A stretch of DNA of 64,000 nucleotides. Origin: Deltaproteobacteria bacterium (lineage in GTDB: Bacteria > Myxococcota_A > UBA796 > GCA-2862545). Shown here in pieces: positions 1 through 64,000 of the stretch; within the stretch, counting starts at the first letter, position 1; the number at the start of each line of letters is the position of its first letter. The translations under genes were made by a program, and so were the position numbers. The notes under the pieces were generated by a model. It was given only the letters and a program-made list of their open reading frames with translations. It had not been told where the DNA came from and ran no database searches. The stretch is from assembly GCA_016938035.1 (NCBI GenBank), contig JAFGVK010000107.1, positions 62,001 through 126,000 of the forward strand. The letters run 5' to 3'.

Positions 1-571
1 GGACAACCACGTCCTGCCACTCCTCCCCGCGCTGCACCTCGAACTCGAAGCACCCCTCGATCTCATAGGTCCCCTCAGGGAGCATCCCGTCGAAGGACCC
101 GGTCTCGCTCACCACGGTCTTGGCCCACTCGATGGCGAGGCGCTGGTCGGTGGCGAAGGGCATGGACGGCCGATTCAGCACGGGCCGCTTGCGCGCGTCA
201 CCCTTGATGTGGACCCGCCCGTACGAGGCGTCGATGTCAGCCATCGAGCTGACGATCTCCTCGGTAGCATCGATGGCACGCGCACGCTGGAGCCGCTCGT
301 ACACCTCCCAGGTCTTGCCCAGGTATCGAGCGGACTGGGCACCGATGTAGTGGACGTCGAACGACACGTCGACCCCAAGGTCCATCAGGCCCATATAGGA
401 ACGCTCGACACCGGCCCAGGCGTTCTTCGAAGCGAGCTTGTTGAGCTCTTCGATCAACCGCATCTTCTCTGCGATCTTCTCCTCCTCGCTGAGCGCGTAG
501 GCGGTGGAGGGGAGCACGATCGGCGCAGCTGTGGCAGCAACGAGGAGAGCGAGCAGGCTGAAGCGCTTCAT
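1..571 (-). CDS. exported protein of unknown function, 3' end outside window
   Basis: The reading frame starts at an ATG with GGAG six bases upstream and runs off the left edge after about 190 codons. The first 26 residues form a signal peptide (MKRF, hydrophobic core, ending STAYA) followed by a charged helix. The last visible part (LPEGTYEIEG) resembles the beta-sandwich of PEGA or carboxypeptidase-regulatory domains. It begins 11 bases after the stop of the last importer ATPase, so it is probably the tenth gene of the importer operon and acts in the periplasm or at the outer membrane. I do not recognise a family for the whole protein. Confidence 0.8.
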   Translation of the reverse strand, partial: MKRFSLLALLVAATAAPIVLPSTAYALSEEEKIAEKMRLIEELNKLASKNAWAGVERSYMGLMDLGVDVSFDVHYIGAQSARYLGKTWEVYERLQRARAIDATEEIVSSMADIDASYGRVHIKGDARKRPVLNRPSMPFATDQRLAIEWAKTVVSETGSFDGMLPEGTYEIEGCFEFEVQRGEEWQDVVV

Positions 572-582
572 GACGAACTCCA

Positions 583-1416
583 TTAATTGGCGGCATACCG
601 ACCGATATCGGCGTGCTCTCCCCACGGGTCGAAGAGAACTCTGGCGTACGGATGCGTGGGCTCTTGATCGGGCAACTCTAGCTCTTCTACCACTTCTCCC
701 TTCAACATCACCAGCGCACGATGACACCAATTTCGAGCCTGCGCCATATCGTGGGTGACGAGGACACAGGCGGCGCCTGCCGGGAGGTTGTTGATCAGGT
801 CTTCCAGGACCGTGTCCTGGCGGTCGGGATCGAGCCCGCTGGTGGGCTCATCCGCCACCACCAGCTTAGGCTCCAGCGCAAACACCCTGGCCAGGGTGAC
901 GCGCCGCTGCTCACCACCCGACATCTGACGGGGGAGGGCGTTGAGCCGGTGCCCCAGCCCAAGGCGCTCCAACATCGCGATCGCCTTGACCTTTGCGTCC
1001 GCCCTGTCCATACCCGCGAGCACGGTCAGAGACTCGACGACGTGCTCCAGCGCAGACTGCTGCGGGTCCAGGGCAGAGAGCGCGTCCTGCGGGATGTACT
1101 GGTACCGCACACGCTTCCGTCTCCGCTCCGCCTCACTCAGAGTAGACCACGCAGCCCCTTCCAGCAGGATGGCCCCCCCGCTGACCTCCTCAAGCCCGAG
1201 GATGAGCCGGGAGAGGGTGGTCTTTCCCGACCCCGACTGCCCCACCAGGGCCAACACCTCCCCCGCCTTGAGGTCGAGGTTGACGTCGATGACCGCCTTG
1301 ACCTGCCGCTTGGGACTCCACGGCCATGGTCCGGACAGCACGAAGGTCTTGTGCACCCCTTGGAGCTGCACCACCGACTCCTCGGTGACGACGCGCTCTG
1401 CAGCATGGTTGCTCAC
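583..1416 (-). CDS. ABC transporter ATPase, OppF/DppF type
   Basis: This is the second nucleotide-binding subunit of the peptide-type importer, working at the inner face of the cytoplasmic membrane. Of 277 residues, the Walker A motif GQSGSGKTT lies near residue 59, the ABC signature MSGGEQRR near 165 and Walker B LVVADEPTSGLD near 185. The C-terminal THPYARVL matches the HPY element typical of oligopeptide and dipeptide importer ATPases. It is shorter than usual members (about 320-330 residues). The start overlaps the preceding ATPase gene by four bases, so translation is probably coupled. The substrate cannot be told from this subunit. Confidence 0.93.
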   Translation of the reverse strand: MSNHAAERVVTEESVVQLQGVHKTFVLSGPWPWSPKRQVKAVIDVNLDLKAGEVLALVGQSGSGKTTLSRLILGLEEVSGGAILLEGAAWSTLSEAERRRKRVRYQYIPQDALSALDPQQSALEHVVESLTVLAGMDRADAKVKAIAMLERLGLGHRLNALPRQMSGGEQRRVTLARVFALEPKLVVADEPTSGLDPDRQDTVLEDLINNLPAGAACVLVTHDMAQARNWCHRALVMLKGEVVEELELPDQEPTHPYARVLFDPWGEHADIGRYAAN

Positions 1417-2138
1417 GCCTCACCCCCGATCCGGACCACCACGTCAGCCACCCGCTCTACGGTGTCCATGTTGTGCGTGATCAGCAACAGCCCTACCCCG
1501 TGGGTCTTGGCGACCTCTAGCATGAGCTCAGTGACCACACGACGCAGCACAGGGTCGAGCCCCGTCTCTGGCTCGTCGGCGATCATGACCTTAGGCTGCG
1601 GCGCGATCGCGATCGCGAGCGCCGCTCGCTGCGCCATACCCCCAGACAGCTCGCCTGGTACGGCGAAGGCCGCCCGCGGAGGCAGTCCGACCTCCTGGAG
1701 CACCTCCGCGATGGCCACCCCGAGATCCGCTGGCTGGTTCTCGCGACGGGCAATCGCCTTCTCAAGCTGGTGCCCGATGGTCCGCCCGGGGTTAAGCGCA
1801 GAGCTCGCGGACTGAGGCGAGTAGGTGACGTACCCACCCCGCACCGCCACCGACTCCTTCTGGAGCCGCCGCTGGGCGCTCATCCCCACCCCTCTGACAC
1901 CGTCAAACCAGTCCCGCTTGGGATCGAGCCCGGGATAGCGCAGCTCGCCAGCGACCAAGCCAGGGTTCACGTCGAGCACCCCCATCGCCGCCCTAGCAGA
2001 GAGCGACTTACCGGAGCCCGAGGCCCCAACCAAGGCCGTGACCCGCCCGCCGAGGACCTGAAAGCTCACGTCCTCCACCAGCAGCCGCTCTGAGGTGCGG
2101 ATGGTGAGCCCCTTCATTTCAAGCAATAGCTCGTTCAT
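1413..2138 (-). CDS. ABC transporter ATPase, OppD/DppD type (short)
   Basis: This is the first ATPase of the importer. Walker A GASGSGKS lies near residue 37, the signature LSGGMAQR near 164 and Walker B VMIADEPETGLDP near 183, all intact. At 241 residues it ends shortly after the switch histidine (LLITHN) and lacks the C-terminal oligopeptide-transporter extension that full-length OppD/DppD proteins of about 330 residues carry, whereas its partner keeps a remnant of it. It overlaps the upstream permease and the downstream ATPase by four bases each. The pairing of two different ATPases is typical of peptide or nickel importers. Confidence 0.92.
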   Translation of the reverse strand: MNELLLEMKGLTIRTSERLLVEDVSFQVLGGRVTALVGASGSGKSLSARAAMGVLDVNPGLVAGELRYPGLDPKRDWFDGVRGVGMSAQRRLQKESVAVRGGYVTYSPQSASSALNPGRTIGHQLEKAIARRENQPADLGVAIAEVLQEVGLPPRAAFAVPGELSGGMAQRAALAIAIAPQPKVMIADEPETGLDPVLRRVVTELMLEVAKTHGVGLLLITHNMDTVERVADVVVRIGGEA

Positions 2139-2965
2139 TTAGCTCTCGCAGAGGCTCGAATGGCCTGCGCCATGAAGGCGACGACTCCAACCAGCACCAA
2201 CCCCAGCAGCAGCGCGTGCATCAGGGGTTGGGCACCCAGGATGGCCGTGTAGCCAAAATACAGGAGCGACGCCCATGAATTCGTCGCATCCGAGTGGGTA
2301 AACGACGGCTGATTCCTGCTCTGCGCGAGGTAGGAGAGGGATATCTCAAGAAAGACCACCTGCATCGCCACCTCGGCCGCCTGGCGAGCGATGACGTTCC
2401 GAAGGTTCATCCAGACGATATGGACGAAGTAGATGCGAAAGGCGGAGAAGCCATGCGCCTTGAGCGCCTCCACGAATCGCGCGCCGCCGAGCCGCTCGGC
2501 TGTCGCCGCGGCCTCGTCCATGGCCCCAGGAGACGCGAGCAGCGCCCACACTAGGCCCACGGGCAGCAGACCCCGCCAGTCGAGGGGGACGACGAGGGCA
2601 ACCACCAGGATCACGACCAGCCGCGGCAGCGCCCCGACCATCTCAGAGAACACCTGTAGGCCGGTGTCGAACCACTGAAGTCCCGCGGATCGAGCCAGCC
2701 CCGCAATGGTGGCCATCAAGGCGATGAACAGCCCGGCGACCACCGCTGGGACGGTGACGATGCGCGCCCCCTGCAGCGCGTACTCAGCGAGGGGAATCCC
2801 CATGGGATCGGTGCCGAAGGGCGGAAATTCGCTGGGCCCCACACTCCGCATCTTCAGATCGGGCGTGGACAGGAACTCGGGCGCCATCGCGGACATCACC
2901 ATCAAGGCCGCAAGCACACCGATGCCCGCCCAGAACCACAGAGTTGCCAGCTTAGGACGCTTCAC
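2135..2965 (-). CDS. ABC importer permease, OppC/DppC type
   Basis: This inner-membrane subunit has 276 residues. An N-terminal membrane segment (residues 10-28) is followed by a periplasmic loop with FGTDPMGIP, the form of the GTD motif found in DppC-like permeases. Several further hydrophobic segments follow. The EAA-type cytoplasmic loop around residue 160 (ALKAHGFSAFRIYFVHI) contacts the ATPases. Genes on both sides overlap by four bases. The gene order binding protein, B, C, D, F is that of classical dpp/opp operons, which supports the assignment. Confidence 0.9.
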   Translation of the reverse strand: MKRPKLATLWFWAGIGVLAALMVMSAMAPEFLSTPDLKMRSVGPSEFPPFGTDPMGIPLAEYALQGARIVTVPAVVAGLFIALMATIAGLARSAGLQWFDTGLQVFSEMVGALPRLVVILVVALVVPLDWRGLLPVGLVWALLASPGAMDEAAATAERLGGARFVEALKAHGFSAFRIYFVHIVWMNLRNVIARQAAEVAMQVVFLEISLSYLAQSRNQPSFTHSDATNSWASLLYFGYTAILGAQPLMHALLLGLVLVGVVAFMAQAIRASARAK

Positions 2966-3879
2966 ATCTGCACCTTGGGGCTGTAGCGGACGTACATGGC
3001 GATCCCTATCTCAAAGACCGCCTGGACCAGCAACATGGCACCAGAGAGCAGCGAGAACCCCCAGCCCGCCGCCAGCACCACCCCGAAGTCCTGAAGCAGG
3101 GTACCATCCCAGAGCAACTGCCCAAGTCCCGGGATCCCGAGCACCACCTCAACGATCACCGCGCCAGACAGGATGTGCAGCACACGAGACCGCATCTGCC
3201 CAACCAGCGCGGGCAAGACGTTGGGCAAGGCGTTGGAGAGGACAGACTCGCCGCGGAGCAGCGCCATCTGCACGTATCGCTGCTTGACCTCCTCCTGAAA
3301 CACCGAACGCGTCCCCATCACCGCGCTGGCCAGCGCGCCGTCCGCCACTCCGAGCACCACCGCCGCAAGGAGAATCCGCAGCATCGCGGGCCACCCGTCC
3401 AGCGACAGCGCCCCGTAGGTGACCTCTACGTAGGCCGCAAACAGCAGCGCGAGGATGACGGCGGGGACTAGCCCGATCCCCTGCCAGAGGGCGTCCAGCC
3501 GCTTGGAAAACACTCCCAGCGCAGCCCCGAGGCTCCCAAGCAGGATGGGCACCATCGCCAAACCAACCACCATCGACGACACCGGCACCGACTCGAGCAG
3601 CAGCTCAAGCACGGGGATGCCCTGCGCTACGCGCCACGACCTCCCAAAGTCACCCTGGAGCGCGCTCGTAAGCCAAGCCCAGTAGAACCCCCAGGGCCCA
3701 TCATTGAGGTGAAACCTATCCCGCAGCGCCTCGGTTCCATCACAAAAACCCGGGGGGCAGAGGATCTCAGCCGGATCACCCGGGAGTGCCCAGAGCACGC
3801 CCGTGATGAACGCCGGAATGATAAACGGTAGCAAGACCGCCGCAACGATCCGCACAAGCGGTCTAATCCACCAAGCCAC
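2962..3879 (-). CDS. ABC importer permease, OppB/DppB type
   Basis: This is the first permease of the importer, 305 residues with about six membrane segments. Residues 28-65 hold the GDPAE stretch characteristic of DppB/OppB, and ALLRGESVLSNALPNVLPALV near residue 210 is the EAA loop that contacts the ATPase. The start is a GTG with GGAG five bases upstream, 33 bases after the binding-protein gene. Its stop overlaps the start of the next permease. Family knowledge places it as one half of the heterodimeric membrane pore. Confidence 0.92.
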   Translation of the reverse strand: MAWWIRPLVRIVAAVLLPFIIPAFITGVLWALPGDPAEILCPPGFCDGTEALRDRFHLNDGPWGFYWAWLTSALQGDFGRSWRVAQGIPVLELLLESVPVSSMVVGLAMVPILLGSLGAALGVFSKRLDALWQGIGLVPAVILALLFAAYVEVTYGALSLDGWPAMLRILLAAVVLGVADGALASAVMGTRSVFQEEVKQRYVQMALLRGESVLSNALPNVLPALVGQMRSRVLHILSGAVIVEVVLGIPGLGQLLWDGTLLQDFGVVLAAGWGFSLLSGAMLLVQAVFEIGIAMYVRYSPKVQM

Positions 3880-3911
3880 GCTGACTCCAGTAGGGCCTCA
3901 GACGCAGCCCC

Positions 3912-5477
3912 CTACCCCTCGAAGGTCCAACCCTCGAACTCAGTGAAGTAGAAGTAGGGAGCGATAATGTTGTTACGAACTTCGTTACGCCACGCGCTCT
4001 TGGTGTCGAGTTTCCACAGGAAGAGATAGGGCAGATCCTCAGCCAGATAGGCGTGAAGCTCGTGGTAGGCGTCCTTGGCCTCAGTGTCGGTGCGCGCCCC
4101 CTCGAACCTGTCGAGGATCGCGTCCACAGCGGGGTTCGAGTAGTTGAAGATATTCAGCGGCCCCTTGCCACCCTTGCGGGTGTGAAACAGCGAATTGACG
4201 TCCTCAACCAACCCGAAGGACCATTTGCCGATGAGCAGGTCGTACTCGGGCAGCTGCCCAGTGACCGCCTTACGGTTCCAGGTGTCCGCGGTGACCTTGT
4301 AGACCTGACGGTCGAAACCGGCTGCCTGCAGCTGATTCCCGATCTGGTTCAGCAGATCCTTCGCCTCAGCGTCTAGCGGCGCGTTCATGCCGATCTTGAA
4401 GGACACGGGCTGACCGCCCACCACCCACTTGCCTAGCTGCTCGGTGGCGCCAGAGGACGTCATGAGCTCCTGCACCTTGGCCCGATCGGAGCGCTCCACG
4501 GACTGCACCTGCCGGTTGTAGTAGGGCGAGGACTGCACGAACGGCCCTGAGACGAACTCACAGGGAGGGTTGGGATCGTCCTTCTCGACACCGATGGTGA
4601 GCTCTCTCAGCTCGGTCCGATCGATGGAGTAGTTGAGCGCCTGCCGGACCTTCACGTCCCGCTGGGGTCCCCTGGTGGTGTTGATGGCCACAAACCACCA
4701 GGAGCGGAGATCGTAAGACTTAAGTGCTACATCGTCCGACGCCGCGACCTCGGGGCGCAGCGGCGGCGCCACAGCGATGACCCCCTGCACGCCGGCGTTG
4801 ATGAGCGTCTTGATCTGAACAAACGGGTCCCCGCCCTCGGCGAGGGTCAACACCTGAATACGGGGGTTCTGGTGCGCGTTGGGGACGGCGGTGAACTTCA
4901 CCGCCTGACGGCCCTGGGAGCCCTTCATGGGTCCGGTGCCAATGGGCCGGGTTGAGAAGTCCTGATCAGGGCTGATGGCGGTGCTGGTAAAGGCATGCTT
5001 GGGCAGCACCGAGAAGCCCACTCGCTCCCGCGGGTTGTGGAACACCTTGGTGAAGGTGATGACCGCCGAGCCTTCCTTATCGTTCGCGGCGCAGGACTCA
5101 ATGGACTCTTTGTAGCCCTTGGCGATGGGCGAGGGGGTGCCGGGGTCAAGCATCGCGTCGACTGTGAAGCACACGTCACTTGCCGTGAGCGGCTTGCCAT
5201 CATGCCACTTCACGTCGGAGTTGAGGAAGATCTTGAGCTCGCGGCCGTTCTTCTCAAATCGGGTGACGAGCCGGCTCTTCAGCTTGTTGTCCACCGCGTC
5301 GCGGTAGAAGAGGCGATCGAACACCAGCTCGTGAGACCGGTAGTCCACCATCGACCGAGCGAAGAGCGGGTTCATGGTGCTGGGCAGCGACTCCTCGTAG
5401 TAGGAAACGCTGGAGCCCGCCATCAATGCGGTGCCTGCGAGGCCCAGGGCCAGCAGCAAGTTGCGCGTACGGTTCAT
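3912..5477 (-). CDS. ABC importer substrate-binding protein, SBP_bac_5 family
   Basis: This 521-residue exported protein has an N-terminal signal segment (MNRTRNLLLALGLAGTALMAG), with no lipobox Cys at its end. The mature part shows DppA/OppA-type features: a motif around LPSTMNPLFARS, then DVKWHDGKPLTASDVCFTVDAML, and a C-terminal part ending in an aromatic-rich strand. GAGGAG lies seven bases before the ATG. It would capture peptides or related ligands in the periplasm and deliver them to the permeases encoded just downstream. It is 13 bases after a lipoprotein gene. Ligand specificity cannot be read from sequence; nickel or opine binding are alternatives. Confidence 0.92.
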   Translation of the reverse strand: MNRTRNLLLALGLAGTALMAGSSVSYYEESLPSTMNPLFARSMVDYRSHELVFDRLFYRDAVDNKLKSRLVTRFEKNGRELKIFLNSDVKWHDGKPLTASDVCFTVDAMLDPGTPSPIAKGYKESIESCAANDKEGSAVITFTKVFHNPRERVGFSVLPKHAFTSTAISPDQDFSTRPIGTGPMKGSQGRQAVKFTAVPNAHQNPRIQVLTLAEGGDPFVQIKTLINAGVQGVIAVAPPLRPEVAASDDVALKSYDLRSWWFVAINTTRGPQRDVKVRQALNYSIDRTELRELTIGVEKDDPNPPCEFVSGPFVQSSPYYNRQVQSVERSDRAKVQELMTSSGATEQLGKWVVGGQPVSFKIGMNAPLDAEAKDLLNQIGNQLQAAGFDRQVYKVTADTWNRKAVTGQLPEYDLLIGKWSFGLVEDVNSLFHTRKGGKGPLNIFNYSNPAVDAILDRFEGARTDTEAKDAYHELHAYLAEDLPYLFLWKLDTKSAWRNEVRNNIIAPYFYFTEFEGWTFEG

Positions 5478-5489
5478 CGACGAACTCCT

Positions 5490-6872
5490 CTAGATTCCAA
5501 CGCCGCCAACATTCCCTCTCTCCCTACCCACGCGAATCGCGAGGGCGTCTAGCGCAAACCGCGCTATTTCAAGAGAGGGATACCGGCGTGAGTGACTATG
5601 AATAATATCTGCCCCGCGCATCGGGTAGCGGTTTCCCGCGTCCCAGGCGGCGAGAGAGAGCAGCCCTACAGCACATCGGGCCTCATCCTCGCTCCGCTCC
5701 ATCGCGTTGATCCTGAGAATACCACCGGTCTTCTCATTCCCCTCTGCGGCAGCGACAACGGCGAGCTGGCGAAGCAGCCCTACCGTGAGCACCCGCGCGA
5801 AGGTCCGATGGAAGGGCAGCGCGGCACCGGCCTTCGCCTCGAGATCTCCCTTCAACCGATCCCTCAGGTCGCCGACCAGGTCGAGCGCAAGCTCGCTGTC
5901 CAGCGCCCCATCCTTTCTCGCAGCGAAGGCGATGGCCGCGATGAGGCTGCGGTCGCGCCAGGTGTCCACCGCTGCGGCTCCCTGCGCCCCGGTGACGGCG
6001 GCCATGAAGGCCCCATCCGCGGGGGTCCCGAAGTCAGACCCAAAGAGCAACTCCAAGGGAAGGTCCTGATCTCCCGCCACCTGCGGCTCCACCGGGAGCT
6101 GGTACCTCGCTGCGTAGAGGTCCAACAGCGGAGCCTGATCACCAGCGAGCTGATCCGCGACCCGCTCGTGCCAGAGGGCGAGGGCCAGCATGGCGCTAGG
6201 ATCACCGAAGGAGACCTCAGTCTCGACCTCTCCCCGCTCCGGCAGCACGTAGCTGGCAGAAGAGCCAATCTCGGGCCACACCCCTGGGGAATCCTCTGGA
6301 AGCGAGAGCGGAAGTGCGCTCAGGTCCGGCGGCCACACCGCACCGGAGTCCATCCAGGCAAGCCAGGGAGCGCTCCACGCGGCCGAGGGTCCGTCGGTGG
6401 GAAGCGAGGCTCTGGCGGCCTGTGCCTTGTCCACCTGCCCCAGGAGCAGGTAGGACACCATGAGCACCTGAGCGGCACCCGCGGGGTCGGTCTCCTGCGG
6501 GGTCAGGCCGTAGGTCTGCACGTAGGACTGAGCGGCCACCAGCGCCGCCTGCTTGAACATCAGAGAGGTCTCGAGGTGCGCCCTGGCTCCGGCCAAGCCA
6601 CCCACTGGCCCCAGCAGCTCAACCGCGCTGCGGAGGTCTCGCTTCATCACCAGGTCGATCCAGCCCTGTTGCGCGGCGTAGACCTGAACCGCCGCCTCGT
6701 CGGCGACGAGCATCGGCCAGCTACCAGCGATGAGCGCTGCCGGAATCTCTGGTCCCGGCACCACCGCCTGCTCACCGGCAGGTGCGGGGTTCTCAGCAGG
6801 CGCTCCGCATCCACCGAGCAGCACGCCGGCGAGTAAGAGCCCCCTGGCACCAGAGCCCAGCGCGCTCATCAT
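5490..6872 (-). CDS. large alpha-helical lipoprotein of unknown function
   Basis: The start is placed at the first of two ATG codons that overlap the upstream stop (ATGATGA); the longer frame would put 32 implausible residues before it. The protein has 460 residues with a lipoprotein signal (LLLAGVLLGGC), so the mature N-terminal Cys is probably lipidated. A Pro/Ala-rich spacer leads into a long helical region with Ala/Leu-rich pairs like TPR or SEL1 repeats, but no repeat is regular enough to name. It lies directly upstream of the binding protein and is co-oriented with four other exported proteins, which suggests an envelope complex or assembly role. Confidence 0.8.
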   Translation of the reverse strand: MMSALGSGARGLLLAGVLLGGCGAPAENPAPAGEQAVVPGPEIPAALIAGSWPMLVADEAAVQVYAAQQGWIDLVMKRDLRSAVELLGPVGGLAGARAHLETSLMFKQAALVAAQSYVQTYGLTPQETDPAGAAQVLMVSYLLLGQVDKAQAARASLPTDGPSAAWSAPWLAWMDSGAVWPPDLSALPLSLPEDSPGVWPEIGSSASYVLPERGEVETEVSFGDPSAMLALALWHERVADQLAGDQAPLLDLYAARYQLPVEPQVAGDQDLPLELLFGSDFGTPADGAFMAAVTGAQGAAAVDTWRDRSLIAAIAFAARKDGALDSELALDLVGDLRDRLKGDLEAKAGAALPFHRTFARVLTVGLLRQLAVVAAAEGNEKTGGILRINAMERSEDEARCAVGLLSLAAWDAGNRYPMRGADIIHSHSRRYPSLEIARFALDALAIRVGRERGNVGGVGI

Positions 6873-8242
6873 TGGCCCTCGCAGTACTCGGCGGTCCCCG
6901 CGGCAGAGACGCACAGCTGCAGGGCCTTGGTCGTGTCCTTTCCAGCGGCCTTGGCGTACTCGTACCACTCCCGAGCGTACACCTTGGTCTGGTTGCGAGC
7001 CTCAGAAACCTGTCCCTTCGTCTCGTCCGTGGGATTCACGGCGTTCTTCTCCTCCGCGGCCTGCCACAGGGTCTGCGAGGCGGCGGCCCGCAGCTTGTAC
7101 AGGCTGTACACCCGAGTAGTGTAGGTGTCGCCGGTCCACACCGTGCGGTTTTCAAGGGCCACGTTGGACCACTTGATCACGCCGTAGGCCCGAGACGCCC
7201 CACGCTTGTTCAGGTACAAAGCGTACTTGTAGCAAAGATCCGGATCGGACTGGTCGACGTCCTCCAGGTGCCGCTTCATGAGCTTCGCCCACTCCTGCTG
7301 GTCGCCCTTGGAGTAGGCGTTGGTCATCAACACCCGGGAGATACGATCCTTGTCGGTCTGCTTGCCCGCTGCGGCGAAGGACGCCTCTAGACAGGCGGTC
7401 TGCCCGTCGCTGAGCTTCCCCATCATCGCCGAGGGCTCGAGCTTGACGATGTTGTCGCAGGAGTCATCCACCACCACCGGGGCAGCGGGCGTCACCGCGG
7501 AGATCAACGCCGCGGGGGGCTCGGGCGTCGCCGCCGGTGCCTCCACCGCCGCGACCGCGTCGGTGCCCTCGGCCGCGACCGGGCGGGTCAGCGCGCCGGG
7601 ACGGGTCATCCCACCGGTGGCGGCCGGTGCCTCCACAGGCGCCTCGGTCCTGGCGGTGCTCTCGACAGGGGGGGGGGCCGCGACCCCTGCGGGCTCAGCG
7701 GTTCCAGCCTCAGCGCCACTGGGACGGACGGAGCTGCCCGGACGGGTCATGCCGCCCTCATGCGGCGCAGCGACGGGCTCGGCCGTCCCACTCCCAGGTC
7801 GGACCATCGAGTTGCCCCGGTTGGGGACCGGCTCCTCAGCCCGAGCGAGCTGAGTGCCCCGCGAGGGGGGGGTGACGTCGGCAGCCGGACGGCTGGTGGC
7901 CGCCGGGCGGCTCGGCTGCGCCGCAGGTGCCGCTACAGGTACAGGCTCAGCCTTGGCTACCCTGGCCTCGCCGGTGTAGGGCGACAGGTCGACGAACGGC
8001 GAGAAGGCCGCGGTCGCCTGCAGGTCGAACCACGCCACCCGCATGTCGCCGGGGGTGGGGTTGCCCTGTCGGTCCCGCCCCAGCTCTGGAGAGACCACCT
8101 GCCCCCCCTGGATACATGAGGCCCACCCGTCCTGGCACGGGAGGGTCGGAAATGCAGCCTCGAAATCTCCCCACCCCGCGTAGGCGGTAGAGGTCGCGGC
8201 AAGACCGGTCAGCATTGCGAGCACGAGAGTCAGCTTGTGCAT
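6869..8242 (-). CDS. exported protein with long low-complexity linker and helical C-terminus
   Basis: This 457-residue protein has a cleavable signal peptide ending TAYA. A small conserved-looking head (residues 23-95, two Cys, GWGDFEAAFPTLPC) is followed by about 170 residues of Ala/Pro/Thr-rich linker. The linker contains four near-repeats of the form (G/S)MxRPGxxxRP and two homopolymer tracts of 10 and 8 bases. A C-terminal helical domain with four Cys and TPR-like spacing (ADxxLxR style helices) completes it. The architecture suggests a periplasm-spanning protein with the linker crossing peptidoglycan; this is inference. It sits between the small beta-domain gene and the large lipoprotein gene, overlapping the latter. 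Confidence 0.82.
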   Translation of the reverse strand: MHKLTLVLAMLTGLAATSTAYAGWGDFEAAFPTLPCQDGWASCIQGGQVVSPELGRDRQGNPTPGDMRVAWFDLQATAAFSPFVDLSPYTGEARVAKAEPVPVAAPAAQPSRPAATSRPAADVTPPSRGTQLARAEEPVPNRGNSMVRPGSGTAEPVAAPHEGGMTRPGSSVRPSGAEAGTAEPAGVAAPPPVESTARTEAPVEAPAATGGMTRPGALTRPVAAEGTDAVAAVEAPAATPEPPAALISAVTPAAPVVVDDSCDNIVKLEPSAMMGKLSDGQTACLEASFAAAGKQTDKDRISRVLMTNAYSKGDQQEWAKLMKRHLEDVDQSDPDLCYKYALYLNKRGASRAYGVIKWSNVALENRTVWTGDTYTTRVYSLYKLRAAASQTLWQAAEEKNAVNPTDETKGQVSEARNQTKVYAREWYEYAKAAGKDTTKALQLCVSAAGTAEYCEGQ

Positions 8243-8269
8243 GGGAGGCTCACCTTGAGAAGGTTGGGG

Positions 8270-8704
8270 TTACTCGGCCCCGTCAATTGGCTTGTCGCGA
8301 CCGAACTGGATGACGGGATCGTCCATCTCGTCGTCCTCGAGAATGACGCTCATCTTCTCAAGCTGAACGGTCGCACGGTTCTTGCGCTTACGGATCTGGT
8401 ACGAGATCTTCTGGGTGACGTAGCCCGGAGCGGAGATCTCCAAGGTGAGGTCCATGCCCTTCTCAAAGATCAGCTCTGATCCATCGGGGAGATAGAGCAC
8501 ATCGGTCGTCCACTCGCCATTGCTGGTGTTGACCCTGTGGCGGTCAGCCTCAGCGGGGTGGCGGATCACCGCGGTGGGGATCGGCGCGCCGGCCTGGTCT
8601 ACCACCACGATCGTCACGTCCAGACCCAAGTCACCCGCGAGCGCCGGGGCGCTCAGGGTCATCAGGCCAACAGAGAGGGCAATGGTCTTCCAGAGGTTCA
8701 TCAT
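8270..8704 (-). CDS. small exported beta-sandwich protein (carboxypeptidase-regulatory-like)
   Basis: The start is taken at the ATG that overlaps the upstream TGA by one base (TGATG), giving 144 residues; a second ATG follows immediately. Residues 1-23 are a signal peptide ending ALA. The mature part (VTIVVVDQAGAPIPTAVIRH, then ELIFEKGMDLTLEISAPGY) has the pattern of a regulatory-like beta-sandwich: a strand, a surface-exposed GAPI turn and a strand with APGY. An acidic tail follows. Such domains bind other proteins or carbohydrate; no enzyme motif is visible. It is coupled to the lipoprotein gene upstream. Confidence 0.8.
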   Translation of the reverse strand: MMNLWKTIALSVGLMTLSAPALAGDLGLDVTIVVVDQAGAPIPTAVIRHPAEADRHRVNTSNGEWTTDVLYLPDGSELIFEKGMDLTLEISAPGYVTQKISYQIRKRKNRATVQLEKMSVILEDDEMDDPVIQFGRDKPIDGAE

Positions 8705-9726
8705 CAGCGGCTCTCCAAGAAGGTCTTGAGGGTTCCGGCAGGCACGACGCGCTTGGCGACGCCTCCTGCGCCCACCGCTGAGAGACACCTCGCCCCGGCG
8801 TAGGATTCCTGCTCTCCGACAAGCTCCTTGGCGATGGCCTTGTCCTCAGTCAGACAGGCGGCGGTGGCCATGGCGTCCGCGAGCCCGTCGGCAGGGGCGC
8901 CACCCGCGGCGAGCTTCTTGAAGGTCTCCAGCCCTGCTGCGCCGTCGCCATCGGCCACATCGGCCATCGCGCGGATCGCCTGAACACGCCACCCCTGCCC
9001 CTCGGGCGGGAAATCGATCGAGTCGAGCAGCTCGCGGGCCACATCTGGCTTGCCGGACGTCACCGCGCGGCTGGCCCAGATCAGGAGCTGTGCCGACTTG
9101 TTCTCATCCTCGGGGAGCATCCCGACCAGCTCGACCACGGTCTCCACCGCGTCCGCCCGGCGGTTCAGCGCCCACAGGGCGGTCACCTCGGCCATGCCCG
9201 CCTGAGCACCACCTGCCTCAAGCATCTCGAGGTACCTTGAGGCGGTCTGTCCAACCTGCCCGCCAGCAGACGAGGCTTCCTTGAGGAGCGCGACGGCCTT
9301 GTCGCTCTCCAGGTCGGTGAGGTGCACCTCGGCGGCGAGCACTTTGCCTGCGGGGAGCCCGGAGGCGATCCCGTGCTCACGCACCGCGTCCAGGTTCCCC
9401 TCTTCCAGGCCAACCAGCGCACGGCGGAGCTTGATGTTGCCGAGCTCCTCCCCAGCGTTGGGCTCTGCCTCCGCGAGGATCTTGTCGGCGGCGCCGTAAT
9501 TCCCCGAGAGGGTCTTCATATACGACCGGCCGGTGACCACACACAGCTGGGACTTCCCATCCGCGGCCAGCGCCTCATAGGCAGCCTCTGCCCCCGCCAG
9601 GTCACCACTTCGAAGCAGAGCCTGCGCGTCGTTGCAGATCTCTGGTCCTGCTGATCCCATGATCATGTCGCAGCCAGCGAGACCGGCGATCACCAACACC
9701 ACGGGAACAATACGTAACGCCCTCAT
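8704..9726 (-). CDS. lipoprotein with TPR-like repeats, first gene of envelope operon
   Basis: The start is placed at the ATG that has AGGAG six bases upstream and gives the lipoprotein signal LVIAGLAGC; the longer frame adds 25 residues without a binding site. The 340-residue protein is built of helical pairs with TPR-like features (LLRSGDLAGAEAAYEALAADGKS, then repeats of similar spacing to about residue 320). TPR proteins act as docking scaffolds. It is the first gene of the run reaching to the left window edge, after a 180-base gap that probably holds the operon promoter, although I could not pick convincing promoter hexamers. Confidence 0.83.
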   Translation of the reverse strand: MRALRIVPVVLVIAGLAGCDMIMGSAGPEICNDAQALLRSGDLAGAEAAYEALAADGKSQLCVVTGRSYMKTLSGNYGAADKILAEAEPNAGEELGNIKLRRALVGLEEGNLDAVREHGIASGLPAGKVLAAEVHLTDLESDKAVALLKEASSAGGQVGQTASRYLEMLEAGGAQAGMAEVTALWALNRRADAVETVVELVGMLPEDENKSAQLLIWASRAVTSGKPDVARELLDSIDFPPEGQGWRVQAIRAMADVADGDGAAGLETFKKLAAGGAPADGLADAMATAACLTEDKAIAKELVGEQESYAGARCLSAVGAGGVAKRVVPAGTLKTFLESR

Positions 9727-9906
9727 TGAGACTCCTGTGAGATCCACGCCCACGACCTGAATCGCCTGTTTTTGCCACATGTGGACATCAGATACAACCA
9801 AGCTCAGACAAGCAGCGCCGCATGACTACCGTGAATCGGCCGGCTGCGCCAACCTCTCGGCGAACCGCCTGAGGAGAAACCGCCAAAGACCCCATGAAAT
9901 ATTGCG

Positions 9907-10902
9907 TCATGCGCCTCCGCTCACGCGAGGGGCTGCCCACCGATGGATCAGCTCCGCGGCCTCCCCGGTAGCGTGACACCGGAGCAGGTCCTGGCGCAAC
10001 GCGTCCGCTCCGGGCACCGCCAGGGCGTAGAATTTGCTCAGCTGCTTGAAGCGACCAAGCGCCCCCTTGTCGCTCCGGCTCTGCTCCCTGTAGGCCTCTA
10101 GGTATGCCAGCCACACCGCGACCCGTTCCTCCACCGTGGGCGGCGTGAACGGCGCTCCCCTCCCCCAGGCCGCGATCTGGGCGAAGGTCCACGGATCACG
10201 CACGGCCCCCCGCCCGACCATCAGGCCGGCGGCGCCGGTCTGTTCCAAGGCCTCCCGCGCCTCGGCGATCCCGAGGATGTCCCCGTTGGCCACCACCGGG
10301 ATCTTGACCGCGCTCACCACTTGTCCTACGGTGTCCCAACGCCTGGTCCCGCCGTAGCCCTGCGCCTTGGTCCGCCAGTGGACGGTCACCAGGTCCGCCC
10401 CCTCCCCCTCGCAGATGCTCGCGATCTCCGGGGCGTTGAGAGCGTCATCGTCCCAACCCGCCCTCATCTTCACCGTGAGCGGACAGCGGACAGCGGCGCG
10501 AACCCGCCCCACAATCTCGCGCACCAGCGCCGGATCCCGCATCAGCGAGGCGCCACCGGAGTGGGCGACCACCTGCTTGGAGGGGCACCCCATGTTGAGG
10601 TCGACCACGTCGGCGCCAAGATCCTCCACCACGTGCCGCGCGCCCTGCGCCAGCACCTCGGGATCCCTGCCGTAGAGCTGCACCGCGACAGGGTGCTCGC
10701 CCTCGTCTACCGCCACCATCTCTCGAAGCTTCCCGCGCGCCGCAGGGAGGCCCTTGGCCGGTACAAATTCCGTGCAGGTCAGCCCCACCCCGCCGATCCT
10801 GCGCAGGGTGCGGCGGAAGATCACGTCGCTGATCCCCTCCATAGGCGCCTGCAACAGCGGAGGATCCAGCAGCACCGCGCCCAGGCGGATCGGCGACAGC
10901 AA
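9907..10902 (-). CDS. dus: tRNA-dihydrouridine synthase
   Basis: This FMN enzyme reduces uridines in the D-loop of tRNA. Family marks are QAPMEGISDVIFRR near residue 18, DLNMGCPSK with the catalytic Cys near residue 100, KMRAGWDD near 145 and the phosphate-binding VANGDI followed by GLMVGRGA near 215-235. Length (331) fits DusA/B/C proteins. The start is a TTG ten bases after the previous stop; an internal GTG would cut too close to the APM motif. Which Dus subtype it is cannot be decided by eye. Confidence 0.93.
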   Translation of the reverse strand: MLSPIRLGAVLLDPPLLQAPMEGISDVIFRRTLRRIGGVGLTCTEFVPAKGLPAARGKLREMVAVDEGEHPVAVQLYGRDPEVLAQGARHVVEDLGADVVDLNMGCPSKQVVAHSGGASLMRDPALVREIVGRVRAAVRCPLTVKMRAGWDDDALNAPEIASICEGEGADLVTVHWRTKAQGYGGTRRWDTVGQVVSAVKIPVVANGDILGIAEAREALEQTGAAGLMVGRGAVRDPWTFAQIAAWGRGAPFTPPTVEERVAVWLAYLEAYREQSRSDKGALGRFKQLSKFYALAVPGADALRQDLLRCHATGEAAELIHRWAAPRVSGGA

Positions 10903-10912
10903 CGGCGTCGCT

Positions 10913-11437
10913 CTACTTCTTGTCGAGGTAGGTCTGGAGCGACTCGTTCACCTTCGTCAGGTTCGGCGTGATCATCTTGACCACGAAGCCCTCGATGGTG
11001 GTGGCCATCTTCCCCGCGAGCAGGCGGGGCACGGGCAGCGCCTTGGGGTCGATGGTCAGATCACCGGTCAGCACGACCTTGGTGGTGTTGGCGTCGATCT
11101 CCTCGAAGGTGTTCCTGCCCGCGCAGATCACCGCGTCGGTGAAGGCCCCGGTCTTGAGCCTCCAGGCGACGAAGAAGCCCGCGTCATCCCAGTCGGCAAA
11201 ATCGTTCCACTTCATCATCTCGGGCTTGATCACCGTCTGCATCGCCCTGGGGAGGTCTGCGCTGCTGACCCACTCGTTGTGGAGCGACACGCCCGCGGCG
11301 TTGTCCTCGCGCTTGTGGACGATGATCTCCTTGATGTCCGGCATATAGTCTCGGGCGATCTCTGGGAGATTGTCGCGGTAGGCAGCGTATACTGCGGCGC
11401 GAGGATGGCGGATGATGGACTCGCTGCGAATCTCCAT
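10913..11437 (-). CDS. SRPBCC/START-like domain protein
   Basis: The start is moved to the ATG with GGAG six bases upstream, giving 174 residues. The N-terminus (EIRSESIIRHPRAAVYAAYRD) has the usual first strand and helix of SRPBCC proteins, and the C-terminal long helix (residues 130-172) would close the hydrophobic cavity. These proteins bind lipids or other hydrophobic ligands or act as cyclases; no specific active site is visible. It precedes dus by ten bases and probably shares its transcript. A divergent acetyltransferase gene begins about 120 bases away. Confidence 0.78.
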   Translation of the reverse strand: MEIRSESIIRHPRAAVYAAYRDNLPEIARDYMPDIKEIIVHKREDNAAGVSLHNEWVSSADLPRAMQTVIKPEMMKWNDFADWDDAGFFVAWRLKTGAFTDAVICAGRNTFEEIDANTTKVVLTGDLTIDPKALPVPRLLAGKMATTIEGFVVKMITPNLTKVNESLQTYLDKK

Positions 11438-11555
11438 GGCGGCTCCAGCTTGGGCTAAGAGTAGATGGGTTCCCTGCACCTGGCGCGTAGGCGCTGCCAG
11501 CGGAACCTGACACAGTTACCACAGAGTGAGGCGAGGGTCACCCTCCGGAGGTCGC

Positions 11556-12389
11556 GTGCGGGTTGCCAGGCTCCTTTCTGAACACGAACCGGCGATGGAG
11601 GAGCTCCTCCTGGGCGAGGTGGAGGTCAACCTCTTCCTCCTCGCGATGCTGGAGGGGTGGGAGGTTGACCGCCTGCCCTGGGTGGGGGTGCTGGACGGAG
11701 ACGCGCTGAGGGCCGTCGCGCTGGTGCTGCCAGGGCAGGTCGCGGTGGCCTACGCCCCTGAGGCCGCCCACGGGGCGCTGATGGGCAGCGCCGCGCCCCC
11801 CTTTCAGCCCGACACCCTCGTCATCGGGCCTCGGGACGCCTCGGACCAGCTCTGGAGCACCTGGGCCTCTGGCCAGCGCTGGGGGCGCCGCTACAACCAG
11901 CGCCTGTACGTCGCGCGTGAGCCCTCCGCGAGATCTACCCTCCCTGGCCTGCGCCTCGCGAGGGCAGCCGACGAGGAGGAGCTCTTGGCGCGCTCCATCC
12001 AGATGGAGATCGACGACCTCGGCTTCGACCCCTCTACCCGCAACCCCGAGAGCTTCAGGTACTCGGTGCAGCGACGGATCCAGGAGGGGCGCACCTGGGT
12101 CCTGGAGGAGGGCGGTCGCCTGCTCTACCACATCAACGTGGGGGTGCAGGTGAGCTGGGGCTGCCAGATCGGTGGCACCTACGTGCCCCCCGCGCTGCGC
12201 GGCCAGGGGATCGCGACCGAGGCCACCCGCCAGATCGTCTCGCGGCTCCTGGAGCGCAACCCGATCGTCACCCTCCACGTCAACGAGGCCAACACCCCTG
12301 CGGTGCGCGTCTACGAGCGCGCTGGGTTCCAGCGGGCCGCCCCCTTCCGCCTGATCACTACCCCCGCGCGTCCGGAGACACAGCGATGA
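11556..12389 (+). CDS. GNAT-family acetyltransferase
   Basis: The start is set at a GTG with GGAGG four bases upstream, ten codons inside the longest frame. Of 277 residues the C-terminal half is a GNAT domain: GTYVPPALRGQGIATEATRQ near residue 220 carries the acetyl-CoA pyrophosphate loop (RGQGIA), and NEANTPAVRVYERAGF is the usual C-terminal motif. The N-terminal half looks like a degenerate second GNAT or substrate-binding domain. The substrate is unknown. The gene overlaps the TPM-domain gene by four bases and starts a four-gene operon. Confidence 0.87.
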   Translation: MRVARLLSEHEPAMEELLLGEVEVNLFLLAMLEGWEVDRLPWVGVLDGDALRAVALVLPGQVAVAYAPEAAHGALMGSAAPPFQPDTLVIGPRDASDQLWSTWASGQRWGRRYNQRLYVAREPSARSTLPGLRLARAADEEELLARSIQMEIDDLGFDPSTRNPESFRYSVQRRIQEGRTWVLEEGGRLLYHINVGVQVSWGCQIGGTYVPPALRGQGIATEATRQIVSRLLERNPIVTLHVNEANTPAVRVYERAGFQRAAPFRLITTPARPETQR

Positions 12390-12991
12390 TCACCCGATCC
12401 GAAGGTTTCTCACAGGCCATAGAGGACGCCGTCGCGCAGGTCGAGGAGCGCACCGACGCGGAGGTGGTGGTGGTGCTCGCGGAGCGCTCGGGCAGCTACC
12501 GCGACCTCGCGATGGTCGCGGCCACCGCGCTGTCGCTGGCCCTGCTGGTGGCGCTCTTCTTCGCCCCCTGGACCTTTCACCCCGTGGGGATCTCGCTGGA
12601 GATCGCCGCGTTCTGGGCGATAGCCACCTGGGCCCTGGACCGCACCTCGCTCCCCCGCCTGCTCGCTGGGGCGCGGCGGCAGCGCGCACAGGTGCGAGCG
12701 GCGGCGCGCGCCGAATTTGTCGCGGAGCTGGTCCACGCCACCCCCCACCGCACGGGGGTGCTGGTGTACGTCTCCGCGCTGGAGCGCGAGGTGCTCCTCC
12801 TGCCGGATCTGGGCGTCGAGGGGCGCGTTCCCGCAGGGCTGTGGGCCGATCTGGTGCCCAGGTTCCACCACGCGGACCTCCCCGCCTTCCAGAGCGCCCT
12901 CGCCGCGATGGGAGGGGTGCTCGCCGCCCACATCCCCAAGCTGGAGGTCGACGAGGTGGACCTCCCCAACGCCCCCAGGGTGCGCAAATGA
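12386..12991 (+). CDS. membrane protein with TPM domain
   Basis: This 201-residue protein begins with the TPM (TLP18.3/Psb32/MOLO-1) pattern: an N-terminal helix, then ERTDAEVVVVLAERSGSYRD. Two hydrophobic segments at about residues 48-68 and 71-90 interrupt it, and it resumes with GVLVYVSALEREVLLLPDLGVEGRVP. TPM proteins are associated with membrane protein quality control or photosystem repair, and with LemA in other bacteria. The gene overlaps both neighbours by four bases. The following Tim44-like gene suggests a shared envelope function. Confidence 0.82.
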   Translation: MITRSEGFSQAIEDAVAQVEERTDAEVVVVLAERSGSYRDLAMVAATALSLALLVALFFAPWTFHPVGISLEIAAFWAIATWALDRTSLPRLLAGARRQRAQVRAAARAEFVAELVHATPHRTGVLVYVSALEREVLLLPDLGVEGRVPAGLWADLVPRFHHADLPAFQSALAAMGGVLAAHIPKLEVDEVDLPNAPRVRK

Positions 12992-14568
12992 GCCTCTCCT
13001 CCACCGTCGCGCGGATCACCGCGAGCCCCAGGGCGCGCGCCCTGCTCACCACCGGGCTCCTCACCGGGCTGCTGGTGATGGAGCTGGTCCTCGCCTCCGA
13101 CGCGGAGGCCAGGGTAGGGGGCGGGAGCTCCTGGTCCTCGGGACGCAGCTCTGGGCGCTCGTATAGCGGAGGGGGCAGCTCCTACAGCTCCAGCCACAGC
13201 TCGGGCGGGGGGGGCGAGGGCGAGCTGCTCATGCTGCTGATCCACCTCCTGATTCGGTACCCCACGGTGGGGATCCCGCTGGTCCTGGTGGTGGGTCTCT
13301 TCTTCCTCTTCAACCGGAACAACCGCAGCGCTCGTCGGTGGTCCAACGGGGACGCGGGAGCGCTGCCCCCGCCCCGACCGGCCGACCGGTCGCGCGTCTC
13401 GCTTCGGGACCTGGCCCGGGTGGACTCCGGCTTCTCCGAGCCAGTCTTCCTGGACTTCATCCAGCTCATCCACCGGAGGGCAACGGAGGTGGCCGCGGGG
13501 GGCGGCGAGCGGGAGGCGCTCACCCCCTTCGTCGCGCCGGGCGCATGGGACCAGCTCCAGACGCTCCACCGGGGGGTCTCCCAGGTGGAGCAGGTGATCC
13601 TGGGAAGCGTCGAGGTGGCCAGCCTCGACCTCAAGGGACCCCGCCAGCGGCTGCGGGTGCTCCTGAAGAGCAACAGGCTCTGGACCAGGGAGGGCAAACA
13701 GCAGCGGGTCTACATGGAGGAGCTGTGGACCTTCCAGCGGAGCGCGGGAGCGGTGTCCCTCCCACCGGAGGACACGCTGCGGCTCGGCTGCCCCTCGTGC
13801 GGGGCGGCGGTGGAGACCGATCCGATGGGCGCATGCACCCACTGCGGCACCCCGATCACCAAGGGGCAGCTCCAGTGGCAGCTGGCGGAGACGAGCCTCA
13901 CTAGGGACGGCCAGCCCAGGATCGTCCGCCCGCCAGAGGTAGGCCGGTCGGACGGAGGTGACGAGCCCTCGGTCTTCGAGCCCACAGTCAAATCCAATCA
14001 GCTGGCGGTGGAGCTGCGCGGGCTGCTGGGCCGGCACCCGGACTTCAAGCCCAAGGCCTTCCAGCAGCACGTCACCGACGTGTACATGGCGCTGCAGAGC
14101 GCCTGGTCTTCGGGCGCGTGGGGCGCTGCCAGGCCGCACGTCACCGACGCCCTGTACCAGACCCTGCGCTTCTGGATGGATGGCTACGCCGCCGCGGGGA
14201 TGCGCAACCAGCTCGACGAGGTCCAGCTCTCGAAGATGGAGATCGTCCGGGTGGAGATGGACGCCTGGTACGAGGCGATCACCCTCAGGATCTGGGGGTC
14301 GATGAGAGACTACGTCGTGGATCGGGACGGCAAGGTCATCGGCGGAAACGCGCAGGTCAGCAGGCGCTTCTCCGAGTACTGGACCTTCATCCGCGCCCAG
14401 GGCACCGGCAGCGCCTCCCACGACGGCGGCACCTGCCCGTCCTGTGGGGCGCCGCTCGACAGAGTGTCCCAGACGGGCGTGTGCGGCTACTGCGACACCA
14501 AGCTCTCGTCGGGGCGCTTCGACTGGGTGCTGTCGCGCATCGATCAGCCGGACGTGTACCGTGGGTGA
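12988..14568 (+). CDS. membrane protein with two Tim44-like domains and two zinc ribbons
   Basis: The frame is taken from the ATG overlapping the previous stop (ATGA), giving 526 residues. Order: signal or membrane segment (18-40), Ser/Gly-rich stretch, membrane segment near 90-110, a Tim44-like domain (about 140-255), a CPSC...CTHC zinc ribbon (near 270-290), a second Tim44-like domain (340-470), and a CPSC...CGYC ribbon (near 480-505). Tim44-like domains are known from mitochondrial import motors and from bacterial membrane proteins of unknown role. The duplicated Tim44-ribbon unit is clear by eye. It is translationally coupled to the TPM gene. Confidence 0.82.
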   Translation: MSLSSTVARITASPRARALLTTGLLTGLLVMELVLASDAEARVGGGSSWSSGRSSGRSYSGGGSSYSSSHSSGGGGEGELLMLLIHLLIRYPTVGIPLVLVVGLFFLFNRNNRSARRWSNGDAGALPPPRPADRSRVSLRDLARVDSGFSEPVFLDFIQLIHRRATEVAAGGGEREALTPFVAPGAWDQLQTLHRGVSQVEQVILGSVEVASLDLKGPRQRLRVLLKSNRLWTREGKQQRVYMEELWTFQRSAGAVSLPPEDTLRLGCPSCGAAVETDPMGACTHCGTPITKGQLQWQLAETSLTRDGQPRIVRPPEVGRSDGGDEPSVFEPTVKSNQLAVELRGLLGRHPDFKPKAFQQHVTDVYMALQSAWSSGAWGAARPHVTDALYQTLRFWMDGYAAAGMRNQLDEVQLSKMEIVRVEMDAWYEAITLRIWGSMRDYVVDRDGKVIGGNAQVSRRFSEYWTFIRAQGTGSASHDGGTCPSCGAPLDRVSQTGVCGYCDTKLSSGRFDWVLSRIDQPDVYRG

Positions 14569-14923
14569 CCTGGACCGGCTCCAGGCCGAGGTGCTCCGCT
14601 TCGCCGCCGAGCGCGACTGGGATCAGTACCACTCGCCGCGCAACCTCGCGATGTGCCTGTCCGTCGAGGCCAATGAGCTGCTGGAGCTGTTCCTCTGGTC
14701 CGCGGACGGGGGCCCCCAGCCGATCACCGCCCAGCGGCGGGGCGAGGTGGCGGGAGAGGCGGCGGACGTGATGATCTGTCTGCTGAACCTGTGCGCCAGG
14801 ATGGACATCGACCTGAGCCGGGCGGTGGAGGAGAAGCTCGCGGTGGCCGCTGCCAAGTACCCAGCAGAGCGGGTGCGGGGCAAGGCCCTGAAGTACGACG
14901 AGTACGACGAGTGGGAGGGCTAG
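14561..14923 (+). CDS. MazG-like nucleotide pyrophosphohydrolase (dCTPase type)
   Basis: The start is a GTG overlapping the previous stop by eight bases, giving 120 residues. The core EANELLELFLW (residues 27-37) and GEVAGEAADVMICLLNLC (about 50-67) provides the Glu/Glu/Glu/Asp metal-binding set of all-alpha NTP pyrophosphatases. Length and the C-terminal YPAERVRGKALKY fit the RS21-C6/dCTPP1 group that removes dCTP or modified dCTP. It ends the operon that begins with the acetyltransferase. Confidence 0.88.
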   Translation: MGDLDRLQAEVLRFAAERDWDQYHSPRNLAMCLSVEANELLELFLWSADGGPQPITAQRRGEVAGEAADVMICLLNLCARMDIDLSRAVEEKLAVAAAKYPAERVRGKALKYDEYDEWEG

Positions 14924-14929
14924 AGCGCC

Positions 14930-15583
14930 CTACCCACCGAAGGGCAGGTGCTGCCAGGCGCGCAGGTGGCGCGCCACCGCCGCGTAGCTCCAGGGCTCAA
15001 TGTCGGCGGTCCCCCGCGCCGCGCCGTGCTCCAGGCCCAGCTTGTCGCACATCCGCCGCGCGAAGCGCATCCTGCCCCTGCGCCCCACCGGGAGCCTGAG
15101 GCCCAGCACAACGTAGTGGTGCACCGCGAGGGCCCCCACCAGGAGGTGGATGGACGCGTCGCGGTCCGCCTGGCACACCACGGTGCGCAGGCCCGCCTCC
15201 GCACGGAGCGTCAGCAGCTCACACAGGACCTCGACCACCGCGGGCCTGTTGCGGAGCCACACCGGACCGTCCAGGACCAGGGAGGGTGCGCTGAGCAGCT
15301 CCTCCGACCATCCAAGGGCGCCGATCCGATCGACCAGCGCGGCCTGAACCGCCTTGGCGTCCAGCTCATGCGCCCCGGTACCCGACAGCCGCCGCGCCAC
15401 AGAGGTCTTCCCCGACCCTGGGGGCCCGAGGACAAACACCACGCGGCGCTCCCGGACCCTGCGCGGAATGGGCTTTCCACCCAGGAATTCCGTGCTGGTT
15501 CCGGTGACCAGCGCGGGGGTGCCTGCGCCAGTCGACCGCTCCTCTGTCTTCGCTACGACCAAGCTGGCGCTCTCCGATTCCAC
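14930..15583 (-). CDS. P-loop ATPase/kinase-like protein
   Basis: This 217-residue protein has a clear Walker A motif, LGPPGSGKTS, near residue 53. After it come LVLDGPVWLRNRPAV, which looks like a Walker B or lid segment, and VVCQADRD. The pattern recalls AAA or shikimate-kinase-like small NTPases, but I do not recognise a specific family. The start is a GTG without a clear ribosome binding site, so the first 35 residues are uncertain. It is convergent with the MazG-like gene, six bases apart. Confidence 0.72.
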   Translation of the reverse strand: MESESASLVVAKTEERSTGAGTPALVTGTSTEFLGGKPIPRRVRERRVVFVLGPPGSGKTSVARRLSGTGAHELDAKAVQAALVDRIGALGWSEELLSAPSLVLDGPVWLRNRPAVVEVLCELLTLRAEAGLRTVVCQADRDASIHLLVGALAVHHYVVLGLRLPVGRRGRMRFARRMCDKLGLEHGAARGTADIEPWSYAAVARHLRAWQHLPFGG

Positions 15584-15721
15584 AAGAGGGTAGTGCCCCC
15601 CGCCCGCCCGCTACAACGGCCCGGAGGGTGGCCCCGAGATATCCGCTGTCCAGGCCAGCTACAAGGCGCCCCTCAGCGGGGATCGCGCCACCACCGGGCG
15701 ATCCCCGCGGGGCGCCGCCGA

Positions 15722-16123
15722 TCAGCCGGGGATCACCGCGTGCTCGCGAATGTAGTCCACGATCTGATCGAGGGTGGATCCCGGCGGGAACACCGCGGAG
15801 ACACCGGCCTCGAGCAGGCCAGGGACGTCATCCTCGGGGATGATGCCGCCGGCGATCACCAGCACCTCGTCCAAGCCCTCCGCCTTGAGCTGCGCCGCGA
15901 TCTCGGGGACCAGCCGGTTGTGGGCTCCCGAGAGGATGGACAGGCCGACCACCTGCACGTCCTCCTCCAGCGCGGCCCGCACGATCGCCTCCGGCGACCG
16001 GTGCAGCCCGGTGTAGATCACCTCCATCCCCGCGTCGCGCAGGCCGCGGGCGACCACCTTGGCCCCACGGTCGTGCCCGTCCAGCCCTGGCTTTGCCACC
16101 AGCACTCGGATCATCGCGCTCAC
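15722..16123 (-). CDS. stand-alone cobalamin-binding domain (methylmalonyl-CoA mutase type)
   Basis: This 133-residue protein has the DGHDRG motif (residues 15-20), the cobalt-ligating His of B12-binding domains, followed by [10 protein letters not shown] and [11 protein letters not shown] that bind the nucleotide tail. It matches the C-terminal domain of methylmalonyl-CoA mutase or the small subunit of isobutyryl- or ethylmalonyl-CoA mutases. No catalytic TIM-barrel subunit lies in this window. The start is a GTG overlapping the acyl-CoA dehydrogenase stop, so it probably works in the same acyl-CoA pathway. Confidence 0.92.
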
Positions 16124-17256
16124 GACAGCACGCCCTTGGCGATAACCAGCCGCTGGATCTCCGAGGTGCCCTCGTAGATGGTCGTGATGCGAGCGTCCCT
16201 GGTGAGGCGCTCCACCTCGTACTCGCGGGAGTAGCCGTAGCCACCGTGGATCTGCATCGCCTCGTAGGCGCAGAAGTTGGCGGTCTCAGACGCGAACACC
16301 TTGGCCATCGAGCAGAGCTCCGAGGCGCGCTGTCCGGCGTCCTTCGTCGCCGCGGCCTTCCACACCAGCAGGCGCGAGGCCTCGATGCGGGTGGCCATGT
16401 CCGCGATCTTGAACTGGATGGCCTGGTGCTTGGAGAGCGGCTTTCCGAAGGTCTTGCGCTCGTTGGCGTAGGCCACCGCCAGATCCAGCGAGCGCTGGGC
16501 GATGCCGAGGGCCTGGGCGGCGATACCGATGCGCCCCCCGTCCAGGGTGGCCATCGCCACCTTGAAGCCGTCGCGCTCCCCGAGCAGCATATTCTCGGCG
16601 GGGACGAACATGTCCTCGAAGACCAGCTCCGAGGTGCCCGAGGAGGTGATCCCGTGCTTGTCCTCGATCTTGCCCACCGAGTAGCCGGGGTAGCTGCTCT
16701 CGGTGATGAAGGCGCAGACGCCCTTGTAGTGGGAGGCGGGGTCGAGGTTCCCGTAGGTCACGGTGATCTCGGCCTGGGGCCCGTTGGTGATGAACACCTT
16801 GGAGCCGTTGAGCCTGTAGCCCCCCTCCACCGGGGTAGCCTTGGTCTTCTGGCCGCCGGCGTCGGAGCCCGCCTCTGGCTCGGTGAGGGCGTAGCAGCCC
16901 AGCCGCTCGCCCGTGGCGAGGGGGGTGAGGTACTTGAGCTTCTGCTCGTGCGTCCCGAACTTCAGGATCGGCCAGCCAGCGAGGCTGTTCTGCACGCTCA
17001 TGATCACGCCCACCGAGGCGTCGGCGTACGAGACCTCCTCCAGGGCGGCGACGTAGGCCAGCATGTTGAGGCCGGCTCCGCCGTACTCCTCGGGGACGAA
17101 CATCCCCAGGAAGCCCATCTCAGCCAGCTGCGCCACCAGCTCGGCGGGGAAGGCGTGGCTCTTGTCGCGGTCTCCGGCGCCAGGGAGGATCTCCGCCCGA
17201 GCGAAATCCCGGGCCAGGTCACGGATCTGCTGAATGTCCTCTGAGAGTGCAAACAC
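16120..17256 (-). CDS. acyl-CoA dehydrogenase, short-chain type
   Basis: This FAD enzyme oxidises acyl-CoA to 2-enoyl-CoA. The 378-residue length is typical. [16 protein letters not shown] near residue 120 and [11 protein letters not shown] follow the FAD and substrate pattern, and the catalytic base lies in [13 protein letters not shown] near residue 363. The sequence resembles butyryl-CoA dehydrogenases. It stands after the crotonase with a purine-rich 66-base gap and overlaps the B12-binding gene. Electrons would pass to an ETF that is not encoded here. Confidence 0.95.
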
Positions 17257-17322
17257 TGTAGCTCCTGTTGGCGCGGTGCGCCGGCCCCAATGGGGCGAGA
17301 GAGAGGGAGGGAGAGAGTGGGA

Positions 17323-18108
17323 CTAGCCTTGGTCGGGCGCGCCGGCGAAGGCCGCGGGGCGCTTCTCCAGGAAGGCGGACATGCCCTCCGCCTGCTCCTC
17401 GCTCGCGAAGCAGAGGGCGAACAGGTGGCGCTCCGCCGCCAGACCGGCCTTGAGATCACCGTCCGCGTGGTCCTGCACCGCGCGCTTGGCGAAGCTCACC
17501 GCGACACCGCCCGCGGAGCGGATCTCGTCCGCCACCGCCAAGGCCTCCGCGAGCACGTCCTCGCCCACCTTGCGGGAGGCGATGCCCATGGACACCGCCT
17601 CGTCGGCGCCGACCATCCTGCCGGTCAGCACCAGGTCCAGCGCCCTGGCCTGGCCGACCCTGCGGACCAGGCGCTGAGTGCCGCCGAAGCCGGGGATGAC
17701 CCCCAGCTTGACCTCTGGCTGGCCGAAGCGGGCCCTGGGCCCCGCCAGCACGATGTCGCAGGCCATGGCCAGTTCACAGCCGCCACCCAGCGCGAAGCCC
17801 GACACCGCCGCGATCGTGGGGATGGAGAGCCCCTCCATTCGCGACAGCACCCGCTGCCCCTCCTCGGCGAAGCGCTCCGCCGCGAGGATGTCGAAGCCGC
17901 GCATCTCAGCGATGTCAGCGCCCGCCACGAACGCCTTGCCGCCCGCGCCGGTGAGGATCATCACCCGCAGGGAGCGATCCGCCTCCACCTCCGCGATCAC
18001 CTCGCCCAGCCGCACCATCACCTCCGGCGAGAGGGCGTTCAGCGCCTTGGGTCGGTTGATGGTGACGATGGCGACCGGCCCCCTCCGCTCCAGCAGGACG
18101 ACGCTCAT
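17323..18108 (-). CDS. enoyl-CoA hydratase/crotonase family
   Basis: This 261-residue enzyme carries the family signature IAAVSGFALGGGCELAMACD near residue 98 and the oxyanion-hole segment AGADIAEMRG near 65. The second catalytic Glu lies in GQPEVKLGVIPGFGGTQRL near residue 130-148, as in 3-hydroxybutyryl-CoA dehydratases. The ATG overlaps the upstream TGA (TGATG); a GTG one codon earlier is an alternative. With the dehydrogenases on either side it completes three steps of a short-chain beta-oxidation or butyryl-CoA pathway. Confidence 0.94.
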   Translation of the reverse strand: MSVVLLERRGPVAIVTINRPKALNALSPEVMVRLGEVIAEVEADRSLRVMILTGAGGKAFVAGADIAEMRGFDILAAERFAEEGQRVLSRMEGLSIPTIAAVSGFALGGGCELAMACDIVLAGPRARFGQPEVKLGVIPGFGGTQRLVRRVGQARALDLVLTGRMVGADEAVSMGIASRKVGEDVLAEALAVADEIRSAGGVAVSFAKRAVQDHADGDLKAGLAAERHLFALCFASEEQAEGMSAFLEKRPAAFAGAPDQG

Positions 18109-18971
18109 CACGCACCCCCAGAGTAGTCGTAGAAGCCCCTGCCCGACTTTCGCCCCAGCCAGCCGGCCTCGACGTACTTGGTGAGCAGCGGGCAGGGCCG
18201 GTACTTGGAGTCGCCGCCCATCCCGTCGTGGAGCACCTGCATGATGGAGAGGCAGGTGTCCAGCCCGATGAAATCCGCCAAGGTGAGGGGCCCCATTGGG
18301 ACGTTGGTGCCGAGCTTCATGGCCACGTCGATGTCCTCGACGCTGCCGATACCCTCGTAGAGGGCGTAGACCGCCTCGTTGATGTAGGGCATGAGCACCC
18401 TGTTGACGATGAAGCCGGGGATGTCGCGCGCCAGCACCGTGGTCTTGCCCATCTCCTGCGCCAGAGCGTTCACCCGCTGGTAGGTCTCGTCCGAGGTCGC
18501 GAGCCCGCGGATGATCTCCACCAGCTTCATCACCGGCACAGGGTTCATGAAGTGCATGCCGATGACCAGATCGGGCCGCTTGGTGCGCGCCGCGATCGCG
18601 GTGATCGAGATCGACGAGGTGTTGGTGGCGAGGACCGTGTCCTCCCCCACGATGGACGAGATCTTCTCGAACAGGCTGTACTTGAGCTCCACCCGCTCTG
18701 TGGCCGCCTCGACCACCAAATCGCAGCCAGCGAGCGCCTCCATCTCGGTGGTGAAGCTCAGCCGGGCCAGGGTGGCGTCGGCGTCTTCCTGCGTGAGCTT
18801 GCCCTTGCTGACCATGCGCCCGAGGTTCTTGGCGATCAGGGCCCTGGAGCGCTCCAGCACCCCCTCAGCGATGTCCACCACGGTGACGGGGTAGCCGGTC
18901 TGCGCTGCGACGTGGGCGATACCGCCACCCATCTGGCCCGCGCCGACCACACCGATTCTGCGAAAATGCAT
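18108..18971 (-). CDS. 3-hydroxyacyl-CoA (3-hydroxybutyryl-CoA) dehydrogenase
   Basis: This NAD-dependent enzyme of 287 residues has the Rossmann motif [11 protein letters not shown] at the N-terminus and the catalytic [15 protein letters not shown] near residue 138. A C-terminal domain holds the [18 protein letters not shown] helix. The start is the ATG with an AGAGG site six bases upstream; the longer frame adds 18 residues without support. It heads the acyl-CoA operon and is divergent from the STAND-like gene 45 bases away. Confidence 0.94.
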
Positions 18972-19015
18972 ACAACACCTCTCTCTCAGGGGGACATGCG
19001 GGTAACATCGGCCCC

Positions 19016-20812
19016 ATGCTCTCACAACCGCCCACCATGAACCTCTCCGCGACCCTCTATGGCAGGGAGGGCGCCCTGGAGCGCGCGGTCGCGGCGGCCC
19101 GGCAGGGAAAGATCTCGCTCTGTGGCCCAGCGGGCGTCGGTACCAGCGCCCTGGCGGCGGGAGTGGCGGCGGCGCTGATGCGGGGCGGCGACGCGGGCGG
19201 CGCCCACCTGGTGCGGATCACTCCGTGGACCCAGCCAGAGGACGCCACCAGAGCGCTGGGGATCGCCCTGGGCCTGTCCCTCCCAGGCGACGAGGCCTCG
19301 CTCCAACGTGCCCTCGACCGGGAGGAGCGCATCGTCGTCGTGCTCGACGACGCCGATCTGGCGCCTCAGTCCCTCGGCCACCTGCTCCGACTGGGCCCCA
19401 GGGTCTTCTGGATCGCCACCGGGCGGACAGCGGCGCTCGGCGAGGCCATCGCGGTGAGCCCGCTCTCCGACGAGGCGCTGACCCACCTGCTGCCCGAGGG
19501 GGTGGCGCCCGCGCCCTTCCAGGGCAACCCCCTGCTCGCCACCCTCGCGAGGCACACGGGGGACTCCACCCCGCAGCAGCTGCTCGCGGGCCGGCCCGCG
19601 GCGCTCCAGAACCCCTGGAGCGCCGCGCCCCAGGATGGGACCCCGTGGACCCATGAGGCGAGCGGGGCACCGCGCCGCGCGGTGCTCGAGTGGTACGGGC
19701 TGGGCATGGTCCCCGACCCCGAGGCGCTCGGCGCGGGGGTCCTCCGGGAGCGTGCTCACCTGATCAAGATCGCGACCGGATCGCCAGAGGCCCCCTCGCA
19801 CCAGGCGGTGATGCGCCTCAGACAGGCCGCGCGCCTCCCGGACCCGGAGAGCGCCTCGCTCGCAGGCGCCGCGGCGGCACGACAGCTGATGCGCTTCTCC
19901 CAGGTCCCGGAGGCGATCGCGCTGATCTACGACCTGCTAGAGCGGCCGGAGGCGCGCTCTCCCCTCGCCAGGGGCCTCCTCTACTGGGTGCAGGGAGACG
20001 CGCTGCTGCTCCAGGGCGCCGAGCACGCCGCGCGGCTCGCCCACGAGGACGCCTTCCACGCCCTCCGCGCCCACTCCGACCAGACCCTGGTCGTGACGCT
20101 CGCCGCTGGCTGCGCCCAGACCTGGGCCGCGCGGGGGCAGCTTGCGGTGGGGAGGCGCTGGATCGCGCAGCTGCGCGAGCTGGAGCCCACGTCGCCAGCG
20201 GCCCGGCGCGAGCGAGAGATCGTGGAGGGAGAGCTGGCCCTGCTGGAGGGCGCCCCAGCGGCGGAGGCTCTGCTGGAGGAGGCGGCGGCCGGGCTCGGCG
20301 GTCAGCAGAGCCCCCGCCGGGCGGGGGTCCACCTGGCGCTGGCCTCCGCGCACCTCCGCCGCCGCAGGTTCGCCGAGGCGCGAGAGGAGCTGCTCACGGC
20401 GGAGCGCCTCGCCAGGGGCGATCCTCAGACCCTGGCCAACCTGAGCCTCCGCAAGGCCGAGGTGGCCGCTACCACCGGTCACCTGTCGGACGCCTCCTCC
20501 TTGGCGGGCGAGGCCTACGCCCAGTACCGCAACCTCGGCTGCGTCCACGGGATGCTCCTCACCTACCGCCTGCGGGGAGACGTGCTGGCCCTTGGGGGCG
20601 ACCGGCCCGGCGCGATGCGGGAGTGGTCCAAGGCGATCCGCCTCTGCCTCCGCACGAGGAACCTGCTCCAGCTCGAGCGCATCCTCCACAGGGTGATCGC
20701 GGTGGAGGAGGAGGGCGCTGGGGGACCACACCTAGAGGAGCTCCAGGCGAGCCTGCGCGAGGTGCGCGCGCTGCGGTCAGGGCCCGCTAGCCGAGGGCCG
20801 ACACCGCGCTGA
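19016..20812 (+). CDS. STAND-like NTPase-related protein with TPR repeats, altered Walker A
   Basis: This 598-residue protein starts with a P-loop-like [11 protein letters not shown] (residues 36-46) in which the essential Lys of GK(S/T) is replaced by Thr. [12 protein letters not shown] near residue 105 is a Walker B-like strand, and WIATGR matches sensor segments of NB-ARC/AfsR-type STAND proteins. The C-terminal 350 residues are helical pairs rich in Ala and Leu, best read as TPR repeats. STAND proteins are signalling switches, but here NTP hydrolysis may be lost. Either of two close ATGs (the second seven codons on) could be the start; neither has a strong site. Confidence 0.75.
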
Positions 20813-20844
20813 CCGCTCGCCGCCCCCGGCGCGCGCACGCCTCT

Positions 20845-20984
20845 CCCACCGGCCTCTGGGCCCGCCCCCCCCGGCGCTCCGCAGGGGCAGCGGCTGGGCG
20901 CCACCTCCCGAAGAGGATGCCCGAGAACGCTCCGTCCCGACCCACTGGTCCGATCGATCCCTCGGTCCCCCAGAGGCCGGTGGG
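20845..20984. repeat. perfect 16-base inverted repeat in intergenic gap
   Basis: The 244-base gap between two convergent genes contains CCCACCGGCCTCTGGG at 20845-20860 and its exact reverse complement at 20969-20984, with 108 bases between. The arms have no T-tract, so this is not an ordinary terminator. It could be a long-range hairpin or the ends of a small decayed element. The rest of the gap shows no reading frame I would trust. Confidence 0.6.
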
Positions 20985-21056
20985 TGCCCGCTCCCGGCGG
21001 CCCCTGCACGCCAGGACAGGCGACCACCGCCGACCCAGAGCCACCCGCCTGTGGCC

Positions 21057-21662
21057 CTAGTCTCCCAGGTGGCCCTCGATCGCCGCCACCACCATCGCGT
21101 CGGTGGGAGCGGGGGGGAGCACCTCCACCACCGACAGGTCACGCCCCACGACCCACACCCTGGGGTAGTCGAGGTTGGCGCCGAGCAGTGAGGACCAGCG
21201 CTTGCCCGGGTCCCCCAGCACCGGGGCTGAGATCCCGAAGTTATCGGCCCAAAAGACGAGATCGTCGACCTCTGGATCCTGCCCCTGGATGTCCTCGGCG
21301 AGCACCGTGAGGTAGACGAAGCCCTGGTCCCGGTACGCCTCCCAGCTCTCCTCGGTGTGCGCGGCGAGGTCCTGGCAGGGGGAGCACCACATGGTAGACA
21401 GGTCGAGCAGGATCACCTGCCCGTAGAACTGCCACAGGGAGACGGTCTGCCCGCGCTGGTCCAACAGCCGGAAATCGGGCACCACCTCGCCCTCGTCGAA
21501 GCCGCTCCCTACCAGTCCGTAGGGCGGCTCGCCCATCGGCCAGTCGTTCTCGGGGGCTTCCCAGCTCCACGGCTCGGACCCAGTGTCCTCGGTGTAGAGG
21601 TGAGGGACACACCCCGCCAGGGCGAGGAGCAGCATCAGCCCCCCTCCGAGTCGGGGAACCAC
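21057..21662 (-). CDS. thioredoxin-like (TlpA/ResA-type) lipoprotein
   Basis: This 201-residue protein has a lipobox LALAGC and a thioredoxin fold: VVPDFRLLDQRGQTVSLWQF, then VILLDLSTMWCSPCQDL with a CSPC redox pair near residue 91-94, and DYPRVWVVGRD carrying the cis-Pro region. It would act as a membrane-anchored thiol oxidoreductase or reductase in the periplasm. A GTG start is used because it provides an Arg before the hydrophobic core; an ATG nine codons later overlaps the rlmB stop and is an alternative. It is translationally linked to rlmB. Confidence 0.86.
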   Translation of the reverse strand: MVPRLGGGLMLLLALAGCVPHLYTEDTGSEPWSWEAPENDWPMGEPPYGLVGSGFDEGEVVPDFRLLDQRGQTVSLWQFYGQVILLDLSTMWCSPCQDLAAHTEESWEAYRDQGFVYLTVLAEDIQGQDPEVDDLVFWADNFGISAPVLGDPGKRWSSLLGANLDYPRVWVVGRDLSVVEVLPPAPTDAMVVAAIEGHLGD

Positions 21663-22390
21663 CCGTCCTGCCGGCGCTTCTCGTACATGAGCACCGCGGT
21701 GGCCACCGAGACGTTGAGAGACTCCAGCCCACCGGCGAGGGGGATGGAGACGATCTGATCACAGCGCGCCGCGAGGGTGGGCGAGAGCCCGCTGCCCTCC
21801 GCCCCCATCACCACCGCCAGCGCCCCAGACAGGCGCGCCTGCCCCAGCGACACGCCGCCCATGTCTGCGCCCACCACCGGGATCCCCGCCTTGCGGATGT
21901 GCTTGAGCGCAGAGGACAGGCCCTCGTGGATCACCGGGATCTCCTCCGCGGCGCCCATCGCCACCCGCTGCACCACCGGCGACACCGCCGCGCCGCGCCG
22001 GGTGGGCACGATCACCGCGTGCGCGCCGAAGCCGAGCGCGGATCGGAGGATGGCGCCCAGGTTGTGCTCATAGGCGAGCCCATCGGCGAGCACCAGGAAC
22101 GGGGCCTCGCCGGCCTCGAAGAGCCGGTCGATGAGCTGCTTGGTGGTGGGCGCGGACAGGGTGTCCACCGACGCCACAACGCCGTTGTGGACCCTGCCCT
22201 CGGCCTTGCGGTCGAGGAAGGCGCGCTCCACCCGCTCCACAGGGGTGCCCTTCGCCGCGGCGAGGGAGAGGATGCGCCCCACCCGCTCGTCCTCCTTCGC
22301 CCCTGTGTCGAGCCAGATGTGGTGAACGCGGCGCTTGCCCCTGGTGAGGCACTCGAGGACGGGGTTCCGTCCCTCTAGCTGGTCAGGCAT
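21635..22390 (-). CDS. rlmB: 23S rRNA 2'-O-methyltransferase, RlmB/SpoU family
   Basis: This is a SPOUT enzyme of 251 residues. An N-terminal substrate-binding domain (EGRNPVLECL) precedes the knot motifs: LADGLAYEHNLGAILRSALGFGAHAVIVP near residue 104, VVMGAEGSGLSP near 195 and IPLAGGLESLNVSVATAVLMYE near 220. The expected NPxN of motif 1 is replaced by YEHNLGA, keeping the Asn. The site GAGGAG is four bases before the ATG. Most members methylate G2251 of 23S rRNA; TrmH-like tRNA activity is an alternative. Confidence 0.9.
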   Translation of the reverse strand: MPDQLEGRNPVLECLTRGKRRVHHIWLDTGAKEDERVGRILSLAAAKGTPVERVERAFLDRKAEGRVHNGVVASVDTLSAPTTKQLIDRLFEAGEAPFLVLADGLAYEHNLGAILRSALGFGAHAVIVPTRRGAAVSPVVQRVAMGAAEEIPVIHEGLSSALKHIRKAGIPVVGADMGGVSLGQARLSGALAVVMGAEGSGLSPTLAARCDQIVSIPLAGGLESLNVSVATAVLMYEKRRQDGWFPDSEGG

Positions 22391-22399
22391 ACAGCTCCT

Positions 22400-23755
22400 C
22401 TACATCAACTTCGCGGCGAGCTCAGCGAGCTCGGAGCGCTCACCCTTGTGCAGGGTGACGTGCCCGGCGAGGGCGGTGTCCTTGAAGCGCTCCACCACAT
22501 AGGTGAGGCCGTTAGAGCGCGAGTCGACGTAGGGGTTGTCGATCTGCTCCGGGTCACCGGTGAGCACGACCTTCGTCCCCTCACCCGCCCTGGTGAGGAT
22601 GGTCTTGACCTCGTGGGCGGTCAGGTTCTGCGCCTCGTCCACGATCAGGTACTGCTGCGGCAGCGACCTGCCCCGGATGTAGGTGAGCGGCTCCACCTCC
22701 AGGATCTTCTTGTCGAGGAGGTAGGCATAGTTGGGCTCCCTGGTCTTCCCCTGTCCCGCGGTCCGGGTGGAGAGGAGCAGCTCCAGGTTGTCGAAAATCG
22801 GCTTCATCCAGGGGTTGAGCTTCTGCTCCACGTCGCCGGGGAGGAAGCCCATGTCACGCCCCAAGGGGAAGATGGGGCGGCTCACCAGCAGCTTGCGGTA
22901 GATCTCGTCATCCGCCACCTTCTTGAGCCCACAGGCCAGCGCCAGCAGGGTCTTCCCCGTGCCGGCCACCCCGTTGAGGGTCACCAGCTTGACGTCGTCG
23001 TCGAGGAGCAGCTCGATGGCGAACTCCTGCTCCTTGTTGCGGGGAGAGATGCCCCACACGTTGTCCCGACGACGGCGCACCGGACGGATCAGGCGCTTGT
23101 CGGTGGTCACGCGCCCCACCGCCGACTTTCGCCCCTCTTCTTCCTTGAGGATGACGCACTCGTTGGGGTGCAGGTCGGCGAACTCGTCGGCGGAGCCCTC
23201 GCCGTGCTCGTAGAGGGCGTCGATCCAGCTGCCCTCCACGGTGATCTCGCGCACGCCGGAGAACTCCGTGTCCACCCGGATCATCCCGCCCTGGTAGTCC
23301 TCGGACGGCACCCCCAACGCGTCGCACTTCAGGCGCATGTTGGTGTCGCGGGTGACCATAGTGACGACGGTCTCGTCACCGCGCTCCTCGTGCTCCATAA
23401 GGGCCATCTGGAGGATGCGGTTGTCGTTGTTGTCGGGACCCCAGTAGGGCGGCTTGCCCACGTCCCGCGCCACCGAGCGCACCTTGAGGCACCCGCCCCC
23501 CCGGAGCTTTACGCCCTCTCGGAGTGAGCCGCGCTCGCGGAGCTTGTCCAGGTAGCGAGAGATCGTGCGGGCGTTGCGCCCCAGCTCGTTGAGCTGCTTC
23601 TTGAACTGATCGACCTCCTCGATGACCGTCATGGGGATGACGACGTCGTGCTCCTCAAAGGTGAAGATCGCCTTCGGATCGTCGAGGAGTACGTTGGTGT
23701 CGAGGACATAGACGCGGCGGAGTGTGACAGAGGCGGGGACTTCAGCTTGACTCAC
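22400..23755 (-). CDS. PIN domain-PhoH ATPase fusion (PhoH2/YlaK type)
   Basis: This 451-residue protein has an N-terminal PIN RNase domain (RVYVLDTNVLLDDPKAIF, acidic residues near positions 18, 47 and 125). The C-terminal PhoH-type helicase-like ATPase has Walker A LNGVAGTGKTLLALACGL near residue 260 and Walker B YLIVDEAQNLTAHEVKTILTR near 365. PhoH2 proteins couple RNA unwinding to cleavage. A GTG start has GGAGG six bases upstream. It stands ten bases upstream of rlmB in the same orientation, consistent with an RNA-related operon. Confidence 0.93.
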   Translation of the reverse strand: MSQAEVPASVTLRRVYVLDTNVLLDDPKAIFTFEEHDVVIPMTVIEEVDQFKKQLNELGRNARTISRYLDKLRERGSLREGVKLRGGGCLKVRSVARDVGKPPYWGPDNNDNRILQMALMEHEERGDETVVTMVTRDTNMRLKCDALGVPSEDYQGGMIRVDTEFSGVREITVEGSWIDALYEHGEGSADEFADLHPNECVILKEEEGRKSAVGRVTTDKRLIRPVRRRRDNVWGISPRNKEQEFAIELLLDDDVKLVTLNGVAGTGKTLLALACGLKKVADDEIYRKLLVSRPIFPLGRDMGFLPGDVEQKLNPWMKPIFDNLELLLSTRTAGQGKTREPNYAYLLDKKILEVEPLTYIRGRSLPQQYLIVDEAQNLTAHEVKTILTRAGEGTKVVLTGDPEQIDNPYVDSRSNGLTYVVERFKDTALAGHVTLHKGERSELAELAAKLM

Positions 23756-23842
23756 GGGCTTCCTCCTCGCGCTGGGGCCGCGGGGAGGTGCCTCCGCGTA
23801 TCGGCGCGATTTTCAGTGCGGATTGTACCCCCTTCGCCGACC

Positions 23843-24415
23843 TCAGGGTGAGACGACTACGGTGTACTGGCGGGTTGTGAGGCCCTCGCGCGAGGCGCCC
23901 AGCCCAAATTGCACGTCGGGGTGGTCGAGGGTCACGGTTCCCCCCTGGTTCGCGCCGCGCCCCATGTAGACGTAGAGCGGGCCCCCGCTGGGCCCCGCAG
24001 AGCGCGCCTTCATCTCGACGGTGTTCTCGCCTGGCGTCAGCCACGGCGCGATGTCGAGGATGACCTGCGGATCGCCCGACCGCACCAGCCTGGCCTTGCG
24101 CCCGTTGATCCACACCTCGACGACGTGCCCCACAGAGGCCGCGTCGTCGGTCACCAGCCACCACCTGCCCGCGGGCACCAGGCCGCTTGGCGGCGGCGGG
24201 GGTTCAGCGGGCGCAGGCTCAGCCTCAATGACGAAGCCGGGGGCCTCTATGTGCACGTTTCCGTCCGCGTCAAAGCGGACCTCAGCGTTGGGGAAGGTCT
24301 GATCGGTGAGGCGATCGGTCACCTCTACGCCATTCACAAAGACCTGAGCCGCGAGGGCCAACCCGGTCCACACGATCAACATGCAGCCTCCAAAAACAAA
24401 AAGGGGAACCCTCAT
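23843..24415 (-). CDS. exported protein of unknown function
   Basis: The start chosen is the ATG with GGGGAG seven bases upstream, giving 190 residues and a good signal peptide (MRVPLFVFGG, hydrophobic core, GLALA). An ATG eleven codons later has GGAGG four bases upstream and would leave only a stub of a signal. The mature part has a Pro-rich spacer and beta-rich segments such as VVEVWINGRKARLVRSG and WLTPGENTVEMKARS, like a galactose-binding-type beta-sandwich. The initiation region coincides with the putative secF terminator hairpin. Function is unknown. Confidence 0.75.
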   Translation of the reverse strand: MRVPLFVFGGCMLIVWTGLALAAQVFVNGVEVTDRLTDQTFPNAEVRFDADGNVHIEAPGFVIEAEPAPAEPPPPPSGLVPAGRWWLVTDDAASVGHVVEVWINGRKARLVRSGDPQVILDIAPWLTPGENTVEMKARSAGPSGGPLYVYMGRGANQGGTVTLDHPDVQFGLGASREGLTTRQYTVVVSP

Positions 24416-24430
24416 CGGAGAGCTCCCCTT
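24388..24430 (-). terminator. rho-independent terminator after secF
   Basis: On the minus strand AAGGGGAG can pair with TTCCCCTT (eight pairs, one G-T), the loop can add CTC/GAG pairs, and a T-rich tract TTTTTGTTTTT follows. This has the form of an intrinsic terminator 25 bases after the secF stop. It overlaps the start of the next gene on the same strand. Confidence 0.65.
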
Positions 24431-24453
24431 CCGCACTATCGCGTCTCAGCGGC

Positions 24454-25794
24454 TCAGGCGCGCTCTTTCGCCAGTCTGGCCCGCTCGCGCCGGCGCTTCT
24501 CGCTCTCGGAGAGCCCCTCGTCGGGATCCGCTGCGCCCTCCGCGGCGGACGCCTCCGCCTCGGCGAGCGCGGTGCCCGCGGCCGAGCGCGGCGCCTCCTC
24601 CACCGGCCCAGCGACCGGGTGCGCCGCCGGTTCGGAGTCCACCGGCCCGGCGCCGATCACGATCTTCGCGAGCCAGGGCTTGACGTCCTGCATCACCAGG
24701 ATCATCGGGCTCGCGACGAACACCGTGGAGTAGGTCCCGACCACGATGCCGATCATCATCGCCAGCGCGAAGTTCTCGATTACCGGCCCACCGAGCACCA
24801 GGAAGGCGACCATGGCCATCATCGTGGTGACCGAGGTGGCGATGGTGCGCGAGATCGTCTCGTTGATAGACACGTTGAGCAGACCCGGGAGATCCGAGCG
24901 CCGGTAGCGGGCCATGTTCTCGCGGATGCGGTCGTAGATGACGATGGTGTCGTTGAGCGAGTAGCCCACGATGGTGAGGAGCGCCCCCACGATGGGGAGG
25001 TTGAGCTCCCGCTGGAAGAGGACGAAGATGCCCAGGGTGAGCGACACGTCGTGGAACAGCGCGATGATCGCCCCTGGGGCGAAGCCGATATCAAAGCGGA
25101 AGGCCACGTAGAGCAGCACCAAGCCCAGGGTCGCGGCGACCGCCACCACCCCCTGCCGCCGCAGCTCGCCGCCCACCTTCGGGCCCACCGCGTCGGTCGC
25201 GATGACCGTGAAGTCCTTCCCCTGCATCACCGAGTGCAGCTGCGCCTCCACCTGCCGGGAGAGGCCGGGGAGCTTGAGGATGACCTGGTTGTCGTCGAGG
25301 CCCTCCTTGACCTGGATGCCCTCGATGCTCTTGACCACCTCGCGGACGTCCTTGGCCTCCACCTTGGGGCCGGTGTACTCGATAGACAGGCGCGCGCCGA
25401 CCTCCGCGTCGAAGTGCATCGCGGTGGCCCACTGGGGACCGTAGGCTTGATCGAGCAGGCCCTTGACCTCCTGCTGGAACTCCGCGGCGCCGAAGCTCGC
25501 GTCCTGGATGCGGACGATGAATTCGTGGTCATCGTCGCCGCCCACCTGCTGGACCGCGTCGTCGGACAAGCCGAGGGCGTGGAGTCCGGTGCGGACCTCA
25601 CCGATCTGCACGTCCTCCTTGAACTGGATGTGGATCTCGGTGCCGCCGGTGAAGTCGATGCCCCAGTTGGGGCCCATGGTGAAGACCAGGACCCACGAGG
25701 CGATGACGAGCAGGGTGGAGATCGTCCCAGCCAGCCTGCGCTTGCCCACGAAGTCGATGTTCGTGTCGTAAAAGAGACTCTTGAACCATTCCAT
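24454..25794 (-). CDS. secF: protein translocase subunit SecF
   Basis: This inner-membrane protein works with SecD to drive protein export using the proton gradient. Of 446 residues, the first membrane segment is followed by the family motif NWGIDFTGGTE near residue 45. The C-terminal half carries five membrane segments with GALLTIVGYSLNDTIVIYDRIREN near residue 270 and TMMAMVAFLVLGGPVIENFALAMMIGIVVGTYSTVFVASP near 325. A hydrophilic Ala/Glu-rich tail of about 75 residues extends it beyond the usual 310-330. It follows secD by 12 bases. Confidence 0.97.
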   Translation of the reverse strand: MEWFKSLFYDTNIDFVGKRRLAGTISTLLVIASWVLVFTMGPNWGIDFTGGTEIHIQFKEDVQIGEVRTGLHALGLSDDAVQQVGGDDDHEFIVRIQDASFGAAEFQQEVKGLLDQAYGPQWATAMHFDAEVGARLSIEYTGPKVEAKDVREVVKSIEGIQVKEGLDDNQVILKLPGLSRQVEAQLHSVMQGKDFTVIATDAVGPKVGGELRRQGVVAVAATLGLVLLYVAFRFDIGFAPGAIIALFHDVSLTLGIFVLFQRELNLPIVGALLTIVGYSLNDTIVIYDRIRENMARYRRSDLPGLLNVSINETISRTIATSVTTMMAMVAFLVLGGPVIENFALAMMIGIVVGTYSTVFVASPMILVMQDVKPWLAKIVIGAGPVDSEPAAHPVAGPVEEAPRSAAGTALAEAEASAAEGAADPDEGLSESEKRRRERARLAKERA

Positions 25795-25806
25795 GACGGC
25801 TAATCC

Positions 25807-28188
25807 CTAGATGCGCAGGCGCGCGGTAGAGCTGCGGGTGACGAGCTCCATCATCGTGCGAGACACGAAGAGCGCGGTGAAGAGGGTGGTAGCGATACCG
25901 ATGAGCAGGGTCACCGCGAAGCCCTTGATGGGCCCGGTCCCATAGGAGTAGAGGACCACGCCCGCGATGGCGGTGGTGATGTTGGAGTCGAGCACCGCGA
26001 CCGCGGCCTTCTCAAAGCCAGCGTCCACCGCCTTACGAGGCGCCTGCCCGAGTCGGAGCTCCTCTCGGATGCGCTCGTAGATGATGATGTTGGCGTCCAC
26101 CGCCATGCCGATGGTGAGCGCCAGCCCCGCGAAGCCGGGCAGGGTGAGCGTGGCGCCGAAGATGGCCAGCAGCGCCATCACCATCAGCAGGTTGATGCCC
26201 AGGGCGATGTCCGCGATGATGCCCGCGGTGCGGTACCAGACCGCCATGAACAGGAAGACCACCAGGCCGCCGATGAACGTGGCCTCGAGCCCCGACCGGA
26301 TCGCGTCCTCACCCAGCGAGGAGCCGAGCTGGCGGACCTCGCCGATGCTGACCGGCGCGTTGAGCGAGCCGGTGCGGAGCACCAGCGCGAGAATTTGGGA
26401 GTCCTCCATCGCGTCCATGGACTGCCCCATGGTAATGCTGGCCCTCCCGCCGCAGATGCGGTCCTTGATGTTCGGGGCGGACCGCACCTCGCCGTCGAGG
26501 ACGATGGCGAAGCGCTTGCCCACGCTCTCGCCGGTCACGCGACAGAACACGTTGGCGCCCCGCGGCTTGAACTCCAGCGAGACGTAGGGCTGCTGCTGCT
26601 GGTCCCATGAGGTGCTGGCCTTGTTGACGTCGCCGCCGGTGAGGATGACCTCGGCCATCAGGGGGTAGGCGTAGTCGCGGACCCTGGTGCCCTCGGGGCC
26701 GTCCTCGTACTGCCACATCACGACGTGGTCTTCCTTGAGGCGCCCGGTCTGGTAGAGCCAGTCGTTGACCAGCTTGTCATCCTCGTACTGCCCGGGGGGC
26801 AGGCTGTCCTTCGCCTCGACGAGCATCCGCTGCAGCTCGGCCTGGTCGAAGGCCTCGTCCACCATCCGGAACTCGAGGATCGCGGTGGTACCGATGGCGT
26901 CCACCGCCTGCTGGAAGTCCACCTCGCCGGGGAGCTGCACGTTGATCTTGCCGCCACCCTTCTGGACGATCGAGGGCTCCTTGACGCCGGTCTCGTCCAC
27001 CCGCTTGCGGAGCGTCTCGAGCACCTGCTCCACCGCCTGCTTCTCGATGCGGGTGACCTCGTCGTCCTTGAGGGAGAAGACGTGGACCTCGTGCCCGTCC
27101 TCCTGCTTGGACTCCAGGTAGTAGTACGAGGGCATCCTGGTGTGGACGAAGGTCTTGAGGTCCTCGAAGGAAGAGGGGCTCTCCAGCAGGATCCAGGGCT
27201 CGTAGCGCGAGCGCCTGGCGGAGGTGATCTCGATCCCCTCCCTCGCCGCAGAGTCGCTCACATAGGCCAGATCGCGCGCCACCTGCGAGAGCACCGCCTC
27301 GTCGAGCTCCACCTGCAGGGTGAGGTCAATGCCCCCCCGCAGGTCGATCCCCATGTTGATCGCGGTGTTCGGGAGCAGCTTGAGGAACCACGCGGGCACC
27401 GCGGAGGGCGCCGCCTCCTCCACCGCCTTCGCTGGTCCGCTGTCCACCACCTTCTCCTGGTGGAGGGCGACCTGTCCGGGGAGCGGCCCCCCGAGCAGCG
27501 CGGCGAGGAAGCCTGCCTGATCGTCGCGCTGCGCCACCGTGAGGGTGGCCGGCACGCCCTCGGCCCCAGGCTGGACCATCCGCACCTGCTCCACCACGCC
27601 GCCCCGCACCACCAGCAGGTGGCTCAGGGGCGGCTCTGCGCCCTCTTCCAGCGGGGTGAAGGGCAGGTCCAGCGACAGGCGCACCGTGGTCGCGTCCGCC
27701 GCCTCACCCGCGGTCACCGCCACAGGAGGCAGGCCGCCGGGCGCTGGCTTGCCCACCAGCTCGGCGCGGAGCGCCTCCAGCTGCGCCTCTGGGGTCCCCT
27801 GGTAGGCCGCCAGCAGGCTGTCGCCCACGTACAGGCCCAGGTCCGCCTTGGACTGGATCAGGGTGTAGACGTCGTCCCGCGACGCGCCGACCCGGAGCTG
27901 CACCAGCAGGCGCCCGCTGTCGTCGAGGACCACGTTCTCGTAGCTGACCCCCGCCCTGTCGAGGCGGCCCTTGATCGCCGCCACCAGCGCGTCGGTGTCG
28001 CCAGAGACCACGTCCAGGTCGATGACCAGGTGGGAAGGGCCGGCGTCAGCGCCGACCTCTACCCCAGACACCGCGTCGTTGAACCGGTCCTCCGCGCTCC
28101 CCGAGAGGAAGGTCGGGAGGAGCACATAGATGGGAATGAGCACGCTCGCCGCGATGGCCAGCACGCGCGCACGGGTGATACCGTCCAC
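25807..28188 (-). CDS. secD: protein translocase subunit SecD
   Basis: This is the large partner of SecF, 793 residues. It has an N-terminal membrane segment, a long periplasmic P1 domain with the family motif GIDLRGGIDLTLQVELDE near residue 283, a second periplasmic segment, and six C-terminal membrane helices including GMAVDANIIIYERIREELR near residue 695. It is longer than E. coli SecD (615) because about 250 extra residues lie before the GIDLRGG motif, suggesting an added periplasmic module. The GTG start follows yajC by nine bases. Confidence 0.96.
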   Translation of the reverse strand: MDGITRARVLAIAASVLIPIYVLLPTFLSGSAEDRFNDAVSGVEVGADAGPSHLVIDLDVVSGDTDALVAAIKGRLDRAGVSYENVVLDDSGRLLVQLRVGASRDDVYTLIQSKADLGLYVGDSLLAAYQGTPEAQLEALRAELVGKPAPGGLPPVAVTAGEAADATTVRLSLDLPFTPLEEGAEPPLSHLLVVRGGVVEQVRMVQPGAEGVPATLTVAQRDDQAGFLAALLGGPLPGQVALHQEKVVDSGPAKAVEEAAPSAVPAWFLKLLPNTAINMGIDLRGGIDLTLQVELDEAVLSQVARDLAYVSDSAAREGIEITSARRSRYEPWILLESPSSFEDLKTFVHTRMPSYYYLESKQEDGHEVHVFSLKDDEVTRIEKQAVEQVLETLRKRVDETGVKEPSIVQKGGGKINVQLPGEVDFQQAVDAIGTTAILEFRMVDEAFDQAELQRMLVEAKDSLPPGQYEDDKLVNDWLYQTGRLKEDHVVMWQYEDGPEGTRVRDYAYPLMAEVILTGGDVNKASTSWDQQQQPYVSLEFKPRGANVFCRVTGESVGKRFAIVLDGEVRSAPNIKDRICGGRASITMGQSMDAMEDSQILALVLRTGSLNAPVSIGEVRQLGSSLGEDAIRSGLEATFIGGLVVFLFMAVWYRTAGIIADIALGINLLMVMALLAIFGATLTLPGFAGLALTIGMAVDANIIIYERIREELRLGQAPRKAVDAGFEKAAVAVLDSNITTAIAGVVLYSYGTGPIKGFAVTLLIGIATTLFTALFVSRTMMELVTRSSTARLRI

Positions 28189-28197
28189 TGGAGCCCC

Positions 28198-28536
28198 CTA
28201 CTTCGCGCTGACGGGCGCGTCGCCCTTTCGAGAGATCGCCGCCTTGTCCATCGTCACCCTGGTGTTGGGCGCGATCTCGACCTCGACCGTGTGCTCCGCG
28301 ACAGAGGTCACCCTCCCGTGCAGCCCGGAGAGGGTGACGACCTTGTCATCCTTCGCGATGCTGGCCACCAGAGCCTCCTTCGCCTTCCGCTCCCTGCTCT
28401 GGGGGAGGAAGATGAAGAGATACATGATCAGCGCGATGGAGCCGAAGAGGACCACCTGCTGAAGCGTTGACGGGGAAGCGCCCTGGGCCGCGCCGTCCAT
28501 GAGCACGAGCACCCCATCCTGAGAGAACACTGACAT
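28198..28536 (-). CDS. yajC: preprotein translocase subunit YajC
   Basis: This is a small single-span membrane partner of SecDF. The start is the ATG with GGAG six bases upstream, giving 112 residues; the longer frame has no site. After a short N-terminus come a membrane segment (VVLFGSIALIMYLFIFLP) and a cytosolic domain, RERKAKEALVASIAKDDKVVTLSGLHGRVTSV, typical of YajC. The order yajC-secD-secF is conserved in many bacteria. Confidence 0.94.
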   Translation of the reverse strand: MSVFSQDGVLVLMDGAAQGASPSTLQQVVLFGSIALIMYLFIFLPQSRERKAKEALVASIAKDDKVVTLSGLHGRVTSVAEHTVEVEIAPNTRVTMDKAAISRKGDAPVSAK

Positions 28537-28747
28537 CGACGACTCCGGGGTCGGTGCGTCCCAAGAGAGGCACGAAACGCGCTTCGTCAAGGCGGGACAC
28601 TTCAACGCGCGGTCTTATACCCGTCTCTGGGATGACGCCACCCGAGGCGACCGGAAGTGCCCACCCCGCCGGGCCCTGCCCCTGGCCCGACACCACCGCG
28701 CTGTTCACCGCTCGCCTTTGGCGAGGGTCCCCCGCACCTGGTGGGCG

Positions 28748-29887
28748 CTAGGCGCCCTCTGGCGCGGGCTCAGACGCGGCGGCCACCTGCGCTCCTAGCG
28801 CGCTGACAGCCTCGTCTCCGGCCCCGATCGCCCCCCTGAGGCGCCGCATCAGGTCCTGGTAGAAATGAAGATTATGGACAGAGAGCAGGCGCTTGCCCAA
28901 CAGCTCGTCGGTCACATACAGGTGCCGGAGGTAGGCGCGGCTGAAGCCCCCGGTGCAGGCCTCGCAGGTGCAGCCCGCGTCGAGGGGCCGGTCATCCAGC
29001 CGGTAGCGGGCGTTCTTCATGTTCATGCGCCCGTGCCAGGTCCACACCAGCCCGTGCCTGCCGACCCTTGTGGGGAGCACGCAGTCGAAGAGGTCCACCC
29101 CCCGCAGCACCGCGCCGTAGATGTCCAGCGGCTTTCCCACACCCATCAGGTAGCGGACCCTGTCGGTGGGCAGGTGGGGGGTCACCGCCTCCACCATCTC
29201 GAACATGGTCTCCTGCGGCTCGCCGACCGAGAGCCCGCCGATCGCGTAGCCGTCCAGGTCCAGCGAGGCGAGCTCTTGCGCGTGCGCCACCCTCAGATCG
29301 GTGAACAGCCCCCCCTGCACGATGCCGAACAGCGCGGTGCGATCGGGCTGTCGGCGGGAGGTGAGCTGGCGGTGCAGCCACCTGGTGGTGCGATCGGTGG
29401 AGCTGGCGGTGCGGTCCCTGGTCGCGGGCACCTCGATGCACTCGTCGAGGGCCATCGCCACGTCCACCCCGAAGGTCTCCTGGATCTCCACCGCGAGCTC
29501 CGGGGTGAGGTGGCGGTGCTGCCCGTCGAGGGGCGAGCGGAAGCGCACCCCGTCCTCGCTGACCTTGACGTGCTCCTTGAGCGAGAAGACCTGAAAGCCG
29601 CCCGAGTCTGTGAGGATCGGCCCGTCCCACCCCATGAAGCGGTGCAGGCCGCCGAGCGCGCGGAGGTCCTCATGTCCGGGCCGGACCCACAGGTGATAGG
29701 TGTTCGCGAGCACCATCGAGGCGCCCAGGCCGCGCAGATCGCGGGGCGTCAGGCCGCGGACCGTGCCCCTGGTGCCCACCGGCATGAAGGCCGGGGTGGG
29801 GACGCTCCCGTGGGGGAGGTGAAGAACGCCGGTGCGGGCAGCGCCCGCGGTCCCCAGCAGGTCAAAGGATGAGCATCGCGTCGCCAT
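28748..29887 (-). CDS. tgt: queuine tRNA-ribosyltransferase
   Basis: This enzyme exchanges guanine 34 for preQ1 in tRNA anticodons. The start is the ATG overlapping the queA 3' end, 379 residues. TPAFMPVGTRGTVRGL, DSGGFQVFSLKEH (catalytic Asp near residue 90) and FDCVLPTRVGRHG (nucleophile Asp near 265) are conserved. A zinc site CTCEAC with a later His (residues about 303-345) is present. It follows queA in the standard queuosine order. Confidence 0.97.
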   Translation of the reverse strand: MATRCSSFDLLGTAGAARTGVLHLPHGSVPTPAFMPVGTRGTVRGLTPRDLRGLGASMVLANTYHLWVRPGHEDLRALGGLHRFMGWDGPILTDSGGFQVFSLKEHVKVSEDGVRFRSPLDGQHRHLTPELAVEIQETFGVDVAMALDECIEVPATRDRTASSTDRTTRWLHRQLTSRRQPDRTALFGIVQGGLFTDLRVAHAQELASLDLDGYAIGGLSVGEPQETMFEMVEAVTPHLPTDRVRYLMGVGKPLDIYGAVLRGVDLFDCVLPTRVGRHGLVWTWHGRMNMKNARYRLDDRPLDAGCTCEACTGGFSRAYLRHLYVTDELLGKRLLSVHNLHFYQDLMRRLRGAIGAGDEAVSALGAQVAAASEPAPEGA

Positions 29888-30887
29888 AGGAGTAGAACCT
29901 GTACCCCCTGGCGATCGCCTGCTGGTAGGTGTGGAGGAGGCGCTCCCGCCCAATGAGCCCCGCCACCATCATCAGCAGGCTGCTGCCCGGGAGGTGAAAG
30001 TTGGTGATGAGCCCGTCCAGACCGCGAAAGTCATAGGGAGGGCGGATGAAGATGTCGGTGGAGCCCTGTCCGGGCACCGGGCTGGAGGCCCCTGGCGGCG
30101 TGGTGGCCTCCAGGGTGCGGGCGGTGGTGGTCCCCACCGCGATCACCCTCCCCCCCCCCGCCCTGGTGGCGGCGATCGCCCCGGCGGTCTCCTCGCTCAC
30201 CTCATAGCGCTCGTGGTGGAGGCGGCCCCGCTCCAGATCCTCCTCCCGCAGGGGGCGGAAGGTGGCGATCCCCACATGGAGGGTGACCCGCGCGATGGAG
30301 ACCTCGCGGGCAGCCAGCGCCTCCAACAGGGAGGGGGTGAAGTGGAGGCCCGCGGTCGGCGCCGCTGCTGCGCCGAGAGGGCCGGCGTACACGGTCTGAT
30401 AGCGGGTGCGGTCCCCCTCCTCCGCCTCCCGGTGAAGGTAAGGGGGCAGGGGCATCTCGCCCTGCTCCGCCATCACCTCCGCGGGGAGCCGGTCAAAGGA
30501 GAGGAGCACCTTCTCACCCTCTCGCCCCAACACCTCGACCGAGCCTCCGCCGCTCAGGTCGAGCCGCTCCCCCGCAGCCAGCCGGCGCGCCGGGCGCGCG
30601 AGGGCCCGCACCGGACCAGGACCGGGCTCCAGCACCAGCAGCTCCACCGCGCCGCCCGAGGCCCTGCGGGCGCGCAGCCTCGCGGGCATCACCCTGGTGT
30701 CGTTGAGGACCAGCAGGTCTCCCGGCTGAAGGAGCTGTGGGAGCTGGTGAAATTGGCGATCGATCCCCTCCCCCCCCGCGAGGGGGAGCTGGAGCAGGCG
30801 CGAGGCGTCCCGCGGGCTCACCGGATGGGTGGCGATCCGGTCAGGAGGGAGATCGTAGGTCCACTGGCTGAGGAAGGCGTCGTTCAT
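29862..30887 (-). CDS. queA: S-adenosylmethionine:tRNA ribosyltransferase-isomerase
   Basis: QueA converts preQ1 in tRNA to epoxyqueuosine. The 341-residue protein shows the family segments: LPPDRIATHPVSPRDASRLL at the N-terminus, LLVLNDTRVMPARL near 55, APTAGLHFTP near 178 and PYDFRGLDGLITNFHLPGSSLLMMVA near 285. It overlaps tgt by 26 bases, so the two are one transcript. A run of ten C (30150-30159) inside the gene encodes Gly codons. Confidence 0.97.
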   Translation of the reverse strand: MNDAFLSQWTYDLPPDRIATHPVSPRDASRLLQLPLAGGEGIDRQFHQLPQLLQPGDLLVLNDTRVMPARLRARRASGGAVELLVLEPGPGPVRALARPARRLAAGERLDLSGGGSVEVLGREGEKVLLSFDRLPAEVMAEQGEMPLPPYLHREAEEGDRTRYQTVYAGPLGAAAAPTAGLHFTPSLLEALAAREVSIARVTLHVGIATFRPLREEDLERGRLHHERYEVSEETAGAIAATRAGGGRVIAVGTTTARTLEATTPPGASSPVPGQGSTDIFIRPPYDFRGLDGLITNFHLPGSSLLMMVAGLIGRERLLHTYQQAIARGYRFYSYGDAMLIL

Positions 30888-31180
30888 GGCGGCCCCGTTA
30901 TCACGACCTGTCGCGGGGGTCGCGGTCGAGGCGCTGCCCGCGGCGCGGGCCGTGAGGGCGATCGTCCCGTGTCCTCGCCCCCGCGGCCGGGTGGCGCTCC
31001 GCGAGAGGGGGGCAGGCCCAGCCCGCTCGCCCCGGACGAAGGCCGCTGGGCGCGAGGCCGCGGGGGCAGATCGCGCAGGTAAGGGGATGGAAGAACATGG
31101 GGTTTCGCCGCCCGCTCCGCCTCTCGCGCTTGTGGCGGCCCCTGCCGCGGGATAGCGGAGCGGCCTACCTGGAGCCTCTC

Positions 31181-32659
31181 ATGTCCAAGACCCGCACCCG
31201 CAAGTTCTCGAGAGGGGAGCCACTCCCCGCCCCCGCCCCGGCACCAGAGGCGCCCAAGGCGGCAGCCCGCCCGGCGATCCGCCCAGCCCACGCCAGGATC
31301 GACGAGAACGACCTCCTGGCCCTGGCCCAGATGAACGAGGCGGATTTCGCCGCGATGCTGTCGGGCAGCCTGGACACCTTCAAGGTGGAGGTCGGCCAGC
31401 AGGTCACGGGGCAGGTCACCAGGGTCACCCGCGAGACCGTCTTTGTGGACGTCGGCGCCAAGGCCGAGGGGCAGGTCGAGCGCGCCGAGGCACCTCAGGC
31501 CCAGGTGGGTGACGCGATCACCGCCTACGTCCTCGCCTCGGACGAGTACGGGGTGCGCCTCTCGCAGCGCCTGTCCGGCCACGCGGCGAGCGCCTTCCTC
31601 GACTCCGCTGAGGAGAGCGGCATCCCTGTCACCGGCAAGGTGGTGTCGCGCAACCCGGGCGGCTTCGAGGTGAAGTTCGGCACCACCACCGCCTTCTGCC
31701 CCATCTCCCACATCGGGCGGATCCTCCCCGAGGACCTGGACGCGTTCGTCGGGAAGGAGATGGAGTTCAGGGTCATCGAGACCGGGGACAAGACCGTGGT
31801 CTCCCGCAAGGCCCTGGAGGAGGACAGCCTCGACCTCACCGGCGCCTGGGAGCGGATCGCCCAGGACCAGCAGCTGGAGGGGGTGATCGCGTCGGTGCGC
31901 CCGTTCGGCCTGTTTGTAGATGTGGGCGGGCTGCAGGGCCTGGTCCCCACCCGCGAGTTGGGCTGGGGCGAGAGCGGCGACCCCACCGGCGCCTACAAGC
32001 GGGGGCAGGCGGTCACGGTGCGGGTGATGCAGCTCGACCGCGAGAACCACAAGATCACCTTCTCGCTCAAGGACCCCGCCGGAGACCCCTGGTACAGGGT
32101 CGGGGCGGACTTCGTCCCCGGCCAGACCTACACCGGGACTGTGCAGCGCCTGACCGACTTCGGGGTGTTCATCGCCCTGGCCCCGGGGCTGGACGGGCTG
32201 CTCCACATCAGCCGCAGCAAGAACCTGGAGCTCCAGGTGGGCATGGCCATCGACGTGACCCTCGCGTCCGCCGACGTGGAGCGCCGCCGGCTGGAGCTGA
32301 TCCCCGCCGGACAGGAGGCGCCCAGGGCCTCCTCCCCCGCCGCCAACGTGCTGGTGGAGGGGAACGTCATCGAGGTGCTGAGCAACGGGATGCTGGTGGA
32401 GCTCCCCGACGGGCGCACCGGTTGGCTGCCCTCCCGCGAGGTGGACCTCCCCGCGGGCACGGTGCTCGCCCAGCGCTTCCGGCGCGGAAAGACGGTGCAG
32501 GTCAAGGTGCTCAAGGAGGACGAGCGGCGGGGTCAGCCCACCCTCACGGCCCGAACCGAGGTGAATTCCGACGACGCCTGGCGCGATCACGCCAAGAAGC
32601 CCAAGACCGCCGAGTCCTTCGGCACGCTGGGCGACCTGTTCTCGGGCATCAAGCTCTAG
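31181..32659 (+). CDS. S1-domain RNA-binding protein (ribosomal protein bS1-like)
   Basis: The start is the ATG with GGAG six bases upstream, 492 residues. After a basic and Pro-rich N-terminus (1-45), five S1-type beta-barrels can be seen: about 70-135 (GQQVTGQVTRVTRETVFVDV), 150-215 (TGKVVSRNPGGFEVKF), 225-300 (LEGVIASVRPFGLFVDVGG), 305-375 (YTGTVQRLTDFGVFIALAPG) and 385-465. Several carry the GxFV or FGVF aromatic pattern of RNA-binding S1 folds. Ribosomal bS1 is one reading; a bS1-like accessory RNA-binding protein is another. No cmk gene, often next to rpsA, is present. Confidence 0.88.
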   Translation: MSKTRTRKFSRGEPLPAPAPAPEAPKAAARPAIRPAHARIDENDLLALAQMNEADFAAMLSGSLDTFKVEVGQQVTGQVTRVTRETVFVDVGAKAEGQVERAEAPQAQVGDAITAYVLASDEYGVRLSQRLSGHAASAFLDSAEESGIPVTGKVVSRNPGGFEVKFGTTTAFCPISHIGRILPEDLDAFVGKEMEFRVIETGDKTVVSRKALEEDSLDLTGAWERIAQDQQLEGVIASVRPFGLFVDVGGLQGLVPTRELGWGESGDPTGAYKRGQAVTVRVMQLDRENHKITFSLKDPAGDPWYRVGADFVPGQTYTGTVQRLTDFGVFIALAPGLDGLLHISRSKNLELQVGMAIDVTLASADVERRRLELIPAGQEAPRASSPAANVLVEGNVIEVLSNGMLVELPDGRTGWLPSREVDLPAGTVLAQRFRRGKTVQVKVLKEDERRGQPTLTARTEVNSDDAWRDHAKKPKTAESFGTLGDLFSGIKL

Positions 32660-32739
32660 GGCGGCGTTCAGAGCGCCGGTCCGTCACCACCGGGCGGGGT
32701 CCCCCGGCGCCTCCCGACCTAGCTTTGGCATGAGGTGAC

Positions 32740-32770
32740 GAGGGCCGGCTCCCGAGGGGTTCCGGCCCTC
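32740..32770. terminator. inverted repeat, possible terminator after the S1 gene
   Basis: GAGGGCCGG at 32740-32748 pairs perfectly with CCGGCCCTC at 32762-32770 around a 13-base loop, 80 bases after the S1-domain stop. No T-tract follows, so it would be a weak or rho-assisted terminator. Between this and the repeat element at 32872 nothing else was recognised. Confidence 0.4.
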
Positions 32771-32871
32771 TCTGGGGATGCCGCTGAGCGGCGGAGCACC
32801 GCCTCCGCGGGCGACGCGGCGGCGGTGGACGGCGGGCGCTGGAGCCGGATCAGCCCTCGCATGGCGACCTT

Positions 32872-33367
32872 GATCAGCGGTTCGCCCAAGTGGGTCCTGC
32901 GGGAACCTCCTGGGCTTTGCACCCGATCACGCAGGGGGACAGGGGGCGGCGAGCCCCCTGCTGGGGGGAATTGGGGGGGACGCAGTCCCCGACCCCAACG
33001 GGGGATCCGAGGGCGCGCGAAGCCCTCTGGGCGGCGGCCATCAGGCCGTCGGTCGGCGGGGGCGGGGGGAAGACGCAGCCCCCGCTCACCTCGGGGAGCC
33101 CCTCGCAACAAGCCCCGTCGCTGCGCTTCCTCTCCCAAAACGCTGGTTCGTCCGCAGCAACTCGCGACGAAAATCGGCGCTCCCCCGTAGCACCGACGGC
33201 CTTGCCACGCGCAGAGGGGGTTCTTACGGGTGGCTCAACGGGGGATCCGAGGGAGCGCGAAGCCCCCTCGGCGGCGGCCATCGGGCCGTCAGATCAGCGC
33301 GCAGGCGGCCCCCTCTCCCTCCGCCAGCACGGCGAGCGATGAGCAGACCGTGGGCCGAACGATGTTC
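32872..33367. mobile_element. MITE-like dispersed repeat, copy A
   Basis: This element is related to the copy at 54515-54872. Both begin with a GATCA..CG..TCGCCCA-type end and finish with the approximate reverse complement (here 13 of 19 bases match between 32872-32890 and 33349-33367). Both contain a GGGGGCGG/AGCCCCC-type hairpin, the hairpin GGGGAC-GCA-GTCCCC (32976-32990) and a unit ending GGCGGCGGCCATCAGGCCG. Both end CCGCCAGCACGG then GGGCC.AACGATG. Copy A has extra sequence at about 33060-33235. No transposase frame is present. The right end overlaps the TGA of the uracil-DNA glycosylase gene. Confidence 0.6.
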
Positions 33368-34439
33368 ATGCCCCGCGCAGCCGCGTCGCCACCGCCTTGA
33401 GATCCTCATGCACCAGCTTCTTGTCCTCGGGCTTGCGGAGCAGGTAGGCCGGGTGGAAGGTGGGCATGACCGGGATGCCCTGCCACTCGGTCCACACCCC
33501 GCGGCGGCGGGTGATGCCGGTCACACCGAGGAGGGACTGGAGCGCCACCGAGCCCATCAGCAGGATGATCTTCGGCTGGATCGACCGCAGCTGGCGCTCC
33601 GCGAAGGGCAGACAGGCCGCGACCTCAGCGGGGCTGGGGTTGCGGTTGTCGGGTGGCCGGCACTTGACCACGTTGAGGATGTAGACCTGCTCCCTGCGCA
33701 GGTGCAGCACGTTCAGGAGCATCTTGTCGAGCATCTGTCCGGCTGGCCCCACGAAGGGGGAGCCGGTGGCGTCCTCCTGCGCCCCGGGCCCCTCGCCGAG
33801 CACCACCAGCTCGGCGCGGGGAGCGCCCTCGCCGAAGACGATGTGCTGCCGGGACTGAGCCAGGGGACAGCGGCGACAGTCCCCCAGCTCTGCCCGGATC
33901 GCCTCCAGGGTGCCAGGAGGCGCCGGGGGCGTGCGGCTCTGCTCCGCCAGCTGCGCCCAGGCGTCGGCGTGAGGCGCCGGCCCGGACGGGGGGCTGCTCT
34001 GGGCGGCGCGCTCAGCCCAGGCCGCGGCACGCAGCGGTGGTGGCGGCGGCGAGGCCCCCGGGGGAACGACCGGGCTGGGCCCTGGGCGTTGGCGCGCCGG
34101 CTCCACAGGCGCAGCGCGCGCCGGCTCCACAGGCGCAGCGCGCGCCGGCTCCGCGGGCGCAGCGCGCGCCGGCTCCACAGGCGCAGCGCGCGCCGGCTCC
34201 ACAGGGGCGCCAGCCGCCACACGGGAGACCGGATCCAGCCTGGCGCGAGGGTCCTCGCTCCTGGGAGCCGCCCCCCGCTCAGGACCGGCGCCCGCTGACC
34301 TCGCCTGAGGCTCTGGCTCCCCCGCCAGTGGCCCGGGAGGGAGGCGCGGCTCCTGCGGCGCCACCTGGAAGCCCTGGTCGCGGGTCTGCTCCACCCATGC
34401 CCGCAGCTCTGCCGCGAGCGCCATCATCTCGTCGCGCAT
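33366..34439 (-). CDS. uracil-DNA glycosylase, type 4 (Fe-S)
   Basis: This base-excision repair enzyme removes uracil from DNA. The C-terminal 200 residues carry the family motifs: ELGDCRRCPLA with two Fe-S Cys, VVLGEGPGAQEDATGSPFVG near residue 215-230, LNVVKCRPPDNRNP with the third Cys, ACLPF with the fourth, and PTFHPAYLLR near the C-terminus. The first 150 residues are Pro/Ala-rich and include five 24-base repeats coding AAPVEPAR, an unusual extension. The ATG overlaps the maf stop (TGATG). The stop codon lies within the end of the adjacent repeat element. Confidence 0.93.
   Translation of the reverse strand: MRDEMMALAAELRAWVEQTRDQGFQVAPQEPRLPPGPLAGEPEPQARSAGAGPERGAAPRSEDPRARLDPVSRVAAGAPVEPARAAPVEPARAAPAEPARAAPVEPARAAPVEPARQRPGPSPVVPPGASPPPPPLRAAAWAERAAQSSPPSGPAPHADAWAQLAEQSRTPPAPPGTLEAIRAELGDCRRCPLAQSRQHIVFGEGAPRAELVVLGEGPGAQEDATGSPFVGPAGQMLDKMLLNVLHLRREQVYILNVVKCRPPDNRNPSPAEVAACLPFAERQLRSIQPKIILLMGSVALQSLLGVTGITRRRGVWTEWQGIPVMPTFHPAYLLRKPEDKKLVHEDLKAVATRLRGA
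34092..34211 (-). repeat. five 24-base tandem repeats in coding sequence
   Basis: Five consecutive 24-base units (34092-34115, 34116-34139, 34140-34163, 34164-34187, 34188-34211) differ at only a few positions. They encode an eight-residue repeat AAPVEPAR in the linker of the uracil-DNA glycosylase. The third unit has Val to Ala, and the fifth diverges at its end. Such in-frame repeats can expand or contract by slippage. Confidence 0.95.
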
Positions 34440-35020
34440 CAGCCCCTCACCCCGTAGCGCCAGCCCTCCTCGCGGAGCATGGTGAGCACCCGAAACAGCG
34501 GGAGGCCCAGCACGTTGAACCAGTCTCCCTCCACCGCCTCGAACAGCCAGGCGCCGTGCCCCTCCGCCGCGTAGCCTCCAGCGCAGCCACTGCCCTCGCC
34601 GCTCTTGACGTAGGCGAGCAGCTCCTCGCGCGACAGCTCAGCGCGCACCTTCATCACGGTGCTCTCGACCCCGGTGCGGCGCACCCCCGGCGCGAGCAGG
34701 GCGAAGCCCGTCACCAGCCTGTGGGCCTTCCCCCGCATCGCCATCAGCCTGGCCAGGTGATCCGCGGGGTCCTGCGGCTTGCCGGACAGCTCGGCGCCGT
34801 CCCACACCACCTGGTCCGCGCCGAGCACCCAAGCGTCGGGGAAGCGCCGGTGGACCTCTGTGGCCTTGAGCAGCGCGAGCCGCACCGCCATCCGCTCCGG
34901 GCCCACCCCCTCCTCCAGCTCCTCCTGCACGCGCGCTACCTCCACCCTGACCGGGAGCCCCGCCCCCTCTAGGATCTGTCTGCGAGACACGCTCGCGGAC
35001 GCAAGAATCAGCTCCGGCAT
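34439..35020 (-). CDS. maf: Maf-family nucleotide pyrophosphatase
   Basis: The start is the ATG with GGAG five bases upstream, 193 residues. ELILASASVSRRQIL is the Maf N-terminal motif, VLGADQVV near residue 70 the central metal-binding part, and GKPQDPADHLARLMAMRGKAHRLVTG near 78-103 and GSGCAGGYAAEGHGAWL near 147 the rest of the active site. Maf proteins hydrolyse dTTP, UTP or modified nucleotides. It is coupled to the uracil-DNA glycosylase gene, giving a nucleotide and DNA hygiene pair. Confidence 0.93.
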   Translation of the reverse strand: MPELILASASVSRRQILEGAGLPVRVEVARVQEELEEGVGPERMAVRLALLKATEVHRRFPDAWVLGADQVVWDGAELSGKPQDPADHLARLMAMRGKAHRLVTGFALLAPGVRRTGVESTVMKVRAELSREELLAYVKSGEGSGCAGGYAAEGHGAWLFEAVEGDWFNVLGLPLFRVLTMLREEGWRYGVRG

Positions 35021-35041
35021 CGCAGCTCCACCGCGCCCCGT

Positions 35042-35070
35042 TTGGTGGCAGGCGCGCACTTGGATATACT
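35042..35070 (+). promoter_or_regulatory. probable sigma70-type promoter of the chaperone cluster
   Basis: TTGGTG (35042-35047), 17 bases, then TATACT (35065-35070, five of six consensus bases). It lies 67 bases before the Hsp70-VWA start and in the gap shared with the divergent maf gene. The -35 box is only half-matched. Confidence 0.55.
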
Positions 35071-35137
35071 CACCCGGACTGCGGGCAGATGCACCCATCT
35101 TCCCTCACCGCTCGCCACCCCTCAGGAGACCTCGCAC

Positions 35138-37138
35138 ATGAGCACAGGTGCGGTAGGAATCGACCTCGGGACCACCTTCTCTGCGATCGCACACGTCAAC
35201 CACCACGGCGTCCCCGAGATCCTCCCCAACGCTGAGGGCGATCGGATCACCCCCTCCGTCATCCTCTTTGAGGACGACGAGGTGATCATCGGGAACTACG
35301 CCAAGCAGGCAGCGGTAGTCTACCCCGAGCAGGTGGTGGAATTCGTGAAGCGCCACATGGGCTCCACCGACTTCCGCTTCACCTACAGAGGCAAGAACTA
35401 TTCTCCAGAGGAGCTCTCGAGCTTCATCCTGGCCAAGCTGAAGCACGACGCAGAGCTTCGGCTTGGGCACAGGGTTGAGCAGGCGGTCATCACCGTGCCG
35501 GCCTACTTCAACGACGTGCAGCGGCGCGCCACCCTGCGCGCGGGAGAGATGGCGGGGCTCCAGGTGCTCAAGCTCATCAACGAGCCCACCGCCGCCGCCT
35601 TCGCCTACGGCCTCAGCAACATGGACAAGCAGGTCCGGACGATGGTCTTCGACCTGGGCGGCGGCACCTTCGACGTCACGGTGGTGGACATCGCCAACCA
35701 GCGGGTGGACGTGCGCGCCACAGACGGCGACCACCTGCTCGGCGGGAAGGACTGGGACGACATGCTCATCCAGCACGTCGCCGGCGCCTTCAAGGCCAAG
35801 CACGGGATCGACCCGCTGTCCGATCTGGCGTCCTACCACGACCTGCGCCAGAAGTGCGTGTCGGGGAAGATCAGCCTGACGCGGCGCCCCAAGGTCAACA
35901 TCTTCCACGACTTCGAGAGCAAGGTGCTCAGAGCGGCGGTGACCCGTCAGGACTTTGAGCAGCTCACCGCACACCTGCTCGGCCGCTGCGAGAAGCTCAC
36001 CAGGGCCGTGCTCCGGGAGGCGCAGCTCCAGCCCAGCGACATCGACGTGGTGCTGCTGGCCGGCGGCTCCACCCGGATGCCGATGGTGCGCACGATGCTC
36101 ACCGAGATCTTCGGCAAGGAGCCCAGCACCGAGATCAACCCCGACGAGGCCATCGCGCTGGGAGCGGCGCTCACCGCGGCGGTGGAGTCCTCCCGCCTCG
36201 CCGGCGAGGAGTCTCCGATCGACATGCGCACCTCGGATGTGACCTCCCACTCGCTGGGGATGGTCGTCTACCGAGACACCGCGCTTTACAACTCCAAGAT
36301 CATCAAGCGCAACACCCGCATCCCCGCGGATCAGACCCGCGACGACTACGCCACCACCCACGATGGCCAGACCACCATGGACCTGTGGCTGGTGCAGGGC
36401 GAGGAGCAGGACCCCCTCAAGGCCTCGGTCCTCGGGCACTTCGAATTCTACGGCATCCCCGCGCGTCCCGCCGGTCAGAGCACCCTCTCGGTGACCTACC
36501 GCTACAACGCCAACGGCATCGTCGAGGTGGAGGCGATGGACCTCGCTAGCGGCCAGGTGCTCCCCCACCGCCTCGCGGGAGGGCAGACCTCGCTAGAGGA
36601 CCTCGCCCACAACCGGGCGCCGATGCAGGTGGCGCTGATCATGGACTGCTCGGGCTCCATGTACGGCCAGAACATCGCCGAGGCGAAGAAGGCTGCCCAC
36701 TCCTTCGCGGCGCGCACCCTCGCGACGCCCAACCGCCAGCTCGCGGTGATCGCGTTCCCCGGCGGGGTGAAGGCTCCCCCTACCTCAGACCTCACCAAGG
36801 TCCAGCGCGCCATCGACGAGCTGACCCCCATCGGCTCCACCCCGATGAGCGACGGGCTCTACGACGCCCGCAACCTGATCCGCCCCAAGGCCGGCGTTCA
36901 GCGTGTGTTCCTCATCCTCACCGACGGTCATCCAGACGATCCAGATGGCACAACCTCCGAGATCCACCGCCTGCGCACCTCCGGGGCGCGGGTGATCACG
37001 GTGGGGGTCGGCAGCCTGGTTCAACAGGACTTCCTCCGCTCCCTCGCCTCTAGGCCGGCAGACTACCACTTCTGTGGTGAGTCCCTCGAGCTTGAGGGTA
37101 CGTTCATCAACCTCGCCACTCAGCTCGCGGGCGAGTAG
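35138..37138 (+). CDS. Hsp70-VWA fusion protein
   Basis: The start is the ATG with GGAG nine bases upstream, giving 666 residues. An Hsp70 ATPase domain occupies 1-365, with phosphate loops VGIDLGTTFSAIAHV and VFDLGGGTFDVTVVDI and the adenosine motif VLLAGGSTRMPMV, so ATP binding looks intact. A short substrate-binding beta domain follows (about 370-485), with no helical lid. Residues 490-666 are a von Willebrand A domain with a complete MIDAS: MDCSGSM near 502, the Thr of STPMSDGLYDA, and LTDGHPD near 593. VWA domains bind protein partners through a metal. It heads a cluster with GrpE-like, second Hsp70 and J-like genes. Confidence 0.92.
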   Translation: MSTGAVGIDLGTTFSAIAHVNHHGVPEILPNAEGDRITPSVILFEDDEVIIGNYAKQAAVVYPEQVVEFVKRHMGSTDFRFTYRGKNYSPEELSSFILAKLKHDAELRLGHRVEQAVITVPAYFNDVQRRATLRAGEMAGLQVLKLINEPTAAAFAYGLSNMDKQVRTMVFDLGGGTFDVTVVDIANQRVDVRATDGDHLLGGKDWDDMLIQHVAGAFKAKHGIDPLSDLASYHDLRQKCVSGKISLTRRPKVNIFHDFESKVLRAAVTRQDFEQLTAHLLGRCEKLTRAVLREAQLQPSDIDVVLLAGGSTRMPMVRTMLTEIFGKEPSTEINPDEAIALGAALTAAVESSRLAGEESPIDMRTSDVTSHSLGMVVYRDTALYNSKIIKRNTRIPADQTRDDYATTHDGQTTMDLWLVQGEEQDPLKASVLGHFEFYGIPARPAGQSTLSVTYRYNANGIVEVEAMDLASGQVLPHRLAGGQTSLEDLAHNRAPMQVALIMDCSGSMYGQNIAEAKKAAHSFAARTLATPNRQLAVIAFPGGVKAPPTSDLTKVQRAIDELTPIGSTPMSDGLYDARNLIRPKAGVQRVFLILTDGHPDDPDGTTSEIHRLRTSGARVITVGVGSLVQQDFLRSLASRPADYHFCGESLELEGTFINLATQLAGE

Positions 37139-37150
37139 CAGGGAGACCCA

Positions 37151-37645
37151 GTGTCCAACACACCCGACAACAGCCAGCTCGCCGCGCAGCTCGAACAGAT
37201 CCAGCAGCTCATCCAGGAGCGCGGTGCGAACGACGCGATCCGCGAGAAGGCCTTCGACCAGCTCTACGAAGAGCTGAAGCAGTACAAGGAGGATTTCCTC
37301 TTCCAGGCCGAGAAGCCGCTGCTGCTGGACCTCCTCCTGTTCTACGACAGCCTCAACTGGTTCCACGAGAGCTTGGTGAAGCAGGAGATGTCGCCCGACG
37401 TCATCGCCGACTCCTTTCAGTACCTGATCGACGAGTTCATCGAGGTGCTCTACCGCCGCGACGTGCTCCCCATCGAGGAGAGCGGCGCCTTCGATCGCAA
37501 GGTCCACAAGGCGGTCAAGGTGGTCAACACCGACAACCCCGAGCAGGACTACCAGATCGCGCAGGTGCTCAAGCGGGGCTTTCAGCGGGCCTCCAAGCTG
37601 CTCCGACCCGAAGAGGTCGTCATCGCCAGGCACGGCCAGAAGTAG
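37151..37645 (+). CDS. GrpE-like nucleotide exchange factor
   Basis: This 164-residue protein has the GrpE layout. A charged coiled-coil helix (residues 8-60) precedes a helical part, DLLLFYDSLNWFHESL. The C-terminal beta domain carries GAFDRKVHKAVKVVNTDNPEQDYQIAQVLKRGF and LLRPEEVVI, matching the GrpE end (FDP..H.AV...GY..RVLRPA.V.V). A GTG start has GGAG five bases upstream, 12 bases after the Hsp70-VWA stop. It is placed between two Hsp70 genes, so it probably serves one or both of them rather than the housekeeping DnaK. Confidence 0.85.
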   Translation: MSNTPDNSQLAAQLEQIQQLIQERGANDAIREKAFDQLYEELKQYKEDFLFQAEKPLLLDLLLFYDSLNWFHESLVKQEMSPDVIADSFQYLIDEFIEVLYRRDVLPIEESGAFDRKVHKAVKVVNTDNPEQDYQIAQVLKRGFQRASKLLRPEEVVIARHGQK

Positions 37646-37660
37646 GCAGGAGGTCGCCGC

Positions 37661-39316
37661 ATGGCGAACGACACGGACATGGTGCTCGGGATCGACCTGG
37701 GCACGACCTTCTCGGCGATGGCCTATGTCAATCGCTATGGAAAGCCAGAGATCATCCCCAACGCGGACGGGCAGCGCACCACCCCGTCGGTGGTCCACTT
37801 CTATGACGAGGACGCCTGTGTGGTCGGCGATGAGGCCGTCAAGATGGTGGTCATCGACCCAGCCAACGTGATCCGCTTCATCAAGCGCCACATGGGCGAG
37901 GAGGACTTCACCCTCGAGTTCTTCGGGCAGAACTACACCCCACAGGAGGTCTCGGCGCTGATCCTCACCAAGCTCAAGCAGGACGCGGAGGAGCTGGTCG
38001 GCTACGAGATCCACGACGCGGTGATCACCGTCCCCGCGTACTTCAACAGCGCGCAGCGGGGGGCCACCGCGGAGGCGGGCAAAATCGCGGGACTCAACGT
38101 CCTGTCGATCATCAACGAGCCCACCGCGGCGGCCATCGCGCACGGCCTCGACCGGGTAGGCGAGGACCGCAAGCTCCTGGTCCTCGACCTGGGCGGCGGC
38201 ACCTTCGACGTGACCGCGATGGAGATCCGCGGCAGCAAGCTGGTCACCGTGGCCTCGGACGGCAACGCCGAGCTGGGGGGGAAGGACTGGGACGACCGGC
38301 TGGTGAACTACGTCGCCGACGAGTTCTTCGAGAAGTTCTCGCTCGATCCACGCGACGAGGCGGCGCCCTATCAGGAGCTCTACGAGCGCTGTCTGCACGC
38401 CAAGATCAGCCTCTCCAGCAAGGACCGCGCGGTCATCCCGGTGAACTACAAGGGCCACCGCACGGTGGTGAAGGTCACCAGGGAGCTGTTCGAGGAGCTC
38501 ACCGAGGATCTGGTCCAGCAGTGCGAGGACACCGCGGCGCTGGTGATCGAGAAGGCGGGCTTCTCCTGGGAGGAGATCGACGATCTGTTGCTGGTGGGTG
38601 GCTCCACCAGGATGCCGATGATCCAGCGGGCCCTCACCAACCTCACCGGCAAGCAGCCCGTAGAGAGCATCAACCCGGACGAGGCGGTGGCGCTGGGCGC
38701 GGCGCTCGCGGGCGTATTCCGCCATCGCCCGGACCACCCCTCGCTCAAGCCGCCCGAGCCGCCCAAGCCCCGAAAGCGGGTCGAGTCGCTGCCCCCAGAG
38801 CCTTCTCCCTCGACCCCGCGGGGCGCGGTGATCGGCATGGCCTACGGCGGACACGTCGCCGAGGCGGCGGTGGAGCGCAGCAGGCTGCAAGCGGTGGAGA
38901 TTCAGGACGCAACCACCCACCCGCTCGGCATCATCGTGCTGGATCGGGAGCGGCAAGAGCGCGTCGTCGAGCTGATCCCCGAGGGCACCCCCGTGCCCCA
39001 CCAGGTCAAGGGGCGCTTCGCCTACGCCTATCAGAACATGACCGCGGTGCGTGTCGAGGTGACCGAGGGCTCTGGCGCCTACCGCGACGAGGTCACCGTC
39101 ATCGGGAAGGTAGAGCTCAACGGCCTGCCCCCCCGACCGCGCGGCACCCCGATCGAGGTGGTGTACGCCTACGGCGTCGATCAGATCCTCGAGGTGGCGG
39201 TCATCGACGTCGAGACAGGCGCCACCCGCAAGGTCTCCCTCCGCTTCAAGGGCGGCATGAACCACAACGATCTGTCTGACGCCAGCGACCGCAGAGGCAG
39301 GATGCACGTGGAGTAG
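37661..39316 (+). CDS. Hsp70-family chaperone, short form
   Basis: This 551-residue protein has an intact Hsp70 ATPase domain: LGIDLGTTFSAMAYV, VLDLGGGTFDVTAMEI and LLVGGSTRMPMI. A Pro/Lys-rich insert at about 358-390 follows. A short beta domain (about 400-525) with no helical lid and no EEVD-like tail completes it. It is about 90 residues shorter than DnaK. AGGAGG lies seven bases upstream of the ATG. The grpE-like gene just before it recalls the Myxococcus grpS-sglK pair, where SglK is a DnaK homologue needed for social motility; whether this is an orthologue is not known. It is not the housekeeping dnaK by context. Confidence 0.92.
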   Translation: MANDTDMVLGIDLGTTFSAMAYVNRYGKPEIIPNADGQRTTPSVVHFYDEDACVVGDEAVKMVVIDPANVIRFIKRHMGEEDFTLEFFGQNYTPQEVSALILTKLKQDAEELVGYEIHDAVITVPAYFNSAQRGATAEAGKIAGLNVLSIINEPTAAAIAHGLDRVGEDRKLLVLDLGGGTFDVTAMEIRGSKLVTVASDGNAELGGKDWDDRLVNYVADEFFEKFSLDPRDEAAPYQELYERCLHAKISLSSKDRAVIPVNYKGHRTVVKVTRELFEELTEDLVQQCEDTAALVIEKAGFSWEEIDDLLLVGGSTRMPMIQRALTNLTGKQPVESINPDEAVALGAALAGVFRHRPDHPSLKPPEPPKPRKRVESLPPEPSPSTPRGAVIGMAYGGHVAEAAVERSRLQAVEIQDATTHPLGIIVLDRERQERVVELIPEGTPVPHQVKGRFAYAYQNMTAVRVEVTEGSGAYRDEVTVIGKVELNGLPPRPRGTPIEVVYAYGVDQILEVAVIDVETGATRKVSLRFKGGMNHNDLSDASDRRGRMHVE

Positions 39317-39356
39317 CGCCGGCGCACACCGCGCCGCGCCCGTCCCAACGCGCCCC

Positions 39357-39384
39357 TTGACCCTTGGCACAGGGGGGCGATAAG
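39357..39384 (+). promoter_or_regulatory. probable internal promoter before the J-like gene
   Basis: TTGACC (39357-39362, five of six) and GATAAG (39379-39384, four of six) are separated by 16 bases. They lie 28 bases before the start of the J-like gene and after the second Hsp70. This would allow the last two genes of the cluster to be expressed separately. Confidence 0.5.
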
Positions 39385-39411
39385 GTACAGCGCCCGATAC
39401 TGTGGAGATCG

Positions 39412-40605
39412 ATGGACCCCCGCACGCTGACCCTCGCAGCTGAGTTCTGCAGGCTGGTACAGGTCTCGGACCTGCTCACCTACCTGAACCTCGGCGACGA
39501 CGCCTCTCCTGACGAGGTGCGCGGTAGACTTGCGCAGCGGCGCAAGCAAATGCAGGGGATGCAGTCCAATCCCAAGTACAAACAAGAGGCGCTGTTTCTG
39601 ATCAAGAACTTCGCCAAGCTCGATCTGATCGCGACGAGCCCGAACGAGCACCTGGAGGACATGCGCCGCCGCTCCGAGTCCACCCACATGCCGGTGCTGG
39701 AGATGACCATCCTCTCCGCCCTGTCCGGGGGCTCGCTCTCGGAGGAGCAGGAGGACTTCCTGCTCCGCAACGCCCTGGAGCTGGGGGTCTCCGAGTCCAC
39801 CTTCCGCGAGGTGCTCGGCCGCCTGGCGCGGGCGCACGGCGTGAACCTGCCGGGCGACGCGGTCGCGGCCGAGGACGCCGACCACTTCAAGGTGCTCGGT
39901 CTCCCGAAGACCGCGCACCGCGCTCAGATCAGGGCCGCGTACGAGGCCAGGAGCAGGGCGCTCCAGCAGCTCAGCGACCGCAAGAAGGTGCTCTCCGCCC
40001 AGGCTCGCATCGACCGGGCCTTCGCCCAGCTGATGGCCACAGAGACCCTCGCAGAGGAGGACACCTCCGATCGTCCCACGGGTCCCCCAGCGCGCAACAG
40101 GGTCCGCACCGAGCCCATCGACCAGGCCATCTTCAACGCCGCGACCATGCCCCCCGCCTCCCAGCGGGTCGCCGGGCCGCGGGCCATTGAGCAGCTCTCG
40201 CGTGGCGACCTGGGGGTCAGCACCCCTACCCTGGTGGTCTCCGGTCCGAGTGACTACTCGGTGCGACTCCGCAACCGGGTGGTCAGCATCCCCGTCGAGG
40301 TGAGCCTCGCCGGGAACCGCGACGTGGACGCGGCGTGGGTCCACAGCGCGGTGGAGTGGATCGAGGTCAGGCCGCGGCAGCTCAACCTGGACTCGTCCAT
40401 GCAGGTGGTGCACCTCCGCGTGCTCCCCCAGCTGCTGCCCGCGGAGCTGAACCGGGGTGAGGTCAGCTTCCACACCAACGCGGGGCGTGCCGCGAGCGTC
40501 GTGGTCGTCGCGCGCAGGTCCAGCTACCTGATCCCGGCGCTGGTGGGCGGCGTGACCTCGCTGATCATCGCCCTGATGGCGCTGGGTTGGTTTCTTCGAA
40601 CCTAG
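39412..40605 (+). CDS. tail-anchored protein with two J-like modules lacking HPD
   Basis: The start is an ATG with GGAG four bases upstream, 397 residues. Residues 17-66 (DLLTYLNLGDDASPDEVRGR) and about 160-210 (HFKVLGLPKTAHRAQIRAAY) have the helix order of J-domains. Neither has the HPD tripeptide that stimulates Hsp70 ATPase; the second has SDRKK in the expected loop. A beta-rich domain lies at about 265-365 and a single hydrophobic segment at 371-395 ends the protein, like a tail anchor. Its position beside two Hsp70 genes supports a co-chaperone or recruitment role at the membrane. Confidence 0.75.
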   Translation: MDPRTLTLAAEFCRLVQVSDLLTYLNLGDDASPDEVRGRLAQRRKQMQGMQSNPKYKQEALFLIKNFAKLDLIATSPNEHLEDMRRRSESTHMPVLEMTILSALSGGSLSEEQEDFLLRNALELGVSESTFREVLGRLARAHGVNLPGDAVAAEDADHFKVLGLPKTAHRAQIRAAYEARSRALQQLSDRKKVLSAQARIDRAFAQLMATETLAEEDTSDRPTGPPARNRVRTEPIDQAIFNAATMPPASQRVAGPRAIEQLSRGDLGVSTPTLVVSGPSDYSVRLRNRVVSIPVEVSLAGNRDVDAAWVHSAVEWIEVRPRQLNLDSSMQVVHLRVLPQLLPAELNRGEVSFHTNAGRAASVVVVARRSSYLIPALVGGVTSLIIALMALGWFLRT

Positions 40606-40631
40606 GTCCCCGTCTTTCTCCCGAGGTGTTC

Positions 40632-41444
40632 GTGAACCCTGTCGACGTGGAGCTGCTGCTGGACCAGGCCGAGGATGCCCTCCAGAGCGAGAACTTTGAG
40701 CTCACCTTGGAGCTCTGTCAGAGGGTGATGGAGGCGGAGCCCGGCTACCCTGGCGCCCTGTTCCTGGTCGCCGAGACCTGGAGGGCGCTGGGGCAGATGG
40801 ACACCGCTGAGGCTCACTACCGCGCGGTGCTGGCGCAGCTCGCGGGGCACTCAGCCTCGTGGAGCGCGCTGGGCACGGTCTATTTTGACACCCTCCGGCT
40901 GGACGAGGCAGCGAATTGCGCGCTGCGGGCCATCCGGGAGGACCCCGACAACTCCGAGGGCTACTACCTGCGGGCCCTGCTCCGCGAGCGGAGGGGTGAC
41001 TACGCGGGCTCTGACCGGGACTACCTGCAGGCCTCCATCCTGGAGCCGGACCTGTTTCCCCTCCCGGTTCGCCTCGACGACGCGGCGGTAGAGGCGGTGG
41101 TGGAGAGCGCCCTGAGGGCCCTCGACCCGTCCATCCAGGACGAGCTGTCGATGGTCACCATCCTCCTCGACGAGCTCCCCGATCGGGACATCTGCGATCA
41201 GTTCCAGCCCTCCTCGCCCTCGGAGATCCTCGGGGTGTTCACGGGGATGCCGGTCTCCGAGCGCTCGGTGGAGAACCCCTGGAGCCAACTCCCCGCCGGC
41301 ATCGTCATCTTTCGCCGGAACCTGGAGCGCTTCGCCTGGGATCGAGACGCGCTGATCGAGCAGCTCCGGATCACCCTGTTCCACGAGATCGGCCACCACC
41401 TGGGGCTCAGCGAAGAAGATCTTGAAGATCGCGGGCTCGATTAG
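40632..41444 (+). CDS. TPR repeats fused to zincin-like metallopeptidase domain
   Basis: The start is the GTG with GAGG five bases upstream, 270 residues. Residues 5-140 are four TPR-like units (YPGALFLVAETWRALGQMDTAEAHY and following). The C-terminal 110 residues match the zincin_1-type metallopeptidase family: PAGIVIFRRNLERF, then HEIGHHLG at about 250-257 as HExxHxxG, and a final acidic LSEEDLEDRGL. Family members are usually stand-alone and about 120 residues. The TPR part could bind C-terminal tails of the neighbouring Hsp70s. No signal peptide is present, so it is cytosolic. Confidence 0.86.
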   Translation: MNPVDVELLLDQAEDALQSENFELTLELCQRVMEAEPGYPGALFLVAETWRALGQMDTAEAHYRAVLAQLAGHSASWSALGTVYFDTLRLDEAANCALRAIREDPDNSEGYYLRALLRERRGDYAGSDRDYLQASILEPDLFPLPVRLDDAAVEAVVESALRALDPSIQDELSMVTILLDELPDRDICDQFQPSSPSEILGVFTGMPVSERSVENPWSQLPAGIVIFRRNLERFAWDRDALIEQLRITLFHEIGHHLGLSEEDLEDRGLD

Positions 41445-41446
41445 CC

Positions 41447-41474
41447 TTGCCACTCCGGGGGAACCGGTTACATA
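41447..41474 (+). promoter_or_regulatory. probable promoter of tRNA-Ala
   Basis: TTGCCA (41447-41452, five of six) and TACATA (41469-41474) are 16 bases apart. They lie 11 bases before the tRNA 5' end and just after the zincin stop. Confidence 0.5.
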
Positions 41475-41485
41475 GAGGGTGCGAC

Positions 41486-41561
41486 GGGGAATTAGCTCAG
41501 TTGGGAGAGCGCGGCGTTCGCAATGCTGAGGTCAGGGGTTCAAGTCCCCTATTCTCCACCA
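41486..41561 (+). tRNA. tRNA-Ala (anticodon CGC)
   Basis: A full cloverleaf can be drawn: acceptor GGGGAAT with ATTCTCC, D-arm GCTC/GAGC, anticodon stem CGGCG/TGCTG with loop TTCGCAA, T-arm AGGGG/CCCCT with TTCAAGT, then A and an encoded CCA. The third acceptor pair is G-U, the identity mark of alanine tRNA. The anticodon CGC reads GCG. Two G-T pairs occur in the anticodon stem. Confidence 0.97.
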
Positions 41562-41564
41562 TCT

Positions 41565-41600
41565 AGACCGCTTCAGGAAACTGAAGCGGTCTTTTTGTTT
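41565..41600 (+). terminator. rho-independent terminator after tRNA-Ala
   Basis: AGACCGCTTCAG (41565-41576) and its exact reverse complement (41581-41592) enclose a GAAA tetraloop and are followed by TTTTGTTT. This is a textbook 12-pair intrinsic terminator four bases after the tRNA. Confidence 0.95.
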
Positions 41601-41654
41601 GCCCGGCGCCTGGTCTCGGGAGCTCGCGCGGCGCGGCGGGACCAACCCCGAGCA

Positions 41655-41682
41655 GAGAAAAGCCCCGACGCGGGTCGGGGCT
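41655..41682 (-). terminator. rho-independent terminator of the RecG-like/greA side
   Basis: AGCCCCGAC (41661-41669) pairs with GTCGGGGCT (41674-41682) around a four-base loop. On the minus strand TTTTCTCT follows. It lies ten bases past the stop of the RecG-like gene. Confidence 0.9.
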
Positions 41683-41691
41683 GGAGGCTCT

Positions 41692-44376
41692 CTACCTGCG
41701 CCTGCGGCGCCTGCGGCGCTTGGGCGGCGCAGCCCCTTGCGAGGGGATCGGGCAGGGCGTCTGCAAGAACTCCTCCCACCGCTGCCTGGTGAGGGTGAGA
41801 AACTCCGACCACTCGGTGCGGCGCGCGCTGGAATTCAGCTGCATCAGCTGATGCCCCAGCTGCCTAGCCTGTAGCACCACCTCTCGGTCTTCTAGCGGGC
41901 GGACCCAGCGGAAGCGGGGCTCCGCGACCTCGGCGTCACCCACCACCGCCTGGATCCCGTGGTTCCGCATGTGGATCTCAGAGAGCTTGAAGCCGTCCTC
42001 CGTCTCCGCGACCGCCCTCACCCAGGCCACGTCCGCCGGGGCGGGGTCGTCTCCGAGGATGAAGAAGCACCGCCCCGGACGCCGCCCTGTGGCCGCCTGG
42101 CCCCTGATGCGGTGCAGCCTCAGGTCGTCCACCCTGTTGGCGTGCTCCACGATCACCACCGTCGCGTCCGGCACCGCGGGCCCTCCCTCGTAGTGGGTGG
42201 TGGCCACGAGCACGTCCAGGCGCCTGTGGCGGAAGTTGTCATAGACGCGCGCGCGATCCTCGCGGCTCATCGCCCCGTGAAAGAGCCCCACCCTCCGCCC
42301 CGGGAACTCGTTCTCGATCGCCTCTACCGCCCTGTGACCGTCCCGCAGCTCGAGCAGATCATGGCCCTCCAGCATCGGGAACACCACGATCGCTTGGTGC
42401 CCGGCGTCGAGTAAGGCGGTGGCCTCTCGGTAGGCCTCCTTGCGGTTCGCCCCCTCAACCACGGTGCTCTGCACCGGCTGCCGGTTCGGATCCGGGGTGA
42501 GCAGGCTCACGTCGAAGCGCGCGAAGGCGGTGAGCAGCACCTGGACCGGGACCGGGGTGGAGGTCACCACCAGCAGATCGGGCCTTGTGCCCTTGATCGG
42601 CTTGATCACCGGCTCCTGAGACCCGTAGACGGCGCCCTCGTGGGCGATGATCAGGCCCAGCCGTCGGAATTCCAGCGGGGTCTCCAGCATCTCTGCGGTT
42701 CCAAAGGTCACGTGGACCTCCCCCCGGCGGACGGCGTCCCGCTGCGCCCTGGTCGGCGGTCCGGTCAGCAGCCGGCCCACCAGCCCCAGATCCTTCAGCA
42801 GCGGCTCAGCGAAGAGGAACGCGTGCTCGGAGGCGCCCATGTTCTCGTGCAGGACCAGCACCTGTCCCCGCGCGGAGGCCACCATCACCGAGACCAGCAG
42901 CGCCAGCAACCCCTTGCCGGTCCCCACCTCACCTGTGAGGACGCGCTGCATGGGGTGGGCTGCGCGCAGATCGCGCTTGATGTCCTCGATCACCGACTGC
43001 TGGTTGTCGTTGAGCCGCAGGTCCTGCTGCCGGCTGATCGACGCCACAGGTCCGTGGAGGATGGTCTGCGGGAGGCCCCGCTCTCGCACCGGCTGCGCCC
43101 CGTTCCAGCCCAACCCCACCTGCAGCCTGAGGGCCTCGTCAAAGGCCATCCTGCGGTGCGCCGCGTGGCGCTCTGGCCCTCGGGCGTGAACCTCCTTGAG
43201 GGCCGCGACGAAGGGCATCAGCTTGAGCTGCTCGACCTCGGCCGGAGAGAGGAAGTCCCCCCCCCGCTCGATGGCCGGCGCGAGGCAGCGCATGGTGTCG
43301 CGGATCAGGCGATCCGCCAATTCCAGACCATAGGTGGCCAGGCGAACCGCCTGCTTTCCATCCCCCTGGGCCAGCTCAGGCTGGTCCAGCACCGGGAGGA
43401 GCTCCTCGGAGCCCTCCCGGTAGTCTCCTACCAAGACCACCCTGGTCCCTGGCGCCAGCCGCTCGCGCATCCAGGGGGGCGGCTCCTGCGCCCATCGCAG
43501 CACCACCGGGCCTGCCCCCACCAGCAGGGCCTCGACCGCCGCGCTGCCGTCGGCGAAGCACCTGGTGGACCAGGCGCGGATCCTCCCGCTGACCGCCAGG
43601 CGGCCAGCCCCCTGGACTCTGCCGGCCCCGTGGATCGGCCGCAGCACCTCCTCGCCGCTGGGGGGCATCAGGAGCAGGTCCCACACGGTGTTCACCCCGG
43701 CGGTCGCGAGCAACTCGCGCACCTCCGGGAGGATCTCCTCAAAGGCGCTCTCGAAATGGGAGAGCTGGAGGCTGTCGTCCTCGATCAGCTCCGCCTCCTG
43801 GACGAGCACCTCCTCCACCTCGGGAGTCGCCCGCTTCGGCCGGCGTCCCCTCCCCTCGCGCCTGGGTTCGACGGCGCGCTTGCCGCTCTGAGCGCGTGCG
43901 CTCCCCCCCTTCGACGGCGCGGCTCGGGTCGCTCCGCCCCGGCCCGTCGTGGCACGGGGCTCGCTCTTGGGGGCGCGCGCGGGCTCCTTGGCGGGCTGCG
44001 CCTCCTCCACACCCAGGGGAAACCCGAGCAGGGCGTCGACGCGGCTCACGATCTGGTTCACCTCCGCCACCCGGAGGCGCTGGACCTCGGGCTCGGCGAG
44101 GGCGATATCACGCAGCAAATAGAGGACGTCCTCCACCTGCGTACCCAGCAGCTCCAGCTCGGGGGCTGTCCGGACCGACGCGAGGGAGCGCTGGGCGATC
44201 GCCTCGATATAGCGCACCGATCGGAGCCGCTCGTCCCCTCCCCCCAGCACCCAGAGCACTACCCTCCGCAGGGGAGCTAGCGCCCTGTCCACGTCCAGGA
44301 GGGACACTCCCACCTCATGCACCTCGTCCCCGACGAGCAGGACATCGTCTCCGAAGTCCCCGAGCTCCTCGATCAT
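41692..44376 (-). CDS. RecG-like helicase paralogue with altered catalytic motifs
   Basis: This 894-residue protein has the RecG layout: an OB-fold part near 225-330, the helicase core, and a TxxFARFDV/TRP-style C-terminus. The core motifs are altered. Walker A is TGEVGTGKG (Lys kept, Thr/Ser after it replaced by Gly). The DEQH box is AHEG near residue 575, motif III is TSTPVPVQ instead of (S/T)ATPIPR, and motif VI HRIRGQAATGRRPG lacks the usual QxxGRxGR pattern. A basic linker (about 130-195) precedes the OB fold. ATP hydrolysis is doubtful; DNA binding may remain. It ends with nine basic residues. It follows greA by nine bases. Confidence 0.82.
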   Translation of the reverse strand: MIEELGDFGDDVLLVGDEVHEVGVSLLDVDRALAPLRRVVLWVLGGGDERLRSVRYIEAIAQRSLASVRTAPELELLGTQVEDVLYLLRDIALAEPEVQRLRVAEVNQIVSRVDALLGFPLGVEEAQPAKEPARAPKSEPRATTGRGGATRAAPSKGGSARAQSGKRAVEPRREGRGRRPKRATPEVEEVLVQEAELIEDDSLQLSHFESAFEEILPEVRELLATAGVNTVWDLLLMPPSGEEVLRPIHGAGRVQGAGRLAVSGRIRAWSTRCFADGSAAVEALLVGAGPVVLRWAQEPPPWMRERLAPGTRVVLVGDYREGSEELLPVLDQPELAQGDGKQAVRLATYGLELADRLIRDTMRCLAPAIERGGDFLSPAEVEQLKLMPFVAALKEVHARGPERHAAHRRMAFDEALRLQVGLGWNGAQPVRERGLPQTILHGPVASISRQQDLRLNDNQQSVIEDIKRDLRAAHPMQRVLTGEVGTGKGLLALLVSVMVASARGQVLVLHENMGASEHAFLFAEPLLKDLGLVGRLLTGPPTRAQRDAVRRGEVHVTFGTAEMLETPLEFRRLGLIIAHEGAVYGSQEPVIKPIKGTRPDLLVVTSTPVPVQVLLTAFARFDVSLLTPDPNRQPVQSTVVEGANRKEAYREATALLDAGHQAIVVFPMLEGHDLLELRDGHRAVEAIENEFPGRRVGLFHGAMSREDRARVYDNFRHRRLDVLVATTHYEGGPAVPDATVVIVEHANRVDDLRLHRIRGQAATGRRPGRCFFILGDDPAPADVAWVRAVAETEDGFKLSEIHMRNHGIQAVVGDAEVAEPRFRWVRPLEDREVVLQARQLGHQLMQLNSSARRTEWSEFLTLTRQRWEEFLQTPCPIPSQGAAPPKRRRRRRRR

Positions 44377-44385
44377 GGCTGCCTC

Positions 44386-44862
44386 TCAGATGTATTTGAC
44401 CTCGATGATCTCCCACACCTGACGGCCGCCAGGCGTGACCACGGTCACCTCCTCCCCCTCGCTGTGGCCGATGAGGGCCTGCGCTAGGGGAGAGGTGTAG
44501 CTGATCTTGCCGGCCTTGACGTCCGACTCGGTTGTCCCCACGATGCGGTATTCGCGCTCCTCGCCGCTCTCGGGGCTCTCCAACACCACGGTGGTGCCGA
44601 ACACCACCCTCCCGTTGCGGGGCAGGCGCGCCACATCGATGATCTCTGCCGCCGCCGCGAGCATCTCCAGGTGGGAGATCCTCGCCTCGAGCATCGACTG
44701 CCGCTCCTTGGCTGCCTCGAACTCTGCGTTCTCGCTGATGTCCCCATGCGCGCGGGCCTCTTCGATGTCCCGGACGTTCTGCGGGCGAAGAACCGATTTG
44801 TGGTTCTTCAAATCAGCAACGAGGACCTCGTAGCCCTCGGGAGTAATCGGATTCCGTTGCAT
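44386..44862 (-). CDS. greA: transcription elongation factor GreA
   Basis: GreA rescues backtracked RNA polymerase by stimulating transcript cleavage. The 158-residue protein has the coiled-coil N-terminus with the acidic tip ARAHGDISENAEFEAAKERQ (residues 37-56, catalytic Asp and Glu) and the globular C-terminus with FGTTVVLESPESGEEREYRIVG and SPLAQALIGHSEGEEV. Length fits. It is followed after nine bases by the RecG-like gene, which should share its transcript. Confidence 0.97.
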   Translation of the reverse strand: MQRNPITPEGYEVLVADLKNHKSVLRPQNVRDIEEARAHGDISENAEFEAAKERQSMLEARISHLEMLAAAAEIIDVARLPRNGRVVFGTTVVLESPESGEEREYRIVGTTESDVKAGKISYTSPLAQALIGHSEGEEVTVVTPGGRQVWEIIEVKYI

Positions 44863-45013
44863 TCCTTCCTCTGTCTGCTGCCGGTGGGCATCCGTTCCGC
44901 TGTGAACGCACCCAGAGCGGGCAGATCACTGTGGTCTAGCACGATCGTCACGTCTCGACGACTGACCGTGCCTACGCTCCCCCTGGGTCATCGTGGGGGA
45001 GTCAGGCGCGTCG

Positions 45014-45382
45014 CTAGTCTAGCGCCTTTCTCGACTGGAAATGCAGGACAATCGGCCGGTCGATCAGCGGGATCACCTCGGTGGCGCTCCACTGGCAGTC
45101 CACCGTCCTCCGCCCCTGCTCCTCGGCGAGGGCGCAGTGGTGGTCGGCCACGTGGGCCTCGTCGATCCCCGTGTGGTCCAGCTCGTACTGGAGGCGCTCC
45201 ACCCCGCGCTCCCGACCGAAGTCGCGCCACTCGATCGCGACCACCTCGACCACCTGGTCCAGGCGGAGGTCATCGAGCAGGTAGGGGCCAAAGGTGATCA
45301 CCAGCCACGCCAGCACCACCACCAGCGCGCTCGCGAGCGCAGCGAGGGCCCCCCCCCCAAGCCAGCGCAGGGCGCGCCGCAT
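45014..45382 (-). CDS. small single-span membrane protein of unknown function
   Basis: This 122-residue protein has one N-terminal hydrophobic segment (residues 10-35) followed by a soluble domain with strands VVEVVAIEWRDFGRERGVERL and a Cys pair (CALAEEQGRRTVDC). Four bases separate its start from the lepA stop, so it is probably co-transcribed. Codons 9-11 contain a run of ten G (45349-45358 on the plus strand as C). I do not recognise a family. Confidence 0.72.
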   Translation of the reverse strand: MRRALRWLGGGALAALASALVVVLAWLVITFGPYLLDDLRLDQVVEVVAIEWRDFGRERGVERLQYELDHTGIDEAHVADHHCALAEEQGRRTVDCQWSATEVIPLIDRPIVLHFQSRKALD

Positions 45383-45385
45383 CCG

Positions 45386-47191
45386 CTAGTCCTGCCCGAC
45401 CTTGAGCACGGCGAGGAAGGCCTCCTGGGGCACCTCCACCGATCCCAGCGACTTCATACGCTTCTTCCCCGCCTTCTGCTTCTCTAGCAGCTTGCGCTTT
45501 CGGCTGATGTCTCCGCCGTAGCACTTGGCGGTGACGTCCTTGCGCAGGGCCTTCACCGTCGTCCGGGCGATGACCTTGGAACTGATCGCGGCCTGAACGG
45601 CCACCTCGTACATCTGCCGCGGGATGAACTCCTTCAGCTTCCGCGCGAGGGAGTTGCCGCGGTAGAAGGACACCGAGCGGTGGCAGAGGATCGAGAGCGC
45701 GTCCACCAGCTCCCCGTTGAGGAGTATGTCCACCTTGACGAGGTCGTCCGCCCGCCAGCCGGTCACCTCGTAGTCCATGGAGGCGAAGCCCTTGGAGATG
45801 CTCTTGAGGCGATCGAAGAAGTCGAACACCACCTCCGCGTAGGGGATGTCATAGGTGAGCAGCACCCGCCCAGGAGCGGAGAATTCGAAGCTCACCTGCG
45901 TGCCGCGCCGCTCCTCGCAGAGCTTGAGCACTCCGCCGATCAGCGGCTCGGGGCAGTGGATGCTCAGGCGGGAGATCGGCTCGAGGATCGCGTCGATCTT
46001 CCCTAGGGGAGGGAGCTGAGAGGGGGAGCGGATCTCCAGCTCCGTGCCGTCCTTGACGCGGACCTTGTAGACCACCGAGGGGGCGGTGGTGATCAGATCG
46101 AGGTCATACTCGCGCTCCAGGCGCTCCTGCACGATCTCCATGTGGAGCAGCCCCAGGAAGCCCACCCGGTACCCAAGGCCCAGCGCATCCGAGGTCTCGG
46201 GATCGATGGAGATCGCCGCGTCGTTCAGCTGCAGCTTGTCGAGCGCGTCCTTGAGGTTGTCGTAGTCCTTGGACTCCACCGGGAAGATCCCGGAGTAGAC
46301 CATCGGCTTGACCTCCTTGAAGCCCGGGAGGGCCGCCGTCGCGCCGTGGAGGGCGTGGGTGAGGGTGTCGCCCACCTTGGCGTCGCGGATGTCCTTGACC
46401 GAGGCCACGACGAAGCCCACCTCACCAGCCGCCAGCTCGTCCTTCACGAAGGCGGCGGGGGTGAAGATCCCCATCTTGGTCACCTCGTGCACCGCGCCGG
46501 TCGCCATCATCTTGATGCGCTCCCCGGTGCGGAGCTTCCCCTGGAACACCCTGACCAGACAGACCACACCGACGTAATTGTCGAACCACGAGTCCACGAT
46601 GAGCGCCTGCAGCGGCGCCTGGTGGTCGCCCCTGGGGGGCGGGACCTTGCGGACGATCAGCTCCAGAAGATCGGGGATGCCAACCCCCGTCTTGGCGGAG
46701 CAGTAGACCGCGTCCGTGGCGTCGAGCCCCACCAGGTCCTCCACCTGCTGCGCCACCCCCTCTGGATCGGCCCCGGGCAGGTCGATCTTGTTGACCACCG
46801 GGAGGATCTCCAGATCCGCCTCGAGGGCGAGGTAGACGTTGGCGAGGGTCTGCGCCTCCACCCCCTGCGCCGCGTCCACGACCAGCAGGGCCCCCTCGCA
46901 GGCGGCCAGAGACCGGCTCACCTCGTAGGTGAAGTCCACGTGGCCCGGGGTGTCGATCAGGTTGAGGAGGTAGGTCTCCCCGTCCTGTGCCTTGTACTGG
47001 AGGGTGGCGGTCTGTGCCTTGATGGTGATGCCGCGCTCCCGCTCCAGCTCCATCGAGTCGAGCAGCTGCGCCTTCATGTCGCGGTCCGCCACTGCGCCGG
47101 TCAGCTGGAGGATGCGGTCCGCGAGCGTGGACTTGCCGTGATCAATGTGGGCGATGATAGCGAAGTTTCGGATCCGACTGCGATCGATCAC
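45386..47191 (-). CDS. lepA: elongation factor 4 (LepA) GTPase
   Basis: LepA is a ribosome-associated GTPase. The 601-residue length matches the family exactly. G-motifs are [13 protein letters not shown] (residues 14-26), DTPGHVDF near 80 and [10 protein letters not shown] near 134. The LepA-specific C-terminus has [19 protein letters not shown] and [23 protein letters not shown]-like basic ending. The GTG start overlaps the preceding UDP-glucose dehydrogenase stop. Confidence 0.97.
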
Positions 47192-48486
47192 TCAGTCTCC
47201 AGAGCAGGTCGCCCTACACATCGGTAGCGCAGGCCCGCGCCCGTCCAGGCATCGGGTTTCAGGGCGTTGCGCCCATCAAAGACAAGGTCGCCTCGCATCC
47301 GCCGGCTGACCTCCTCGGGGTCCACTGTGAGGAAGTGATCCCACTCGGTCACCAGCACGAGAGCGTCGGCCCCGTCTACCGCCTCCAAGGGGCCCTCAGC
47401 AAGGGACAGGCCAGAAAACACAGGGTCATCCCCAGGACGGGCCACGGGATCCCACCCCACCACCTCCGCCCCCGCGGCGATCAGATCGCGGAGCAGCGCC
47501 CCCGCGGAGGCCTCTCTCAGGTCGTCGGTGCCGGGCTTGAAGGCCAGCCCCCACAGGGCCACCCGCGCCCCCCTCACCCCCTCCCCCAGGGCGTCGATGA
47601 CCCGCTGAGCGAGGTGCCGCCGCTGCGCCACGTTCGCGAGCGAGGCGGCCTCGACCACCCCCAGCCGCACCCCGTGCCGCATCCCCAGCGCCTCCAGGGC
47701 GCTGAGGTCCTTGGGAAAGCAGGACCCTCCAAAGCCCGCACCCGCCCTGAGGAAGGCGGGCCCGATCCGGTGGTCGAGGCCCACCGACTCGCCTACCTTG
47801 GTCACGTCCGCCCCCACCTGCTCGCAGAGGCGGGACAGCTCGTTCATGAACGAAATCCGCACCGCCAGCATGGCGTTCGACGCGTACTTGCTGAGCTCGG
47901 CGCTCTCCCTGTCCATCCGGAGCACGGGGGCCCCCACACCGGCGAACAGGCCCGCCACGCGCTCCATCGCGCCAGCGTCACTGCCCCCCAGGATGATCCG
48001 ATCCGGCCTCTGAAAATCCGCCAGCGCCGATCCCTCAGCGAGGAACTCTGGGTTGGAGACCACCGGGATCGAGAAGCCAGCCACCCTGCGGAGGATCGCC
48101 TCCACCCTCGCGCCGGTCCCTACCGGGACCGTCGACTTGATCACCACCACCGCGCCCCGCCGGAGCCTGGCCCCCACCGCCTCCGCCACACGAAAGACCG
48201 CGCTGAGATCGGCGTCACCGGTGACCCCTGGGGGGGTCCCCACCGCGACGAAGACCACCTGCGCCTCGGCGAGCCGGTCGTCCACCCGCTCGGAAAAGCG
48301 CAGGTGATCGCGGTGCCGCGCCAGGTGCTCCGCGAGGCCCGGCTCGTGCAGGGGGATCTCGCCCCGAGCCAGGACGGCGATCCGGGAGCTGTCGGCGTCC
48401 ACCCCCAGCACCTGGTGGCCCAGCCCGCCCAGACCGACGGCGAGCACCAGCCCCACGTAGCCCAACCCGATCACCGCTACCTGCAT
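47188..48486 (-). CDS. UDP-glucose 6-dehydrogenase family
   Basis: This enzyme oxidises UDP-glucose (or a related UDP-sugar) to its uronic acid for polysaccharide synthesis. The 432-residue protein has [19 protein letters not shown] at the N-terminus and [12 protein letters not shown] near residue 118. [15 protein letters not shown] near 147 and the catalytic Cys in [10 protein letters not shown] near 255 follow, then [15 protein letters not shown] near 310. GGGAGG lies seven bases before the ATG. The partner sugar cannot be fixed; UDP-N-acetyl-mannosamine dehydrogenase is a relative. Confidence 0.93.
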
Positions 48487-48544
48487 TCGCCTGCCTCCCA
48501 GGGTGAATCGGGTTAACCTGAAGGTACCCAGTCAGCCTGTCGAC

Positions 48545-48572
48545 TTGACACCAGCCGCCTGTGTGTTACCAG
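48545..48572 (+). promoter_or_regulatory. possible rpsT promoter
   Basis: A perfect TTGACA (48545-48550) is followed after 16 bases by TACCAG (48567-48572), a weak -10. It lies 53 bases before the rpsT start in the gap shared with the divergent dehydrogenase gene. Confidence 0.4.
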
Positions 48573-48624
48573 CCCGTGCCCTGTCGTCAGCAATGACCGA
48601 TGACAACGAACTTTGGAGACTGTC

Positions 48625-48897
48625 GTGGCCCACCACAAGGACGCCATCAAGCGCAATAAGCAGAACGAGACCCGTCGCCTGCGCAACCGTCACTACCGCA
48701 CCAGGATGCGGAACCAGATCAAGAACGTCCGGGCCGCGATCGAGGCAAAGGACGTCGAGACCGCTCAGACCCAGCTCAAGGAAGCGATGAGCGTCATCAT
48801 GCACGTCGCCGGCAAGGGCGTCATCCACCGCAACCAGGCATCCCGCCGGGTCGCGCGCCTCAACGCCGCGGTCAAGGCCCTGGTGCAGCAGGCCTAG
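48625..48897 (+). CDS. rpsT: 30S ribosomal protein bS20
   Basis: bS20 binds 16S rRNA early in 30S assembly. The start is a GTG with GGAG six bases upstream, 90 residues, giving the usual MAHHKDAIKRNKQNETRRLRN beginning. The rest is a long basic helix with GKGVIHRNQASRRVARLNA near the C-terminus, typical of the family. It is alone on the plus strand here, convergent with holA once the intervening remnant is allowed for. Confidence 0.95.
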   Translation: MAHHKDAIKRNKQNETRRLRNRHYRTRMRNQIKNVRAAIEAKDVETAQTQLKEAMSVIMHVAGKGVIHRNQASRRVARLNAAVKALVQQA

Positions 48898-48915
48898 TCG
48901 CCTGTCGCTCCTCCT

Positions 48916-49040
48916 CAGTGGAGGGGCTGTCCCTCGCCGCCTGTCCAGGCGTCTCCGGGACTGAGCGGATCGAGCCCCTGGTCGCACGACGAGCGCCTCA
49001 AGCACTCGCCGGGCTTCTGTGGGGTTCGGTTGCATTTGGG
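48916..49040 (-). pseudogene. remnant copy of the holA 3' end
   Basis: This stretch resembles 49534-49660, the end of holA and its 3' flank, in the same orientation. On the minus strand it reads QMQPNPTEARRVLEALVVRP, against QMHASPAGARRVLEALVVRL in holA. The 3' flank shares GGCGAGGGACAG and CCTCCAC. Similarity stops before the next holA helix, and the frame leading into it has no relation to holA. It is therefore a decayed partial duplication, not a working gene. Confidence 0.65.
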
Positions 49041-49578
49041 ACACTGACTCGCTGCCCGCCCGCCCCGAGTCCTTGTTCCTGTGCTGGTCGCGTCCAGCGC
49101 TTCGCCTCCTCCCGAGGGGGCGGCGGTCACCCGTTGACCTGCCAGGCGAGCCGTGGTCCCTGGCCGTCGGGAGGACCCGGCTGGCGGAGTCCCACTTCGA
49201 ACCAGGGCTCTCGCGCTGTACGACGGTCCCGCCGATGGACCGGTCGCGGTGGGCGGTCCAGGAGCGGCGGCTCGCGGCCAGGGATCGTCCTAGCGCCGAG
49301 CGAGGCCCCGCGCTGCAGAGGGGGGGAGCCCAGGTCTCGCTGGCTCGGTGCGCGTCCGCAGCCTGCTGGAACCACGCGTGATCCTCCTGTCCCCAGCGGG
49401 CGATGAGGCCTCTCGTGTCGTTCTGTGCAGTGGCTAGACCTGTGCCGCGGCGCTGGGGTGGCCGAGCTCGCATCCCGGGGAGGCGCTCACCGCGCCACCG
49501 TGTCCGGAGCTCGCGCCGTGCGCCGCACCCCGTCGGTGGAGGACCTGTCCCTCGCCGCAGGTTCAGGCCCCAGGGTGG
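49041..49578. other. gene-poor stretch between holA remnant and holA
   Basis: No reading frame here has a convincing start, ribosome binding site or recognisable product on either strand. Base composition is less biased than in neighbouring genes. The last 45 bases before holA form its 3' flank, the part that is duplicated in the remnant. It could be debris of a decayed insertion or duplicated holA body. Confidence 0.6.
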
Positions 49579-50610
49579 CTATGCGGTTCGCGCCCCGAGC
49601 CGCACCACGAGCGCCTCTAGCACGCGCCGGGCCCCCGCCGGGCTGGCGTGCATCTGGCGGTTGGTGAGCAGCAGCTCCTCGAGCACTACCGCGGTGGGGG
49701 GGGTGCCGCGCCGGATCCCCGCGAGGATCCCCTGAAGGGTGTCGCCGCGCATCCGCACCGTGCGCCTGATCTCGCTCTCTGAGCGCCCCTGCCGCGCGAG
49801 TTGGATGACATAGAGCACCTCGCGCAGCTGCCAGATGATCAGGCCCATCAGCTTGTCCGGCTGGTCATCGCCGTCCCCCCCCTGCCCGCTGAGCAGCCTG
49901 TGCAGCGAGGCGATCGCGAGCGCCGCGTCCCCGGTCGCGAGCCCCTTGGTCAGATCCCACACCACCGCCTCCGACAGCAGGGTCGTCACCGCGTGGATCG
50001 CGCCCTCGCCCAGCTCGGCCTCGTCCCCCGCGTACAGGCAGATCTTCTCCACCTCTTGATCCAGGCGATCGAGGTCCTTGCCGACGATCTCCACCAGCAG
50101 CCCCGCCTCACGCGCGGCGACGCGCTTCCCCCGCGCCGCGGCACACTCGCGTACAAAGTCCACCGGCGAGGTGGAGCCCGCGCTGAGATCGATCACCTCA
50201 CCGGGGTGCTTCTTGAGCGCGTTCTTGAGCCGGACGCCCCAGTTGGAGCCGCCCTTGCGCACCTTGGGGAAGGCTGCCCCGGTGAGGATCAGGGTGGTGC
50301 CTGCGGCGCCCTCCTCCCCCACCAGGTCCAGGAGGCCCTGGTAGAAGGCGTCGCTCGCCTCCTCCATCGACTGCACCACCACGAGGCGCCGATCCGCCAT
50401 CATCGGCAGGGTCCGGGCCGCTGAGAGCGCGGCCTCAGCGGAATCTCCGGGGTACACCGAGTGGTTAAAGGCGGGTAAGCCGCAGCTGGGGAGCGCCGCG
50501 TCGACCAAGCGGGTGACCACCCTCCTCACGAGCACCGAGGCCTCGCCATACACCACGTAGAGGGGGAGCAGCGCTCCCGCCTCCGCCTGCCTCAGGACCC
50601 GCTCCGACAT
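49579..50610 (-). CDS. holA: DNA polymerase III delta subunit
   Basis: HolA opens the sliding clamp in the clamp loader. The 343-residue protein has the N-terminal pattern LLPLYVVYGEASVLVRRVVTRL, then LPMMADRRLVVVQSMEEASDAF near residue 70, and the C-terminal helical collar with MHASPAGARRVLEALVVRL. No P-loop Lys is present, as expected for delta. It overlaps the upstream LptE-like gene by 19 bases, an arrangement (lptE-holA) also known in other proteobacteria. Confidence 0.92.
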   Translation of the reverse strand: MSERVLRQAEAGALLPLYVVYGEASVLVRRVVTRLVDAALPSCGLPAFNHSVYPGDSAEAALSAARTLPMMADRRLVVVQSMEEASDAFYQGLLDLVGEEGAAGTTLILTGAAFPKVRKGGSNWGVRLKNALKKHPGEVIDLSAGSTSPVDFVRECAAARGKRVAAREAGLLVEIVGKDLDRLDQEVEKICLYAGDEAELGEGAIHAVTTLLSEAVVWDLTKGLATGDAALAIASLHRLLSGQGGDGDDQPDKLMGLIIWQLREVLYVIQLARQGRSESEIRRTVRMRGDTLQGILAGIRRGTPPTAVVLEELLLTNRQMHASPAGARRVLEALVVRLGARTA

Positions 50611-51068
50611 GCCTCACTCTCCAGCAGGGCGGCGAGGATCGCCGCCGCGAGCTCGTCCACCACGCGGGACTCAGCCGACTCCCGCGCGGCGGCCATCTCC
50701 TCGGCGTCTGAAGCAGACGCCGTCCAGGGCCACGAACGACTAACCTCCACCTCGCACCCGGACCAAGCGGGGACCGAGACCACCGCGGTGAGGCCCCCTG
50801 CCCACGCCCGCTGCGCTCCCCCCTGGGTACGGGCGATCCCTCGGACCTCCAGCGGCGCCAGGCGCACCATGACGGTCTCACCGTCCCGGCCTCCCTCTCC
50901 CCGGAGCCCATCGATCAGCGCCAAGCGCAGGGCCTCATGGGTCTCGGCGAGGCCAGAGACCCCAACCACCTCGACCCTCCCGAGGGCGGACAGGGGCGAC
51001 GGCCCCGCCCTCAGCCCGCAGCCAAGGGGAGACAGGAGCAGCGTCCCCAGAAACAGGCGTCGCAGCAT
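50592..51068 (-). CDS. LptE-like lipoprotein (lipopolysaccharide assembly)
   Basis: This 158-residue lipoprotein has the lipobox SPLGC near residue 17, then beta-rich sequence (VEVVGVSGLAETHEALRLALIDGL, and VMVRLAPLEVRGIA) and a C-terminal helix rich in Ala and Glu, matching the LptE plan. LptE plugs LptD and helps place lipopolysaccharide in the outer membrane. Sequence identity in this family is low, so the call leans on fold pattern, lipid anchor and its place directly upstream of holA. Confidence 0.75.
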   Translation of the reverse strand: MLRRLFLGTLLLSPLGCGLRAGPSPLSALGRVEVVGVSGLAETHEALRLALIDGLRGEGGRDGETVMVRLAPLEVRGIARTQGGAQRAWAGGLTAVVSVPAWSGCEVEVSRSWPWTASASDAEEMAAARESAESRVVDELAAAILAALLESEACRSGS

Positions 51069-51118
51069 AGGCGTGGCTCCGGTTAATACGCTACCGTACC
51101 TAGTCTCTTGAGGTGAAC

Positions 51119-51871
51119 ATGTCTGGACTGATCTCCGCCCTCGCGCTCCTCGCTCAGGGCGCCACCGCGAACCCGGTCGCCCTCCAGGACGAGGCCCCGG
51201 TCACCGCAGAGCTGGCCTCCACCAGCGGCCGCTCCTACGCGATGGAGATGAATTTCCGTCTCAGGAAGATGTCAGTGCCCGACACGCTGATGGACATCCC
51301 CTTCTACAGCTCCGAGGAGACCGCCCTCAACTACGAGCGCCCCAAGATCCAGGGCTACGCGATGGGCCTGGAATTCGTCACCAAGAAGGACAGCGCGAAC
51401 GGCATCTTCTACTTCGAGTTCGCCGACTCCCTGATGAAGGAGGGCTACTGGGACGATCGCGAGGGCGAGTCGGACGCCAACCACCAGGACGGCGAGTGGA
51501 TCATCCCCTCCAAGAACCTGGGCCTGCTGACCTTCGGCGCCAACTACGCCTATGAGGCCTTCTTCGTCCGCACCGAGCAGACCCACGGCAACTTCGGCCT
51601 CTCCTTCGTGGTGGGCGGCGGGCTGGGGGTGGGCTTCCTGGTGGGCGACGTCTACTACATCGCTCAGGGCGATGACTTCACCCCGGCCTACCAGCGCGCC
51701 GCCCAGGGGGACGAGCCCGACGGGCTCAAGCCGGGGGTGATCCCTGTGGTCCCGATGGTGGACATGAACGCGGGGCTCCGCTTCAACTTCGGAGATCGCG
51801 CCGTGCTCCGGCTCGAGGGCGGAATGCACACCATGCTCTACTATGGGGCCACCATGGGGATCATGTTCTAG
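51119..51871 (+). CDS. outer-membrane beta-barrel-like protein
   Basis: The start is the ATG with GAGG five bases upstream, 250 residues. A signal peptide (residues 1-18, ending GATA) is followed by alternating hydrophobic strands with many aromatic and Gly residues (GIFYFEFADS, LTFGANYAYEAFFVR, GLSFVVGGGLGVGFLVGDVYY). It ends LRLEGGMHTMLYYGATMGIMF, with the terminal Phe typical of outer-membrane proteins. No specific family was recognised. It is divergent from the lptE-like gene, about 50 bases away. Confidence 0.8.
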   Translation: MSGLISALALLAQGATANPVALQDEAPVTAELASTSGRSYAMEMNFRLRKMSVPDTLMDIPFYSSEETALNYERPKIQGYAMGLEFVTKKDSANGIFYFEFADSLMKEGYWDDREGESDANHQDGEWIIPSKNLGLLTFGANYAYEAFFVRTEQTHGNFGLSFVVGGGLGVGFLVGDVYYIAQGDDFTPAYQRAAQGDEPDGLKPGVIPVVPMVDMNAGLRFNFGDRAVLRLEGGMHTMLYYGATMGIMF

Positions 51872-52041
51872 ATGACCCGCCCCTCTGTGACGATTTCTAC
51901 TCGACCCGGCGGGCTTCCTCCGGTAAAAGACCCTGCTGCATAGAACAGGCGGGAAGGCTTGTCTGGCGCCAGCAGCACCGACAGGCTAACTACCCCCAAT
52001 CCAATGACATCACTCAAGCCAAGCTTGTAAGGAGCTGCCCC

Positions 52042-52278
52042 TTGATCCTGGTCACCGTCCGTGAGAACGAGCCCTTCGAGAAGGCACTGCGCCGCTTCCG
52101 CCGTAAGGTTGAGCGCGAGGGAATCCGTAAGGACATCAAGAAGAACAGCTTCTACCTGAAGCCTGGCGAGAAGCGCCGCCTCAAGCAGCGCCTCGCCGAG
52201 AAGCGTCGTCGGAAGGCCGCTCGTCGCGCCGCCCGCCGCACCGCTCGTGGCTCGCTCCGGGGCGCAAGCTCGCACTAG
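52042..52278 (+). CDS. rpsU: 30S ribosomal protein bS21
   Basis: bS21 helps base pairing of mRNA with 16S rRNA at initiation. The 78-residue protein has the family start VRENEPFEKALRRFRRKVEREGI and a long basic tail (GEKRRLKQRLAEKRRRKAARRAARR). The start is a TTG with AAGGAG seven bases upstream, a rare initiation codon for a ribosomal protein. The last four bases overlap the stop of the convergent lipoprotein gene. A longer antisense frame in this place is an artefact. Confidence 0.94.
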   Translation: MILVTVRENEPFEKALRRFRRKVEREGIRKDIKKNSFYLKPGEKRRLKQRLAEKRRRKAARRAARRTARGSLRGASSH

Positions 52279-53039
52279 TCGTCCGTTCCCTCGGACCTCA
52301 GCGCAGCGCTCACCCAGCGCTCCTCCGCGGGGTTCAGCCCCTGAGCAGCAGCCAGCAAGTCCCTTAGCTCCTGGGATTTTGCTGGCTCTGTCTGTTGTGC
52401 GCGGACCAGCGTGAGCTGATCCGCCACCAGCTCCCAGGCCATTGGCTCCTCCGCCCGCGCCTGGAGGAGCAGCTCGTCGGCCCGCGACAGGTCGCCCAGC
52501 GCCACCGCCGCCAGCCCCAAGGTCCAGCTGCGGGTCATGTCGGGCGATGGCTGCTCGGCCACGGCCGCCGCGAGGGTGGCGACCGGCTGGAGGTCCATCG
52601 CCGCGCCGGTGCGACCGAACACCACCACCCAGCGCGCCCAGGCCCAGGTGGTCCACACCAGGCACCGCCCGCGCGCTGGCCCCAGCCCCTCTACCGCGTC
52701 GCTGAGGCCGGTCTCTGCGCGCCGCTGCGCGAACACCTGGTCGCCCTCCAGGCAGGCCATCCCCACCGCCCTGGCCTCGCCCAGCAGGCGCAGGGCGTCG
52801 GTAGGGGGCAAGTAGAGCGCCTGATAGGACGAGAGGCGGGCCAAGCGCCAGAGGAGCTCCGGCTCCTCGCCATAGGCCTGGCGGGCCTGCTCAAGGCCCT
52901 CCCTGGCGGAGTCGTAGTCCCCGGCCTCCCAGGCGGCGTCCACCGCGGCGAGGTTGAGCGAGAGCGCCTCCACCTGTCCCCCGCCCTTGGGGCACGCGGA
53001 CAGGAACAGCGCGACAGCGATCGAGTAGCGGCGTATCAT
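52275..53039 (-). CDS. lipoprotein with TPR-like repeats
   Basis: This 254-residue protein has a lipobox ALFLSAC followed by helical pairs (AWEAGDYDSAREGLEQARQAYG, then similar units up to about residue 230) typical of TPR repeats. An ATG is used; a GTG one codon earlier is possible and neither has a strong ribosome site. It is convergent with rpsU and divergent from the membrane protein gene 32 bases away. It may scaffold an envelope complex, as the lipoproteins at 5.5-9.7 kb may. Function unknown. Confidence 0.78.
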   Translation of the reverse strand: MIRRYSIAVALFLSACPKGGGQVEALSLNLAAVDAAWEAGDYDSAREGLEQARQAYGEEPELLWRLARLSSYQALYLPPTDALRLLGEARAVGMACLEGDQVFAQRRAETGLSDAVEGLGPARGRCLVWTTWAWARWVVVFGRTGAAMDLQPVATLAAAVAEQPSPDMTRSWTLGLAAVALGDLSRADELLLQARAEEPMAWELVADQLTLVRAQQTEPAKSQELRDLLAAAQGLNPAEERWVSAALRSEGTDD

Positions 53040-53071
53040 CACCGCCGAGCATAGCCGCAGGAGGAGCCACG

Positions 53072-53797
53072 GTGAGCGAAGCCTGGCGGGCCTACAGAGG
53101 GGGCGCAGCCCTCATCGGGAGAGACCCGGTCCGAATCCTGTTCCCGACCGGGGGGCTGCTGCTGATCGACCTGCTGTTCACCTGGGCCCTGTGGGGCGCG
53201 CTGCCCCTGCCCTGGGGCGAGCTGGCGTGGAGGATCGCCCTGCTGGTCCTGGTGCGCGAGGCGGCAGGGCTGCCCCTGAGGGCGTGGTTCTGGTCAGCGG
53301 CCGCAGGGGCCCTGGGGCTTCGCGCTAGGCCCCTGCGGCGCCTGCCCTCCCTCGCGCTGGTGCGGGTCACTGGGGGGCTGGTCCAGGCCCTCGCGATGGG
53401 CTCGCTGGCCTTGATCCCCCTGGCGATCAGCGCCTACCTGCTCCCCAGAGGGGCCTGGCTGGGCAGCGCCCTCGCGCTCGCCCTCGCGGCCCTGCTGGCC
53501 AGCCTGGGGGGCGTCATGGCGCGGGGCCTGTGGGCCTTCGCAGAGCTGGAGGCGGTGGCCGGCGCAGGGGGTCCGTGGGCCTCGGTGTCGCGGAGCGCCA
53601 GCCTGGCCGCTCGGCACCCTCTGGCGGTGCTGGCTGCCCTCCTCGCCGGCGACGTGGCCCTCAGCCTCGGGGCCCTGGCGGGCGGGGCAGGGGCGCTGCC
53701 AGCGTGGCCCTGGCCCAAGCTGGTGATGCTGCACCTGTGGGCCCCTCCCCCCCGGGGCTCGGCGCGACCGGAGCGGGCCGAGCCGGCGACGGGCTGA
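53072..53797 (+). CDS. polytopic membrane protein of unknown function
   Basis: This 241-residue protein has about six hydrophobic segments (for example ILFPTGGLLLIDLLFTWALWG and LALALAALLASLGGVMARGLW) separated by short Arg-rich loops, and a Pro-rich C-terminus. The GTG start has AGGAG five bases upstream. The composition resembles DUF-type glycerophosphoryl-diester or YihY-like integral proteins, but I cannot assign a family. It stands alone before a long gene-poor region. Confidence 0.72.
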   Translation: MSEAWRAYRGGAALIGRDPVRILFPTGGLLLIDLLFTWALWGALPLPWGELAWRIALLVLVREAAGLPLRAWFWSAAAGALGLRARPLRRLPSLALVRVTGGLVQALAMGSLALIPLAISAYLLPRGAWLGSALALALAALLASLGGVMARGLWAFAELEAVAGAGGPWASVSRSASLAARHPLAVLAALLAGDVALSLGALAGGAGALPAWPWPKLVMLHLWAPPPRGSARPERAEPATG

Positions 53798-54514
53798 TCT
53801 CAGGCCCTGTGGCCGCGATGCCGAGCCGCCGATCGGCTGGCAGGACCTGGCTGCTGGCCCCACGCCAGGGGTCTGGTGGCCTCCCTCGTCGGAGACTCCA
53901 GCCCGTGGCGAGACGCGACCGGCCGGCAGGAGCGCCGGCCCACGCGTCCGTCCCCAGCTCACGATATTCACCGATGTGAAGCTCAGATTTTTCGCTTTGG
54001 ACGACGCAGTGATCATCGCGACCGATCGGCTCGGGCTCAGCAGCCCTGTGCAGCCCCCGCGGCGCCCGTGGAGCGTCCCGGCAGGGTGCAAACACGAACG
54101 AACCAGCGTTATCGGCGCAGGCCGCGCCCTCCACACCGGGCGCGGGGTCATGCCGAGCCTCGGACAAGCGGGTGGTTCCACCACGTTGTGCGCTCGGACC
54201 CGATGTCCTGGCTGGGGCAGTCGGAGCGCCCCCCGCTCCAAGGGCGGTGAGAGGACTCCCACGGGGGCGCGCGGAGCGGGGACCGCGCAGGGCAGTGGGT
54301 GAACCCACGGGTTCCGGATCGCCGGCCCCAGGAGGCCGAGGGCGTTGTCGGCCGCTCGCTGTGCTCGCTCGCGTCCGTCGCGAACGAGCGTTCACCTCCT
54401 TCCTCCTAGTCCTCGACGCCCTGGACCTCAGCGCTCCACCCGTAGGGGCACCAAGGCACCGCCTCCAACCGGTGGTTCAGGGGTGGCTCACACGTACCGC
54501 GAGGGACGGGCACG
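53798..54514. other. long gene-poor stretch
   Basis: Over 700 bases show no frame with a good start, ribosome site and plausible product. One plus-strand frame from 53976 begins MKLRFFALDDAVIIATDRLG, which looks protein-like for 20 residues in an AT-richer patch, then turns into a Gly/Arg-rich shadow. It may be a gene fragment. The stretch precedes the repeat element and may be decayed DNA. Confidence 0.5.
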
Positions 54515-54872
54515 GATCATCGTCTCGCCCAGGTGGGTCATGCGGGGGGGCCTCCGGCACGGGTTTGCGCCCGATCGCCCAGGGGGAGAGGGGGCGGCGA
54601 GCCCCTAGCAGGGCGGGATGGGGGGGGACGCAGTCCCCGCCCCCAAGGGGGGACACGGACGAGGGCGAGGCCCCCTTGGCGGCGGCCATCAGGCCGGCGG
54701 TCATTGGGAGTGGGGGGGACGCAGTCCCCGGCCCCAACGGGGACACGAAGAAGGGCGAAGCCCCCTTAGCGGCCATCAGGCCGGCGGAAATCAGGATCTC
54801 AGCGCGCTGGCAGCACCCGCACCCTCCGCCAGCACGGAGAGCGGTGAGCAGACCTTGGGCCAAACGATGATC
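54515..54872. mobile_element. MITE-like dispersed repeat, copy B
   Basis: The ends GATCATCGTCTCGCCCAGG (54515-54533) and CTTGGGCCAAACGATGATC (54854-54872) are inverted repeats with 16 of 19 matches. Inside are two tandem units of about 80 bases. Each starts with the hairpin GGGGAC-GCA-GTCCCC, continues with a GGGC-GA(A/G)-GCCC hairpin and ends GGCCATCAGGCCGGCGG. It shares this structure and both ends with copy A at 32872-33367. No coding capacity is visible. The 226 bases to the next gene hold nothing recognised. Confidence 0.65.
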
Positions 54873-55098
54873 ATGGCCTGATCCTCCGGATCGCGTGGGT
54901 GAAGGGGCGCGCGGCGGGTTCGACCGCGCCGGCGCCCGCACCGATGCCACAGAGCGCGTCGGCGCTGCCACCAGCGCGTCCGTTGCGCGCGCCAGGCGCG
55001 CTGCCTCGCCGGGCGATCGTGAAGACCCACAGCGGCTAGCAGGGGCCTCCCCCGCCCAACCGTGCTATCGCAAGTTGCACCCCCGATTGGAGAGTCTC

Positions 55099-56553
55099 AT
55101 GGCCCTGAACGTACTCCTGGAGACCACCCTCGCCCCACTCCACGACACCGACACCCTGTTCCTGATCGGGAGGGCGGATGATCTCCTGCAGGAGCGGGTG
55201 CGCGCGGTGCTCCCCAGCGAGCTGTCTCCCTCTGCCTGGGACGCCATGGTGCGGGGCGCCCGCGCGGGAGACCACGGGGCCGCCGCCTCGACCTGGCTCG
55301 ACGCCCGCCCCTCCAAGGTGGGCGCCGGCGTGCTCCCTGAGGCCTGCTCCCGCCACAACAGCCCCTCTCGGGCCTGGGCGATCCCCGCGATGGTGAAGGC
55401 CGCGGGCCAGCCCGGATCCCTCGGCCTGCTGTTCGTGCTGGGCAAGGATGAGCACCTCACCGCCACCGTCGCCGCCGCCGCGCGGGCCCTCCCCAGCTTC
55501 TCGGCGCGCTCCCGCGAGCGCGACAACACCGTCCACGTCGCCTTCTGGGGCGAGAGCGGGCTGATCACCGACCTGGACGCCGCACGGCAGCTGATGGAGG
55601 CGGTGCGCTTCGCCGCCCACATGGTCGACATGCCCCCCAACCGGCTCCACACCCAGGTCTTGATCGAGACCTCCCGAAAGCTCGCCGGGCGCCTGCCTGG
55701 GGTCTCCATCCAGGTCATCGAGGGGGACGAGGTGCGCCAGGCGGGCCTGGGCGGCCTGTGGGGGGTGGGCAAGGGCTCGTCTCAGCCACCTGCGCTGGTG
55801 GTGCTCGACTGGGCGCCTGAGGGGGCGGCGCGCCACGTCGCCTGGGTGGGCAAGGGCATCGTCTACGACACCGGCGGGCTCTCGATCAAGTCCCGCACCG
55901 GGATGGTGGGGATGAAGACCGACATGGCGGGCGCAGCCGCGGTGCTCGCCGCCTTCGTCGCCGCGGTCAACCTCCAAGTTCCCCAGCGCCTCACGGCGGT
56001 GCTCGCCATCGCTGAGAACGCGGTGGGGCCCCTCTCGGCGCGCCCCGACGACGTGCTCACCCTCTACTCGGGGCGCACGGTAGAGGTGAACAACACCGAC
56101 GCTGAGGGCAGGCTGGTGCTCGCCGACGGCGCGGCCTGGGCGATCAAGAACCGCGCCCCGGACCAGATCGTCGACATGGCGACCCTCACCGGGGCGCAGC
56201 TCATCGCGACGGGTCGCCAGCACGCGGCGATTTACTGCAGCGACGAGGCCCTGGAGCAGCGCGCGGTGCAGGTGGGCAAGGAGGTGGGCGAGCTGGTCCA
56301 CCCCGTGCCCTTCGCCCCGGAGCTGTTCCGCAAGGAATTCGGCTCCCCCGTGGCCGACATGACCAACTCGGTGAAGGATCGGAACAACGCCCAGTCGAGT
56401 TGCGCCGGTCAGTTCATCCTCAACCACCTGGGCGACTGGACCGGCCCCTGGCTCCACGTGGACATGGCGGGCCCCGCAGAGGCCCACGGGCGCGGCACCG
56501 GCTGGGGTCCCGCCCTGCTGCTCGGCCTGCTGGCGGGGGAGCCCACCGCGTGA
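55099..56553 (+). CDS. pepA: leucyl aminopeptidase (M17 family)
   Basis: This two-metal peptidase removes N-terminal residues from peptides. The start is the ATG with GGAG six bases upstream, 484 residues. The catalytic region carries GKGIVYDTGGLSIKSRTGMVGMKTDMAGAA near residue 255 and the family signature NNTDAEGRLVLADG near 335. An N-terminal macro-like domain (1-170) precedes it. It overlaps the methyltransferase gene by four bases. Lower-case functions such as DNA binding of E. coli PepA cannot be inferred. Confidence 0.94.
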   Translation: MALNVLLETTLAPLHDTDTLFLIGRADDLLQERVRAVLPSELSPSAWDAMVRGARAGDHGAAASTWLDARPSKVGAGVLPEACSRHNSPSRAWAIPAMVKAAGQPGSLGLLFVLGKDEHLTATVAAAARALPSFSARSRERDNTVHVAFWGESGLITDLDAARQLMEAVRFAAHMVDMPPNRLHTQVLIETSRKLAGRLPGVSIQVIEGDEVRQAGLGGLWGVGKGSSQPPALVVLDWAPEGAARHVAWVGKGIVYDTGGLSIKSRTGMVGMKTDMAGAAAVLAAFVAAVNLQVPQRLTAVLAIAENAVGPLSARPDDVLTLYSGRTVEVNNTDAEGRLVLADGAAWAIKNRAPDQIVDMATLTGAQLIATGRQHAAIYCSDEALEQRAVQVGKEVGELVHPVPFAPELFRKEFGSPVADMTNSVKDRNNAQSSCAGQFILNHLGDWTGPWLHVDMAGPAEAHGRGTGWGPALLLGLLAGEPTA

Positions 56554-57311
56554 GCGAGTGGTTCGCGGATGACGCCTTCTGGGCCTCGTTCCAGGTGATC
56601 CTCTTCTCGCCCGAGCGCCTCGCCCTGACCGGCGAGGAGGTGGACGGGATGGAGGCCCTGTGCGGCCTGGCCCCAGGGGACGAGGTGCTGGATCTGGCCT
56701 GCGGCCCCGGCAGGCACGCCCTGGAGCTGGCCCGCCGGGGATACCGGGTGACAGGGGTGGACCTGAGCGGGCACTATCTGCGCCAATTGCGCGATCAGGC
56801 CGACGGCGAGGGCCTCCCCGTGGTGGCGGTAGAGGCGGACATGCGCCACTTCGAGCGCCCCAACGCCTTCGACGCGGTGATCCACTACTTCACCTCCTTC
56901 GGCTACTTCGACGACCCGAGCGACGACCTGCGGGTGCTGGAGCGGGCCCACCGCTCCCTCCGCCCTGGGGGCCGCCTGCTGGTGGACGTGCTGGGCAAGG
57001 AGGTTGTCGCGAGAGGCTTCCCCCAGCGGTGGTGGAAGTGGCTGGACGACGGCCGCCTGCTGCTGGAGGAGCGCGAGGTGCGCGACGCGTGGACGCGCAT
57101 GGACACCCGCTGGACCGTACTTCGCGGGGCGGATATCGAGCGCTTCGGCATGAGCCACAGGCTCTATTCAGCGGCGGAGCTGGCGGCGGCGATGGCCGCG
57201 GTCGGCTTTGGCCGGGTGGAGGTGTTCGGCAGCCTCGCCGGCGCCCCCTACGACGCCTCCGCCTGGAGGTTGATCGCCATCGCGACCCGTTCCCTGGAGC
57301 AACAGCCGTGA
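56550..57311 (+). CDS. class I SAM-dependent methyltransferase
   Basis: This 253-residue protein starts at a GTG overlapping the pepA stop. The SAM-binding motif VLDLACGPGRHALELARRGY (near residue 46) is followed by VTGVDLSGHYL, an acidic VEADMRHF, and LRPGGRLLVDVLG near 145. The substrate cannot be told; small-molecule or cyclopropane-like methyltransferases share this fold. It is coupled on both sides by four-base overlaps, so it belongs with the aminopeptidase and glucokinase. Confidence 0.9.
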   Translation: MSEWFADDAFWASFQVILFSPERLALTGEEVDGMEALCGLAPGDEVLDLACGPGRHALELARRGYRVTGVDLSGHYLRQLRDQADGEGLPVVAVEADMRHFERPNAFDAVIHYFTSFGYFDDPSDDLRVLERAHRSLRPGGRLLVDVLGKEVVARGFPQRWWKWLDDGRLLLEEREVRDAWTRMDTRWTVLRGADIERFGMSHRLYSAAELAAAMAAVGFGRVEVFGSLAGAPYDASAWRLIAIATRSLEQQP

Positions 57312-57994
57312 AGACCCTCGCAATCGACATCGGCGGTACCGGCGTCAAGGTGCTCGTGCTCGACGAGCAGGGCCTCCCCCTCACCGAGCGGGTCCGGGCC
57401 AAGACCCCGGCGCCTGCGACCCCCGCCGCGGTGCTCGCCACCATCGAGGCCCTCGCTGCCGAGCAGGGGGACTATGACCGGGTGTCCTGCGGCTTCCCAG
57501 GGGTGGTGCGGGGTGGCGTCACCCTCGACGCCCCCAACCTCGATCCCGGCTGGGCGGGGGTGGACCTCGCCGCGATGCTCACCGAGCGCCTGGGGCGCCC
57601 CACCAGGGTGCTCAACGACGCCGACGTGCAGGGCTTCGGCGCGATTGAGGGGGTCGGCGTGGAGCTGGTGATCACCCTCGGCACTGGCGTGGGCTCTGCG
57701 CTGTTCCTGGACGGCAGGCTGCTGCCCAACCTGGAGCTGGGCCACCACCCCTGGAGCGGGGGCCGCACCTACGAGCAGCAGCTCGGCCGTCAGGCCCTCA
57801 AGACGATCGGGAAGAAACGCTGGAACAAACTTCTCTCTAAGGCAATTGAACAGTGGCGTGAGGTCATCCACTTCCAGACGCTCTACCTGGGCGGCGGCCA
57901 CGGGCGCAAGGTGGACCTGGACCTGCCCGACGACGTGAAGGTGGTCTCCAACCACGCAGGGCTGCTGGGGGGCATCGCCCTCTGGCGGGACTGA
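57308..57994 (+). CDS. ppgK: polyphosphate glucokinase-like ROK protein
   Basis: The start is a GTG overlapping the methyltransferase stop, 228 residues. The N-terminal phosphate loop is LAIDIGGTGVKVLVLDEQG and a second motif is GTGVGSALFLDGRLLPNLELGHHPW near residue 125. The segment CGFPGVVRGGVTLDAPNLDPGW near 60 and NDADVQGFG near 100 match polyphosphate glucokinases. These use polyphosphate or ATP to phosphorylate glucose. Length fits PPGK better than larger ROK glucokinases. Confidence 0.88.
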   Translation: MKTLAIDIGGTGVKVLVLDEQGLPLTERVRAKTPAPATPAAVLATIEALAAEQGDYDRVSCGFPGVVRGGVTLDAPNLDPGWAGVDLAAMLTERLGRPTRVLNDADVQGFGAIEGVGVELVITLGTGVGSALFLDGRLLPNLELGHHPWSGGRTYEQQLGRQALKTIGKKRWNKLLSKAIEQWREVIHFQTLYLGGGHGRKVDLDLPDDVKVVSNHAGLLGGIALWRD

Positions 57995-57998
57995 GCCC

Positions 57999-58682
57999 GT
58001 GCGGCAGGGCCACAGGATCCTCCTCGCGGCCACCGCAGAGCTGGCCTTCACCCTCATGCTGCCGCCCTCGTCGCGGACGGTGTTCCTCTACATCACCCTC
58101 ACCACCGCGGTGGTCGGCCTGAGCTCGTTGATGGGGTGGACCCGCCTGTTCCTCAAGCGGAGCGACGGGTGGATCCCCCTGTCGATGCTGGTGATCTTCT
58201 GGCCCTGGCACACCTTCCTGTGGGTGGTGTTCCTGATGCAGCGCACCTGGAGCAAGGACAACCTCTACGATGAAGTCGCCCCCGGCTGGATCCTCGGAGC
58301 CTGGCCCTGGGACCACCGCACCTGGGAGCGGTGGCCGGCGGTGGTGGACCTCACCTGCGAGCTGCCCCGCAGAGCGCCAGCCGGGACCCCCTACCTGAAC
58401 CTGCCCACCTGGGACGGCACCGCGCCGACGCAGGAGGCGATCCGGGCGGGCGTGGACTTCGCCCTCACCCAGCGGGCGCTGGGCCGCAGGGTGCTCATCC
58501 ACTGCGCCGCGGGACACGGGCGCTCAGCGACGGTGATGGCGGCGGCCCTCACCGAGGGCGGCCTGGCCCCCAGCTGGCAGGAGGCGGTGGCGCTGATGCG
58601 GCGCGCCCGCCCCTCGGTGCGCCTGATCCCAGAGCAGGAGCAGGCCCTGAGCACCTGGGCCCAGGCTCGGCCACAGGGCTAG
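57999..58682 (+). CDS. membrane-anchored dual-specificity phosphatase-like protein
   Basis: This 227-residue protein starts at a GTG after the glucokinase stop. Two or three hydrophobic segments fill residues 8-90. The cytosolic remainder has the Cys-phosphatase signature HCAAGHGRSA at about 168-177 (HCxxGxxRS), with a candidate general acid Asp in LPTWDGTAP. Substrates could be phosphoproteins or phosphoinositide-like lipids. It is the last gene of the pepA operon and its stop overlaps the convergent flagellin-like gene (shared CTAG). Confidence 0.86.
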   Translation: MRQGHRILLAATAELAFTLMLPPSSRTVFLYITLTTAVVGLSSLMGWTRLFLKRSDGWIPLSMLVIFWPWHTFLWVVFLMQRTWSKDNLYDEVAPGWILGAWPWDHRTWERWPAVVDLTCELPRRAPAGTPYLNLPTWDGTAPTQEAIRAGVDFALTQRALGRRVLIHCAAGHGRSATVMAAALTEGGLAPSWQEAVALMRRARPSVRLIPEQEQALSTWAQARPQG

Positions 58683-59461
58683 CCCAGCAGCCTCAGGGCC
58701 GCGCCGTCACTCACCCGCTTGTGCGCCTGCATCGAGATCTTCACGTCCTCCATGATGCGGGCGGTGGCCAGCTTGGTGGAGGCCTCCGCGTAGTCTGTGT
58801 CCTCGATCCGGGAGCGCGCGGACTGCCCCGCCTCTGTGGAGGCGGACAGGGCGCCCATCGCAGAGGAGAGGCGGTTCTGCGAGGCCCCCAGCGAGGACTG
58901 GGCGCTGCTGAGGTCGGTGAGGGCGCTGTCAAAGGAGGAGAGCGCCGCCTGCGCGCCGCTGGCGGTGCTCAGGTCCACCGAACCCGGATCGATCCCCAGC
59001 GCGGCGGGGGTCAAATTCGCGAGGGCCAGGGAGAAGGCCTCGCCCGCCTGATCACCCGCCTGCACCTCGACCGCCGGGGTGCTCCCGTCCGCGAGCTGCA
59101 CCCCGTTGAAGGAGGTGGCCGCAGACACCCGCCCCACCTCCTCCGCGAGGGCCGAGTACTCCTTCTGGATCGCGGCCCTTCCCGCGTCCGAGAGGGTGCC
59201 AGAGGCCCCCTGGACCGCCAGCGCCCGCATCCGCTTGACCGAGTCGGTCACCTGGCTCACCGCACCGCTGGCGGTCTGCGACAGGCTCACCCCGTCGTTG
59301 AGGTTCTGCATCGCCGCGAGCTCGCTCCGCGCCGCCGCGTCCAGGTTCTGCGCCACCGCCATCCCCGCGGGGTCGTCGGCGGCCTTGTTGAGGCGCTGCC
59401 CCGTGGAGAGGGGCTGCAAAGCCTGCGGGAGCGGAGGGGTGCCGTGGATCGAGACGCTTAT
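58679..59461 (-). CDS. flagellin-like protein, apparent ATA start
   Basis: About 260 residues. The N-terminal D0/D1 part has LSTGQRLNKAADDPAGMAVA and a region like NDGVSLSQTASGAVSQVTDSVKRMRALAVQ; the C-terminus has SRIEDTDYAEASTKLATARI and ends LRLLG, both close to flagellin ends. No D2/D3 domain is present. GGAGG (59466-59470) lies four bases before an in-frame ATA at 59459-59461. The only alternative start is a TTG 14 codons later (59419) that would cut the first helix. The N-terminal region before LSTG is about 10 residues shorter than usual. No other flagellar gene is here. Confidence 0.8.
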   Translation of the reverse strand: MSVSIHGTPPLPQALQPLSTGQRLNKAADDPAGMAVAQNLDAAARSELAAMQNLNDGVSLSQTASGAVSQVTDSVKRMRALAVQGASGTLSDAGRAAIQKEYSALAEEVGRVSAATSFNGVQLADGSTPAVEVQAGDQAGEAFSLALANLTPAALGIDPGSVDLSTASGAQAALSSFDSALTDLSSAQSSLGASQNRLSSAMGALSASTEAGQSARSRIEDTDYAEASTKLATARIMEDVKISMQAHKRVSDGAALRLLG

Positions 59462-59600
59462 AGGACCTCCGGGTCAGCGCTGCGCCCTGGACCGATCGGC
59501 ACATTATGCCAAAAAGTTTAGCCGCTGCCGCCCCCTTGGGACGATCGAGGCGACGCCAGGTTCACCCGAACGGACCGCAGGGCGCCGACGCCGCGCCGGT

Positions 59601-59626
59601 GGAGGGGGAGGGGGAGGGGGAGGGAG
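59601..59626 (+). repeat. purine-only GGGGGA repeat
   Basis: A run of GGGGGA units in the 291-base gap upstream of the flagellin-like gene and downstream of the Cys-rich lipoprotein. It has four G-runs spaced by single A, so it could form a G-quadruplex on the plus strand. Nothing else in this gap was recognised as a promoter or gene. Confidence 0.7.
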
Positions 59627-59752
59627 GTCGACGATCGTCCCATTTCGGGCCCGTCCGGCGCGATCCCCCGCCGGCTCCACGCGCCCTCCCACCCAGCGGA
59701 CTCGGCCGCCCCCCCACGCCCACCGGTGGCCGGAGCCCACCGGATCGTCGCG

Positions 59753-60196
59753 CTATCGGTCCTCGTCGACCCCCACCCCATCGCACTCCCCGAGGTCGAT
59801 CGGGGTGCAGGTGCAGTCGGTGCACTCGCTGGTGTTGACGGAGGACTCCCCATCGGCGGACGCCGAGCAGCCCCCACCAGCGCACACCAAGGTCACGGTG
59901 GTCTGGTCGTCGGCGGTCACCGTGCAGCCACCCCCCTCACACTCAAACCGCACCGCCGCCTGGTCGGTGGACACCAGGTCACAGCCCCCCCCGTCACAGG
60001 TGAACGTCGCGGTAGTCTGCACATCTGCCGTAAAGGAGCAGTCGCCTCCGCTGCAATTCCACAGGCAGTCCATCGCCTGGTCAGTGCAGAGACAGGCCTC
60101 ATCACCCTCCTTGCAGTTGTTGGGGTCCCCGCAGCCAGCCAGCAGCGCCCCGGCGATCCACAGCGCGCTCACTCCTCTCACCCACAGCTCGATCAT
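59753..60196 (-). CDS. Cys-rich repeat lipoprotein
   Basis: The start is the ATG with GGAG five bases upstream, 147 residues. A lipobox GALLAGC near residue 20 is followed by a cluster of Cys and then four short repeats of the form TxxFxC(D/E/A)GGGC, about 20 residues each (residues 50-115), rich in Thr, Val and Gly. The pattern suggests a small beta-helix or beta-roll with paired Cys in disulphides on each turn. It ends with an acidic tail. I do not recognise a family. Confidence 0.78.
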   Translation of the reverse strand: MIELWVRGVSALWIAGALLAGCGDPNNCKEGDEACLCTDQAMDCLWNCSGGDCSFTADVQTTATFTCDGGGCDLVSTDQAAVRFECEGGGCTVTADDQTTVTLVCAGGGCSASADGESSVNTSECTDCTCTPIDLGECDGVGVDEDR

Positions 60197-60263
60197 CACG
60201 ACTCCCTGTTCCTGAAATCCAGTGTTCGCACACCCCAGGGGGCGGCCCCCAACTGGACACCGA

Positions 60264-61604
60264 TCAGCCCCTCCGGCGCCACCCCAGGGCGAGCACAAGC
60301 CCCCACAGGCCCGACGGCAGCGGCGCGTTCGCGCAGCCACCCGGCCCCTCTTCCCCTTGGTGCTCGGCAGGCGCGGTGAGCCACAGCTCCTGATCCCCCG
60401 CCAGATAGGCCGCGTCGTAGGACCGCCACCCCTCCGCTCCCAGGTTGGTCACCGCGAGCGTCACCCACGCGGCCCCGACCGGCAGCACAAGCTGAGGATC
60501 CTCTCCCCAGGCCGCCAGCTCTCCCCGCGCGCCGCCCCCCTCCCACTGCACCCACAGGCCCGAGCGCAGCCCGGAGGCGGAGCGCACCTGCAGCGAGGAT
60601 CCGCCGATCACCGGGCTTGTCGCGAAGACCTGCCCGGTCACCATCGGCCCCGCCTCGAAGGTGATCCGATCCGGCACCTCGTCCAGCTCGAGGGCTGGCA
60701 CCTTCTCCGCCTCCCCCCAGCCCGCCGCCTCAGCCAGCCCCCTGTCGTCCCACTGCTCCCCCACCAGCCAGCGGGTGCGCGCGAGGTCGTTGAGCACCTC
60801 CTGCCAGGGGCGCCCCGCCGCCGCCTCCACCCCGTCCAGCACGTCGGGCCCGCCCGCGAACACCTCGGCCGCCAGCCCCTGCCACACCGCAGGGCCCACC
60901 GCCCCATCCGAGGCGCCGTAGACCTGATCGAGGTGCATCATCCACACCGCTGAGCCGTACTCAAAGGCCGACCACTCCCCAAGCTGGTCCCACATCCAGT
61001 AGCCGTCCCCCACCAGGGCGGGCATCCACGGCGCGTCCTGAAAGGAGCCCACGTCCAGGTCCCACTGCCCGTGCTCCCCCAGGGTCCAGGTCTGGGCCGA
61101 GACCGCGGTGGCCTCCCACACGGTGAGGGTGGGCTCGCTGTAGTCCGTGGCCCACTGGAGCACGTGGTTGAACTCGTGCGCCACATAGACGTCGATCCAG
61201 TCGTCCGGCAGGTTGTCGTCGATCGCCACGTAGGCGGGGGCCCCCATGAAGCCGTCGCCTTCGACCAGATCGTAGAGGTCTGGCGCCCAGGCCCAGGCCT
61301 CCCAGTCGTCCAGATCGGTGAGGTACAGGTCCAGCTCCGGCGCCTCCTCGGTGTCTGGGAGGGCGGGGGGGTGAAAGCCCAGCTCGAGCACCTGCACCTG
61401 CCAGGCCAGCTCCGCCGCGGCCAGGGTGAGGTCGGCCTTCTCCGCGTCGGCCTGCCGCCGGTAGTGGACCACCAGCGGGAAGCGCTCGGAGCGGACCGCC
61501 CCCACCTCGGCGGGGCGCCCGGCCTCCCGGTAGCTGGGCGGGAGCAGGCAGTGGTGGGGGAGCTCACCCGCCTGTGCGGCGGCGAGCGCGATCCAGAGGA
61601 GCAT
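60264..61604 (-). CDS. secreted peptidase-like protein with MYXO-CTERM-like tail
   Basis: This 446-residue protein has a short signal peptide (MLLWIALAAAQAG) and the zincin-like motif VAHEFNHVLQW (HExxH) near residue 145 with a downstream Glu (VWEATAV), as in gluzincin-type metallopeptidases. The second half is beta-rich. The C-terminus is GGCANAPLPSGLWGLVLALGWRRRG: a Cys, a short hydrophobic stretch and an Arg cluster, the layout of MYXO-CTERM sorting signals. The protein would therefore be processed and displayed on the outer membrane. GGAGG lies four bases before the ATG. Confidence 0.82.
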   Translation of the reverse strand: MLLWIALAAAQAGELPHHCLLPPSYREAGRPAEVGAVRSERFPLVVHYRRQADAEKADLTLAAAELAWQVQVLELGFHPPALPDTEEAPELDLYLTDLDDWEAWAWAPDLYDLVEGDGFMGAPAYVAIDDNLPDDWIDVYVAHEFNHVLQWATDYSEPTLTVWEATAVSAQTWTLGEHGQWDLDVGSFQDAPWMPALVGDGYWMWDQLGEWSAFEYGSAVWMMHLDQVYGASDGAVGPAVWQGLAAEVFAGGPDVLDGVEAAAGRPWQEVLNDLARTRWLVGEQWDDRGLAEAAGWGEAEKVPALELDEVPDRITFEAGPMVTGQVFATSPVIGGSSLQVRSASGLRSGLWVQWEGGGARGELAAWGEDPQLVLPVGAAWVTLAVTNLGAEGWRSYDAAYLAGDQELWLTAPAEHQGEEGPGGCANAPLPSGLWGLVLALGWRRRG

Positions 61605-61743
61605 GGGACCTCCCTTACCTGGCCAGCCTACATCCTACGATGCGTCCGATGCTACCGCCCACCTTGACAGGTGGCCCGGCCACAGATAGCCGCCTGTCCG
61701 TCAATGTCCAAGTCTGTCCACCAAGGGTCCTGAGGTCCCACTG

Positions 61744-62445
61744 ATGCGGATGAGCGTCCAAGAAGCGGCCCTGCTCCTCGGGGTCTCGACCAAGACCATC
61801 TACCGCTGGGTGGGAGAGGGGCGGATCCCTTCGTACAGGGTGGCCAAGCAGCACCGCTTCGACCGCACCGAGCTGATGGAGTGGGCCACCTCGCAGCGGA
61901 TGGCCTACCAGCCCGCCGTGGCGCCCGGGCCATCCCACCAGGGCGAGTCCTTCCAGCCCCTCGACCAGGCGCTCGCGGAGGGCGGCATCCACTACCGCGT
62001 GGAGGGCGGCACCCGCCAGGAGGTGCTCCGCTCCGCGCTGGCGGTGACCTTCCCGGCAGATCCCGCCGAGCGCGAGCGCCTCTACCTTGCGCTGGAGGCG
62101 CGCGAGACGCTGGCCTCCACCTCGATTGGGGACGGGATCGCCCTCCCCCACCCCCGAAACCCCATCCAATTTGAGCTGCGGCGCCCCATCGCGAGCCTGT
62201 GCTTCCTGGAGCGCGAGGTGGACTGGCGCGCTCCCGACCGCAGGCCGGTGTCGGTCCTGATCATCGTGGCGGGAGGGACGGTGCGCGGCGTGCTGCAGCT
62301 CCACAGCCACACCCTGTTCGCCCTCCGCGACCCCGCCCTCTCCCGGGTGCTGGCCGAGCGCGGTTCGCGGGAGGAGATCCTGGCGGAGGCCCGCAGGGTC
62401 GCCCGCGATCTGGCCTCTCCTGACGCGGAATACGCCGCCCCCTGA
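61744..62445 (+). CDS. HTH (MerR/excisionase-type) fused to PTS EIIA domain
   Basis: This 233-residue protein has an N-terminal helix-turn-helix of the excisionase/MerR kind (VQEAALLLGVSTKTIYRWVGEGRIPSYRV, residues 5-33). A C-terminal PTS EIIA-type domain carries GDGIALPHPRN with the phospho-acceptor His at 136 and IIVAGGTVRGVLQLHSHTLFAL. EIIA-Ntr domains are phosphorylated by PTSNtr and regulate transport or transcription. The fusion suggests direct control of DNA binding by PTS phosphorylation. GAGG lies eight bases before the ATG. Confidence 0.85.
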   Translation: MRMSVQEAALLLGVSTKTIYRWVGEGRIPSYRVAKQHRFDRTELMEWATSQRMAYQPAVAPGPSHQGESFQPLDQALAEGGIHYRVEGGTRQEVLRSALAVTFPADPAERERLYLALEARETLASTSIGDGIALPHPRNPIQFELRRPIASLCFLEREVDWRAPDRRPVSVLIIVAGGTVRGVLQLHSHTLFALRDPALSRVLAERGSREEILAEARRVARDLASPDAEYAAP

Positions 62446-62463
62446 TCCCACCAGAGGTGTCGA

Positions 62464-63081
62464 TTGCTGCTTAGCGTGGGGCACGTCGCCCGCCTGATGT
62501 CCGTCCCCGAGGCGACGGTCCGGTCCTGGATCCGCCGGGAGGGTCTGCCCGCCCACAGGGTGCAGGGGCGGGTCGCGCTCCAGTCCGCGCTGCTCTTCGA
62601 CTGGGCGGCGGCGAGGCGCCTGCCGCTCCCCGCGAGCCACTTCCAGCAGGGGGGCCGCTGGGCGCTGGTGGAGGCGCTGGACCTGGGCGGGGTGCACCGG
62701 GCGGTGGACGGCTTCGAGGAGGTGGCCCGGCTCCTGAGCGCCAAGGTCCGGCGCCCCTGCGACCGCGAGATGGTGCGCGCCGTGATCGCCGGGAGGTCGC
62801 TCAGCGCCTACACCCTCGCCGCGGACGGGGTCGCGGTGCCCTCGATGAGCGCGCCGGCGCTGGTGCCCGGGCCGCCGGTGGTGGCCCTGATCGTCCTGTC
62901 CTCGCCCCTACAGTCCGACGGCGCACCGGTGAACGCCCTGTTCGCCGCCCTGGCACCCACCCTCGCCGCGCACAGGGCGCTGGTGGCCGAGCTGGTGGAG
63001 GCGCTGGGGCAGTCCGCGGTCGCAGAGGCGGCCCGCGCCGGCGCGCTGGCCCCCCTCCGGGCCTCGGTGGGTGCCCGGTGA
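62464..63081 (+). CDS. second HTH-EIIA fusion lacking the phospho-His
   Basis: This 205-residue protein has the same plan. An HTH (VGHVARLMSVPEATVRSWIRREGLPAHRV) is followed by an EIIA-like domain, where the active-site segment reads DGVAVPSMSAP, with Ser127 in the place of the His and no other His nearby. ALIVLSSPLQSDGAPVNALFAALAPTL keeps the later EIIA helix pattern. It cannot be phosphorylated at the usual site and may act as a constitutive partner. The TTG start has GAGG six bases upstream. It overlaps the antiporter-like gene by four bases. Confidence 0.8.
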   Translation: MLLSVGHVARLMSVPEATVRSWIRREGLPAHRVQGRVALQSALLFDWAAARRLPLPASHFQQGGRWALVEALDLGGVHRAVDGFEEVARLLSAKVRRPCDREMVRAVIAGRSLSAYTLAADGVAVPSMSAPALVPGPPVVALIVLSSPLQSDGAPVNALFAALAPTLAAHRALVAELVEALGQSAVAEAARAGALAPLRASVGAR

Positions 63082-64000
63082 TCGCCCTGCTCGCCGGCGC
63101 GGCGCTCACCTTCTCCGGCGGGCTCGCGGCCCTGCTGGCGGGGCGTCGCGCCCGGCTGGCGGGGGCCCTGGGAGCCGCTAGCGCGAGCCTGGGCGGGGCG
63201 CTGATCCTGGTGCCAGCGCTGGAGGTGCTGCGGGGCGGCGCTCCCCTCACCCTGACCGCGCAGCTCGGCGCACCCTGGGGCGCGGTGAGCGTGGGGCTGG
63301 ACCCCCTCAGCGCCTGGTTCGCGGTGCCCCTCGCGGTGCTCGGCGCGGTGGGGGCGCTGTACGGGGCGAGCTACCTGCCCGCCCACGCCCCCGCGTCCCG
63401 GACCGGGGTGGCCTGGTTCAGCTACAACACCCTGCTCGCCGGGATGCTCGGGGTGCTGGTCGCGCGGGACGCCACCCTCTTCCTGGTCACCTGGGAGCTG
63501 ATGTCGCTGGCGGGGTGGGGGCTGGTCTCGTTTGAGCACCGGCGCCCCGAGGTGCGGCGGGCCGGGCTGGTGTACCTGGCTGCGGCGCACCTGGGCACCG
63601 CCCTGCTGCTGAGCTTCTTCCTGGTGCTCCGCCACCACACAGGCGAGAGCGCCCTCCTCACCCCCCTCGCGGTGGGGAGCGCGCTCCCGTCGGTGCTGCT
63701 CGCCCTGGCGATCGGCGGCTTCGGCGCCAAGGCGGGGCTGATCCCCCTCCACGTCTGGCTCCCAGAGGCCCACGCCGCGGCGCCCTCGCACGGCTCCGCC
63801 CTGATGTCGGGGGTGATGGTGAAGATCGGGGTCTACGGCCTGCTGCGCGCCGCGCTGCTGGTGGGAGGAGGCCCCCCGTGGTTCGGCCCTGTCCTGGTGG
63901 CGCTGGGCCTGACCGGGGCGCTGGTGGGGATCAGGATGTCGATCACCCAGCGGGAGCTGAAGCGGGCGCTGGCCCTCTCGACGGTGGAGAACGTGGGGCT
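63078..64000 (+). CDS. NuoL/HyfB-like membrane antiporter subunit, 3' end outside window
   Basis: The first 307 codons of a polytopic protein with many membrane helices. The conserved core GGFGAKAGLIPLHVWLPEAHAAAPSHGSALMSG and VMVKIGVYGLLR near residues 210-250 is that of proton-pumping Nuo/Mrp/hydrogenase-4 (HyfB, HycC) subunits, with the key Lys and Glu present. The gene runs off the window. The GTG start overlaps the HTH-EIIA stop. HyfB/HycC or MrpD fits better than NuoL, given the context. Confidence 0.87.
   Translation, partial: MIALLAGAALTFSGGLAALLAGRRARLAGALGAASASLGGALILVPALEVLRGGAPLTLTAQLGAPWGAVSVGLDPLSAWFAVPLAVLGAVGALYGASYLPAHAPASRTGVAWFSYNTLLAGMLGVLVARDATLFLVTWELMSLAGWGLVSFEHRRPEVRRAGLVYLAAAHLGTALLLSFFLVLRHHTGESALLTPLAVGSALPSVLLALAIGGFGAKAGLIPLHVWLPEAHAAAPSHGSALMSGVMVKIGVYGLLRAALLVGGGPPWFGPVLVALGLTGALVGIRMSITQRELKRALALSTVENVG

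Follow-up and report, generated by a model that had tools for sequence, protein, structure and literature searches.

The recG gene studied here lies in the window, that is, the whole stretch of 64,000 nucleotides that was analysed, and it probably encodes an ATPase-dead pseudohelicase, a protein that keeps the RecG fold and acts by binding nucleic acid or partners. Judging from its locus and gene tree, the protein is the sole RecG orthologue of the order to which the genome belongs, and not a paralogue.

Identity, layout and predicted fold

The gene, the gene upstream of it and the regions of the protein outside the motor motifs are placed as follows.

41692..44376, minus strand: pseudo-RecG, a diverged RecG orthologue of 894 aa (open reading frame; RecG profiles; 1gm5 match; AlphaFold2 model with pLDDT 84)
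44386..44862, minus strand: greA, the upstream partner in a putative operon with recG (Pfam GreA N and C domains; conserved linkage)
44026..44301, minus strand: N-terminal helical domain, residues 26-117 (AlphaFold2 helices 26-117)
43768..44010, minus strand: low-confidence (disordered), partly basic linker, residues 123-203 (pLDDT <50)
43330..43719, minus strand: wedge/OB region, residues 220-349, strongly diverged and with Ala as the F97 equivalent (Pfam RecG_wedge E=0.074; F97 column; AlphaFold2 strands 241-348)
41776..41781, minus strand: R866-W867, aligned with R682-W683 of E. coli (alignment)

The open reading frame of pseudo-RecG begins 10 bases past the stop codon of greA. Over most of its length the window protein fits no family but RecG, with matches in profile searches to NF008168 (6.3e-95, residues 193-869) and TIGR00643 (2.2e-73, residues 228-839), and a RecG-like layout had already been recognised in a sequence-only reading of this DNA. 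Both profile scores are far under the curated cut-offs, the protein reaching 248 bits against a curated RecG cut-off of 659, and in Pfam the sole family above cut-off is Helicase_C, with RecG_wedge sub-threshold. The top PDB match by sequence is the RecG of T. maritima (1gm5, E = 1.8e-49). The mfd profile (TIGR00580) covers residues 456-779 only; the window protein shares the RecG-type translocase module and the TRG motif with Mfd, but it is without the other domains of Mfd, does not have the Mfd-length architecture with RNAP-interaction and UvrB-like domains, and comes from a genome with a canonical Mfd of its own.

An AlphaFold2 model of the window protein, built on a 24-sequence alignment, has a mean pLDDT of 84, with the motor lobes mostly above 90 and the linker at residues 123-203 disordered. 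In a fold search with this model the best PDB match was again RecG 1gm5 (E = 6.6e-33), with Mfd next; the global TM-score is low (0.36/0.41), thus the model supports a RecG fold and not the arrangement of its domains. The RecG fold is predicted to be retained, with the domain order being that of RecG, N-terminal helices followed by the wedge/OB region, two RecA-like lobes and a C-terminal hairpin.

In E. coli RecG, R682-W683 are needed for replication-site foci (PMC4027168); the RW motif near the C-terminus is present in the window copy, but in just part of the order, and was rejected as a diagnostic feature. R467, R474 and R614 of E. coli RecG are SSB docking residues (PMC10164576), and lost SSB docking is uninformative as a reason for the change, since these columns are unconserved in the canonical RecG of the phylum too.

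Convergent to recG, on the plus strand at 37661-41444, are genes for an Hsp70 paralogue, an unknown 413-aa protein and a TPR-zincin metallopeptidase, a trio that adjoins recG in many genomes of the order, and a tRNA gene (41486-41558, plus strand) lies between the TPR-zincin gene and recG. A putative membrane protein of 122 aa with no Pfam family is encoded at 45014-45382 on the minus strand; its gene stays in this position, with lepA and greA on either side, in much of the order.

Loss of the motor residues

Motifs were read after aligning the window protein to RecG of E. coli and to relatives, and three of them are placed here.

42910..42933, minus strand: Walker A, residues 482-489, reading GEVGTGKG with the Lys but not the Thr (alignment)
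42631..42642, minus strand: HEGA in place of the DEQH box, residues 579-582 (alignment)
42088..42120, minus strand: RLHRIRGQAAT in place of motif VI, residues 753-763, with neither arginine-finger position kept (alignment)

The damage to the helicase motifs that the sequence-only reading had reported is borne out by this alignment, and further losses are apparent in the Arg of motif III, in motif V, in the Phe of the wedge and in the Gln of the TRG loop. Motif I goes from GDVGSGKT to GEVGTGKG, ending in GKG as had been described, with the Thr changed to Gly and GxGxGKT no longer present. In motif II the earlier reading of AHEG was right as to the damage but one residue off in register, the residues aligned with DEQH being HEGA (D to H, E kept, Q to G, H to A), which is neither DExH nor DEQH. 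Motif III changes from TATPIPR to TSTPVPV and motif V from EVGVDVP to EGGPAVP. In motif VI QLHQLRGRVGRG is aligned with RLHRIRGQAATG in the window protein, the core going from QLRGRVGR to RIRGQAAT, so that QxxGRxGR and both arginine-finger positions are gone, and here too the first description was correct. The TRG loop, RGPGELLGTRQ in the canonical form, reads HGIQAVVGDAE and does not follow GPGxLxGxRQ, with the loss of the Gln in the column of E. coli Q640, a residue essential for RecG activity (PMC6213257). The aromatic Phe of the wedge is replaced by Ala.

The Mfd of the same genome (contig C115) serves as an internal control, and in it DEEH, QLRGRVGRG and the TRG loop RGAGNLLGEAQSG are intact. 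That the catalytic residues are present and merely hidden by misalignment, a possibility allowed for when the damage was first reported, was rejected, as the flanking PM.R..G, LGL, the E398 position, HG.M and TT..E all stay aligned and the residues are absent. A sequencing or assembly artefact was also rejected, because the same losses recur in about 50 independent assemblies.

The extent of the loss across the order had been missed in the sequence-only reading. Seven catalytic positions (K302, T303, D397, E398, R433, R584 and R587 in E. coli numbering) were scored in the 48 readable copies from the order, whose members keep one to three of the seven as against seven in canonical relatives; ten canonical sequences from the phylum have all seven catalytic residues, with one scoring 4 because its contig ends. 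The Walker B Asp (D397) is absent in 48 of the 48 copies whilst the canonical sequences of the phylum keep all seven residues, thus the loss of the motifs is not due to chance. Among near-invariant canonical columns 28 of 122 are lost in the order, six positions have become fixed to a residue different from the canonical one (T326 to D, V557 to P and Q577 to R are examples), and many further positions are newly conserved.

The pattern is fairly uniform in families f2 to f6, where Walker B is mostly EE, a conservative change of D to E, motif VI is often RLHRLRGHV and the P-loop Lys is retained in 28 of the 31 readable members. In family f1, to which the window belongs, decay is more advanced and the P-loop itself is missing in several members. 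Three copies from genus g20 of family f2 (L075, L081 and L210) have lost Walker A separately within f2 (ADAGAGAH), so decay of the P-loop is not confined to f1.

The retained residues could be taken to mean that the protein is a remodelled SF2 motor that is still nucleotide-dependent, binding ATP and perhaps hydrolysing it slowly, with EE for DE in Walker B and other arginines replacing the fingers. The P-loop Lys of f2 to f6 would fit with this, as would the retention of E398, the catalytic-base position, in 42 of the 48 copies and a new Arg that is fixed at position 577 and largely so at 580 (E. coli numbering). Such an enzyme is nonetheless unlikely, as almost no member keeps either of the Mg-coordinating residues, Thr and Asp, the motif III Arg, motif V, both finger positions and the TRG-loop Gln are lost, and several f1 lineages lose the P-loop yet keep the protein. 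E398 is present in 12 of the 12 copies that have no P-loop Lys, which suggests that its role in those copies is structural. In f2 to f6 some residual ATP binding or weak ATPase may persist, given the retention of E398, the change of D to E and the P-loop Lys.

Orthology, selection and the arginine tail

The protein had been described as a paralogue of RecG with an unusual linkage to greA, and neither claim holds. Apart from pseudo-RecG, the window genome (5.19 Mb, 89% complete) yielded Mfd and no second RecG. No canonical RecG was found across 63 genomes of the order, which fall into six families (f1 to f6) and several of which are 97-99% complete, and a degenerate copy is present in 20 of the 21 genomes of f1. 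In the sister families f8 and f9 of the same class, RecG scores 564-628 bits and keeps all catalytic residues; as these scores are also below the cut-off of 659 bits, it is the residues and not the score that separate canonical from degenerate copies.

In each of the 20 flanks checked greA is directly upstream of recG, whether the copy is degenerate (f1 to f6) or canonical (f8 and f9), and in many of them lepA and/or ugd lie further upstream, again for both kinds of copy. The greA-recG adjacency is also found in a genome of a further family, f7. As the canonical copies of f8 and f9 share the linkage with the degenerate ones, it is ancestral to the class. In the gene tree the order forms a clade with SH-aLRT 100 on a long stem of about 1 change/site, within which f1, f2, f3 and f5 each form a single clade, as expected from vertical descent, and f4 and f6 intermix slightly. 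The shared ugd-lepA-greA-recG locus and a gene tree that tracks the families indicate that the window protein is a vertical RecG orthologue. The incompleteness of the window genome might still have led to a normal RecG being overlooked beside an extra paralogue, which is hardly conceivable when none of the 63 genomes has a canonical RecG and synteny puts the window copy at the ancestral recG locus.

With greA adjacent in every flank, and Mfd being the nearest relative after RecG, the protein might be thought of as a transcription factor that joins GreA in acting on R-loops or stalled RNA polymerase, in the manner of Mfd but without the motor. This is quite improbable, as the linkage is shared with intact RecG, so it predates the loss and is no pointer to a new role, a separate Mfd is present, and no RNAP-interaction domain was detected in the Pfam scan.

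The dN/dS (Nei-Gojobori) of recG in the order is 0.10, 0.11 and 0.16 in the pairs with the lowest dS and 0.2-0.5 near saturation, a matched genome pair gave 0.23 for pseudo-RecG against 0.22 for greA, and pairs of canonical RecG gave 0.08-0.43. The frames of pseudo-RecG are long and open across the six families. On these measures pseudo-RecG is under purifying selection and is not a dying gene. A pseudogene, or a remnant protein being lost from a phylum that can do without RecG, would agree with the fast evolution of the order clade on its long stem and with other families of the phylum having no RecG at E<=1e-20. It is very unlikely, however, with intact long frames in six families, dN/dS well below 1, newly conserved residues and a conserved basic tail.

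That tail had also been missed.

41695..41721, minus strand: C-terminal basic tail, KRRRRRRRR, new in the order (sequence comparison)

A basic Arg/Lys tail, usually resembling KRRRRRRRR, passes a simple test in 46 of 52 sequences from the order. Of the six exceptions, one has an Arg-rich tail with an interruption, and the others are either fragments or stop inside the RecG domains, for the most part where a contig ends. All copies with an intact C-terminus are basic-tailed. The tail is absent from E. coli RecG and from those canonical RecG proteins of the phylum that were examined. Arginine tails as a habit of the whole genome were rejected, stop-ended Arg7 runs being few in the window genome, and two of these, when examined with their surroundings, seemed to be other sequence read off frame.

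A putative scaffold and the fate of recG in the phylum

With the motifs destroyed and the RecG layout retained, a catalytically dead and probably nucleic-acid-binding protein, as the sequence-only reading had proposed, is the best reading. The sequences show that in the common ancestor of the six families RecG lost the residues that coordinate Mg-ATP (Walker A Thr and Walker B Asp), those for ATP sensing and hydrolysis (motif III Arg, motif V and the motif VI Arg fingers) and the TRG loop that couples ATP to double-stranded DNA. The protein was kept intact under purifying selection, with new residues fixed at former motif positions and the C-terminal Arg/Lys tail gained. ATP hydrolysis and translocation would be gone, and the retained two-lobe RecG scaffold and basic tail may bind nucleic acid (forks, R-loops or nucleoid DNA) or a replisome or transcription partner, thereby serving as a structural or recruiting factor. 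As the branch-recognising wedge has diverged, binding that is specific to forks is uncertain. In f2 to f6, with the P-loop Lys mostly kept, nucleotide binding without hydrolysis could possibly act as a switch, which would be decaying in the family of the window. Most genomes of the order have a canonical PriA and a canonical RuvB, thus the context of fork restart and branch migration persists.

The cellular role of RecG is still debated. Set beside RecG of E. coli and T. maritima, the window protein shares vertical descent, domain order and the P-loop Lys, but differs in the losses from Walker A and B, motifs III, V and VI, the wedge and the TRG loop, in its low profile score and in the gained basic tail. 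It combines what marks a pseudohelicase, namely a fold that is retained (here as predicted by the model), catalytic residues that are lost and purifying selection. The best-documented and seemingly closest analogue found is the PriA pseudohelicase of Deinococcus radiodurans, also a fork-restart SF2 helicase in which the Walker motifs have decayed across a bacterial lineage and the protein is kept; that PriA has degenerate Walker motifs and no ATPase or unwinding, and binds forks almost normally (PMC4504706). The Deinococcus protein differs in belonging to the PriA family and in being biochemically proven, whereas the window protein is a predicted pseudohelicase, and the accessible text of that report mentions no polyarginine tail (PMC4504706). 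In the open-licence full-text literature no earlier description of a RecG pseudohelicase was found, which is weak evidence of novelty.

The chances are about even that the order has swapped an active fork-remodelling helicase for a motor-less, arginine-tailed RecG scaffold with a conserved function of its own, for example as an architectural factor that binds forks or R-loops or as a nucleotide-binding switch; if true, RecG proteins would gain a new functional class. Scaffold functions and translocation come apart in an order that has a RecG protein but no motor, and such an order would reveal which functions of RecG survive without ATP; the conserved arginine tail is a specific gain that can be tested.

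A differently degenerate RecG is found in the f7 genome (G038), from another order of the same class, as a frame of 1559 aa (L196:5467-10143) in a ugd-greA-recG locus. ADPRAGAF and VIHEGETIG replace its Walker A and B, it has no arginine tail, and the genome has no Mfd-scale match at E<=1e-60. The f7 protein is placed sister to the order (SH-aLRT 93), and as this placement rests on a long branch the origins of the decay may be one or two.

One report describes RecG as occurring in almost all bacteria (PMC3542137). The RecG family model was used to sample other classes for degenerate copies, with 30 genomes of further families of the phylum (f13, f15, f17, f19, f24, f44 and others) that were chosen for having at most one earlier match and are mostly more than 90% complete. 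None of the 30 has a RecG beyond Mfd at E<=1e-20, so recG has seemingly been lost outright in several lineages, an apparently repeated loss within the phylum, and these neighbouring lineages provide a natural comparison for the order that keeps the protein.
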